A stretch of DNA of 45,055 nucleotides, taken from Flavobacterium sp. GTDB lineage: Bacteria; Bacteroidota; Bacteroidia; Flavobacteriales; Flavobacteriaceae. Of this stretch, positions 1 to 45,055 are shown piece by piece. Location of the stretch: positions 1-45,055 of the forward strand of contig JAAFGY010000009.1 of the NCBI GenBank assembly GCA_010365135.1, read 5' to 3'. A program made the translations under genes and the position numbers. Within the stretch, counting starts at the first letter, position 1; each line of letters begins with the position of its first letter. The notes under the pieces were generated by a model. It did no database searches, was not told the DNA's origin, and saw only the letters and a program-made list of their open reading frames with translations.

Positions 1-2
1 AA

Positions 3-866
3 GTAAAAGGTAAAGTAGTTGTAATCGCTGATTACGGTGCATTTATTGAAGTTGCTGAAGGTGTTGAAGGTTTGATCCACGTTTCTGAAATGTCATGGTC
101 TACTCATTTACGTTCTGCTCAAGATTTCGTAAAAGTAGGTGATATTGTTGAAGCTCAAATTTTAACATTAGACAGAGATGACCGTAAAATGTCATTAGGT
201 ATCAAACAATTGTCTCAAGACCCTTGGACTGATATTACTAGTAAATATCCTGTAGGTTCTAAACATTCAGGTATCGTTAGAAACTTTACAAACTTTGGTA
301 TTTTCGTAGAACTTGAAGAAGGTATCGACGGATTGATTTATATCTCTGACCTTTCTTGGACTAAGAAAATCAAACATCCATCTGAATTTGTAAATGTTGG
401 AGAGAAACTTGATGTAGTAGTATTAGAATTAGATGTTGACGGACGTAAATTATCTTTAGGTCACAAACAAACTACTGCTAATCCTTGGGATCAATACGAA
501 GATTCATTCGCAGTGGGAACTATCCACTCAGGTGAAATCTCTGAAATTGTTGACAAAGGAGCTACTGTAGAATTTGGAGATGATATCGTTGCTTTCATTC
601 CTACACGTCACCTTGAAAAAGAAGACGGTAAGAAATTGAAAAAAGGCGAATCAGCTGATTTCAAAGTAATCGAATTCAACAAAGAATTCAAAAGAGTAGT
701 AGCATCTCACACAGCTATTTTCCGTGAAGAAGAAGAAAAAGCAGTGAAAGCAGTTCAAGAAGCAGTTGCTTCGAACACAAATGCACCGGCTTCGACTCTT
801 GGAGATAACAATGATATTCTTGCTGGCTTGAAAGCCAAAATGGAAAAAAACGAAAAAAAGAAATAA
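3..866 (+). CDS. rpsA: 30S ribosomal protein S1, C-terminal part (5' truncated by window edge)
   Basis: Repeated S1 motifs (VKGKVVVIADYGAFIEVAEGVEGLIHVSEMSW, HSGIVRNFTNFGIFVELEEGIDGLIYISDLSW). The frame is open from position 3, upstream of the M at 72. Confidence 0.95.
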   Translation, partial: VKGKVVVIADYGAFIEVAEGVEGLIHVSEMSWSTHLRSAQDFVKVGDIVEAQILTLDRDDRKMSLGIKQLSQDPWTDITSKYPVGSKHSGIVRNFTNFGIFVELEEGIDGLIYISDLSWTKKIKHPSEFVNVGEKLDVVVLELDVDGRKLSLGHKQTTANPWDQYEDSFAVGTIHSGEISEIVDKGATVEFGDDIVAFIPTRHLEKEDGKKLKKGESADFKVIEFNKEFKRVVASHTAIFREEEEKAVKAVQEAVASNTNAPASTLGDNNDILAGLKAKMEKNEKKK

Positions 867-887
867 TCTTTTAATCGTTTGAATATA

Positions 888-919
888 GAAAGCTCCGCAA
901 ATTGCGGAGCTTTCTTTTT
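888..919 (+). terminator. Rho-independent terminator of rpsA
   Basis: gaaagctccgcaa / ttgcggagctttc hairpin followed by ttttt, 22 bp after the rpsA stop. Confidence 0.9.
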
Positions 920-1163
920 GAAAGCACTACTATTTGTATGGTTTGAATTTTAAGTTTTTTTTGATTTTAAAATATTAAAATTAAGTTACATTAAGTTTTA
1001 TTGGATCTTAATTTTTAAGGGTTCCCAAGGCAGCCAAACAAAGAATAAGTTGCACTTTGTTATTGACACTATTTGTTTTTGTACTCTAATTTAAATTCAA
1101 AAAAAATGAAAACTATAAAACAAATTATTACTGTTGAAAATCAAACTTTTAACCGTTAAACGG

Positions 1164-2102
1164 TTATTTCCATTCCTGTAAATCGGGTTCGATATAAATG
1201 TATTTAGCCTCAGGTCTGCTGGTTCTTAATTCTTTTTCAAAATTATTGATCAATTCGCTGATGGATTGGGAATTTAGATCGGCAGCGCATTTTAGTTTGA
1301 TGCAAACCAATACTTCTCTGGGGCCTTGTTGAATTGTTCTGCAGTTGATAACTTCAATAATATTTGGATTATTTTCTGCAATTGTATCAATCGTTTCTCT
1401 AATTATAGGATCAGCACTTTCTCCAATTAAGAGTGATTTTACTTCTACAGCCAAAAAGACGGCAACCAAAATCAAAATGATTCCAATAAATAATGATCCT
1501 ATAGCATCGTAACGACTGTCACTTGTAAAATAGGAAAGTAAAAGGAAGGCAATAGCAACTAATAAACCTAAAACGGCTGCTGAGTTTTCGCCAAAAATAA
1601 CAATCAAATCACTGTCTTTAGTGGAACGCAAATAATTAAAAAAACCGTTATTTCTTCTTCGTTTATTCAATTCCTTGATATTGGAAAGAGTAGCATAACC
1701 TTCTAACGCAAGACCAAATACCAAAACTCCAATTGCCCAAGCTATGTCGTGAACGGGTTCGGGATTGTTGTATTTATGAATTCCTTCGTACACGGAAAAC
1801 ATTCCACCAATAGAAAACAATAACATAGCTACCATAAAGGACCAAAAATATACTGACTTTCCGTAGCCAAAAGGATGCAAGTCGTCAGCGGGTTTTTCAG
1901 ATTGTTTTACCCCAACTAATAACAAAACTTGATTGGCACAGTCGGCAGTGGAGTGGATGGTTTCGGCCAGCATTGCTCCAGAGCCGGTCATAAAAGCTGC
2001 AAAACCTTTTGAAATTACGATGACCAAATTCACAAGTAAACTTTGAATAATGTGGTGATTGCTCGAGTCTTTTGCCATTTTTGATTTAGAATTATGCTCC
2101 AT
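1164..2102 (-). CDS. Cation diffusion facilitator (CDF) family transporter
   Basis: 312 aa; CDF signature region MLAETIHSTADCANQVLLLVG plus multiple TM segments. Confidence 0.85.
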   Translation of the reverse strand: MEHNSKSKMAKDSSNHHIIQSLLVNLVIVISKGFAAFMTGSGAMLAETIHSTADCANQVLLLVGVKQSEKPADDLHPFGYGKSVYFWSFMVAMLLFSIGGMFSVYEGIHKYNNPEPVHDIAWAIGVLVFGLALEGYATLSNIKELNKRRRNNGFFNYLRSTKDSDLIVIFGENSAAVLGLLVAIAFLLLSYFTSDSRYDAIGSLFIGIILILVAVFLAVEVKSLLIGESADPIIRETIDTIAENNPNIIEVINCRTIQQGPREVLVCIKLKCAADLNSQSISELINNFEKELRTSRPEAKYIYIEPDLQEWK

Positions 2103-2167
2103 AAAATGTTTTTAAAATCTTCTAAAAAGCCATTGTATAGCTTTTCAAATAGTCTTTCTTTTAAAAA

Positions 2168-2199
2168 AAATATCCCAATTCAATGAACTGGGATATTTT
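2168..2199 (-). terminator. Rho-independent terminator downstream of pheT
   Basis: aaatatcccaatt-caatg-aactgggatattt hairpin; T-run on minus strand. Confidence 0.8.
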
Positions 2200-2213
2200 G
2201 TAATAAGAATATT

Positions 2214-4634
2214 TTATCTTAAGCTTGCACCCAATTCTGTTTCAAAATTATTTTGTAATCGACCCATAATTTTGTCAATTTGAACATCGGTCAGCGTTTT
2301 TGAATTGTCTTGAATGGTGAAACTTACCGCATACGATTTCTTGCCTTCCGGAAGATTTTTGCCTTGGTACACATCAAATAAATTAATGTCTTTCAAGAGT
2401 GATTTTTCCGTTTGTCGGGCAAGATTGTAAATAGTGTCGAATGAAACATTTTCATCCAATAATAAGGATAAATCTCTGCGAACTTCAGGATATTTCGGTA
2501 TTCCGGTGTATTTAATTTTATTAGAAAGCAGTTTCAGAATTAAATCCCAATTGAAATCGGCGAATAAAACTTCTTGTTTGATATCGAAATGTTTCAAAAT
2601 TGATTTTTTCACCACACCATATTCTACTAGAACATCATTCCCAAAACCAATTGCTATTCCTTCTGAAAAAACATCAGAAACTACAGGAATATTTTGCGTT
2701 TTTTGAATTCCTAATCTCGAAAGAACAGCATTTACATACCCTTTTAATAAAAAGAAATCGGTAGGTTTTTGTGCATTTGTCCAACTTTCCTGGTTTCTAT
2801 CTCCAGTGATGAACATCGTTAAATGTTTGTGTTCTTCATAACCAGAATCGAATTTATGATACGTTTTTCCGAACTCAAAAAATTTCAAATCCGAATTTCT
2901 ACGATTGATGTTATAAGATAAAGCTTCAAGTCCGGAGAACAACAACGATTGTCGCATTGCTGCCAAATCATTGCTTAATGGATTTAGAATTATCACATTG
3001 TGTTCCTCTTTCAACATTTCCGACAATTTAACGTAAGCAGATGTTGTTAATGAATTCGCCATCATTTCATTGAAACCTTGAGAATTCAATTGGTTAGCAA
3101 TGACATTTTGAACTTTATAATCTTCAGTTCTTGGAGCAATGGAAACCGTGGCATTTAGTTTTTCCGAAAATTTGATATTGTTGTATCCATAAACCCTGAG
3201 GATTTCTTCGATAACGTCAATTTCTCTTTGTACATCAACACGATAGGCCGGAATTATTAAGCCTAATCCAGCATCAGAAACACTATTTATTTTGATTTCT
3301 AATGAGGCCAAAATGTTTTTAATGATTTCCTTAGGCAATTCCTGACCGATAATTTTCTTCACATTGTTGAAATTCAAAACCACAGGAAAGTCTTCAATTT
3401 TCTTTGGATATACATCCACAATATCCGATGTGATTTCGCCACCAGCGACTTCTTGTATCAACAAAGCCGCGCGTTTCAAGGCATATTCCGTGATGGTTGG
3501 GTCAATTCCTCTTTCAAAACGAAAGGAAGCATCGGTATTTAATTGGTGTCTTTTGGCACTTTTTCGAATACTCACAGGATTAAAATAGGCGCTTTCTAGG
3601 AAAATTGCAGTAGTCGTTTCAGAAACACCCGAACTTTTTCCACCAAAAACTCCTGCAATGCACAAAGGTCCATTTTCATCACAAATCATTAAATCCTCTT
3701 CGTGCAGAATTCTTTCTACATCATCAAGCGTGGTAAATTTGGTTCCCGATGGAAGTGTTTTTACAATAATTTTACCATTGATTTTTGAAGCATCAAAGGC
3801 GTGAAGTGGTTGTCCTAATTCGTGCAAAACATAATTAGTAACATCGACAATATTATTTTTTGGATTGATCCCAATAGCTTTCAATCTGTTTTGCAACCAA
3901 GCTGGTGATGGTTTTATTGCAATTCCAGAAATGGTAACTCCGCAATATCGTGGCGCCAATAATGGTTTTTCGACGCTAACACCAATTTTCAAGGTTCTTT
4001 TATCGACTCTAAAATTGCTCACAGAGGGTGTAATGAACTCAACATTAACGCCAGTTTGCGATAATCCCGCTCTTAAATCACGAGCAGTTCCTAGATGACT
4101 CATTGCATCGGCACGATTCGGTGTGAGCCCAATTTCGAAAACTTCGTCATTTTCTATTTTAAAAACAGTCGCTGCAAGAGTTCCGGCAGCTATTGCATTG
4201 TCGAGTATCATAATTCCATCATGACTTTCGCCAAGACCTAATTCGTCTTCGGCACAAATCATTCCGTGGCTTTCTTGACCTCTAATTTTTCCTTTTTTGA
4301 TTTGAAAAGCAACACCTTCTTTGTCGTATAAAGTGGTTCCAATAGTAGCAACAGGCACTTTTTGACCCGCAGCAACATTAGGTGCACCACAAACAATTTG
4401 AACAGGAATTCCGTCGCCCAAATCTACTGTAGTCACTTTCAATCTATCAGCATCAGGATGTTGAACGCAAGTAAGGACGTGGCCTACAACAATTCCTTCT
4501 AGTCCTCCTTTTACCGATTGGTATTTTTCGACCATTTCTACCTCGAGACCTAAATCGGTTAGTAAAGCAGCAGTTTCATCGGATTTCCAGTCTATTTTTA
4601 TGAATTGTTTTAACCAGTTGTAAGATATTTTCAT
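2214..4634 (-). CDS. pheT: Phenylalanyl-tRNA synthetase beta subunit
   Basis: 806 aa; MKISYNWLKQFI start, tRNA-binding domain, B3/B4 and C-terminal FDX-ACB (YPEVRRDLSLLLDENVSF). Confidence 0.97.
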   Translation of the reverse strand: MKISYNWLKQFIKIDWKSDETAALLTDLGLEVEMVEKYQSVKGGLEGIVVGHVLTCVQHPDADRLKVTTVDLGDGIPVQIVCGAPNVAAGQKVPVATIGTTLYDKEGVAFQIKKGKIRGQESHGMICAEDELGLGESHDGIMILDNAIAAGTLAATVFKIENDEVFEIGLTPNRADAMSHLGTARDLRAGLSQTGVNVEFITPSVSNFRVDKRTLKIGVSVEKPLLAPRYCGVTISGIAIKPSPAWLQNRLKAIGINPKNNIVDVTNYVLHELGQPLHAFDASKINGKIIVKTLPSGTKFTTLDDVERILHEEDLMICDENGPLCIAGVFGGKSSGVSETTTAIFLESAYFNPVSIRKSAKRHQLNTDASFRFERGIDPTITEYALKRAALLIQEVAGGEITSDIVDVYPKKIEDFPVVLNFNNVKKIIGQELPKEIIKNILASLEIKINSVSDAGLGLIIPAYRVDVQREIDVIEEILRVYGYNNIKFSEKLNATVSIAPRTEDYKVQNVIANQLNSQGFNEMMANSLTTSAYVKLSEMLKEEHNVIILNPLSNDLAAMRQSLLFSGLEALSYNINRRNSDLKFFEFGKTYHKFDSGYEEHKHLTMFITGDRNQESWTNAQKPTDFFLLKGYVNAVLSRLGIQKTQNIPVVSDVFSEGIAIGFGNDVLVEYGVVKKSILKHFDIKQEVLFADFNWDLILKLLSNKIKYTGIPKYPEVRRDLSLLLDENVSFDTIYNLARQTEKSLLKDINLFDVYQGKNLPEGKKSYAVSFTIQDNSKTLTDVQIDKIMGRLQNNFETELGASLR

Positions 4635-4750
4635 TGTATTTGTTGTAAATTTTCAAAGATGCAAAGATAATCAATGTTTCTTGAGGTTCAAAGCTAGAAG
4701 GGACAAACTTGAAAGTCTTTTTGTAATTTATTTTAACTGAAAATAAGGTT

Positions 4751-6064
4751 TTAAAAGGACAGATTTCCAGCCAATTCTTTCAATAAAATTTCTGTCCTTT
4801 TCGCTTGAAATTGTGCATTGCTGTAATTGACTTTGGCATTGACATAATTCAATTGTGCCGTTCTGAATTCTAAAGTTGTGATGGTTCCAATGCGAAATTT
4901 ATCCATCGTAATGTCTAAGTTTTGCTTGGCTATAGTTTCGTTTTCATTTTCTAAATTAATCAATTCTAGATTGGTCAAATACGTTTGATAGTAGGATGCT
5001 AGTTGCGAATTCAGTTTTTGATTTTGTAGATCTATTGCCAATTTTGCATTATCAATTTCAATTTTAGCAATTTTTTCATTGCGGTTTTGAGCAGATCCAT
5101 CAAACAAATTGATAGAAGCTTTGAGTCCATAATTCAAACCACGTGACGATGATTGGGTTGTAAATCCAAGACCAGATTGACTGTCTGCAAAATTATAACC
5201 AGAAGTCAAGTTTACAGTTGGATATCGATCGCCTTTAATTTGTTTTAATTGCAATTCCGAAATTCGTTGGTTGATAATTTGGGTTTCTAATTCTGGATTT
5301 TGTTTCTCGGCTAAAGCAGTCAATTCCGAAAGTAGTAAGTTTTTGTCCACCGCAATATCATCTACCACTTTAAAATCAATTGTTGGATCACGAGCCATCA
5401 CCTCATTTAACAAAATTTTCGTATTGGCATACAACTCTTTTTGTCTTAATTGATTTGTTTTGTCCGTATTCAGATCCACTTGTGCATTCAAAACCTCTAA
5501 TTTTGATGCTTTTCCAATAGTAAATCGGTTTTTTGCTAAAGTCAATCGCTGATTTGAAATTTCAATAGTTGTGTCCAATGCCGCCAATTGTTGCTGTTGG
5601 TTTACCAATTGATAATACACCGAATTTAAGTTGCTTATTTTAGTTAAAATCGTATATTTTAATTGAGTTTCTCCTAACTTTTGCAGTTGTTTCAATTGGT
5701 CTAATCGGGCAAACATTTTAAAACCGTCAAAAATGGTCCAATCCAAACCCACACCATAACTTAAACTACTACTTTTTGCATTATCAAGCGAATTGACAGT
5801 TCCGTCGGAACGTGTTTGCGAAAGGTTTTGAATGCCATTATTGTCTGTTAAATTTGCAGTTACTTGGGGCAACATTCCAGCATTTCCGGAGGTCACATTG
5901 GTTTTATTGATATTTAAATTGTTCGATGCTATTTTGATTTCATAATTATTTTCCAATGCAATTTTCACAGCATCTTCAATAGTTAGGATTTCTTGTGCAT
6001 TTGTTTTTACAATGCAAAACAAGCATAAAACTAGAGTTTGAAAGTGGACTTTAAAATTTGTCAT
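4751..6064 (-). CDS. TolC family outer-membrane efflux protein
   Basis: 437 aa, signal peptide, paired coiled-coil repeats typical of TolC; immediately downstream of RND permease. Confidence 0.9.
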   Translation of the reverse strand: MTNFKVHFQTLVLCLFCIVKTNAQEILTIEDAVKIALENNYEIKIASNNLNINKTNVTSGNAGMLPQVTANLTDNNGIQNLSQTRSDGTVNSLDNAKSSSLSYGVGLDWTIFDGFKMFARLDQLKQLQKLGETQLKYTILTKISNLNSVYYQLVNQQQQLAALDTTIEISNQRLTLAKNRFTIGKASKLEVLNAQVDLNTDKTNQLRQKELYANTKILLNEVMARDPTIDFKVVDDIAVDKNLLLSELTALAEKQNPELETQIINQRISELQLKQIKGDRYPTVNLTSGYNFADSQSGLGFTTQSSSRGLNYGLKASINLFDGSAQNRNEKIAKIEIDNAKLAIDLQNQKLNSQLASYYQTYLTNLELINLENENETIAKQNLDITMDKFRIGTITTLEFRTAQLNYVNAKVNYSNAQFQAKRTEILLKELAGNLSF

Positions 6065-6066
6065 AA

Positions 6067-9000
6067 TTATTTAATTTCTTTTTCATATTCTTCGATATGA
6101 TCAAATTCAGGATAATGTTTTCTGGCTTTGGACCACATTAAATACAAGGCTGGAATTACAAATAAAGTTAATACCAAGGAGAATATTGTGCCACCAACGA
6201 TGACAACTCCCATTCCCATTCTACTTTTTGATGCTGCTCCAAGTGACATTGCGATTGGTAAAGCGCCCAATGAAATCGCTAAACTGGTCATTAAAATTGG
6301 TCGCAGTCTTGATTCGGCAGCTTCCATAATGGCTTCAAATTTTGGTTTTCCCAATTCTCGCAATTGATTGGCAAATTCCACAATTAAAATTCCGTTTTTG
6401 GTTACCAAACCGATGAGCATTACCGTTCCAATTTGGCTAAAAATATTCCAAGTTTGCCCAAATAACCACAACGAGAATAAAGCTCCTGCCACCGCCATTG
6501 GTACTGTCAAAATGATAATAAACGGGTCGATAAAACTTTCGAATTGTGCTGCCAATATCAAAAATATCAACAACAAAGCCAGTCCAAAAGCAAAGGAAGT
6601 ATTGGAACTACTTTCGACAAAATCACGGGATTCTCCTCCCAAATCGGTGGTGAAACTATCGTCTAAAACTTTGGCTTTTATTTCATTCATGGCGTCAATT
6701 CCATCGCTAATGCTTTTGTCTGGCGCCAATCCTGCATAAACTGTCGCCGACATATACCGGTTATTATGATACAATTGCGGCGGATTGCTTTTTTCTTCGA
6801 TGGTCACGACATTGTCCATTTGAATTAATTCTCCTTTGTTATTTTTAACAAACATCGAAGTTAAATCTAACGGTTTCGAACGGTCTTTTTGGTCAAATTG
6901 TCCAATGACCTGGTATTGTTTTCCGTTTCTCATAAAATAGCCAAAACGTTGTCCACTCAGCGAAAGTTGCAAAGTTTGAGCAATGTCAATGACAGAAATT
7001 CCCAAACTCTCCGCTTTTTCTCTATCGATGGTAACATTGATTTCGGGTTTGTTGAATTTTAGATTAACATCTGTTATGGAAAAAGTGTCATTTTTAGCCG
7101 CTTCGTCCATAAATAGCGGAATTTTTTCTTGCAATTTTTCAAAGTTTGGAGCCTGAATAATATACTGAATAGGCAAACCTCCACGTCTGTTTACTGAAAT
7201 CGTAGGTTGTTCTGTCACCGAAGTTTTGGCTTCAGGATATTTCTTGGTCCATTTGGTTAATTTATCGGCTATTTCTTTTTGAGATCTCTTTCTTTCGCTT
7301 GGATCTGACAATGCAAGTCTAATTCTTCCGCTGTTTGACGCAGAAGCAATAAAACCAGGCGAAGTAATTACTAAAGCTACTTTTTTCTCAGGAATTGAAT
7401 CGTCAATTAATCGTGAAATTTCTTGCATAAAACGATCTGTGTATTCATATGAAGAACCTTCGGCCGTGGTCACGCTCATAGTTACAGCACTTCGATCGTC
7501 GTAAGGAGCCGTTTCTTTTTGTAGCAAATTAAAAAATAAAACAATCAGTCCAAAACAGGCAATCAATATGGGAAACGTTAACCATTTTCTTTTCATAAAC
7601 CGTCCTAAAGCCTCGGCATAACCGCTATTTAATTTTTGGAAATAGGGCTCGGATGCCATATAAAATTTCGACTTTTTTTGTTCGCCACCTTTCATTAAAT
7701 ACGCATTCAACATGGGTGTTAATGTCAGTGAAACAAAGGCCGATATTAATACAGCAGCACCAATGACGACGCCAAATTCCCTAAACAATCGACCCACAAA
7801 TCCTTCGAGAAAAATCACGGGTAAAAATACCGCTGCCAAGGTTATGGAAATAGAAATTACAGCAAAAAAGATTTCATTCGACCCTTTAATTGCCGCTTCA
7901 ATTGGCGACATTCCTTCTTCCACTTTTTTGAAAATATTTTCGGTAACCACGATTCCATCGTCGACAACTAATCCTGTTGCGAGAACAACAGCTAGTAAAG
8001 TCAAGACATTTATCGAAAATCCAAAAAGCCACATTATAAAGAAAGTCGCAATCAGCGAAACCGGAATATCAATCAATGGACGGAAAGCAATTGCCCAATC
8101 TCTAAAAAACAAATAGATGATTAGAATTACTAGAATTAATGATATTCCTAATGTTTCCGCTACTTCAAGAACAGATTTTTTTACAAAAAGAGTAGTGTCA
8201 ATTGCAATATTGAGTTTAATATCTTTTGGTAAATCCTTTTTTAAAGTTTCTACTTGTTTGTAAAACTCCTTCGAAATTTCGAGATAATTAGCTCCTGGCA
8301 TCGGTACAATTCCAATTCCAACTAATGGTAAACCGGATTGTGAAAGTCTAGTTTCAATGTTTTCGGGACCTAGAACTGCCGAGCCTACATCGCTCAAACG
8401 GACTATTTTTTCTCCTTCAGTGCGAATAATAATATTGTTGAATTCTTCGGGAGTGGAAAGATTTCCAACTGTTTTTACCGTCAATTCTGTATTATTTCCC
8501 GTCAATTTTCCCGATGGTAATTCTACGTTTTGTTTGTTTAAAGCGTCCCTAACTTCGGAAACGGTGCAACCATAAGAGGCTAATTTTATGGGATCAATCC
8601 ACAACCGCATCGCGAATTTTTTTTGTCCCCAAATTTGAACACCACTGACACCTGGAATGGTTTCTATTCGCTGTGAAATCACATTTTCGGCATAATCGCT
8701 CAGTTCCAATTCGTTTCGAGAATCAGATTGAATAGTCATCGAAATGATGGCATCACTATTGGCGTCAGCCTTAGAAACTACAGGAGGTGCATCAATATCT
8801 TTTGGTAAGCTTCTTACGGCTTGCGAAACTTTATCACGAACATCATTGGCAGCCTCTTCCAGATTTTTATTCAAATTGAATTCGATTGTTATATTGCTAC
8901 TTCCTTGTGTGCTCGAAGAAGTTATGTTTCGAATGCCGTCAATCGAATTGATTGCTTTTTCAAGTGGTTCCGTAATTTGAGATTCAATAATATCCGAATT

Positions 9001-9162
9001 GGCTCCCGAATAATTAGTTCGAATCGAAATTTGTGCCGGATCTATCGAAGGAAATTCTCTAACACCCAGAAAACTGTAGCCAATAATTCCAAACAAAACG
9101 ATGGTTAGGTTTAGAACGATGGTCAATACAGGTCTTTTTATGCTTATTGTGGATAAACTCAT
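6067..9162 (-). CDS. Efflux RND transporter permease subunit (AcrB/MexB-like)
   Basis: 1031 aa; PGVSGVQIWG, VLATGLVVDDGIVVTENI, GLVTKNGILIVEFANQLRE motifs. Confidence 0.95.
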   Translation of the reverse strand: MSLSTISIKRPVLTIVLNLTIVLFGIIGYSFLGVREFPSIDPAQISIRTNYSGANSDIIESQITEPLEKAINSIDGIRNITSSSTQGSSNITIEFNLNKNLEEAANDVRDKVSQAVRSLPKDIDAPPVVSKADANSDAIISMTIQSDSRNELELSDYAENVISQRIETIPGVSGVQIWGQKKFAMRLWIDPIKLASYGCTVSEVRDALNKQNVELPSGKLTGNNTELTVKTVGNLSTPEEFNNIIIRTEGEKIVRLSDVGSAVLGPENIETRLSQSGLPLVGIGIVPMPGANYLEISKEFYKQVETLKKDLPKDIKLNIAIDTTLFVKKSVLEVAETLGISLILVILIIYLFFRDWAIAFRPLIDIPVSLIATFFIMWLFGFSINVLTLLAVVLATGLVVDDGIVVTENIFKKVEEGMSPIEAAIKGSNEIFFAVISISITLAAVFLPVIFLEGFVGRLFREFGVVIGAAVLISAFVSLTLTPMLNAYLMKGGEQKKSKFYMASEPYFQKLNSGYAEALGRFMKRKWLTFPILIACFGLIVLFFNLLQKETAPYDDRSAVTMSVTTAEGSSYEYTDRFMQEISRLIDDSIPEKKVALVITSPGFIASASNSGRIRLALSDPSERKRSQKEIADKLTKWTKKYPEAKTSVTEQPTISVNRRGGLPIQYIIQAPNFEKLQEKIPLFMDEAAKNDTFSITDVNLKFNKPEINVTIDREKAESLGISVIDIAQTLQLSLSGQRFGYFMRNGKQYQVIGQFDQKDRSKPLDLTSMFVKNNKGELIQMDNVVTIEEKSNPPQLYHNNRYMSATVYAGLAPDKSISDGIDAMNEIKAKVLDDSFTTDLGGESRDFVESSSNTSFAFGLALLLIFLILAAQFESFIDPFIIILTVPMAVAGALFSLWLFGQTWNIFSQIGTVMLIGLVTKNGILIVEFANQLRELGKPKFEAIMEAAESRLRPILMTSLAISLGALPIAMSLGAASKSRMGMGVVIVGGTIFSLVLTLFVIPALYLMWSKARKHYPEFDHIEEYEKEIK

Positions 9163-9166
9163 TTAG

Positions 9167-9201
9167 GATATACGATTTTTGAAATTAGATGTACGGATAT
9201 T
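9167..9201. repeat. Short degenerate heptamer array (GATNNNN on + strand)
   Basis: gatatac|gattttt|gaaatta|gatgtac|ggatatt. Confidence 0.4.
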
Positions 9202-9228
9202 ATAAGTCCGAAATACATTATTTTTATA

Positions 9229-9598
9229 TTATTTAGTGCTATTGATTCTTGCCGTTTTTATTGATGATACCGTGATTGCAACTAATTCATTTGCTTCTTT
9301 TAGGAGAATTTCAATTTCGGGATTTAGATTCAATCTTTCGATAACTGTTATTTCAAGAAGAATTTCAAGAAAAAAAATGACTTTCATCCGCTTCTTCTTC
9401 AACGATTTTCAATTTATTAATAAAATCGGCAGCTGATTTTGCTCTTTGAGAAGCTCTATAATTTGCTCCTACAGAGCTGGAACATCTAATAAGTTGATTG
9501 ACATATGCATTATATTCCCTAGTTTTTGGCAGTTTGCTACAAAGTATCCAACAATCGAGGGCAAACTTTTTAGTTCTTTTTAGCATTATTTCTTTCAT
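9229..9598 (-). pseudogene. S23/IVP-type four-helix bundle protein gene, frameshifted at a T8 tract (ORF track shows only 9365..9598)
   Basis: N-terminal ORF reads ...YVNQLIRCSSSVGANYRASQRAKSAADFINKLKIVEEEADESHFF. Deleting one T of the T8 tract (opposite + strand 9370-9377) restores ...ESHFFLEILLEITVIERLNLNPEIEILLKEANELVAITVSSIKTARINSTK*, i.e. 122 aa in total. Confidence 0.75.
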
Positions 9599-9638
9599 CT
9601 CTAATCTTAAGTATTGTTAAAAATATCTGTCATCGTAA

Positions 9639-9736
9639 ATCAAACATCATATATCAAACATCGTATATCAAACATCGGATATCAAACATCGGATATCAAA
9701 TATCGTATATCAAATATCGTAAATCAAATATTATTA
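9639..9736. repeat. Tandem 14-bp (2x7) repeat, ~7 copies
   Basis: atcaaacatcatat|atcaaacatcgtat|atcaaacatcggat|atcaaacatcggat|atcaaatatcgtat|atcaaatatcgtaa|atcaaatattatta. Confidence 0.95.
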
Positions 9737-10792
9737 TTTCACTTTCACTTTTACGGCATCATCTTTTTTTAGCGACATTACACCGGTGGTCAACAATGTG
9801 TCACCAGTTTTTAGACCGGAAAGGACTAATATGGAGGCATCCGTTCTAGTGGCTGTTTCCACCATAATTTCTTTGACTTTACCCTTATTGGAAATAAGGA
9901 CTTTTTTTCCTTTTTGAACAGGAATAATGGCTTCCGATGGAATTACAATCGCATCTTTAATAATATCCAAGGGCAATTCGACATTAGCAAAAGTACCAGG
10001 CAACAGTTTTCCATCTTTGTTGTTGGCTATGGCACGCACTTGCAATGTTCTTGTTGCGATTTGAACTTCGGGTTCAATAGCATATATTTTGGCAGTATAT
10101 TTTTCCGTTGAACCCGCAACTGTAAAACTTAAATTGGAATTGGGTCTTACTTGATTGGCATATTTTTCAGGAATGGAAAAAGTAATTTTTAATTTACTGA
10201 TGTTGATTAGTTTGGCAACCAAAAGGCTAGGAGTTATGTAGGTTCCCGGCGAAATAGAACGCAATCCAACCTTTCCAGAAAAAGGTGCTTTTACTGAAGT
10301 TTTGGCAATTTGTGCTTGAATTAATTGGATTTGGGCTTGTGCCAATTTGAAATCGGCTCTGGCAACATCATATTCTTCTTGGCTAATGGCTTCTTTTTGA
10401 AGTAATAGTTTGGCTCTTCTTTCATTTTCTGAAGCCAATCCTTGTTTGGTTTTGGCTTGCGCCAATTGTGCTCTTAACTCCAAATCATTCACCTTGAAAA
10501 GCAATTGCCCTTTGCTGACATTGCTTCCTTCTTGAAAATTGATACTTTCTACAATTCCTGAAACCTCGGAACGAATTTCAACCTGTTCATTGGCTTCAAT
10601 GGAACCAGAAAGCGAGAGATTATTGTCGAAAGTTTGCGTGTGCACAACAACTCCACTAACGGTCATAACTTTGTTTTTTCCGTCTTTACCTTTGGGATCC
10701 TCATTTTTATTTTTGTTTGAAGCAATTCTATAAGCGATAAAAGCCCCGAAACCAATTATTAGCAGGCTATAAACGATATGTTTTATTTTCAT
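9734..10792 (-). CDS. Efflux RND transporter periplasmic adaptor subunit (MFP/HlyD-like)
   Basis: 352 aa; lipoyl/biotinyl-like hairpin (VEIRSEVSGIVESINFQEGSNVSKGQLLFKVND), KAPFSGKVGLRSISPGTYI. Confidence 0.93.
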   Translation of the reverse strand: MKIKHIVYSLLIIGFGAFIAYRIASNKNKNEDPKGKDGKNKVMTVSGVVVHTQTFDNNLSLSGSIEANEQVEIRSEVSGIVESINFQEGSNVSKGQLLFKVNDLELRAQLAQAKTKQGLASENERRAKLLLQKEAISQEEYDVARADFKLAQAQIQLIQAQIAKTSVKAPFSGKVGLRSISPGTYITPSLLVAKLINISKLKITFSIPEKYANQVRPNSNLSFTVAGSTEKYTAKIYAIEPEVQIATRTLQVRAIANNKDGKLLPGTFANVELPLDIIKDAIVIPSEAIIPVQKGKKVLISNKGKVKEIMVETATRTDASILVLSGLKTGDTLLTTGVMSLKKDDAVKVKVK

Positions 10793-11043
10793 AATTTATT
10801 TGAAAAAGTGAGACTACATTTCACTTGTTAAAGTTAAAAAGACAAATTTAGGTGTTAGAATTTTGAATAGTGAAACTTTTGCTAATTATTTAGTACTTAT
10901 AAGCAAATATTAATATTCGAAAAAAACAGCGTAACCCTAAGACATTAAAAATGTAAAATAGTTTAAATTTAATTCTTAAAAAAAGGTTTTTATCTATCTC
11001 TTTGCGAAGTAAATCCATGTTATTAATTTACTAATCAGGAAGT

Positions 11044-13152
11044 TTAACTAATATAATTCCAAATATTTTTCTTTTTGGTCAATTCAATATAAGTGGCTCG
11101 CAAAATAGCATTTTCGGGTTTTTGCATTGGTGCATCCTCCTTCAAAATTTGCAAGGCATAATTTCGTGCCAATATCAAAATATCACGATCGCGAACAATA
11201 TCGGCAATTTGAAGATTCAAGACACCACTTTGTTGCGTTCCCATCAAATCGCCAGGACCACGTAATTTTAAATCGACTTCGGCAATTTCGAAACCATCGT
11301 TTGTTCCGACCATCGTTTCCATTCGGGTTTTGCTGTCGGCACTTAATTTGTGGCTCGTCATCAGGATGCAATAACTTTGTTCCGCACCACGACCCACGCG
11401 ACCTCGCAGTTGATGGAGTTGCGACAATCCAAAACGTTCCGCACTTTCTATAATCATTACGCTCGCATTCGGAATATTCACGCCCACTTCAATCACGGTG
11501 GTGGCTACCATAATATTGGTTTTTCCTTCTGCAAAACGTTTCATTTCGGCATCTTTATCGGCCGGTTTCATTTTTCCGTGAAGGATGGAAATGGCATATT
11601 GTGGCAATGGAAAATCACGGGAAATACTTTCGTAACCGTCCATTAAATCCTTCAAATCCATAGTTTTCGATTCCTCAATTAACGGATAAACGATATAAAT
11701 TTGTCTTCCAAGGGCAATTTCGTCCCGAATGAATTTCCATACTTTCAGGCGATTGCTGTCAAATCGATGCACGGTTTGAATGGGTTTTCGTCCCGGAGGT
11801 AATTCGTCAATGACTGAAATATCCAAATCACCATACAAACTCATTGCCAAAGTTCGTGGAATAGGAGTGGCAGTCATCACCAAAACGTGTGGGGGAATTT
11901 CGTTTTTCTTCCACAATTTCGATCGTTGTTCCACTCCAAAACGATGTTGCTCGTCTATCACGGCCAAACCCAAGTTTTGAAATTTTACCTTGTCTTCCAA
12001 TAAAGCGTGTGTGCCAATCAGGATATGTAAACTGCCGTTTTCCAGTTCTTCGTGTATGATTCTTCTAGTTGCAATTTTAGTTGAACCAGTGAGTATTTTT
12101 ATATTGATATTCAATTCTTTGGCTAATTCTGACAAACCATTAAAATGTTGATTGGCTAAGATTTCTGTTGGCGCCATCAAACAAGATTGAAAACCGTTGT
12201 CCAAGGCAATCAGCATACTCATCAAAGCCACAATTGTTTTTCCAGAACCCACGTCGCCTTGCAGCAATCGGTTCATTTGGGCGTTGCTTCCCATATCGAT
12301 TCTGATTTCCTTGATGACTCTTTTTTGGGCATTCGTCAATTCAAAAGGCAAATGATTTTGGTAAAAATCATTGAAATAATCACCCACTTTTGTAAACGGA
12401 TGTCCTTTGATTTTGTGCTTCCGAATGAGATTTTTGGTAATTAATTGCAATTGGATATAAAACAATTCCTCAAATTTCAATCGGAATTGGGCTTTCGCCA
12501 ATGCTTCCGCGCTTTTTGGAAAATGAATGTTGAATAAAGCCGCATTTTTTGGCATCATTTTCAACTCAGAAATCAAATAATCGGGCAAGGTTTCAGCAAA
12601 TTTGGCTTGCGTTTCCTGAAACAATTGTTGCATCATTTTATTGATTACCCGATTCGAAATACCACGATTTGCCAAAGTTTCTGTCGATGGATAAACCGGT
12701 TGCATCGCCGATCGCAGGCTTTGTTCGTGTTCTGTCATCAATTCAATTTCGGGATGCGCCATATTGAAAGTATTTCCAAAAGAAGTACATTTTCCGAAAA
12801 TCACGCAGATTTCATTGAGTTTCAAACTCTCTCGAATCCATTTGTGACCTTGAAACCATACGAGTTCCATTTGACCTGTATCGTCGACAAAAGTAGCAAC
12901 CAATCGTTTCTGGTTTTTGCCAAATTCAACTGTTTTGATGTTGATGATTTTGCCAATGATTTGAACCTCTGCAATATTGTTTTGCAATTCGTTGATTTTA
13001 TAATACCGAGTTCTGTCAATGTATCGATTGGGAAAGAAATTGAGCAAATGACCGTACTTATGAATTCCCAATTCCTTGCGCAGCAAAGTCCCGCGGTTTG
13101 GACCGACGCCTTTGAGGTATTCGATGGGAGTTTCCAGAAGGTTTTGCTGCAT
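11044..13152 (-). CDS. recG: ATP-dependent DNA helicase RecG
   Basis: Walker A LLQGDVGSGKTIVAL, DEQHRFGVEQR, GRVGRGAEQSYC. Start moved to the internal M (MQQNLLETPIEYLKGVGPNRG), which matches the family better than the ORF-track start at 13194. Confidence 0.95.
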   Translation of the reverse strand: MQQNLLETPIEYLKGVGPNRGTLLRKELGIHKYGHLLNFFPNRYIDRTRYYKINELQNNIAEVQIIGKIINIKTVEFGKNQKRLVATFVDDTGQMELVWFQGHKWIRESLKLNEICVIFGKCTSFGNTFNMAHPEIELMTEHEQSLRSAMQPVYPSTETLANRGISNRVINKMMQQLFQETQAKFAETLPDYLISELKMMPKNAALFNIHFPKSAEALAKAQFRLKFEELFYIQLQLITKNLIRKHKIKGHPFTKVGDYFNDFYQNHLPFELTNAQKRVIKEIRIDMGSNAQMNRLLQGDVGSGKTIVALMSMLIALDNGFQSCLMAPTEILANQHFNGLSELAKELNINIKILTGSTKIATRRIIHEELENGSLHILIGTHALLEDKVKFQNLGLAVIDEQHRFGVEQRSKLWKKNEIPPHVLVMTATPIPRTLAMSLYGDLDISVIDELPPGRKPIQTVHRFDSNRLKVWKFIRDEIALGRQIYIVYPLIEESKTMDLKDLMDGYESISRDFPLPQYAISILHGKMKPADKDAEMKRFAEGKTNIMVATTVIEVGVNIPNASVMIIESAERFGLSQLHQLRGRVGRGAEQSYCILMTSHKLSADSKTRMETMVGTNDGFEIAEVDLKLRGPGDLMGTQQSGVLNLQIADIVRDRDILILARNYALQILKEDAPMQKPENAILRATYIELTKKKNIWNYIS

Positions 13153-13298
13153 GCTGTTAAATAGGACACTGATGAAACGGATTTGCCAAAACAAAAACGC
13201 AGATAAAAACGGATTTTTAATTTAATGAAGCGAAGATAGTTTTTTGTTTGGAAAATAAGAAATTGTAATTTATGAATTGCCGTTGGTTTTAACTAATG

Positions 13299-13314
13299 CC
13301 AATTTTAAAATTGG
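13299..13314. repeat. 16-bp perfect palindrome upstream of the DUF1697 gene
   Basis: ccaattttaaaattgg. Confidence 0.5.
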
Positions 13315-13350
13315 AAATACAGGAATTAGAAAATGATTAAAGTAAATAGG

Positions 13351-13358
13351 TATCTTTG
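13351..13358 (+). promoter_or_regulatory. Putative Bacteroidota -7 box (TAnnTTTG)
   Basis: TATCTTTG 20 nt before the ATG at 13379; no convincing -33 TTG seen. Confidence 0.35.
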
Positions 13359-13378
13359 AAAAATAAAATTACAAATAA

Positions 13379-13924
13379 ATGACAACCCATCTCGCACTCC
13401 TTCGTGGCATCAATGTTTCTGGTCACAATATGATAAAAATGGAGGCTTTGAAAACCACTTTAGAAGCCATTGGTTTCGAAAATGTGCAAACCTATATTCA
13501 ATCCGGAAATGTTTTTGTGGATACAGAGGATGAAAATGCTGCTGCTGTTGGTTTCAAAATCAAGCAAGAAATTTTTAAGGCTTTTGGTCATGAAGTTCCA
13601 ATTGTGGTCATTGGAAAACATGATTTAGAAACTTGTTTGAAGAACAATCCTTTTTTGAAAGAAAAAGAAGTTGATACTAAAAAATTATATGTAGCTTTTG
13701 TTTCCACAACCTTGCGAAGCGACAGCATCAATGATTTGAAAATCAGTCAATTTAGACCCGATGAAGCCAGTATTGATGCCGACAGAATTTACATTAAATA
13801 TGCCGTTGGAGCAGGAAAAACAAGGTTTGACCAAAAATACATTGAAAAGAAATTGAACGTTACAGCAACCATTCGGAATTGGAAAACCGTAACGCAATTG
13901 TTGAAATTATACAAGGAAAGATAA
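13379..13924 (+). CDS. DUF1697 domain-containing protein
   Basis: 181 aa; TTHLALLRGINVSGHNMIKMEALK...YIQSGNVFVD. Confidence 0.9.
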   Translation: MTTHLALLRGINVSGHNMIKMEALKTTLEAIGFENVQTYIQSGNVFVDTEDENAAAVGFKIKQEIFKAFGHEVPIVVIGKHDLETCLKNNPFLKEKEVDTKKLYVAFVSTTLRSDSINDLKISQFRPDEASIDADRIYIKYAVGAGKTRFDQKYIEKKLNVTATIRNWKTVTQLLKLYKER

Positions 13925-13998
13925 TACAAAAAAATCAGTAAAAATCAGTTTAATCCGTGTTATCCGTAGCTGAAAAACTAGAGCTAGCGACATATAAT

Positions 13999-14520
13999 TT
14001 ACCACAATTGTCCTACTTCATTTTTAATGAACGCTAAAGCGGCGTTACTTGGTGAAGTTTTCTCCAATAAATCACCCAAAATTACTTCTCGCAATTGATT
14101 GGCATCAGCCGCTTTTTCGTTCTTTGTAGCCAGACGTATCATTTGAATTGTGGCATTTTTGGCAGTGGTGATTATGGACCAACATTCATCTGAAATGTAG
14201 ATTTGTTGGGATAAATTGTGTTCGAATTCTTGTTCCACTTGTGCAATTACATAATTGGCATACTCATTTTTATCTTCGGAAATTGGCGTAATTCTCACCA
14301 AAAGTTGACTTGGATTAATGCGCTCCATAAACAAAGTGATTCGCTCGTAGGCCTGTAAACGCAATGGTAAAGTGTCTTTTCTATTGTCTTTTTGCAACAA
14401 CCATCTTCGGGTATTTAGTTGGTCTTTGAAATATGATCCAAATAAAAAGTACGCAACTCCTCCGGTAATTAAGGAAGGCAGCGTGTAAGCAAGTATTTCA
14501 ATTATTTTTGTGGAATCCAT
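13999..14520 (-). CDS. Conserved hypothetical protein with N-terminal TM segment
   Basis: 173 aa intact ORF, TLPSLITGGVAYFLFGSYF hydrophobic segment; looks like a Flavobacteriia conserved hypothetical. Confidence 0.65.
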   Translation of the reverse strand: MDSTKIIEILAYTLPSLITGGVAYFLFGSYFKDQLNTRRWLLQKDNRKDTLPLRLQAYERITLFMERINPSQLLVRITPISEDKNEYANYVIAQVEQEFEHNLSQQIYISDECWSIITTAKNATIQMIRLATKNEKAADANQLREVILGDLLEKTSPSNAALAFIKNEVGQLW

Positions 14521-14617
14521 TTGATATTTTAGATTTTTATTTAAAATTTTCTAACCAAAGACAAATTAACGAATAAACAAATAAACTTATATTACATTTG
14601 GTGAAATTTTATAAAAA

Positions 14618-15385
14618 ATGGAATCGTACATCATAATTTTGCTTTGTCTGGCAGCTTTTATTGCTGGATTTATTGATGCTATCGTTGGTGGAGGCGGGTT
14701 AATCCAAACACCAGTTGGATTGATTTTGTTGCCCAATCTTCCCGTTTCTACCGTTATTGGCTCCTTAAAAATACCTGCTTTTAGTGGAACATCCTTTGCC
14801 GCATATCAATACTTGAAAAAGGTAGATATGAACTGGAAATTATTGGCTATTATGATGATTTTGGCATTTCCATCTGCCTTTTTGGGTTCAACTTTATTGA
14901 CTTATGTGAGCAATGATTTTATGAAACCTTTATTACTCGTTGTTCTTTCCCTTTTAGTGGTTTATACTTATGCAAAGAAAAATTTCGGACAACATATCGT
15001 AAAAACACATTCCGCTAGAACTCAGGTTTTTTATGCCGTGATGATCAGTTTTGTTGTTGGTTTTTATGACGGATTTATTGGGCCAGGAACAGGCAGTTTT
15101 CTGGTTTTGGCTTTTATTGCCTTGATGGGATTTGATTTTTTGCATGCTTCCGCCAATGCAAAAATGGTGAATTTGGCGACCAATTTTGGGTCTATTTGCT
15201 TGTTTATGTTGAAAGGGAAAATTATTTGGGCGATTGCTATTCCTATGGCTTGCTGCAATGCTTTTGGGGGTTGGTTGGGTGCAAAATTAGCCATCAACAA
15301 AGGAAATAAGTTCATCCGAATCTTCTTTTTGGTAGTTGTTGTCGGAACCTTGATTCGGTTTGCGTATGATGTTTTTTATAAATAG
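14618..15385 (+). CDS. Sulfite exporter TauE/SafE family protein
   Basis: 255 aa polytopic; AFIAGFIDAIVGGGGLIQTPVGLILLP and GFYDGFIGPGTGSFLVLAFIALMGFDFLHASANAKMVN. Confidence 0.9.
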   Translation: MESYIIILLCLAAFIAGFIDAIVGGGGLIQTPVGLILLPNLPVSTVIGSLKIPAFSGTSFAAYQYLKKVDMNWKLLAIMMILAFPSAFLGSTLLTYVSNDFMKPLLLVVLSLLVVYTYAKKNFGQHIVKTHSARTQVFYAVMISFVVGFYDGFIGPGTGSFLVLAFIALMGFDFLHASANAKMVNLATNFGSICLFMLKGKIIWAIAIPMACCNAFGGWLGAKLAINKGNKFIRIFFLVVVVGTLIRFAYDVFYK

Positions 15386-15424
15386 AAAATATTATATTTA
15401 GTTCCAAAATCGATGTTTTCGTAA

Positions 15425-15459
15425 AGACCTCAAAGGTTTAAAAAAAACCTTTGAGGTCT
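15425..15459. terminator. 35-bp hairpin, 15-bp perfect arms (copy 1 of a dispersed element)
   Basis: agacctcaaaggttt-aaaaa-aaacctttgaggtct. Confidence 0.85.
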
Positions 15460-15554
15460 GTCAATTCCCTAAAGCATAAAATTTATTTTTTATTTTTTTA
15501 ATAAAACGACATTCATTCTTAAATCCTTATTTTTGCATTCAACAGAAAATTTTT

Positions 15555-17888
15555 ATGCGCAAATACATCGACCAACTTAACGAAGCCCAACGCGAACCCG
15601 TACTCCAAAAAGATGGCCCAATGATTATAATTGCTGGTGCGGGCTCGGGAAAAACGCGTGTATTGACCATTCGAATCGCTTATTTGATGAGTTTGGGTGT
15701 GGATGCATTTAGTATTTTGGCGCTTACATTTACCAATAAAGCGGCGCGCGAAATGAAAAAACGTATCTCCGATATTGTGGGTTCCAACGAAGCCAAAAAT
15801 CTTTGGATGGGAACTTTTCACTCGGTTTTTGCTCGAATTCTACGTTCCGAAGCCGATAAATTGGGTTATCCTTCCAACTTCACGATTTATGATTCCCAAG
15901 ATTCTGTTCGAGCGATTTCGGCGATTATTAAAGAAATGCAACTGGATCGAGATGTTTACAAACCAAAACAGGTTTTAAGTCGAATCTCTTCTTATAAAAA
16001 TAGTTTAATTACTGTAAAGGCTTACTTCAATAATCCCGAATTGCAAGAGCAAGACGCGATGAGCAAAAAGCCTCGTTTGGGCGAAATTTACCAAAATTAT
16101 GTTGATCGTTGTTTCAAGGCTGGCGCAATGGATTTTGATGATTTGTTGTTGAAGACCAATGAATTATTGACTCGCTTTCCGGAAGTTTTGGCGAAATATC
16201 AGAATCGTTTTCGTTATATTTTAGTCGATGAGTACCAAGATACCAACCATTCACAGTATTTGATTGTTCGTGCTTTATCGGATAAATTTCAAAATATTTG
16301 TGTCGTTGGTGATGATGCACAAAGCATTTATGCCTTTCGTGGTGCCAATATCAACAACATCCTGAATTTCCAAAAAGATTACGAAGGCGTGAAAACCTTT
16401 CGATTAGAACAAAATTACCGTTCCACCAAAAATATTGTGGAAGCGGCAAATACCATAATTGACAAGAATAAAACCAAACTTGACAAGATTGTTTGGACAG
16501 CCAATGATTTTGGTCCAAAAATAAAAGTGCATCGCAGTTTAACCGATGCCGAAGAAGGGCGTTTTGTAGCCAGCACGATTTTCGAACAAAAGATGCAAAA
16601 CCAAATGATGAATGGGCAATTTGCCATCTTGTATCGCACCAATGCACAATCCCGTGCTATGGAAGATGCGTTGAGAAAACGCGATATTCCGTATCGAATT
16701 TACGGAGGTTTGTCTTTTTATCAACGAAAAGAAATTAAGGATGTTTTGTGTTATTTGCGTTTGGTGATCAATCCAAAAGATGAGGAAGCATTAGTTCGAG
16801 TGATCAATTATCCGGCTCGTGGAATAGGGGATACAACGGTTGAAAAACTGACAGTTGCGGCCAATCATTACAAGCGTTCCATCTTTGAAGTCATGCAGAA
16901 TATTGACAAAATCGACTTGAAATTGAACTCGGGAACGAAACAAAAACTACAAGATTTTGTGACAATGATTCAGAGTTTTCAGGTGATTAACGAAAATCAA
17001 GATGCGTTTTATATTACCGATCACGTGGCAAAAAAAACAGGATTGGTTCAAGAATTAAAGAAAGATGCGACTCCAGAAGGAATGGCAAAAATCCAAAATA
17101 TCGAGGAATTATTAAACGGTATCAAGGATTTTACCGAAGGTCAAAGAGAGATTGACGGAGCTCGTGGGGCTTTGTCCGAATTTATGGAAGACGTTGCTTT
17201 GGCAACTGATTTAGACAAGGACACTAGCGACGAAGATCGTGTTGCTTTGATGACGATTCACTTGGCAAAAGGTTTAGAGTTTCCGCACGTTTTTGTGGTG
17301 GGAATGGAAGAAGATTTGTTTCCAAGTGCGATGAGTATGAGTACCCGAAGCGAACTCGAAGAAGAACGTCGTTTGTTTTATGTCGCACTAACTCGTGCTG
17401 AACATCAGGCTTATTTGACTTATGCACAATCTCGATACCGTTGGGGGAAACTAACCGACAGCGAACCTTCACGTTTTATCGAAGAAATCGATGGACAGTA
17501 TTTAGAATATCTTACACCTGAAGAAAATAATTACCGCTATAAACCAATGATTGACAGCGATATTTTTGGCGATATTGATAAATCCAAATTGCGTTTGGCA
17601 AAACCAATAGCAGGAACACCGCCTAATTATGTTACGAATAACGAACTCAAATCGGAGATTACTGTCCGTAAATTAAAACCAGTTGCGAGCAATTCTTCTT
17701 CGGGAGCTGCCAATTTATTTGATAATAAGCTTGCAGCTGGAAATATTGTAATGCACGAGCGTTTTGGTAAAGGCGAAGTGTTAAACCTTGAAGGTGTTGG
17801 CGCAGACAAAAAAGCGGAGATTAAATTTGAAGTTGGAGGGATAAAAAAATTGTTGTTGCGTTTCGCAAAATTGGATGTTATAGGGTAG
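15555..17888 (+). CDS. UvrD/PcrA-type ATP-dependent DNA helicase
   Basis: 777 aa; AGAGSGKTRVLTIRIAYL, VDEYQDTNHSQY, FRLEQNYRSTKNI, LMTIHLAKGLEFPHVFVVGMEE. Confidence 0.95.
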   Translation: MRKYIDQLNEAQREPVLQKDGPMIIIAGAGSGKTRVLTIRIAYLMSLGVDAFSILALTFTNKAAREMKKRISDIVGSNEAKNLWMGTFHSVFARILRSEADKLGYPSNFTIYDSQDSVRAISAIIKEMQLDRDVYKPKQVLSRISSYKNSLITVKAYFNNPELQEQDAMSKKPRLGEIYQNYVDRCFKAGAMDFDDLLLKTNELLTRFPEVLAKYQNRFRYILVDEYQDTNHSQYLIVRALSDKFQNICVVGDDAQSIYAFRGANINNILNFQKDYEGVKTFRLEQNYRSTKNIVEAANTIIDKNKTKLDKIVWTANDFGPKIKVHRSLTDAEEGRFVASTIFEQKMQNQMMNGQFAILYRTNAQSRAMEDALRKRDIPYRIYGGLSFYQRKEIKDVLCYLRLVINPKDEEALVRVINYPARGIGDTTVEKLTVAANHYKRSIFEVMQNIDKIDLKLNSGTKQKLQDFVTMIQSFQVINENQDAFYITDHVAKKTGLVQELKKDATPEGMAKIQNIEELLNGIKDFTEGQREIDGARGALSEFMEDVALATDLDKDTSDEDRVALMTIHLAKGLEFPHVFVVGMEEDLFPSAMSMSTRSELEEERRLFYVALTRAEHQAYLTYAQSRYRWGKLTDSEPSRFIEEIDGQYLEYLTPEENNYRYKPMIDSDIFGDIDKSKLRLAKPIAGTPPNYVTNNELKSEITVRKLKPVASNSSSGAANLFDNKLAAGNIVMHERFGKGEVLNLEGVGADKKAEIKFEVGGIKKLLLRFAKLDVIG

Positions 17889-17905
17889 AAGTTGTGTTTT
17901 TGCAC

Positions 17906-17963
17906 GTCTGTTCGAGTGTTTTATTAAAAATGCGACAGCTTTTTTAATAAAATGTATCGAGAA
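17906..17963 (+). repeat. REP-like palindrome, copy L (upstream of GIY-YIG gene)
   Basis: gtctgTTCGAGTG-ttttattaaaaa-[tgcgacagct]-tttttaataaaa-TGTATCGAGAA; 12-bp perfect stem (17919-17930/17941-17952), 10-nt loop. Confidence 0.85.
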
Positions 17964-17988
17964 TTATTTTAAGAAAAAGAGAAATAAT

Positions 17989-18282
17989 ATGAAACAGTCT
18001 TATGTTTATATTTTAAAATGTTCTGATAATTCTTATTACACCGGAGTTACAAGTAATTTAACTCGAAGACTTTTTCAACACGAAACAGCATTTTATCCAG
18101 ATTGTTACACAGCAAATAAAAGACCAGTTCATTTGGTTTATTATTGTGAATTCACCCATATTAATTTTGCAATTGATATTGAGAAGAAAATCAAAAAATG
18201 GTCAAGAGCAAAAAAAGAAGCTTTGATTAATGAAGAGTATGACAAACTTCCTAATTTAGCAAAGAAAAAGTTTAATAAATAA
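17989..18282 (+). CDS. GIY-YIG nuclease superfamily protein (small, YhbQ/UPF0213-like)
   Basis: 97 aa; SYVYILKCSDNSYYTGVTSNLTRRLFQHE. Confidence 0.92.
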   Translation: MKQSYVYILKCSDNSYYTGVTSNLTRRLFQHETAFYPDCYTANKRPVHLVYYCEFTHINFAIDIEKKIKKWSRAKKEALINEEYDKLPNLAKKKFNK

Positions 18283-18288
18283 TCACTA

Positions 18289-18366
18289 GTCAGTTCGAGT
18301 AATTTTTAAAGCTAGACAAATATTGATTGAAAAAAGTAAGCGTTTTGCTTTAAAAAATGTATCAAT
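18289..18366 (+). repeat. REP-like palindrome, degenerate copy M (downstream of GIY-YIG gene)
   Basis: gtcagTTCGAGTaatttttaaagc ... gctttaaaaaaTGTATCaatag; same end sequences, longer loop. Confidence 0.6.
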
Positions 18367-18387
18367 AGCAATCCGTACAATAAAAAC

Positions 18388-18449
18388 TTCTCGATACAAT
18401 TTTTAATAGTAAAGCTATCGCATTACTATTAAAAATCACTCGAAGTGAC
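18388..18449 (-). repeat. REP-like palindrome, copy R (inverted relative to L)
   Basis: ttctcgataca-atttttaatagtaa-[agctatcgca]-ttactattaaaaat-cactcgaagtgac; 14-bp perfect stem; loop is the reverse complement of tgcgatagct. Confidence 0.85.
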
Positions 18450-18471
18450 GGAGAAAATAAACAAAATAATA

Positions 18472-19092
18472 ATGGCACAATTCATAAAAATATACGAAGA
18501 TAAACCCAACGAAGCGGCAATTGCCAGAGTCGTGAAGGTTTTACAAGACGGTGGTTTGGTGATTTATCCAACCGATACCGTTTACGGTTTGGGATGCGAT
18601 ATTACTAATACCAAGGCTTTGGAACGCATTGCCAAAATAAAAGGAATAAAATTGGAAAAAGCCAATTTCTCCTTTATCTGTTATGATTTGAGCAACCTTT
18701 CAGATTATGTGAAGCAAATTGACACGGCCACTTTCAAGATTTTAAAACGGGCATTACCGGGTCCATATACTTTTATTTTACCAGGAAATAACAATCTGCC
18801 AAAGGAATTCAAGAAGAAAACCACGGTCGGAATTCGTATACCAGATAATTCCATTGCTTTGGAAATCGTCCGGCAATTGGGCAATCCCATTGTTTCCACA
18901 TCTATTTATGACGAAGACGAAGTGATAGAATATACCACCGATCCAGAACTTATTTTCGAAAAATGGCAAAACCTTGTCGATATGGTTATTGATGGTGGAT
19001 ATGGCGATAATCTAGCTTCAACGATTATTGATTTATCGGGCTATGAACCTGTTGTTGTTAGGGAAGGTAAAGGAGACATAGATATACTTTAA
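18472..19092 (+). CDS. L-threonylcarbamoyladenylate synthase family protein (Sua5/YciO/YrdC)
   Basis: GGLVIYPTDTVYGLGCDI...KANFSFICYDLSNLSDYV...LPGPYTFILPG. Start moved to MAQFIKIYED because the longer ORF runs into repeat R. Confidence 0.9.
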   Translation: MAQFIKIYEDKPNEAAIARVVKVLQDGGLVIYPTDTVYGLGCDITNTKALERIAKIKGIKLEKANFSFICYDLSNLSDYVKQIDTATFKILKRALPGPYTFILPGNNNLPKEFKKKTTVGIRIPDNSIALEIVRQLGNPIVSTSIYDEDEVIEYTTDPELIFEKWQNLVDMVIDGGYGDNLASTIIDLSGYEPVVVREGKGDIDIL

Positions 19093-19126
19093 ATACTTAA
19101 TTTTACGATTTACAACTAGTTATTTT

Positions 19127-19157
19127 AAAAACCGCTTCGCATTTGAAACGGTTTTTT
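19127..19157 (+). terminator. Terminator after the Sua5/YrdC gene
   Basis: aaaaccg...cggtttt hairpin with T7. Confidence 0.7.
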
Positions 19158-19319
19158 TGTGCTTTTTTTTAAAATATTTAAAAAAAAATAATTTTTCAAG
19201 ATATTGATAATTAATGTTTTAGTATAAATATTGATTTAAAAACAGAATTTTATTTAATAATTCAAAACCAAAACAATTACAATCCCGTAAATGACTATAT
19301 AACATTTAAAAAATAAATT

Positions 19320-19874
19320 ATGAAAACTACAAAATTTTTATCGGTTGCATTTTTTGCATTAGTATTTGGAGCATCATCTTTTGCTCAGAAATCGGTTGTT
19401 GTTGGTGGGGCAGCAATGTATCCAACTAAAAACATTATTGAAAACGCGGTCAACTCAAAAGATCACACAACTTTAGTTGCTGCTGTCAAAGCCGCGGATT
19501 TAGTAGCAACTTTGCAAGGAAAAGGACCTTTTACTGTTTTTGCACCTACAAACGCGGCTTTCGATAAATTGCCAAAAGGTACAGTAGAAACCTTATTGAA
19601 ACCAGAAAACAAAAAAATGCTACAAACTATTTTGACTTATCATGTTGTTGCAGGAAAAATGAATTCTATGGCTATCGCAAAGGCAATTAAAATGGGTAGC
19701 GGTAAAGCAAGTTTAAAGACGGTAAGTGGCGGAACATTAACAGCTTGGATGAAAGGCAAGAAATTGTATATCACCGATGAAAAAGGTGGAATGTCAGAAG
19801 TTACCATTGCTAATGTTAATCAATCTAATGGCGTAATTCACGTTGTCAATAAGGTACTTCTGCCAAAATCATAA
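19320..19874 (+). CDS. Fasciclin domain-containing secreted protein
   Basis: 184 aa, signal peptide; GPFTVFAPTNAAFDKLPKGTVETLL ... LTYHVVAGK. Confidence 0.95.
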   Translation: MKTTKFLSVAFFALVFGASSFAQKSVVVGGAAMYPTKNIIENAVNSKDHTTLVAAVKAADLVATLQGKGPFTVFAPTNAAFDKLPKGTVETLLKPENKKMLQTILTYHVVAGKMNSMAIAKAIKMGSGKASLKTVSGGTLTAWMKGKKLYITDEKGGMSEVTIANVNQSNGVIHVVNKVLLPKS

Positions 19875-19895
19875 TACAATATTGATTTAAATACG

Positions 19896-19929
19896 AATGA
19901 GCTCGATGTTGTATCGGGCTCATTTTTTT
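19896..19929 (+). terminator. Terminator after the fasciclin gene
   Basis: aatgagctcgat-gttgt-atcgggctcatt then ttttt. Confidence 0.85.
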
Positions 19930-19996
19930 GAGTTTATTTTAGCCTTGTATACATTTTAAGTATTATTATTCTGGATAAAGATTATCCTAAACAAAA

Positions 19997-20020
19997 AACG
20001 TCTCGATTTCTCGAGACGTT
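19997..20020. terminator. Bidirectional terminator hairpin between convergent genes
   Basis: aacgtctcga-tttc-tcgagacgtt flanked by an A-run on the left and a T-run on the right. Confidence 0.8.
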
Positions 20021-20033
20021 TTCTTATTTCTGC

Positions 20034-20047
20034 AATCTGAAATCTGC
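20034..20047. repeat. Heptamer pair abutting the OmpA-family stop codon
   Basis: aatctga|aatctgc immediately followed by tta (stop on minus strand). Confidence 0.5.
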
Positions 20048-20878
20048 TTATTTTTGTTTTTTCATTTCTTTTTCAACCATTTCATAGAATTGGTCAATTT
20101 TTGGCATTACATAGATACGAGTTCTTCTATTTTTAGCTTTGTTTTCAGCAGAATCATTTGCTACCAAAGGCACATATGAACTTCTACCTGCAGCAATTAA
20201 TTGAGCTGGATTAACACCTAATTGAGCAGACAAAACTCGAATAATTGATGTAGAACGTTTTACGCTCAAATCCCAATTGTCAAGCAATACTCCGTTACCA
20301 ATGAAAGGAACGTTGTCAGTATGACCTTCTACCATACATTCAAAATCGGGTTTGTCATTGACTACTTTAGCCACTTTCGCCAAAACTCCTTTTGCTCTGT
20401 CGCTTACTTCATAGCTACCGCTTTTGAACAACATTTTATCAGAAATTGAGATGAAAACTACCCCTTTTTCTACATTAATTTCGATATCTTCATCATTTAA
20501 TCCTACAACAGATTTTAAGCTAGTTACCACAGCAAGTGTTACACTGTCTTTTTTGGTTAAAGCATCTTGCATTCTGCTGATTTTCAAATCTTTTTCTTTG
20601 ATTGATTCCAAAGCTTTTTCAATGTTTTCAGCTCCTTTTGTGGTCAAAACAGTCATATCTTTCGACTGAGAAATTAAATGTTGGTTTTGGTCTTTTAAAC
20701 CATCAGCGCTGGCTTTTAGACCTGCTTTTTCTTCTAAACAAGTATTCAATTTTACGGTACAAGTGTTCAATAAATCTTGAGTTTCTTTATTTTTGGCTTC
20801 CAATGCTGCGTATTGTTTCTTAGAAACGCAAGAAGTTAAAAGCATAAAGAACGATAAGGCAATTACAATTTTTTTCAT
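20048..20878 (-). CDS. OmpA family lipoprotein (MotB/OmpA C-terminal domain)
   Basis: 276 aa, lipobox MLLTSC, coiled coil, VEGHTDNVPFIGNGVLLDNWDLSVKRSTSIIRVL...NRRTRIYVMP. Confidence 0.93.
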   Translation of the reverse strand: MKKIVIALSFFMLLTSCVSKKQYAALEAKNKETQDLLNTCTVKLNTCLEEKAGLKASADGLKDQNQHLISQSKDMTVLTTKGAENIEKALESIKEKDLKISRMQDALTKKDSVTLAVVTSLKSVVGLNDEDIEINVEKGVVFISISDKMLFKSGSYEVSDRAKGVLAKVAKVVNDKPDFECMVEGHTDNVPFIGNGVLLDNWDLSVKRSTSIIRVLSAQLGVNPAQLIAAGRSSYVPLVANDSAENKAKNRRTRIYVMPKIDQFYEMVEKEMKKQK

Positions 20879-20928
20879 ACTAAGTTAAAATTTTAATTAA
20901 AGTGAATTACAAAGTTAATATTTTATGT

Positions 20929-21930
20929 TTATTTAGAGTCAAAGATTTTGGTAAATACTTTAATTTTCTTAAGAAAATAAAGATAAACGATACTTTTAAC
21001 CTTATAGTATTTGGCGGATTGAAAATTTTCTCTTTTCCTGTAATTTTGCGGAATAAGGCGGTAAAACGCAAAATGTGCCCTTAAAATAGCCCAAAAATGT
21101 TTGAATTTTCCTTGTAAAAGAAATTGCATCCCAGCTATTCCATCTAAAATTAGGCGCATAAAAAACACTGGAACCAACAGGTTTTTTGGTAAGTTTTTTA
21201 CCATCATCAACAATGAATTTCTAAAATTTAAAAAGGTTTTCATAGGGTTTCCTTGTTGCAAAGTCGCTCCGCCCACGTGATACACCACCGATTTTGAATT
21301 GTATTTAATGACATGGCCTTTATTGAAAGCACGCCAACACAAATCTATTTCTTCCTGATGGGCAAAAAAATCAGCATCGAAACCGTTCAGTTCCTTATAA
21401 ATGGAACTTCGTATAAAAAAACACGCACCAGACGCCCAAAATATTTCACAGTTGTCATCGTATTGTCCGCTGTCTTTTTCCAAAGTTTCAAAAATGCGCC
21501 CACGACAAAACATATACCCATATTTATCCATAAACCCCCCAGCAGCGCCAGCATATTCAAAGTATTCTTTGCGGTTATAATCTAAGATCTTGGGTTGAAT
21601 TATAGCCGTTTTAGGTTCCTTTTCGAAAGTTTCGACGATAGGTTTCAGCCAATTTTCCGTTACTTCAATATCTGAATTTACTAAGGCATAAATCTGGGAA
21701 TCTATGTGCTTTAAAGCTTCATTATAGCCTTGCGCAAAGCCAAAATTACGCTCGTTTTGGACAATTTTTATCGTTGGAAAGTTAGCTTTTACAAAAGAAA
21801 TGGAAGTATCGGTGGAAGCATTATCAGCAACATAAATGTCGGCTTGAGGAGAATATTTTACAATGGCGGGTAAAAACTGTTCCAATAATTTTTTTCCATT
21901 CCAATTGAGGATTACGACGGCTATTTTCAT
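20929..21930 (-). CDS. Glycosyltransferase family 2 protein
   Basis: 333 aa; VVILNWNGKKLLEQFLPAIVKYSPQADIYVADNASTD, SGACFFIRSSIYKELNGFD. Confidence 0.93.
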   Translation of the reverse strand: MKIAVVILNWNGKKLLEQFLPAIVKYSPQADIYVADNASTDTSISFVKANFPTIKIVQNERNFGFAQGYNEALKHIDSQIYALVNSDIEVTENWLKPIVETFEKEPKTAIIQPKILDYNRKEYFEYAGAAGGFMDKYGYMFCRGRIFETLEKDSGQYDDNCEIFWASGACFFIRSSIYKELNGFDADFFAHQEEIDLCWRAFNKGHVIKYNSKSVVYHVGGATLQQGNPMKTFLNFRNSLLMMVKNLPKNLLVPVFFMRLILDGIAGMQFLLQGKFKHFWAILRAHFAFYRLIPQNYRKRENFQSAKYYKVKSIVYLYFLKKIKVFTKIFDSK

Positions 21931-21990
21931 TAATTTCTTTTAAGTAAACGATTTCAATTTTTATAAATCCAATTGTTTATTCTATATTTT

Positions 21991-22443
21991 CTAAATTGTC
22001 CTCCCATAATCTGGCATTTCATTCAAAAATTCATATTTCTCATTTTCAAAATCCATCAAGCAAAAGTAATGATTCAAACCATTGGTTACCATTAAATATT
22101 GGGCTTTCAAAGTCATATTGTAGCGTGCGATTTGGTCGAAAGTGGCTTGAGCCGTTCTAATTTCTGGAGCTTTGCATTCTACCAAAACAAAAATGGAACC
22201 ATCGGGATTGAAAACGACAATATCGTATCTTTTTCGCAATCCGTTGACGTTCAAAACTTTTTCGACGTTTATCAATGATTTCGGATATTTTTTTTCTTCC
22301 AATAAAAACCGAACTACGTGTTGGCGAACCCATTCTTCGGGCGTAAGAATGATAAATCTTTTCCTAATTTCGTCGAAAATTGACACTTTATTTTCGCTAT
22401 TTTTGAAACGGAAAGAATAAGAAGGAAAATTGAGTTGCTGCAT
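21991..22443 (-). CDS. Solitary type I restriction HsdR N-terminal-domain-like protein
   Basis: FILTPEEWVRQHVVRFLLEEKKYPKSLINVEK...RYDIVVFNPDGSIFVLVECKAP (PD-(D/E)XK-like). Start moved to MQQLNFPSYSF. Confidence 0.85.
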   Translation of the reverse strand: MQQLNFPSYSFRFKNSENKVSIFDEIRKRFIILTPEEWVRQHVVRFLLEEKKYPKSLINVEKVLNVNGLRKRYDIVVFNPDGSIFVLVECKAPEIRTAQATFDQIARYNMTLKAQYLMVTNGLNHYFCLMDFENEKYEFLNEMPDYGRTI

Positions 22444-22477
22444 AAAGCAAAAGTAAGCCTTTTTGAATAGAGAAAAA

Positions 22478-22587
22478 AGATAATAGATGAAAGACGAAGA
22501 GATAAAAGAGTATAGAAACAAGAGAATAAAAGATTTGGAAATCCGAAATCTGCCATCTAAAATAGTTAATCTAAATCATAAATCGCT
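22478..22587. repeat. Degenerate heptamer array ending at the holA GTG start
   Basis: agataat|agatgaa|agacgaa ... aatccga|aatctgc|catctaa|aatagtt|aatctaa|atcataa|atcgct then GTG. Confidence 0.55.
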
Positions 22588-23592
22588 GTGGACGTAGTTT
22601 TAAAAATAGTTAGTGACATCAAAGCGGGCAACATCAAACCTATTTATTTTTTAATGGGCGAAGAACCCTATTATATTGACAAATTATCTGATTATATTGA
22701 GCAAACGGTTTTGACAGAAGACGAAAAAAGCTTTAACCAAACGGTTTTGTACGGTCGCGATGTTTCGATTGAAGATATTGTTTCAACAGCCAAACGTTAT
22801 CCTATGATGGCGGAACGCCAGGTGGTGATCGTAAAAGAAGCTCAAGATTTGACAAAAACGATCGACAAACTTGAAAGCTATGCCGAAAACCCAATGCCTT
22901 CAACAGTTTTGGTTTTTTGTTACAAATACAAAACATTGGACAAGCGCAAAAAATTATCGAAACTAATTGCAAAATTGGGAATTCTTTACGAAAGCAAAAA
23001 GTTGTACGAAAATCAAATTGGCGATTGGATCAAGCGTGTTTTGTCTGGAAAAAGTTATTCGATTGAACCCAAAGCGAATGCAATGTTGGTCGAATTTTTG
23101 GGAACGGATTTGAGTAAAATTAACAATGAATTGGAGAAATTGCAAATCATTTTGCCGAAAGGCAGTACGATTACGCCCAAACATATTGAGGAAAACATTG
23201 GCTTTAGCAAAGACTTCAATAATTTTGAATTGTTAAATGCTTTGGGTTCCAAAAACCAATTGAAAGCCTTTCAAATTGTACAATATTTTTCGGATAATCA
23301 GAAAGCGAATCCATTGGTAGTAACTACAAGCACCGTTTTTGGATTTTTCATCAAACTTTTAAAATACCACGGTTTAAAAGATCGCAATCCCAAAAATGTT
23401 GCAGCCGTTTTAGGAATCAACCCATTTTTCTTGAAAGATTATGATTTGGCTCTCAAAAATTATCCAATGCGAAAAGTAAGTCAGATCGTTTCTACGTTGC
23501 GCAATGTGGATGTGAAAAGCAAAGGTGTTGGCGCAAATTCGTGGTCACAATCCGATTTATTACGAGAAATGTTGCTAGGCATTTTTAATTAA
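22588..23592 (+). CDS. holA: DNA polymerase III subunit delta
   Basis: 334 aa; KAGNIKPIYFLMGEEPYYIDKLSDYIEQ, GTDLSKINNELEKL; GTG start. Confidence 0.93.
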   Translation: MDVVLKIVSDIKAGNIKPIYFLMGEEPYYIDKLSDYIEQTVLTEDEKSFNQTVLYGRDVSIEDIVSTAKRYPMMAERQVVIVKEAQDLTKTIDKLESYAENPMPSTVLVFCYKYKTLDKRKKLSKLIAKLGILYESKKLYENQIGDWIKRVLSGKSYSIEPKANAMLVEFLGTDLSKINNELEKLQIILPKGSTITPKHIEENIGFSKDFNNFELLNALGSKNQLKAFQIVQYFSDNQKANPLVVTTSTVFGFFIKLLKYHGLKDRNPKNVAAVLGINPFFLKDYDLALKNYPMRKVSQIVSTLRNVDVKSKGVGANSWSQSDLLREMLLGIFN

Positions 23593-23725
23593 ATCCACAT
23601 TTTTATTAACCTTGAAACTGAATAAAGCAAAATTCTGTATGTAAGGAAGATAACTTTCTATTGCCGATCATTACTTATCTCCAAAGTTATTTTCCAAATT
23701 ACATTCAGAATATGAAATTAATTAG

Positions 23726-23733
23726 TACTTTTG
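23726..23733 (+). promoter_or_regulatory. Putative Bacteroidota -7 box
   Basis: TACTTTTG 44 nt before the ATG at 23778; no clear -33 box. Confidence 0.3.
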
Positions 23734-23777
23734 TTTAATATTTTTATAAAATGTATAAACAAAATTTCTGAACGAAA

Positions 23778-24419
23778 ATGAATAAAATAAACTTGGATTC
23801 TCAAGACATAAACAATCTGGAAAAGCGACAAAAAGTTCATCTCATCAATAGTTTGAGTGGTTTTAAAAGTGTTTCATTGGTGGGCACTACTTCTAATTCG
23901 GGCAATACTAATTTGGCAATTTTTAGTTCCATTTTTCATATTGGCGCCAATCCGCCATTAATTGCGATGATTTTCAGGCCAAGTCCTCCAGAACGCAATA
24001 CCTTAAGTAATATTCTCGAAACGGGTTTTTACACTTTGAACCATCTCAACGAAGGTATTTTTAAGCAAGGCCATCAAACTTCAGCTCGTTATGATGAGGA
24101 GATTTCTGAATTTGATGTTACGGGTCTAACACCAGATTTTAAAAATGATTTTAAAGCGCCATTTGTAAAAGAAAGTAATATTCAACTCGGAATCCAATTT
24201 AAAGAAAAAATTGACATTAAAATTAATGATACGATGATGGTAATTGGAGAAATAGTCCAAATTTATTTTCCAGAAAATTGTCTGAGTAAAGATGGTTTTA
24301 TAGATATTGAAAAAGCCCATACGATTACGTGTTCGGGTCTTGACAGTTATCATAAAACGGTAAAATTAGACCGATTGAGTTATGCGAAACCTGGCAAAAA
24401 AGTGATTTCTATATTTTAA
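23778..24419 (+). CDS. Flavin reductase family protein (FMN-binding split barrel)
   Basis: 213 aa; KSVSLVGTTSNSGNTNLAIFSSIFHIGANPPLIAMIFRP. Confidence 0.9.
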   Translation: MNKINLDSQDINNLEKRQKVHLINSLSGFKSVSLVGTTSNSGNTNLAIFSSIFHIGANPPLIAMIFRPSPPERNTLSNILETGFYTLNHLNEGIFKQGHQTSARYDEEISEFDVTGLTPDFKNDFKAPFVKESNIQLGIQFKEKIDIKINDTMMVIGEIVQIYFPENCLSKDGFIDIEKAHTITCSGLDSYHKTVKLDRLSYAKPGKKVISIF

Positions 24420-24590
24420 AATTTGAAGGTAAACACTATTTAGAAAATCTTCGGCTAATAGAGTAAAAATTCTGTTTCAGGAATTAATTGTTGTATCATT
24501 ACTACTTATATAGAAATGCTAATTAAAAATTTATAATTAGCATTGAAAATTTACGATATTTGCACTTCTAAAATATAATTCACAATAATT

Positions 24591-24773
24591 ATGGGAATGA
24601 ACAAAAACACCATTTTAGGATGGGCGACGTTGATAATGATCATCATGGGACTCTTACTTATAGGATTAGGCGCTTTTCGATATGATGATGTCGCTGGATG
24701 GGGATTTGCAGCTGTTGGAATAGGATTCTTGGCCAACGCTTGGGTTTTTAGTGCATTAAAAGGAAGAGTGTAA
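24591..24773 (+). CDS. Small two-TM membrane protein (CAL67264-like family)
   Basis: 60 aa; MGMNKNTILGWATLIMIIMGLLLIGLGAFRYDDVAGWGFAAVGIGFLANAWVFSALKGRV; family name from memory. Confidence 0.75.
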   Translation: MGMNKNTILGWATLIMIIMGLLLIGLGAFRYDDVAGWGFAAVGIGFLANAWVFSALKGRV

Positions 24774-24801
24774 TATTTATTAAAAATTTTAATTTAAAAA
24801 A

Positions 24802-26496
24802 ATGGCCGACGATAAAAAAGTGATTTTCTCAATGCAAAAATTGAGTAAAACTTATCAAGGAGCAGATAAACCTGTTCTTAAAAATATTTATTTGAGTTTC
24901 TTTTATGGAGCTAAAATTGGAATTTTGGGACTTAACGGTTCTGGAAAATCTTCCCTTTTGAAAATTATTGCAGGAGTTGATAAAAATTATCAAGGCGATG
25001 TAGTTTTTCAACCCGGTTATACCGTGGGGTATTTAGAACAAGATCCCCAATTAGACGAAACAAAAACTGTTATCGAAATTGTGCAAGAAGGAGTGGCCGA
25101 AACGATGGCTGTTCTTGCAGAATACAACGATATAAACGATTTATTTGGTCTTCCAGAAAACTACGAAGATGCCGATAAAATGGACAAGTTAATGGCTCGC
25201 CAAGCTTCTTTGCAGGACAAAATTGACGCCCTTGGCGCTTGGGAAATCGATACCAAACTAGAGATTGCCATGGATGCATTGCGCACTCCAGAAGGCGATA
25301 CTCCAATCAAGAATTTATCTGGTGGTGAACGTCGTCGAGTGGCTTTGTGTCGCTTGTTATTGCAACAACCTGATGTTTTGCTTTTAGATGAGCCAACGAA
25401 TCACTTGGATGCAGAAAGTGTGCTTTGGTTAGAGCAACATTTGGCACAATATGCTGGGACTGTAATTGCCGTAACGCACGATAGATACTTTTTGGATAAT
25501 GTTGCGGGCTGGATATTAGAACTTGATCGAGGAGAAGGCATTCCTTGGAAAGGAAATTATTCTTCTTGGTTAGAGCAAAAATCGGGACGAATGGCATTGG
25601 AAGAAAAAGTAGCCTCGAAACGACGAAAAAATTTGGAACGGGAGTTGGACTGGGTTCGTCAAGGTGCCAAAGGTCGTCAAACCAAGCAAAAAGCGCGTTT
25701 GCAGAACTATGATAAACTTTTGAATGAAGACCAAAAACAATTAGACGAAAAATTAGAAATCTATATTCCAAATGGTCCAAGATTGGGAACCAATGTCATT
25801 GAAGCCAAAAATGTTGCCAAAGCTTTTGGAGAAAAATTATTGTACGATAACTTAAATTTTACTTTGCCACAGGCTGGAATTGTTGGAATTATTGGACCAA
25901 ATGGTGCTGGTAAATCAACTATTTTCAAAATGATTATGGGTGAAGAAAAACCAGATTCAGGTGAGTTTTTAATTGGCGACACGGTGAAAATCGCTTATGT
26001 AGATCAAGCGCATTCTAATATTGATGTCAACAAATCCATTTGGGAAAATTTTGCCGATGGTCAGGAATTGATAATGATGGGCGGACGACAAGTTAATTCT
26101 CGGGCTTATTTATCTCGATTTAATTTTGGCGGAGGCGAACAAAACAAGAAAGTATCGATGCTTTCGGGTGGAGAAAGAAACCGTTTACACTTAGCAATGA
26201 CATTGAAAGAAGAAGGAAACGTACTTTTATTGGATGAGCCAACGAATGATTTGGACATTAACACGCTTCGAGCTTTGGAAGAAGGTTTAGAAAGTTTTGC
26301 AGGTTGTGCTGTTGTAATTTCCCATGATAGATGGTTTCTGGACAGAATTTGTACGCATATTTTAGCGTTCGAAGGCAACTCCGAAGTGTACTATTTCGAA
26401 GGTGGTTTCTCTGATTATGAAGAAAATAAAAAGAAACGTTTGGGTGGCGATTTAACGCCAAAACGATTAAAATACAGAAAATTAATTCGAGGATAA
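24802..26496 (+). CDS. ettA: Energy-dependent translational throttle protein EttA (ABC-F)
   Basis: 564 aa; two ABC domains GLNGSGKSSLLKIIAG / GPNGAGKSTIFKMIMG, LSGGERRRVALCRLLLQQPDVLLLDEPTNHLDAESVLWLEQHL. Confidence 0.93.
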   Translation: MADDKKVIFSMQKLSKTYQGADKPVLKNIYLSFFYGAKIGILGLNGSGKSSLLKIIAGVDKNYQGDVVFQPGYTVGYLEQDPQLDETKTVIEIVQEGVAETMAVLAEYNDINDLFGLPENYEDADKMDKLMARQASLQDKIDALGAWEIDTKLEIAMDALRTPEGDTPIKNLSGGERRRVALCRLLLQQPDVLLLDEPTNHLDAESVLWLEQHLAQYAGTVIAVTHDRYFLDNVAGWILELDRGEGIPWKGNYSSWLEQKSGRMALEEKVASKRRKNLERELDWVRQGAKGRQTKQKARLQNYDKLLNEDQKQLDEKLEIYIPNGPRLGTNVIEAKNVAKAFGEKLLYDNLNFTLPQAGIVGIIGPNGAGKSTIFKMIMGEEKPDSGEFLIGDTVKIAYVDQAHSNIDVNKSIWENFADGQELIMMGGRQVNSRAYLSRFNFGGGEQNKKVSMLSGGERNRLHLAMTLKEEGNVLLLDEPTNDLDINTLRALEEGLESFAGCAVVISHDRWFLDRICTHILAFEGNSEVYYFEGGFSDYEENKKKRLGGDLTPKRLKYRKLIRG

Positions 26497-26524
26497 ATTT
26501 TTGAATTTCAAAATTTTCTATTTC

Positions 26525-26559
26525 AAACCTCAAAGGTTTTTTTCAAACCTTTGAGGTTT
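26525..26559. terminator. 35-bp hairpin, 15-bp perfect arms (copy 2 of the dispersed element at 15425)
   Basis: aaacctcaaaggttt-ttttc-aaacctttgaggttt; sits between convergent genes. Confidence 0.85.
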
Positions 26560-26563
26560 TTTG

Positions 26564-26977
26564 TTACAAAAATTTTGATTTTAATTCCGCTGTCGGACTC
26601 ACACAACTTTCTTTTTTGCCATACCATTTATACCGGTTTTTCGCAATATAATCGTAAAGTTGATTGCTAATTCCTGTTGGAATGATCCTAAAAATGGTTC
26701 CATAATGCCAAATTCCACCAATATTTTTTGCAATTTCTACTGCAGCTTTTGATTTGTAATAATAAGCAATTCCAGGTTCATACAAAATAATGCTATCAAT
26801 GTTTTTGGAATTTATTCCAATGTGTTTTAAAATTTCCTGACCCAATTCTGATTGTAAAGCTACAAATCGAAATACGTCTTTCGTGTCGTGTTGAATCACA
26901 AACTGAACGGCCGAATCACACAAATTGCAAACGCCGTCAAAGAGTATTATTTTTTTGTTTGGAAGTAGGTTTAGCAT
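26564..26977 (-). CDS. Thiol-disulfide oxidoreductase DCC family protein
   Basis: 137 aa; IILFDGVCNLCDSAVQFVIQHD. Confidence 0.93.
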   Translation of the reverse strand: MLNLLPNKKIILFDGVCNLCDSAVQFVIQHDTKDVFRFVALQSELGQEILKHIGINSKNIDSIILYEPGIAYYYKSKAAVEIAKNIGGIWHYGTIFRIIPTGISNQLYDYIAKNRYKWYGKKESCVSPTAELKSKFL

Positions 26978-26982
26978 ATTTT

Positions 26983-29148
26983 TTACTTTTTACTTGCTTC
27001 AACCAATTCCAATTGATCCAAACTCACCTTCGAAGTAAACATCCCATAATTGACCGTGGCTTTGTTTTTTTCAATGTTGTCAATACTTCCCACAGCTTTT
27101 CCATCCATCATTCGCACTCGATCTCCAACTTTTAAAACAGGTTTTGGTTTTTCAATTAGTGGCTTGAGTTTCTTTTCTTTTTTGGCAACTCTAATTTCCT
27201 CTACTTTAACTTCAATTTCTTTGATGACTTCTTTTTTCTTTTCTACGATTGCTTTTGCTTCTTTTGGAGTTGCTTTTTTTCGTTTAGAATTTTCGATTTC
27301 TACCAATTTTAGAAATTCTCCAATCAGGTCTTTCTTACTTTTATTGTTGAAATAGTTTTCGGCAATAACTTCAATTTTTTGACCAATGTAAATCGTTTTC
27401 TGATTGCTGTCATACAATTCCTGATAGCTTTCCAGTTTTTGCTTGATTTTTACATTGATATTTTCCATTTTTTTGCTTTCTTCCCGTGCTTTAGTTTCTT
27501 CTTCTTTCAAATTGATAGAAGTTTTTTCCAATTTTGAACGTTCTTTTTGCAATGTCGCAATGGTTTTGTCGAAACGCACTTTTCCAACTTCAATTTTCTT
27601 TTTTGCTCGATTAATTAAACTGAAAGGAATTCCATTTTTCAAAGCGACTTCAAACGTAAACGAGCTTCCAGCTTGACCCAAAATCAATTTATATAATGGT
27701 TCCAAAGTTTTTTCGTCAAATAACATATTGGCGTTTATGGCAAAAGGCAATTCGTTAGCTAGAATTTTTAGGTTGGAATAATGCGTGGTTATAATTCCAA
27801 AAGCTTCCCGATGATAAAATTCCTCCAAGAAAATTTCTGCCAAAGCACCTCCTAATTCGGGGTCAGATCCTGTACCAAATTCATCAATTAAGAACATCGT
27901 TTTCTTGTTGCACTTCTTCAAAAAGTAGTTCATATTTTTGAGTCGGTAACTGTATGTACTCAAATGATTTTCAATAGATTGATTGTCTCCAATGTCTGTT
28001 AAAATTCTATCAAACAAAAAGGTTTCGCTGCGTTCGTGAACGGGAATCAACATCCCAGATTGCAACATTAATTGGAGTAATCCAACGGTTTTCAGCGAAA
28101 TAGTTTTACCTCCAGCATTAGGTCCAGAAATGACGATAATCCTTTTTTCTTGGTTCAATTCAAAAGTTTGGGGATGCGTAATTTCGTTTTTTTGTTTGTT
28201 GTTCAAATACAAAATAGGATGGAAGGCCTCTCTAAAAAACAATCTTCGGTCTTCGGTAATTGTTGGCAAAATTCCATTGATTCTGTTGGCATATTTTGCT
28301 TTTGCCGCCACCACATCAATATCACTCAAGAAATCTTGATATTGAATAAGCAATGGCAAAAATGGTCGAATTTGGTTAGACAATTGTTTCAAAATTCGGG
28401 TAATTTCCTCTTTTTCTTCGTATTCTAAATTGCTTAATTCTCGGGAATATTTTAAGGTTAATTCTGGTTCAATGTAAGCAATGCTACCGGTTTTGGAACT
28501 ACCCAAAATAGATCCTTTCACTTTTCGTCGATACATTGCCAGAACCGCCAGAACTCTACGATTTTGGACAAAACTTTCTTTAATATCGTCCAAATAACCT
28601 AGCGAATTGTATTGCGTTAAAGCCACACCAAAACTTTGATTGACTTTGCCACGAACAGAGTTCATTTCTCTTCTAATTTCTTGTAATTGTGGAGAAGCAT
28701 TGTCTTTGATTTCTCCATATTTATCAACAACAATGTCGACAAGGCTGCTGATTTCTTTGGTAATCTGTATTTCAGATGCTTTTGCATTCAATTGTGGATA
28801 ATAATCATCGAATTTTTTGAAATAATTCAGCATAAAATTCGCAGTGTCCGAAATGGTAGCAATTTTCCTGAAACCTCCCACTTCCAGAAAGCTATCTTCA
28901 ATGGCTAAGAACTTGATTTCATAAGTAATCGCATCAAAACCGTGATTGGGAATAGCATTATTATTTTGGAAAGACGAAACATATTCCGAGGTTTGCATCA
29001 AGGCATTCATCAAGGTTTCTTTGTCTCGGAAAGGCGTAATTTCGAGTGCTTTTTGCTTGCCAATATCAGTATTGCAAAGAGCCGAAATGGTTTCGAGAAC
29101 GGTTGGGAATTGTAAGTCTTGAAGCGTTTTTTCTGTAATGGATATCAT
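26983..29148 (-). CDS. mutS2: Endonuclease MutS2
   Basis: 721 aa; SGPNAGGKTISLKTVGLLQLMLQSGMLIP, FLIDEFGTGSDPELGGALAE; truncated Smr-less C-terminus with coiled coil. Confidence 0.93.
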   Translation of the reverse strand: MISITEKTLQDLQFPTVLETISALCNTDIGKQKALEITPFRDKETLMNALMQTSEYVSSFQNNNAIPNHGFDAITYEIKFLAIEDSFLEVGGFRKIATISDTANFMLNYFKKFDDYYPQLNAKASEIQITKEISSLVDIVVDKYGEIKDNASPQLQEIRREMNSVRGKVNQSFGVALTQYNSLGYLDDIKESFVQNRRVLAVLAMYRRKVKGSILGSSKTGSIAYIEPELTLKYSRELSNLEYEEKEEITRILKQLSNQIRPFLPLLIQYQDFLSDIDVVAAKAKYANRINGILPTITEDRRLFFREAFHPILYLNNKQKNEITHPQTFELNQEKRIIVISGPNAGGKTISLKTVGLLQLMLQSGMLIPVHERSETFLFDRILTDIGDNQSIENHLSTYSYRLKNMNYFLKKCNKKTMFLIDEFGTGSDPELGGALAEIFLEEFYHREAFGIITTHYSNLKILANELPFAINANMLFDEKTLEPLYKLILGQAGSSFTFEVALKNGIPFSLINRAKKKIEVGKVRFDKTIATLQKERSKLEKTSINLKEEETKAREESKKMENINVKIKQKLESYQELYDSNQKTIYIGQKIEVIAENYFNNKSKKDLIGEFLKLVEIENSKRKKATPKEAKAIVEKKKEVIKEIEVKVEEIRVAKKEKKLKPLIEKPKPVLKVGDRVRMMDGKAVGSIDNIEKNKATVNYGMFTSKVSLDQLELVEASKK

Positions 29149-29152
29149 TTGT

Positions 29153-29203
29153 AAGTCAAAAGTCTAATGTCAAAAGTCCAAAGTTACAAAGTAAAAAAGT
29201 CAA
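29153..29203. repeat. Heptamer array abutting the mutS2 start
   Basis: aagtcaa|aagtcta|atgtcaa|aagtcca|aagttac|aaagtaa|aaaagtc. Confidence 0.7.
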
Positions 29204-29263
29204 AAACCATTTTCTTTCCTTACTTTGCTAAAACTTTGCGAACTTTACACCAAAACAATTTGT

Positions 29264-29938
29264 ATGCAACCCAAACTCGATCCTTCTTGGCAAACTATTT
29301 TATCCAACGAAATCCAGAAACCTTATTTTTTGGATTTGATGAAAGCTGTGGAGGAAGAATATCAAAACCATACTTGTTTCCCTCCAAAAGAATTGATTTT
29401 TTCTGCCTTTGATCATTGTACTTTCGAAAATTTAAAAGTGGTTATTATTGGTCAAGATCCTTATCACGGCACCAACGAAGCGAATGGTTTGAGTTTTTCG
29501 GTGAATGACGGTGTTAAAATTCCGCCTTCTTTGCGCAATATTTTCAGGGAAATGAATGACGATTTGGGTACTATTTTCTTTCCCAATTCAGGAAATTTGG
29601 AACGTTTGGCAAAACAAGGAGTATTGCTTTTGAATGCTTCACTTTCTGTTCGAATTGATACTCCAAACAGCCACAAACACTTGAAATGGGGAACTTTTAC
29701 CGATGCTGTAATCCAGAAAATCTCGGATGAAAAAGAGAATATTGTTTTCCTGCTTTGGGGAAGTTTTGCCCAAAAGAAAGGTTCCAAAATTGACAGAACA
29801 AAACACCTCGTTTTAGAATCGGGACATCCTTCGCCAATGAGCGCTAATCAAGGAAAATGGTTTGGCAACAAGCATTTTAGCCAGACCAATTTATATTTAG
29901 AAGAAAAAGGAAGATCTCCAATTGAATGGAATTTTTAA
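29264..29938 (+). CDS. ung: Uracil-DNA glycosylase
   Basis: VVIIGQDPYHGTNEANGLSFSV, LLNASLSVR, SGHPSPMSANQGKWFGNKHFSQTN. Start moved to MQPKLDPSW. Confidence 0.96.
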   Translation: MQPKLDPSWQTILSNEIQKPYFLDLMKAVEEEYQNHTCFPPKELIFSAFDHCTFENLKVVIIGQDPYHGTNEANGLSFSVNDGVKIPPSLRNIFREMNDDLGTIFFPNSGNLERLAKQGVLLLNASLSVRIDTPNSHKHLKWGTFTDAVIQKISDEKENIVFLLWGSFAQKKGSKIDRTKHLVLESGHPSPMSANQGKWFGNKHFSQTNLYLEEKGRSPIEWNF

Positions 29939-29948
29939 CCAATTAAAT

Positions 29949-31088
29949 ATGAAAAGTATTCGAGTTTTTATACTAATGGCACTAGTTTTTTTAGAGTTTG
30001 GATGTTCAACAAAGAAAAATATACTGCAAGAAACTTTGGCTTCTGATAATCCGAAGATCAAAAACGTGATGTCAAATCCCGAAGCGTACGAACTTCAAAT
30101 TATTTATACTCAGGTTATTCGAGATAAAAATAACAAAGTGAGTTTCAAAGACTTTACTTATAACTTGAATGCTAATAATTATTTTTATCCGGCAAGTACC
30201 ATCAAATTCCCAATTGCGATTTTGACTTTACAAAAGTTGAGTACTATTGAAAACACTTCAAAAGACACACAATATACCATCGAGGGAAATCCCGATAAAC
30301 TTCAATTCTCTAAAGAAATTTCCAAAGTTTTCGCCGTGAGTGATAACGAAGCAAGTACTAATTTACTTGAGTTTTTAGGTTTCGATTATGTGAACGAAAG
30401 TATGAAAGCTAAGGGATTGCAACCTTTTAGACTATGCCACCGCGTTTCGGGTTCCGATCCAAGAAGTTTGGCAACAAAACCAATACTACTTTATAAAAAT
30501 GAGGGTTCAAGCATTACTATTCCATCCGTTTTGAGCAAACCTTCGATTTCTTTGAATTTAAAAAACATCAAAAAGGGAATTGGGTATATGAAAAATGATT
30601 CGTTGGTAAAGGGTTCTTTTGATTTTTCGAATAGAAATTATTATCCTTTAGAAACACTTCATAATACAATGAAAAGAATCGTTTTTCCTGACGCATTCAA
30701 AGAATCGGAACGGTTTAAATTGACTGAAAAAGACAGGGAATTTATTCTGTTTTCGATGCAAAATCTGCCTAAAAATGCAGGTTACGATCCAGTGAAATAT
30801 TATGACGGGTATTGCAAGTTCTTAATGTTTGGCGACACTAAAAAAAATATTCCAGCCAATATTAAAATTTACAATAAAGTAGGAAATGCTTTCGGAACTT
30901 TGATTGACTGTGCTTATATCATTGATACTGAAAATAAAGTTGAGTTTATAGTTTCAGCGACTCTTTTGGTCAATAAAGACGGTGTTTTCAATGATGATAA
31001 ATATGAATATGACACCATTGGATTGCCTTTTTTGGGCGAGTTGGGAAGACAACTTTATGCGAAAAATTTGAAGTTGAAAGCTAAATAA
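29949..31088 (+). CDS. Serine hydrolase, class A beta-lactamase-like lipoprotein
   Basis: Lipobox LEFGC; SxxK in YPASTIKFP; SDN in AVSDNEAS; KxG-like YNKVGNAFG. Confidence 0.85.
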   Translation: MKSIRVFILMALVFLEFGCSTKKNILQETLASDNPKIKNVMSNPEAYELQIIYTQVIRDKNNKVSFKDFTYNLNANNYFYPASTIKFPIAILTLQKLSTIENTSKDTQYTIEGNPDKLQFSKEISKVFAVSDNEASTNLLEFLGFDYVNESMKAKGLQPFRLCHRVSGSDPRSLATKPILLYKNEGSSITIPSVLSKPSISLNLKNIKKGIGYMKNDSLVKGSFDFSNRNYYPLETLHNTMKRIVFPDAFKESERFKLTEKDREFILFSMQNLPKNAGYDPVKYYDGYCKFLMFGDTKKNIPANIKIYNKVGNAFGTLIDCAYIIDTENKVEFIVSATLLVNKDGVFNDDKYEYDTIGLPFLGELGRQLYAKNLKLKAK

Positions 31089-31116
31089 GTTTATTGATAT
31101 TAATTTCAATAAACTT
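31087..31116. terminator. Hairpin between convergent genes
   Basis: aagtttattga-tattaatt-tcaataaactt, 11-bp perfect stem; weak U-tract. Confidence 0.55.
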
Positions 31117-31159
31117 TCGGAAACCTCATATTTTTAATGACTTCAAATAATATTACCAA

Positions 31160-31801
31160 CTATTTTGATTTTAAAGTTCCAGATGCTAAAAACATTGATC
31201 CAAAAAAATACTCTATGATTTTTAGGTCATTAAGTTGTTTTCCAATCACTCTCCAAGGTTCACGTTCTAGACCAGGTGTTGTTGAAAAGGAAAGTTTTAA
31301 AGTAATTTTGAGAAGACTGTTTAATATCCACCCAAACGGTCTATCAGAAAATTTTGCCCCAAAAAAGGCGATATGAGCATTATCCTTTAAATGAGGAAAA
31401 ATATTTGATATGGCTTTTTCAGATGCAAAGATGTCTGGAGCGGCAAACATTAAAAGTGCGTCAAACTTTCCAGTTAAATTTACGGTTCGTGCATCACATT
31501 CTATAACCTTAACATTATTCCATTTATTTTTTGTTATTCGCTTTTGAGTGTTTATTATCGTTCGAGGGCTAATCTCAAGTCCAATCACTTCACCAGAAAA
31601 TCCAACGCATTGTTGAAGATAAGGAAAACTTCCTCCTTGACCGCAGCCTGCATCAAGTACACGGTCACCTTCCATTAGATTGAGTGACTCAACAGCCTTT
31701 TGTCGAACGGGTTTAATAAATGAAAAATCAAAATCAGGAAAAGGTCGTGTAAGGTAAACAAGATATCGGGAGTAAAGTGGGTCTTTCGCGTCAGATCTCA
31801 T
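31160..31801 (-). CDS. Class I SAM-dependent methyltransferase
   Basis: 213 aa; GDRVLDAGCGQGGSFPYLQQCVG...GEVIGLEISPRTI. Confidence 0.88.
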   Translation of the reverse strand: MRSDAKDPLYSRYLVYLTRPFPDFDFSFIKPVRQKAVESLNLMEGDRVLDAGCGQGGSFPYLQQCVGFSGEVIGLEISPRTIINTQKRITKNKWNNVKVIECDARTVNLTGKFDALLMFAAPDIFASEKAISNIFPHLKDNAHIAFFGAKFSDRPFGWILNSLLKITLKLSFSTTPGLEREPWRVIGKQLNDLKIIEYFFGSMFLASGTLKSK

Positions 31802-32039
31802 TGGTTTTATATTGTTATGTTTTTGATTTTTTTTCGTTATTTTTGAAATTATTCACTTGTCCCTTTTGAGAATTTTGTTAGTTTATTTCAGTCATTTATA
31901 TGAAAACTAATTTGTCCTATCCTATTATGGATGCTAACTCATTATTTAGTCACAAAATATCATACTAATCCACATTAATATTATATCCCAATAAAAATCA
32001 ACTTTTTTCTTAAAAATAGCTACAATTAAATTCAATTTT

Positions 32040-32906
32040 TCACTCCGCCAATTTTCCTAAAGCATACGCAATCAATTCATCAACCGCTTTGTATGGATCT
32101 TCACTAAAAGTACCGTTGGCACGATTGGCAATAATGGCATTTAGAGATAAACAGTTGTGTCCAAGGAGTTTTCCCAATCCATAAATGGCACTAGTTTCCA
32201 TTTCGAGATTGGTCATTCGGATGTCATTATAATTGAAGCTATCCATTTTAGAATTCAAGTTTTCGTCTTGAATATTCAAACGCAAAACTCTTCCTTGTGG
32301 GCCATAAAATCCGCCAGCAGTTCCTGTTATTCCTTTGAAAATTCGGTCGCTTTCCATACGTTTTTCTAGTTTTTCAGAACAAGGAATGATGTAAGGACGT
32401 CCTTTTCTTAAATCCCAGTTGGTGTGTTTGATGAAAGCGTCTTCCATTGCAATTTCCGTAATTTCTTCAATCAAGTAGGAGCGGAGCATATTGTCCAAGC
32501 CCAAACCAAATTTTCCCATCACAAAACTATCTACAGGAATATCGGCTTGCAAAGAACCTGAAGTGCCAATTCGGATGATGTTTAGTGAAGTAAGATTTTC
32601 TTTTGGCGTTCTGGTTTTTAAATCAATATTGACCAAAGCGTCTAATTCGTTCATCACGATGTCAATATTATCAGGGCCGATTCCGGTGGACATTACCGTA
32701 ATTCTTTTGCCTTTGAAAAGTCCGGTTTGAGTTTTGAATTCTCTTTTTTGAGTCGAAAATTCGATGCTGTCAAAAAATTGCGTGATTTTTTCGACACGAT
32801 TTTGGTCGCCTACAAAAATGATGTCGTGGGCAATATGTTCAGGTTGTAAGTTCAAATGGTACACACTTCCGTCTGGATTGAGTATTAATTCTGATGATTT
32901 TATCAT
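32040..32906 (-). CDS. Nucleoside (uridine-like) phosphorylase
   Basis: 288 aa; VMSTGIGPDNIDIVMNEL, IRIGTSGSLQADIPVDSFV, NLEMETSAIYGL. Confidence 0.9.
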   Translation of the reverse strand: MIKSSELILNPDGSVYHLNLQPEHIAHDIIFVGDQNRVEKITQFFDSIEFSTQKREFKTQTGLFKGKRITVMSTGIGPDNIDIVMNELDALVNIDLKTRTPKENLTSLNIIRIGTSGSLQADIPVDSFVMGKFGLGLDNMLRSYLIEEITEIAMEDAFIKHTNWDLRKGRPYIIPCSEKLEKRMESDRIFKGITGTAGGFYGPQGRVLRLNIQDENLNSKMDSFNYNDIRMTNLEMETSAIYGLGKLLGHNCLSLNAIIANRANGTFSEDPYKAVDELIAYALGKLAE

Positions 32907-32956
32907 TGAAATTTTTGTTTAAATTGTATAAGGTTTAAAAGTTTAATATGGTTTAA

Positions 32957-32987
32957 CTGAACACTAAAAGCTGAATACTGAACACTC
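32957..32987. repeat. Heptamer array next to the SUI1/YciH stop
   Basis: ctgaaca|ctaaaag|ctgaata|ctgaaca|ctc. Confidence 0.65.
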
Positions 32988-32992
32988 TATTT

Positions 32993-33322
32993 CTATCCAC
33001 CAACACGTTTTACTTTGAATCCTTTTTCTTTAAGGATTTGCATAATTTTATCCCGATAATCGCCTTGAATGATTATGGAATTGTCTTTGAAAGTACCGCC
33101 AACACTAAGGTTTTTTTTAATTTCTTTGGCTAAGATTTTAAAATCTTCATCTGTTCCTTCGTAACCTTCAATTATAGTGGTGGCTTTTCCTTTTCGCTTT
33201 TCGAATTTGCAAATCATCGGTTCTTTTTGAACAAAAAGCACGTGCTCTTCTTCCTGAATTTCTTCAGGTTCCGATTCGATATGATCTGGAAATAGATTTT
33301 TTAATTGTTCTTGTAAGTCCAT
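32993..33322 (-). CDS. Translation initiation factor SUI1/YciH family
   Basis: 109 aa; EKRKGKATTIIEGYEGTDEDFKILAKEIKKNLSVGGTFKDNSIIIQGDYRDKIMQILKEKGFKVKRVGG. Confidence 0.93.
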   Translation of the reverse strand: MDLQEQLKNLFPDHIESEPEEIQEEEHVLFVQKEPMICKFEKRKGKATTIIEGYEGTDEDFKILAKEIKKNLSVGGTFKDNSIIIQGDYRDKIMQILKEKGFKVKRVGG

Positions 33323-33357
33323 TGTTTATGTTTTTTTGGATGCGGATAAAAGTTTAA

Positions 33358-33376
33358 AACCGCAGATTCGCAGATT
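33358..33376. repeat. Half-copy of the CGCAGATT element
   Basis: aaccgcagattcgcagatt; compare aaccgctgattcgcagatt at 33483-33501. Confidence 0.6.
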
Positions 33377-33482
33377 TTTTTATCAAAATTAACCTTCTAT
33401 AAATATAAGAACAAATTCTACCAATTGTACTAATTAATTTGCAAAAATTTGTGCAATTGGCAGTTGAAGAATTAACTGTAAT

Positions 33483-33533
33483 AACCGCTGATTCGCAGAT
33501 TATTAAATAAAAATCTGCGAATCTGAGGTAAAA
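33483..33533. repeat. CGCAGATT palindromic element (possible terminator)
   Basis: gattcgcagatt (33490-33501) / aatctgcgaatc (33512-33523), 12-bp perfect stem. Confidence 0.75.
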
Positions 33534-33546
33534 ATTATTCGAGTTT

Positions 33547-34497
33547 TTATTTTTTTATTAAACCCAAATCCACCAATCTTTCATACAAATATTCTCCAGC
33601 CGTGATGTCGTCGAATTTCTTAGGGTTTTGGGCATCGATGCAATTCTCCAAACAATCTAATTTCATATCGCTCACCGGATGCATAAAAAACGGAACCGAA
33701 TACCTTGAAGTTCCCCATAATTCCCTCGGCGGATTCACCACTTGATGTATGGTTGATTTCAATTTATTGTTGGTGTGACGCGACAACATATCGCCCACAT
33801 TTATCACTAATTCGTCTGGTTGAGCAATGGCGTCAATCCATTCCCCATCGTGATTTTGAACTTGCAAACCACGACCTTGTGCGCCCATCAAAAGGGTAAT
33901 CAAATTGATATCGCCGTGAGCTGCAGCACGAATGGCATTTTCAGGTTCAGAAGTAATGGGAGGATAATGAATGGGGCGCAAAATGGAGTTCCCTTCTTTG
34001 ACAAATTTATCAAAATATAATTCGTCCAAACCCAAGTGCAAAGCCAAAGCTCTCAAAACATAAACGCCTGTTTTTTCAAGCATTTGGTAAGCTTCTTTTC
34101 CCACGACATTGAAACGAGGTAATTCTTTCACTTCCACATTATCGGGATATTCCGAAGCGTATTTTGAGTCTTTTTCTACGTATTGGCCAAAGTGCCAAAA
34201 TTCTTTCAAATCGCCTTCTTTTCGGCCTTTGGCGTGTTCTTTTCCAAAAGAAACATAGCCTCTTTGTCCTCCAATTCCGGGAATTTCATAGCTGTGTTTG
34301 GTTTCTATTGGCAAAGCGAAAAAGTTTCTTATTTCGCCATACAATTCTTCGACTAATTGTTCGCCTAAAAAATGCCCTTTTAAGGCAACGAATCCAATTT
34401 CTTCAAAAGCACTTCCGATTTCATTTACAAATTTTTGTTTACGTTTCGGGTCATCCGAAAGGAAATCACGCAAGTCAACCATAGGAATGTTTTGCAT
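33547..34497 (-). CDS. Isopenicillin N synthase family 2OG-Fe(II) dioxygenase
   Basis: 316 aa; AAHGDINLITLLMGAQGRGLQVQNHDGEWIDA, NVGDMLSRHTNNKLKSTIHQVVNP (HxD...H). Confidence 0.92.
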   Translation of the reverse strand: MQNIPMVDLRDFLSDDPKRKQKFVNEIGSAFEEIGFVALKGHFLGEQLVEELYGEIRNFFALPIETKHSYEIPGIGGQRGYVSFGKEHAKGRKEGDLKEFWHFGQYVEKDSKYASEYPDNVEVKELPRFNVVGKEAYQMLEKTGVYVLRALALHLGLDELYFDKFVKEGNSILRPIHYPPITSEPENAIRAAAHGDINLITLLMGAQGRGLQVQNHDGEWIDAIAQPDELVINVGDMLSRHTNNKLKSTIHQVVNPPRELWGTSRYSVPFFMHPVSDMKLDCLENCIDAQNPKKFDDITAGEYLYERLVDLGLIKK

Positions 34498-34634
34498 AGT
34501 TTATTTTTTTAACTTAAAGTATTTAAACCTCTAACCCACAAATATAAAGAATAATTTTAAATCAGGATTTTAAAATAAATATAATTCTAGCCAGAATAAC
34601 TTTAGAAAAGTGCAAATAAATTTGAGATCAAAAA

Positions 34635-34664
34635 AAATCCGTTCTGCTTTCACAAAACGGATTT
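34635..34664 (-). terminator. Rho-independent terminator of lpdA
   Basis: aaatccgtt...aacggattt hairpin; T-run on minus strand. Confidence 0.85.
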
Positions 34665-34706
34665 CTATCTAAATCTAAAATCTCTTATCTAAAATCTGAA
34701 ATTTAC
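34665..34706. repeat. Heptamer array abutting the lpdA stop
   Basis: ctatcta|aatctaa|aatctct|tatctaa|aatctga|aatttac. Confidence 0.7.
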
Positions 34707-36091
34707 AGGTGAATTACTTCACCATAAGCATCAGCAACGGCTTCCATTACAGCTTCGCTCATCGTAGGATGCGGGTGAATGGATTTTAGGATTTCGTGAC
34801 CCGTAGTTTCTAGTTTTCTGGCTACAACTGCTTCGGCAATCATATCGGTAACGCCGGCGCCAATCATATGACAACCCAACCATTCGCCGTATTTGGCATC
34901 AAAAATTACTTTGACAAAGCCATCTGGAGTTCCAGCCGCTTTTGCCTTTCCTGAGGCTGAGAATGGAAATTTTCCAATTTTCAAATCGTAGCCTTTTTCT
35001 TTTGCTTGTTTTTCAGTCATACCTACAGAAGCAATTTCTGGTGTAGCATACGTACAACCTGGAATATTTCCGTAATCAATAGGGTCTACGTGCAATCCTG
35101 CAATTTTTTCTACACAAGTGATTCCTTCGGCTGAAGCAACGTGTGCCAAAGCTGGACCAGGAACTACATCACCAATGGCATAATAACCAGGAACATTTGT
35201 TTGGTAGAAATCATTGACCAAAATTTTATCTCTGTCAGTAGCTATTCCTACTTCTTCTAATCCAATATTTTCGATATTTGTCTTAATTCCCACTGCCGAA
35301 AGTAAAATGTCAGCTTCCAGAATTTCTTCTCCTTTTGCTGTTTTTACAAACGCTTTAACTCCTGAACCTGAAATATCAATTTTCTCGACTGAAGAGTTGG
35401 TCATAATTTTAATGCCCGCTTTCTTCATCGAGCGTTCCATTTGTTTTGAAATGTCTTCGTCTTCTACAGGAACAACATTTGGCAAGAATTCCACAATAGT
35501 AACGTCGGTTCCCATTGAATTGTAGAAATGTGCAAATTCTACTCCAATGGCTCCAGATCCTACAACAATCATAGATTTTGGTTGTGTTGCCAAAGTCATT
35601 GCTTGTCGGTATCCAATTACTTTTACACCGTCTTGAGGCAGGTTTGGCAATTCGCGAGAACGTGCTCCAGTTGCAATAATAATGTGGTCAGCAGAATATT
35701 CAGTTACTTTTTTATCTTTATCAGTAACATCGATTTTTTTGCCTGGTTTTAGTTTGCCAATACCATCAATTACATCGATTTTATTTTTTTTCATTAGGAA
35801 TTGAACGCCTTTGCTCATTCCGTCAGCAACTGAACGGCTTCGTTGAACCACGGCAGGGAAGTCTTTATCAAAAGCGGAAACGGTCAAACCATAATCGGAA
35901 GCATGTTTTAAGTAATCAAAAATCTGAGCTGATTTCAAAAGCGCTTTAGTAGGGATACAACCCCAATTTAGACAAACTCCACCTAGATTTTCTTTTTCGA
36001 TTACGGCAACTTTAAAGCCCAATTGTGATGCTCTAATGGCAGTAACATAACCGCCTGGACCACTTCCTAAAACTATAATATCGTATTTCAT
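34703..36091 (-). CDS. lpdA: Dihydrolipoyl dehydrogenase
   Basis: 462 aa; GPGGYVTAIRASQLGFKVAVIEKENLGGVCLNWGCIPTKALL, HPHPTMSEAVMEA. Confidence 0.97.
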   Translation of the reverse strand: MKYDIIVLGSGPGGYVTAIRASQLGFKVAVIEKENLGGVCLNWGCIPTKALLKSAQIFDYLKHASDYGLTVSAFDKDFPAVVQRSRSVADGMSKGVQFLMKKNKIDVIDGIGKLKPGKKIDVTDKDKKVTEYSADHIIIATGARSRELPNLPQDGVKVIGYRQAMTLATQPKSMIVVGSGAIGVEFAHFYNSMGTDVTIVEFLPNVVPVEDEDISKQMERSMKKAGIKIMTNSSVEKIDISGSGVKAFVKTAKGEEILEADILLSAVGIKTNIENIGLEEVGIATDRDKILVNDFYQTNVPGYYAIGDVVPGPALAHVASAEGITCVEKIAGLHVDPIDYGNIPGCTYATPEIASVGMTEKQAKEKGYDLKIGKFPFSASGKAKAAGTPDGFVKVIFDAKYGEWLGCHMIGAGVTDMIAEAVVARKLETTGHEILKSIHPHPTMSEAVMEAVADAYGEVIHL

Positions 36092-36253
36092 TTTTTCTTT
36101 TTTATTTTATTTTGGTAAAAATGCAGTCGCAAAAGCTCGTGTCATTTTTTCGTGTTTATTTTATTTTGGTAAAAATGCAGTCGCAAAAGCTCGTGTCATT
36201 TTTTCTTTTTTATTTTATTTTGGTAAAAATGCAGTCGCAAAAGCTCGTGTCAT
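36092..36253 (-). repeat. Three 54-bp tandem units in the lpdA leader, each with a 12-codon mini-ORF (MTRAFATAFLPK*)
   Basis: Units 36092-36145, 36146-36199, 36200-36253. Units 1 and 3 are identical; unit 2 differs at 2 positions. Minus-strand unit: ATGACACGAGCTTTTGCGACTGCATTTTTACCAAAATAAAATAAAAAAGAAAAA. Confidence 0.95.
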
Positions 36254-36268
36254 TTTTGTATGTGTTAT

Positions 36269-36276
36269 CAAAATTA
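36269..36276 (-). promoter_or_regulatory. Putative -7 box for the lpdA leader transcript
   Basis: Minus strand TAATTTTG (TAnnTTTG) about 16 nt before the first mini-ORF ATG; a second TAATTTTG at 36288-36295. Confidence 0.35.
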
Positions 36277-36404
36277 ATTTCAGTTGGCAAAATTAAGGAT
36301 TTATTTTAAAAAATTTCTTGTGTTTAGAAAGTTTATATGTTTATTTCTAAAAACGGCAACGGTTAATTAAAAATCTAATGGATTTTGCTGTCCAATGGGT
36401 TTTA

Positions 36405-36550
36405 ATTCCGATAGAAACGGAAGCATTTTGAGAATAAATCACATTTTTTTCTTGATGAAAAAGAGCGACCAAAGGAAACTCCTTTTTTATCTTAGAAAAA
36501 GTGATTTATTGAAAAAATGGTGGAGTGAATAGCGGGAGAAAGCTTCTGAA
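36405..36550. repeat. Structured intergenic element with nested hairpins downstream of the ABC exporter
   Basis: attccgatagaaacggaagc ... aataaatcac (36433-36442) / gtgatttatt (36501-36510), inner gatgaaaaagag / ctccttttttatc, then tggagtgaatagcgggagaaagcttctg. Confidence 0.6.
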
Positions 36551-36557
36551 AATTAAA

Positions 36558-38312
36558 TTAATTCTCAGTAACGAACTGCGAATCATAAAGGTTTCTGTAA
36601 TATCCGCCTGATTTTTCTAACAATTCCTGATGTGTTCCTTGCTCTACAATCAAGCCTTTGTCCATTACCACAATTTTGTCGGCTTTGAGAATGGTTGCTA
36701 GACGGTGCGCAATAACTATGGAAGTTCTGCCTTTGGTAATGGTTTCGGTAGCTTTTTGAATCAATTCCTCAGAATAAGTATCGATCGATGAAGTCGCTTC
36801 GTCCAGAATTAAAATGCTCGGATTGCTGACATAAGCCCGCAGAAAAGCAATCAATTGGCGTTGTCCGGAAGAGAGCATAACGCCGCGTTCTTTCACATCA
36901 AAATCGTAATTATCAGGCAAACTCATAATGAATTTATGAACGCCAATTTTTTTGGCTGCAGCCAAAACTTGATCCCGAGAAATATCCGGATTATTTAGGG
37001 TAATATTATTGAAAATAGTGTCGGCAAAAAGGAAAACGTCTTGCAAAACCACTGCAATTTGCTTGCGTAGCGAACTCAAAGTATAATTTTCGATATTATG
37101 TCCATCAATACAAATCGTGCCACTGTTGATTTCGTAAAAACGATTTAATAAATTGATAATGGTCGATTTTCCAGCTCCAGTTGCGCCAACAATGGCAATC
37201 GTTTTGCCAGCTTTTACATCCAAGTCAATGCCTTTTATAACAAATTCCTGATCGATGTAGCTAAAATGTACGTCTTTAAATTGTATGTTTCCTCTGAAAA
37301 TTGGCGCTTCAATAGTTCCTGTATCTTGAATTTGGTCTTGAGTATCGAGAATATCAAAAACGCGATTCGCTGCGATCATTCCCAGTTGCATTTCGTTGAA
37401 TTTATCTGCAATTTGACGCAAGGGATTGAATAACATTCCGATGAACATTGTATAGGAAAATAAATCTCCAAAAGTGGTAAAATTGTCGCCATTGATGATC
37501 TTAAATCCGCCGTAAAGCACCACAAAACCTAGGGTTAATGAAGAAATTATATCGGCAATAGGGAAGAAGATGGAGTTGTACAAAATTGTTTTTATCCAGG
37601 CTTTTTTGTGTTTGTCGTTGATGGATTTGAACTTTTCGAATTCAATATCTTCCCGATGAAATAATTGTACAATCTTCATTCCTGTAACTCGTTCTTGCAC
37701 AAAGGAATTCAAATTGGCAATTTGTGCCCGCACTTCTTCAAAAGCCACTTGCATTTTTCTTTGGAATATTCGGGTGATAAAAACTAATATTGGCATTGCC
37801 ACAATCACAATCCAAGTGAGTTTCCAGTTCATATAAAACATAAAAATAAGAACGACAAACATTTTCATTAGATCACTTATAATCATAAATAATCCTTGAC
37901 TAAAAATTCGTGCAATGGCTTCAATATCCGACACGGAGCGGGTTACGAGTTGACCCACAGGAACATTATCGAAATATTTCATTTTGAAACTTAGAATATG
38001 CTTGAACATTTTGGTTCGAATGTCTTTTACAATATCTTGTCCGAGCCAGTTTGCCCAATACACGAAGAAAAATTGCGAAAAAACTTCTAATAAAAGCACA
38101 AAACCCATTAGGCTTACGTAAAGAAGTAGCCCAAATTGGTCGTGAGTTTTAATATATCCATCAACAGTTTGTTTCAATAAATACGGCCGCAAAGCCGCAA
38201 AAATAGATAGGGAAATAGCAAAAATAACCACGCCGTTAAAGCGCAATTGGTAAGGCTTGGTATATTGTAATATTCTTTTGAATAATCTGGTGTCGAATGC
38301 TTTTGCTTTCAT
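36558..38312 (-). CDS. ABC transporter ATP-binding/permease protein (MsbA-like exporter)
   Basis: 584 aa; TM domain plus GATGAGKSTIINLLNRFYE, LSSGQRQLIAFLRAYVSNPSILILDEATSSID. Confidence 0.94.
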   Translation of the reverse strand: MKAKAFDTRLFKRILQYTKPYQLRFNGVVIFAISLSIFAALRPYLLKQTVDGYIKTHDQFGLLLYVSLMGFVLLLEVFSQFFFVYWANWLGQDIVKDIRTKMFKHILSFKMKYFDNVPVGQLVTRSVSDIEAIARIFSQGLFMIISDLMKMFVVLIFMFYMNWKLTWIVIVAMPILVFITRIFQRKMQVAFEEVRAQIANLNSFVQERVTGMKIVQLFHREDIEFEKFKSINDKHKKAWIKTILYNSIFFPIADIISSLTLGFVVLYGGFKIINGDNFTTFGDLFSYTMFIGMLFNPLRQIADKFNEMQLGMIAANRVFDILDTQDQIQDTGTIEAPIFRGNIQFKDVHFSYIDQEFVIKGIDLDVKAGKTIAIVGATGAGKSTIINLLNRFYEINSGTICIDGHNIENYTLSSLRKQIAVVLQDVFLFADTIFNNITLNNPDISRDQVLAAAKKIGVHKFIMSLPDNYDFDVKERGVMLSSGQRQLIAFLRAYVSNPSILILDEATSSIDTYSEELIQKATETITKGRTSIVIAHRLATILKADKIVVMDKGLIVEQGTHQELLEKSGGYYRNLYDSQFVTEN

Positions 38313-38317
38313 AATTT

Positions 38318-38358
38318 TAGATGGCAGATTTCAGATTTTAGATTCCAGAAGCAGAATT
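38318..38358. repeat. Heptamer array abutting the ABC exporter start
   Basis: tagatgg|cagattt|cagattt|tagattc|cagaag|cagaatt. Confidence 0.7.
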
Positions 38359-38465
38359 CTAAATTTATAATCAAAAAACCTTCGCTGTTTTATAAACTAA
38401 TTTATTTTTTTTAACGTATTAATTTTTATTCTTTTTATAAAATTTTCAATTTAATTAACTATTTC

Positions 38466-38493
38466 AACTTGAAATCTGCAAACTGAAATCTGC
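38466..38493. repeat. Heptamer array next to the truA stop
   Basis: aacttga|aatctgc|aaactga|aatctgc. Confidence 0.65.
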
Positions 38494-38499
38494 CACCTT

Positions 38500-39261
38500 T
38501 TATAAATATTCATAATCAATTTTTGTCAAATACAATCCGTGGGCGGGAACTGAAAAACCAGCTTTATCACGGTTTTTACTTTCAATAATTTCCTTGAAAT
38601 CATCCAAAGTAATTTTGTGCAAACCTACATAAACTAAAGTTCCCACAATAGCGCGAACCATATTTCTCAAAAAACGATTGGCAGAAATTGTAAAGATCAA
38701 TTTGTCATTTTCGTGCTTGTCTGCCTGTTCGGCTGTACCTCGAGTCCAATGGGCTTTAAAAATAGTACAATCGAACGTATTGACATCAGTATTCACTTTA
38801 GAAAAACATTGAAAATCAGTATAATTAAACAATAATTTTGCGGCTTCGTTCATTAAATCAATGTCTAATTTTTGATGGAAGTACCAACTTTCGTCTTGCA
38901 AAAATGCATCCTTAAAAGTATTGAGATGATATTCATACGTTCTTTTGGTCGCGTCAAAGCGAGCGTGAGCTTCATTGTGAACAGGAATAATAGCATAAAT
39001 TACAATGTCTTTTGGCAAATAGGAATTGAGTTTATGAATTAGATTTTGACTATCAAAAGGAGTTTCAAAATCAAAATGGGCAAACATTTCTTTGGCGTGA
39101 ACTCCAGTATCAGTGCGTCCTGCTCCCAAAACATTAATATCGGAATTTAATATCACCGATACTGCTTTGTTCAATGTTTCCTGCACGGAAGAAGCGTTCG
39201 GCTGTGATTGCCATCCGTGATAATGGGTTCCGTTGTACGCCAGTTTTATAAAATATCTCAA
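38500..39261 (-). CDS. truA: tRNA pseudouridine(38-40) synthase TruA
   Basis: 253 aa; RYFIKLAYNGTHYHGWQSQPNASSVQETL, GAGRTDTGVHA; apparent TTG start. Confidence 0.95.
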   Translation of the reverse strand: MRYFIKLAYNGTHYHGWQSQPNASSVQETLNKAVSVILNSDINVLGAGRTDTGVHAKEMFAHFDFETPFDSQNLIHKLNSYLPKDIVIYAIIPVHNEAHARFDATKRTYEYHLNTFKDAFLQDESWYFHQKLDIDLMNEAAKLLFNYTDFQCFSKVNTDVNTFDCTIFKAHWTRGTAEQADKHENDKLIFTISANRFLRNMVRAIVGTLVYVGLHKITLDDFKEIIESKNRDKAGFSVPAHGLYLTKIDYEYL

Positions 39262-39264
39262 AGT

Positions 39265-39299
39265 TAGATTGTAGATTGCAGATTTTAGATTTCAGATTC
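39265..39299. repeat. Heptamer array abutting the truA start
   Basis: tagattg|tagattg|cagattt|tagattt|cagattc. Confidence 0.75.
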
Positions 39300-39414
39300 T
39301 GAAAGAAACCAGATTAAACATTTGAAGGGCAAATTTACAAAGATTTATATTGATTACACGTTTATAATTTTTCCAAAACTGAAATTAAAGTAGTTAATCT
39401 TCCATCTGAAATTA

Positions 39415-39422
39415 TAACTTTG
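39415..39422 (+). promoter_or_regulatory. Putative Bacteroidota -7 box
   Basis: TAACTTTG; followed by hairpin aacgaaa-ttg-tttcgtt (39442-39458) before the likely ATG at 39475. Confidence 0.35.
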
Positions 39423-39474
39423 CGGCTTGATAGAAAATGAGAACGAAATTGTTTCGTTTTTCGCAAAGACAAAA

Positions 39475-39969
39475 ATGAAAAAAATTCTGCTACTTTCCGA
39501 TACGCACAGTCATATTGACGATATAATCCTAAAATATGTAACACAAGCTGACGAAGTTTGGCACGCTGGCGATATTGGCGATTTGATTGTGACTGATGCA
39601 ATAAAAAAAAGTAAACCCTTGCGCAGTGTTTATGGCAATATTGACGGCGATAAAGCCCGAATGGAATTCCCGTTGCACAACCGATTTATGTGTGAAGGTG
39701 TCGATGTTTGGATGACTCATATTGGCGGCTATCCCGGAAAATACAATCCAAATATTAAAGCTGAAATAACAGCAAATCCGCCAAAATTATTTATTTGTGG
39801 ACATTCGCATATTCTAAAAGTGATATTTGACAAAAAAAATAATCTTTTGCATATGAATCCTGGCGCTGCAGGAAAAAGCGGTTTTCATCAAGTGAGGACA
39901 ATGTTGCGTTTTGTAATCGATGGTGACAAAATAAAAGATTTAGAGATAATTGAAATAGGGAAGAAGTAA
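39475..39969 (+). CDS. Metallophosphoesterase / YfcE-MJ0936 family phosphodiesterase
   Basis: MKKILLLSDTHSHID, HAGDIGD, VYGNIDG, CGHSH. Start moved to MKKILLLSDTHSH. Confidence 0.92.
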   Translation: MKKILLLSDTHSHIDDIILKYVTQADEVWHAGDIGDLIVTDAIKKSKPLRSVYGNIDGDKARMEFPLHNRFMCEGVDVWMTHIGGYPGKYNPNIKAEITANPPKLFICGHSHILKVIFDKKNNLLHMNPGAAGKSGFHQVRTMLRFVIDGDKIKDLEIIEIGKK

Positions 39970-39971
39970 AA

Positions 39972-40017
39972 AACTGCAGATCGAGATTTTATTTTTAATT
40001 GGCGAATCTGTGGTAAA
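39972..40017. repeat. Divergent copy of the CGCAGATT palindromic element
   Basis: aactgcagatcgagattttatttttaattggcgaatctgtggtaaa. Confidence 0.45.
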
Positions 40018-40056
40018 TTTTTTTAACTTAAACAAAGTTAGAATAGATCCAAAAGA

Positions 40057-41801
40057 TTAAATATCCAAATCAAAAGTCTTTTTCAACAACTCTAAATTAG
40101 GATTTATTTCGTTCAATCTATTGTATTTATCTAATGGTGTAAAGGCAAATTTATTTTCTACTTTTTCATTCACCACCACTTCAATAGTGATATCATGATT
40201 GTGAAGTTTACCTCTTAAATATCCCAAAAGTTCAAACTTTGCGGTTTCAAATTCAATTTTCGAACCGTCATTGGGCAATTCGTGAAGGATGGTAGTACCT
40301 TGCAATTTTGGGTCACCAATCAACAAAAGAGATTCCATTATTTTGTGTCCTTTATCGCCCAATCGTTGGGCATATTTGCTCCATTGCAGCAACATATCGG
40401 TTTCGTTGAAAGCTTCGGTGGGAAGATGGATTTCTTCTTTGAGAATTCCTTTTGTGCTTTCTAGTAATTCTTTTTTAGCTCGAATACTCGAAAGTGATAA
40501 GGCAGAAAATTTTGGCTCTTTGGAAAGATTTATGGCTTGCGGTTTAGGATTTTCGATTTCAATTGGAACAATTACATCAAAATTGCTGATTTCAACTTTT
40601 GGTTCTGCAACTTCTGCCGACTGCAAACTGCTATCTGCCTTCTGCCTTCTGCTTTCTGTTATCTGTTTAGCTTCAACTATCGAATACTCAGTTCTCCTAA
40701 AATAAGTGGATGGAATTATAAATTGTTCAGCTTTTTTTTTTCTCCATCAAAGGTGATGGAGGCTAGTTGCATCAAGCAAAGTTCAACAAGTAATCGCTGA
40801 TTTTGACTGACTTTGTATTTCAAATCGCAGTCATTGGCAATTTCGATTCCTTTCAACAAGAAGTCTTGCGGCGCTTTTTGACATTGGATGGCGTATAATT
40901 TTTGCGCTTGTTCTCCAACTTCCAACAAGGACAAAGTCGAAGGTGTTTTTGATACCAATAAATCTCTGAAATGGGTAGCTAAACCGGATACAAAATGATG
41001 TGCATCAAATCCTTTGGCAAGAATATCGTTGAAAGCAAGTAACAATTCCGGTATTTTATTTTCCAAAATCAAATCTGTTACTGTGATATAGGTTTCATAA
41101 TCCAGCACATTTAAGTTTTCGGTAACGGCTTGACGCGTTAGATTATTGCCACAATAGGAAACCACTCGGTCAAAAATGGACAAAGCATCACGCATCGCAC
41201 CATCTGCTTTTTGAGCAATAATATGTAAAGCATCGTCTTCGCAAGTTACACCTTGGCTAAAAGCCACTTCTGCAAGATGTTCTTTGGCATCTTTCACGGT
41301 AATTCTTTTGAAATCAAAAATCTGGCACCGAGAAAGTATCGTTGGAATAATTTTGTGTTTTTCGGTCGTGGCCAATATAAAAATGGCGTGTTTTGGCGGT
41401 TCTTCCAATGTTTTCAAAAACGCATTAAAAGCTGCTGAAGACAACATATGAACCTCGTCAATAATATAAACCTTGTATTTTCCAGTTTGTGGTGGAATCC
41501 TAACTTGGTCAATCAAATTCCGAATATCATCTACCGAATTGTTGGAAGCAGCATCCAATTCGAAAACATTGAAAGCAAAATCTTCATTCGGATCGTCGTA
41601 ACCAGGTTGATTAATTTTTCGGGCAAGAATTCGGGCACAAGTTGTTTTCCCCACACCACGAGGACCAGTAAATAATAGGGCAGAAGCCAGGTGATTGCTT
41701 TCTATGGCGTGCAACAAAGTGCTGGTAATGGCTTTTTGTCCCACAACATCATTAAATGTTTGCGGACGATATTTACGAGCCGATACTACAAATTGTTCCA
41801 T
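40057..41801 (-). CDS. dnaX: DNA polymerase III subunit tau, full length, reachable only through a -1 frameshift at the A10 tract (40732-40741)
   Basis: ORFs 40716..41801 (AAA+ domain) and 40057..40626 (tau C-terminal domain) join with no stop in the -1 frame after the A10 tract; the joined product is 581 aa. Confidence 0.85.
40614..40669. repeat. Eight-unit CTGNNNN heptamer array inside the dnaX tau linker
   Basis: ctgccga|ctgcaaa|ctgctat|ctgcctt|ctgcctt|ctgcttt|ctgttat|ctgttta. Confidence 0.9.
40716..41801 (-). CDS. dnaX: DNA polymerase III subunit gamma (zero-frame product)
   Basis: 361 aa; KYRPQTFNDVVGQKAITSTLLHAI, LFTGPRGVGKTTCARILARKIN, ending EKKKLNNL* just after the slippery tract. 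Confidence 0.93.
   Translation of the reverse strand: MEQFVVSARKYRPQTFNDVVGQKAITSTLLHAIESNHLASALLFTGPRGVGKTTCARILARKINQPGYDDPNEDFAFNVFELDAASNNSVDDIRNLIDQVRIPPQTGKYKVYIIDEVHMLSSAAFNAFLKTLEEPPKHAIFILATTEKHKIIPTILSRCQIFDFKRITVKDAKEHLAEVAFSQGVTCEDDALHIIAQKADGAMRDALSIFDRVVSYCGNNLTRQAVTENLNVLDYETYITVTDLILENKIPELLLAFNDILAKGFDAHHFVSGLATHFRDLLVSKTPSTLSLLEVGEQAQKLYAIQCQKAPQDFLLKGIEIANDCDLKYKVSQNQRLLVELCLMQLASITFDGEKKKLNNL
40742..40761. other. Hairpin directly adjacent to the A10 slippery tract of dnaX
   Basis: minus strand CTCCATCA-CCTT-TGATGGAG, 8-bp perfect stem, next base begins AAAAAAAAAA. Confidence 0.8.
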
Positions 41802-41924
41802 AGATTTTTATTGGTGCACAAATATATGATTTTTGTTGATTTTTAGGATTTTTAAAAATGATATTTAAATAAAACTTTTCCACAATTATTTCTCGAAAAA
41901 AGAATTTTTTTATAATGCCTTTTA

Positions 41925-42995
41925 TTAACAAAAAACTTCTGCTATAGTTTCATTTTGCAACAATTCTATTAAGGCGCTTTCTTCAGGTCGCAACTCTAAA
42001 TTTTTTGGATTGGGTTGGTATTTCCATAAAGATCCTTTCTCAAAAGCAGCAATTACTGTAGGATGAACATAATATTTTTTGCAAACGGTACGAGTATTTC
42101 CTAACTTGGAAGCCACTTCATCTAGGACTTCGATAATTTTTCGTTTAGAATCCGTTGGATTTGCAGCAGCAGTCAGATTTTGAAAGGCAATGAGCGCATG
42201 TACTGTTCCAGCCCAAGCACGGAAATCTTTTGCCGTAAAATCTTCTTGTGCAATTCCTTTAAGATAATTATTAACATCAGTAGAACCAATGGTATGATGA
42301 TTTCCATCATTGTCATAATATTGAAATAAATCCTGCCCAGGAATATCTTTGCATTTTTTTACCAAGTTAGCCAACCTTCTACTTTCTAAACTCAATTTAT
42401 GTTTAATTCCTTTTTTTCCTATGAAATCAAAGAAAATTTTGGAACTTTCAAAACTAACATGCTTGTCTTGTAATGTCGTTATACCAAAGGAACCATATAA
42501 TTTTTTGTAGGCATCATTTCCAATGCGAATATGGGTCAATTCAATCAATTTAATTACTAGAGCCACCACTTTTTCGTAGGGAAGTCCATTTCTGTTCAAA
42601 TCTTTATCCACTTGTTTACGTATTGCAGGTAAAGCATTCGCAAAACTTAGAAGTTTATAAAACTTAGACTGATTTCTTATTTTATTCCACTGAGTATGAT
42701 AGCGGTATTGCTTTCTTCCTTTACCATCAATGCCCGTAGCCTGAAGATGTCCGTTTTCATAAGGCGATATCCATACCATTTCCCAGGCGGGAGGTATAAC
42801 TAATTTGTTAATTCTTTCAAGGATTTGTTTGTCTCGAACAATTTTTTTGCTATGATCCAGAAAAATGAAAGAATCGTTTTTCTTTTTGCGAAAATAACCT
42901 GTATTGCAATTAATAGCATACCGTAATCCTACAGCAGTGGCCGTAATTTTGGGATCTCTCCCAATTTTTTCGAGTTTTGACCGTAAACGTTCCAT
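41925..42995 (-). CDS. DNA topoisomerase IB (poxvirus/eukaryotic-like)
   Basis: 356 aa; GLRYAINCNTGYFRKKKND, IPPAWEMVWISPYENGHLQATGIDGKGRKQYRYH, RIGNDAYKKLYGSFGITTL, DFRAWAGTVHAL. Confidence 0.93.
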   Translation of the reverse strand: MERLRSKLEKIGRDPKITATAVGLRYAINCNTGYFRKKKNDSFIFLDHSKKIVRDKQILERINKLVIPPAWEMVWISPYENGHLQATGIDGKGRKQYRYHTQWNKIRNQSKFYKLLSFANALPAIRKQVDKDLNRNGLPYEKVVALVIKLIELTHIRIGNDAYKKLYGSFGITTLQDKHVSFESSKIFFDFIGKKGIKHKLSLESRRLANLVKKCKDIPGQDLFQYYDNDGNHHTIGSTDVNNYLKGIAQEDFTAKDFRAWAGTVHALIAFQNLTAAANPTDSKRKIIEVLDEVASKLGNTRTVCKKYYVHPTVIAAFEKGSLWKYQPNPKNLELRPEESALIELLQNETIAEVFC

Positions 42996-43001
42996 TCTAA
43001 A

Positions 43002-43319
43002 TCAATTAGATTGAGTGTCGCCTCGATGTCCTTTTATACTTAATTCATTAAGCACCATTGCTGCAGTTTTATCAGCAAAAGCAGCCAAACCAGCTACAAA
43101 AACTCCCTTTTCTCCAGTGCTTGATTTAATACCAAAAACCGTAGCTTCATCTCCCGGATCAGTTTCTCCTTCGTAACGGTATATATGTACAATTTCAAAA
43201 TCGTCAGGACTGTTGATGATTCTATTTTCCTGAATGTTGAAATCTACTGTAAAACCTTTTTCTTTCAATTCTTCCAATGCTTTTGAAACGGTTGCATAGT
43301 GATATATTCGCTTTTCCAT
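43002..43319 (-). CDS. Small conserved Bacteroidota protein (paralog A)
   Basis: 105 aa; [29 protein letters not shown]...[37 protein letters not shown]. Confidence 0.8.
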
Positions 43320-43556
43320 TACTTTACTACTTTATTTGATTAATTATAAAGATAATGGGAGAATTTGCGTTCGAGTTATACAATTGAGGATACATATTAT
43401 AAAATTTCAACATATTTCAAAATTAAATTATCGAAATAGATGACTTCTATTGTGTAAACCTTGGTGTGTTTGAACCTTATTGTTTTTATAATTTGCAATA
43501 AGCAACAGATTTTTACTGTTTTCGAACTTTGTCATTTTCTAAAATATTCGAAAATT

Positions 43557-44636
43557 TTAATCCTGAAAGGTTTTTTTTAGTATGCCCTTTTGCTGAATTA
43601 ATACTTTAAATTTCATTCCCATATCCACCAATAATTTATAATTCAGGATTGATTGCTGCATTGCCACTTGCAAATTACTCGGATTATTTTTCAAAACATT
43701 ATCTTGGTATTCTTTGATTCCAAGTCCCAATAAAAAACTGGCTTGATCCACAAATCCACAGCATTCCAAGCCCGATTTTAAACCCCAATGACGTAGTGCT
43801 GAAAAATTAACATGAGAAGTAATGTCTTGCTCCCCGATATATTGGTAGGGATTGTCGTTTTTTTGATGTTTATGATAACATAAAAGCGTGCCGCAACTCC
43901 TGTGATTTTTATATAATTCAGAAGATGTCGAACCATAATCTATCGAAATTACGTAGCCTTTACGCAATGCATAAGAAACCTCTTTTATCCAAGATAGTGC
44001 TTCTAAATTTACCTCTGTTCGAAATCCTCTTGGCAAATGAACATTTAATGATTCAAAATAATGAGTGAGTTCTTCGTTTGCAGGTTTCAAGACTTCGACA
44101 AAAGCATTTTTATAATCAACAAAAACTTCCATTAATTGATCTTCCATGATTACTTGATGAACCGAAAAATTATCTATCAATTCATTGGACAAGACACAGC
44201 CGTCAATTTCGGGAATCTCTTGAATGTTTGAATACCAACTTACCTTTTCGAGTAAATGCGTCTTTTGGATTTCCTGCATACGGGCACTTTTTTCGATAAT
44301 ACAATAGTGTAAGTTTTCATACAAAGGATTATTGTTTTTTAAATAATCTAAAATATCATGACACAACAAACCAGTTCCAGCGCCGTATTCGACAATTTTG
44401 AAGGGTTTGTTTTCTAAAATTTGCCACATTTCCTCAATTTGGCGGCCTATCATAACACCAAAATCTGCCGAAATATTGGTACTTGTATAAAAATCTCCAT
44501 CGGCTCCAATTTTGTTTTGAATAGAATTATAATAACCCAATTCAGGATAATATAATGCCATTTCCATAAAACTCCGAAAGGATATTGGACCTTCTTTTTG
44601 GATTCTCGCTATTATTATTTCGGAAAGCATCATCAA
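43557..44636 (-). CDS. SAM-dependent methyltransferase, MidA/NDUFAF7-like (COG1565)
   Basis: 359 aa; FRSFMEMALYYPELGYYNS, GDFYTSTNISADFGVMIGRQIEEMW, IVEYGAGTGLLCHDIL. Confidence 0.9.
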   Translation of the reverse strand: MMMLSEIIIARIQKEGPISFRSFMEMALYYPELGYYNSIQNKIGADGDFYTSTNISADFGVMIGRQIEEMWQILENKPFKIVEYGAGTGLLCHDILDYLKNNNPLYENLHYCIIEKSARMQEIQKTHLLEKVSWYSNIQEIPEIDGCVLSNELIDNFSVHQVIMEDQLMEVFVDYKNAFVEVLKPANEELTHYFESLNVHLPRGFRTEVNLEALSWIKEVSYALRKGYVISIDYGSTSSELYKNHRSCGTLLCYHKHQKNDNPYQYIGEQDITSHVNFSALRHWGLKSGLECCGFVDQASFLLGLGIKEYQDNVLKNNPSNLQVAMQQSILNYKLLVDMGMKFKVLIQQKGILKKTFQD

Positions 44637-44700
44637 GTTTAGGATTTAATCTATTTGAGATTTTTCGATTTTAATATTAATTTAAAGGGTGAAATAATGT

Positions 44701-45012
44701 CTACATGTTACATTGTTGATCATTTCCTTCGATGCATAATTTGGCTAAAACAGTTGCCGCTTCACTTTCAGAATTGGCCGAAAATCCAGCCACATAAACT
44801 CCTTTCTCGCCAGAAGTTGAAATTATACCATATACCACTGCTTCATCTCCGGGGTCAGAGTTACCTTCGTACCGGAAGACGTGTTGTATTTCATAATTAT
44901 GTGGATTTTTTTTAATGTTTTCATCTTGAAGATTAAAATCGACCAGAAAACCTTTTTTATTTAATTCTTTCAGAGCTTCTAAAACGGTGGCATAATGATA
45001 TGTGGTTTTCAT
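44701..45012 (-). CDS. Small conserved Bacteroidota protein (paralog B)
   Basis: 103 aa; YHYATVLEALKELNKKGFLVDFNLQDENI...YEIQHVFRYEGNSDPGDEAVVYGIISTSGEKGVYVAG; clearly similar to 43002..43319. Confidence 0.8.
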   Translation of the reverse strand: MKTTYHYATVLEALKELNKKGFLVDFNLQDENIKKNPHNYEIQHVFRYEGNSDPGDEAVVYGIISTSGEKGVYVAGFSANSESEAATVLAKLCIEGNDQQCNM

Positions 45013-45055
45013 AATAATTGATTAATAGTTAATATTTAAAGATAACTATTTTATT

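Follow-up and report, generated by a model that had tools for sequence, protein, structure and literature searches.

The short palindromic repeats called REPs have been sorted into two superfamilies, GTAG and CGTC, the first of which has RAYT (Di Nocera 2013, PMC3733652). The RAYT transposase together with its GTAG-REPs or REPINs makes up the REPtron (Nunvar 2010, PMC2817692; Bertels and Rainey 2011, PMC3116915). The CGTC superfamily was found to "apparently lack a dedicated transposase"; its named hosts are A. lipoferum, S. meliloti, Bradyrhizobium and N. aromaticivorans, and the Neisseria repeat CGTC-1 is dRS3 (Di Nocera 2013, PMC3733652). CGTC-tagged REPs, listed as including Neisseria dRS3 and Rickettsia RPE-4/RPE-6 (PMC3733652), are the known repeats closest to those described here. 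Two kinds of GIY-YIG protein are also relevant. UPF0213 stand-alone GIY-YIG proteins (1zg2, 1ywl) are similar in size to the protein we investigated and contain the same domain by profile; the solved members are of unknown function, and to our knowledge UPF0213 has not been associated with repeats. Free-standing homing endonucleases of the I-TevI type resemble the gene described here as selfish nuclease genes without a transposase of their own. We found no paper that links GIY-YIG proteins to REPs in the literature searched, which did not cover bioRxiv and most subscription journals.

A GIY-YIG gene between outward-tagged palindromes

The window, the whole stretch of 45,055 nucleotides analysed here (Flavobacterium sp., GCA_010365135.1, JAAFGY010000009.1, positions 1 to 45,055, forward strand), contains a unit of about 546 bp (17905-18450) located between uvrD/pcrA (15555-17888) and a Sua5/YciO gene (18475-19092). 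The unit consists of a left palindrome on the plus strand (copy L, 17905-17963), a stand-alone gene for a GIY-YIG nuclease of 97 aa (17989-18282, plus strand; PF01541, E 2.4e-16), a degenerate palindrome (copy M, 18289-18366, plus strand) and an inverted right palindrome on the minus strand (copy R, 18388-18450). The inner hairpin of copy L is TTTTATTAAAAA-TGCGACAGC-TTTTTTAATAAAA, with TGTATCGAGAA as its end, and that of copy R is ATTTTTAATAGTAA-TGCGATAGC-TTTACTATTAAAAAT; the loops are TGCGACAGCT and TGCGATAGCT. Folded as single-stranded DNA, copy L reaches -11.7 kcal/mol (z -5.0) and copy R -13.7 kcal/mol (z -6.0), and none of 200 shuffles folded as well. The inner helices have 13 pairs in copy L and 15 in copy R, although their sequences differ. 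A preliminary description of the locus, made from sequence alone, had reported shared ends, a common loop and differing but base-paired stems for copies L and R, and had called copy M degenerate. All of this held, but the outward CGTC tag on both copies (17905-17908 in copy L; 18447-18450 on the minus strand in copy R) had been missed. Copy M has no significant fold (z -1.7), which leaves a function as a hairpin unsupported. At the same locus in the relative G005, an intact palindrome has a sequence similar to that of copy M.

The system resembles a REPtron in that one gene lies between two inverted, tagged short palindromes, in its dispersed gene-less dimers, in its covarying stems and in the tie between repeat type and enzyme clade. 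It fulfils the criterion that a gene is bracketed by inverted tagged REPs and that further copies of that REP are dispersed; however, the enzyme is a GIY-YIG nuclease and not an HUH/Y1 transposase, the tag is (C)GTC and not GTAG, and the covalent tyrosine intermediate is not expected. Judged as CGTC-REPs, copies L and R satisfy the requirements for a terminal CGTC/TGTC tag outside the stem and for head-to-head dimers with outward tags, but not those for a stem of 8-9 bp, a loop of 4-5 and a CCA tail: the inner stem is longer (13-15 bp) and AT-rich, an outer TCGA pair is present, and the CCA tail is missing. The window palindrome is therefore a variant outside the published CGTC-REP definition. 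Unlike genes of the I-TevI type, the window gene is not accompanied by an intron or intein, encodes no NUMOD or other DNA-binding domain beyond its 97 aa, and is flanked by its own dispersed palindromes.

The protein meets the criterion for the GIY-YIG superfamily, with a PF01541 match of 60.2 bits against a curated cut-off of 22.6. Its active-site residues Y7, Y17, G19, R27, H31 and E65 are all intact; among 136 homologues G19, R27, H31 and E65 are conserved in 100% and Y7 and Y17 in 97-99%. A profile of the protein matches the UPF0213 structures 1zg2 and 1ywl, and the single-sequence AlphaFold model is of only moderate quality (pLDDT 70), so that no conclusion rests on it. GIY-YIG is the only domain present, and the HUH/Y1 transposase (PF01797) criterion of a RAYT or REPtron is not met. 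No NCBIfam model matches the gene. The reading as a defence system was dropped as PADLOC gave no match, a phage origin was dropped as tblastn with a Bradyrhizobium homologue gave 0 matches in 50,697 phage records, and the reading as an RNA element was dropped as Rfam returned only two sub-threshold chance matches.

Bracketing, copy number and cognate repeats in other genomes

The preliminary description had confined its proposal to Bacteroidota. This did not hold, as the arrangement reaches many phyla: homologues occur in Bacteroidota, Alpha- and Gammaproteobacteria, Chloroflexi, Treponema, Fibrobacter, Saccharibacteria, Buchananbacteria, Verrucomicrobia and others, and those in named genomes have the same bracketing layout with different palindromes. 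The best inverted-repeat score was at least 20 at 105 of 132 loci, compared to 40 of 506 displaced controls. With a detector that requires a stem of 8-9 bp after a GTC tag, outward tagged hairpins lie on both sides of 49 of the 80 named loci, against 1/151 displaced loci and 0/395 shuffles; inward-facing pairs were found at 14 of the 80. C or T precedes GTC in most hairpins of the named loci (116/128). At 17 of the 80 named loci this strict detector found no tagged hairpin; some of these have differently shaped stems. The query profile was built from bracketed genes, and these figures consequently cover only a single branch of the small GIY-YIG proteins.

CGTC-REPs of the published hosts are among these repeats. 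Neisseria, A. lipoferum, S. meliloti, Bradyrhizobium and N. aromaticivorans each have a GIY-YIG gene between outward CGTC/TGTC hairpins, and the CGTC-REP traits (CGTC/TGTC tag, 8-9 bp stem, short loop, CCA tail, head-to-head dimers) are found at bracketed GIY-YIG genes of A. lipoferum, S. meliloti, Bradyrhizobium, Sphingomonadales and Neisseria. The criterion of an 8-9 bp stem, a loop of 4-5 and a CCA tail is met at the A. lipoferum and Bradyrhizobium genes; A. lipoferum has the exact defining form, CGTC-ATCCCCGC-GAAG-GCGGGGAT-CCA (stem 8, loop 4).

A Legionellales MAG (L124) has its GIY-YIG gene between inverted repeats of about 180 bp (score 106), without a simple tagged hairpin. In L080 and L081 the C-terminal peptide of the GIY-YIG ORF, GFDSAQPDS, is the flanking palindrome translated. 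L025 (G022:C1:180877-184077) is a tandem array of five or more 350-bp units, in which every unit combines an 83-aa GIY-YIG ORF with a piece resembling a tRNA 3' end, and L026 (G010:C1) has one ORF of this 83-aa type after a tRNA 3' end. The ORFs of L025 and L026 represent a different GIY-YIG family that appears to ride on tRNA ends.

In the window's own genome the exact end pattern has only two matches, the pair flanking the gene, and a looser pattern has three; here the palindrome has not multiplied. In the genus we searched with TTCGAGT-N(25-55)-TATCGAGAA, using the reversed pattern as control. At least one copy was found in 65 of 150 congeneric genomes, with a maximum of 49 copies per genome, whereas the controls were near zero; an unverified impression in the preliminary description that such repeats abound in Flavobacterium was correct. 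Of the congeneric genomes, 23 encode a close nuclease homologue (about 69-100% identity). All 23 carry copies, and 20 carry five or more, compared to 17 of the 127 genomes without a close homologue (P 5e-12). For another palindrome class in the family Flavobacteriaceae, the comparison with versus without the gene gave 38/71 against 10/80 (P 7e-8) and 281 against 32 copies. The comparison of copy number with gene presence is limited to Flavobacteriaceae. In 14 genomes a cognate GIY-YIG gene lies within 300 bp of 39 of 155 copies, where uniform placement expects 0.10; these genomes were the ones with a printed copy list and a known gene, and the figure thus describes gene-bearing genomes.

These results bear on what the preliminary description had said would refute it. 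A palindrome found only here would have done so, which is true within the window's own genome but false in relatives. Equal density of copies in genomes without the gene, and GIY-YIG neighbours no closer to copies than random genes, would also have counted against it; neither refuted it, as copies are far denser in gene-bearing genomes and the neighbours are about 400 times closer than chance. There are copy-rich genomes without a close gene, such as G047 (19 copies in a 100% complete genome) and G017 (44 copies). Exceptions like G047 look like orphaned repeat populations, although this is no more than a possibility. The TCGAG palindromes of G047 (L294-L299) are nearly identical and form clusters in which they alternate. 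Tandem duplicates were also found, and several copies of the GIY-YIG gene are interrupted by stops.

Every clade of the nuclease is paired with a cognate palindrome of its own. Mapping six repeat classes on the protein tree requires 14 label changes, compared to 64.5 with shuffled labels. This figure is inflated by near relatives, and a comparison within genomes is stricter: where a genome has two nuclease genes of different clades, a distinct repeat is found at each gene (6/6). The hairpin stems covary, which reveals that their structure is under selection. In the class GTCA-NN-CTGAACTYGTTTCAG-NN-TC, whose four N positions were unconstrained in the search, both free pairs are Watson-Crick in 100 of 112 copies, whereas re-paired arms gave 15.7 as expectation and 31 as maximum. 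The inference of structural selection drawn earlier for the window's stems is likewise supported: in the window's class 8.9 of 10 positions are paired (52 distinct copies), against 6.6 after the arms were re-paired.

Presence and absence at conserved sites

The unit is mobile, being present or absent at otherwise conserved sites. The adjacency of uvrD and Sua5 is kept in 29 of 30 congeneric loci, and the GIY-YIG gene is found in the gap only in G000 and G005. G019 has repeat remnants without the gene; in other relatives the gap is shorter or holds unrelated genes or repeats. In G015 and G006 (L220, L225) it holds another GTC-tagged class, of the CTGAGC...GTCGAAG type, and from these two loci the gap is likely a recurrent landing place. 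In Azospirillum lipoferum 4B the unit separates sufB from sufC, and relatives that are 95-96% alike lack it; two of the three Azospirillum empty sites have no such hairpin. Sinorhizobium C101 has a unit of 836 bp where S. meliloti Ak57 has 34 bp. On the C101 replicon pC101a (L250) the unit is bracketed by long composite palindromes, of which the replicon has about 30 copies; the composites resemble rhizobial RIME elements, a resemblance that does not establish identity.

In Sphingobium plasmids the gene is present or absent between fnrL and a response-regulator gene (the fnrL-fixJ site), and in two gene-less plasmids one fused hairpin remains. A single palindrome in the gene-less allele is thus seen in Sphingobium TomTYG64/74 (CCGTCACCCCGGGTCAAGCCCGGGGTGACGG; L254, L252), and also in S. 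meliloti Ak57 pSymB (L258). These palindromes fit homing into a palindrome as well as they fit the footprint of a deletion. With respect to the criterion for a homing endonuclease, the locus is intergenic and without an intron, and two gene-less alleles have a single palindrome; however, cleavage of a gene-less allele is not shown. Dimers without the gene also occur. Sphingobium plasmids have outward dimers of 83-86 bp, one of which has no counterpart at the corresponding position of two related plasmids, and G005 (L237, L239, L242, L243) has MITE-like composites of 187-209 bp that contain two outward CGTC-tagged TCGAG hairpins enclosed by the longer terminal inverted repeats AACCCGTTGGGTGTAATTA. 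No target-site duplication was readable at the empty sites compared, because the closest of these are only about 85-96% alike.

A REPtron-like reading and its rivals

On balance we lean towards the interpretation that the gene and its two inverted palindromes form a REPtron-like mobile unit, with the nuclease acting on its own palindromes. In such a unit the GIY-YIG nuclease would occupy the role of the RAYT transposase. It would most likely recognise a hairpin that carries an outward (C)GTC tag and has extruded, either from DNA left single-stranded by replication or as a cruciform, and would cut at or near the tag. The cut may free the DNA between two outward-tagged copies, or template its copying; the cargo would be the gene unit or, as non-autonomous passengers, dimers of about 80-200 bp that lack the gene. 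The evidence establishes the architecture, the match between repeat and nuclease, the covariation, the tie between copy number and gene, the presence/absence pattern and the intact active site, whereas binding, the position of cleavage and the nuclease as the cause of the spread are inferred without biochemistry. The suggestion in the preliminary description that a GIY-YIG nuclease takes the RAYT role is supported to this extent, by clade-specific and paralogue-specific repeats, stem covariation, and presence/absence at conserved sites; that the nuclease binds and cuts the palindromes, and that their spread is its work and not that of host repair, is not shown. The route of insertion, by strand transfer or break repair, is also inferred, and the data do not separate transposition from homing-like repair. 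The covalent intermediate on which Y1 transposases rely is not known from GIY-YIG enzymes, and a strand-transfer step therefore remains unexplained. Other observations that weigh against the interpretation are the copy-rich genomes without a close gene (G047, G017), the lack of a readable target-site duplication, the palindrome's failure to multiply in the window's own genome, and the 17 named loci where the strict detector found no tagged hairpin.

A possible alternative explanation is that the nuclease is a homing parasite. If this were the case, the palindromes would spread by other means, the nuclease would cut the palindrome, and break repair would copy the gene unit into it. GIY-YIG is a classical homing endonuclease fold, the gene-less alleles of Sphingobium TomTYG64/74 and S. 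meliloti Ak57 retain a single palindrome, and gene-less repeat populations exist (G047). However, palindrome copy number is tied to the cognate gene and the repeat sequence co-varies with the nuclease clade, which is what a nuclease that drives the repeat would produce; the single hairpins are equally explicable as deletion footprints, and two of the three Azospirillum empty sites lack one. It is unlikely that the nuclease is a domesticated guardian that resolves or trims repeat cruciforms and shields the host, its proximity to the repeats being due to selection and not to mobility. The SLX1 branch of GIY-YIG nucleases is known for structure-selective cleavage, and the active site is conserved; however, most relatives lack the gene at this locus, it is located at varied sites, several copies are disrupted by stops, and the gene is flanked by its own repeat class, not by the genome's other repeats.

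Passive hitchhiking, in which a RAYT or other transposase moves the palindromes and the GIY-YIG gene merely became caught between two of them, is very unlikely. Y1 transposase genes are indeed present in 11 of 12 genomes tested; nevertheless, the window's palindrome lies within 300 bp of none of 24 Y1 genes, on which ground RAYT was rejected as its mover. Many Y1 genes have other inverted repeats, and the association recurs with a single protein family over many phyla. That the palindromes do no more than terminate transcription or stabilise mRNA at a small gene, and are similar by chance, is all but excluded. The hairpins are immediately outside the gene, where transcription could reach them, but the dispersed copies already contradict this reading, and the conserved ends and tags beyond the hairpin, the outward orientation and the cognate matching also speak against it.

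A bolder version of the REPtron-like interpretation is that GIY-YIG nucleases are the dedicated mobilisers of the CGTC superfamily, including Neisseria dRS3 and probably the Rickettsia repeats; this could as easily prove wrong as right. If it is true, transposition or copying would be carried out by a hydrolytic GIY-YIG nuclease in place of an enzyme of the HUH, DDE, serine or tyrosine type. In many bacterial genomes few dispersed repeats are as common as REP-like palindromes of the CGTC type, and what moves them was left open by the 2013 survey; the question would become directly testable with short hairpin DNA and the 97-aa protein. Many genes labelled only 'GIY-YIG nuclease family protein' or 'excinuclease ABC subunit C' would gain a function, and the REPtron design would have arisen twice, with unrelated enzymes.
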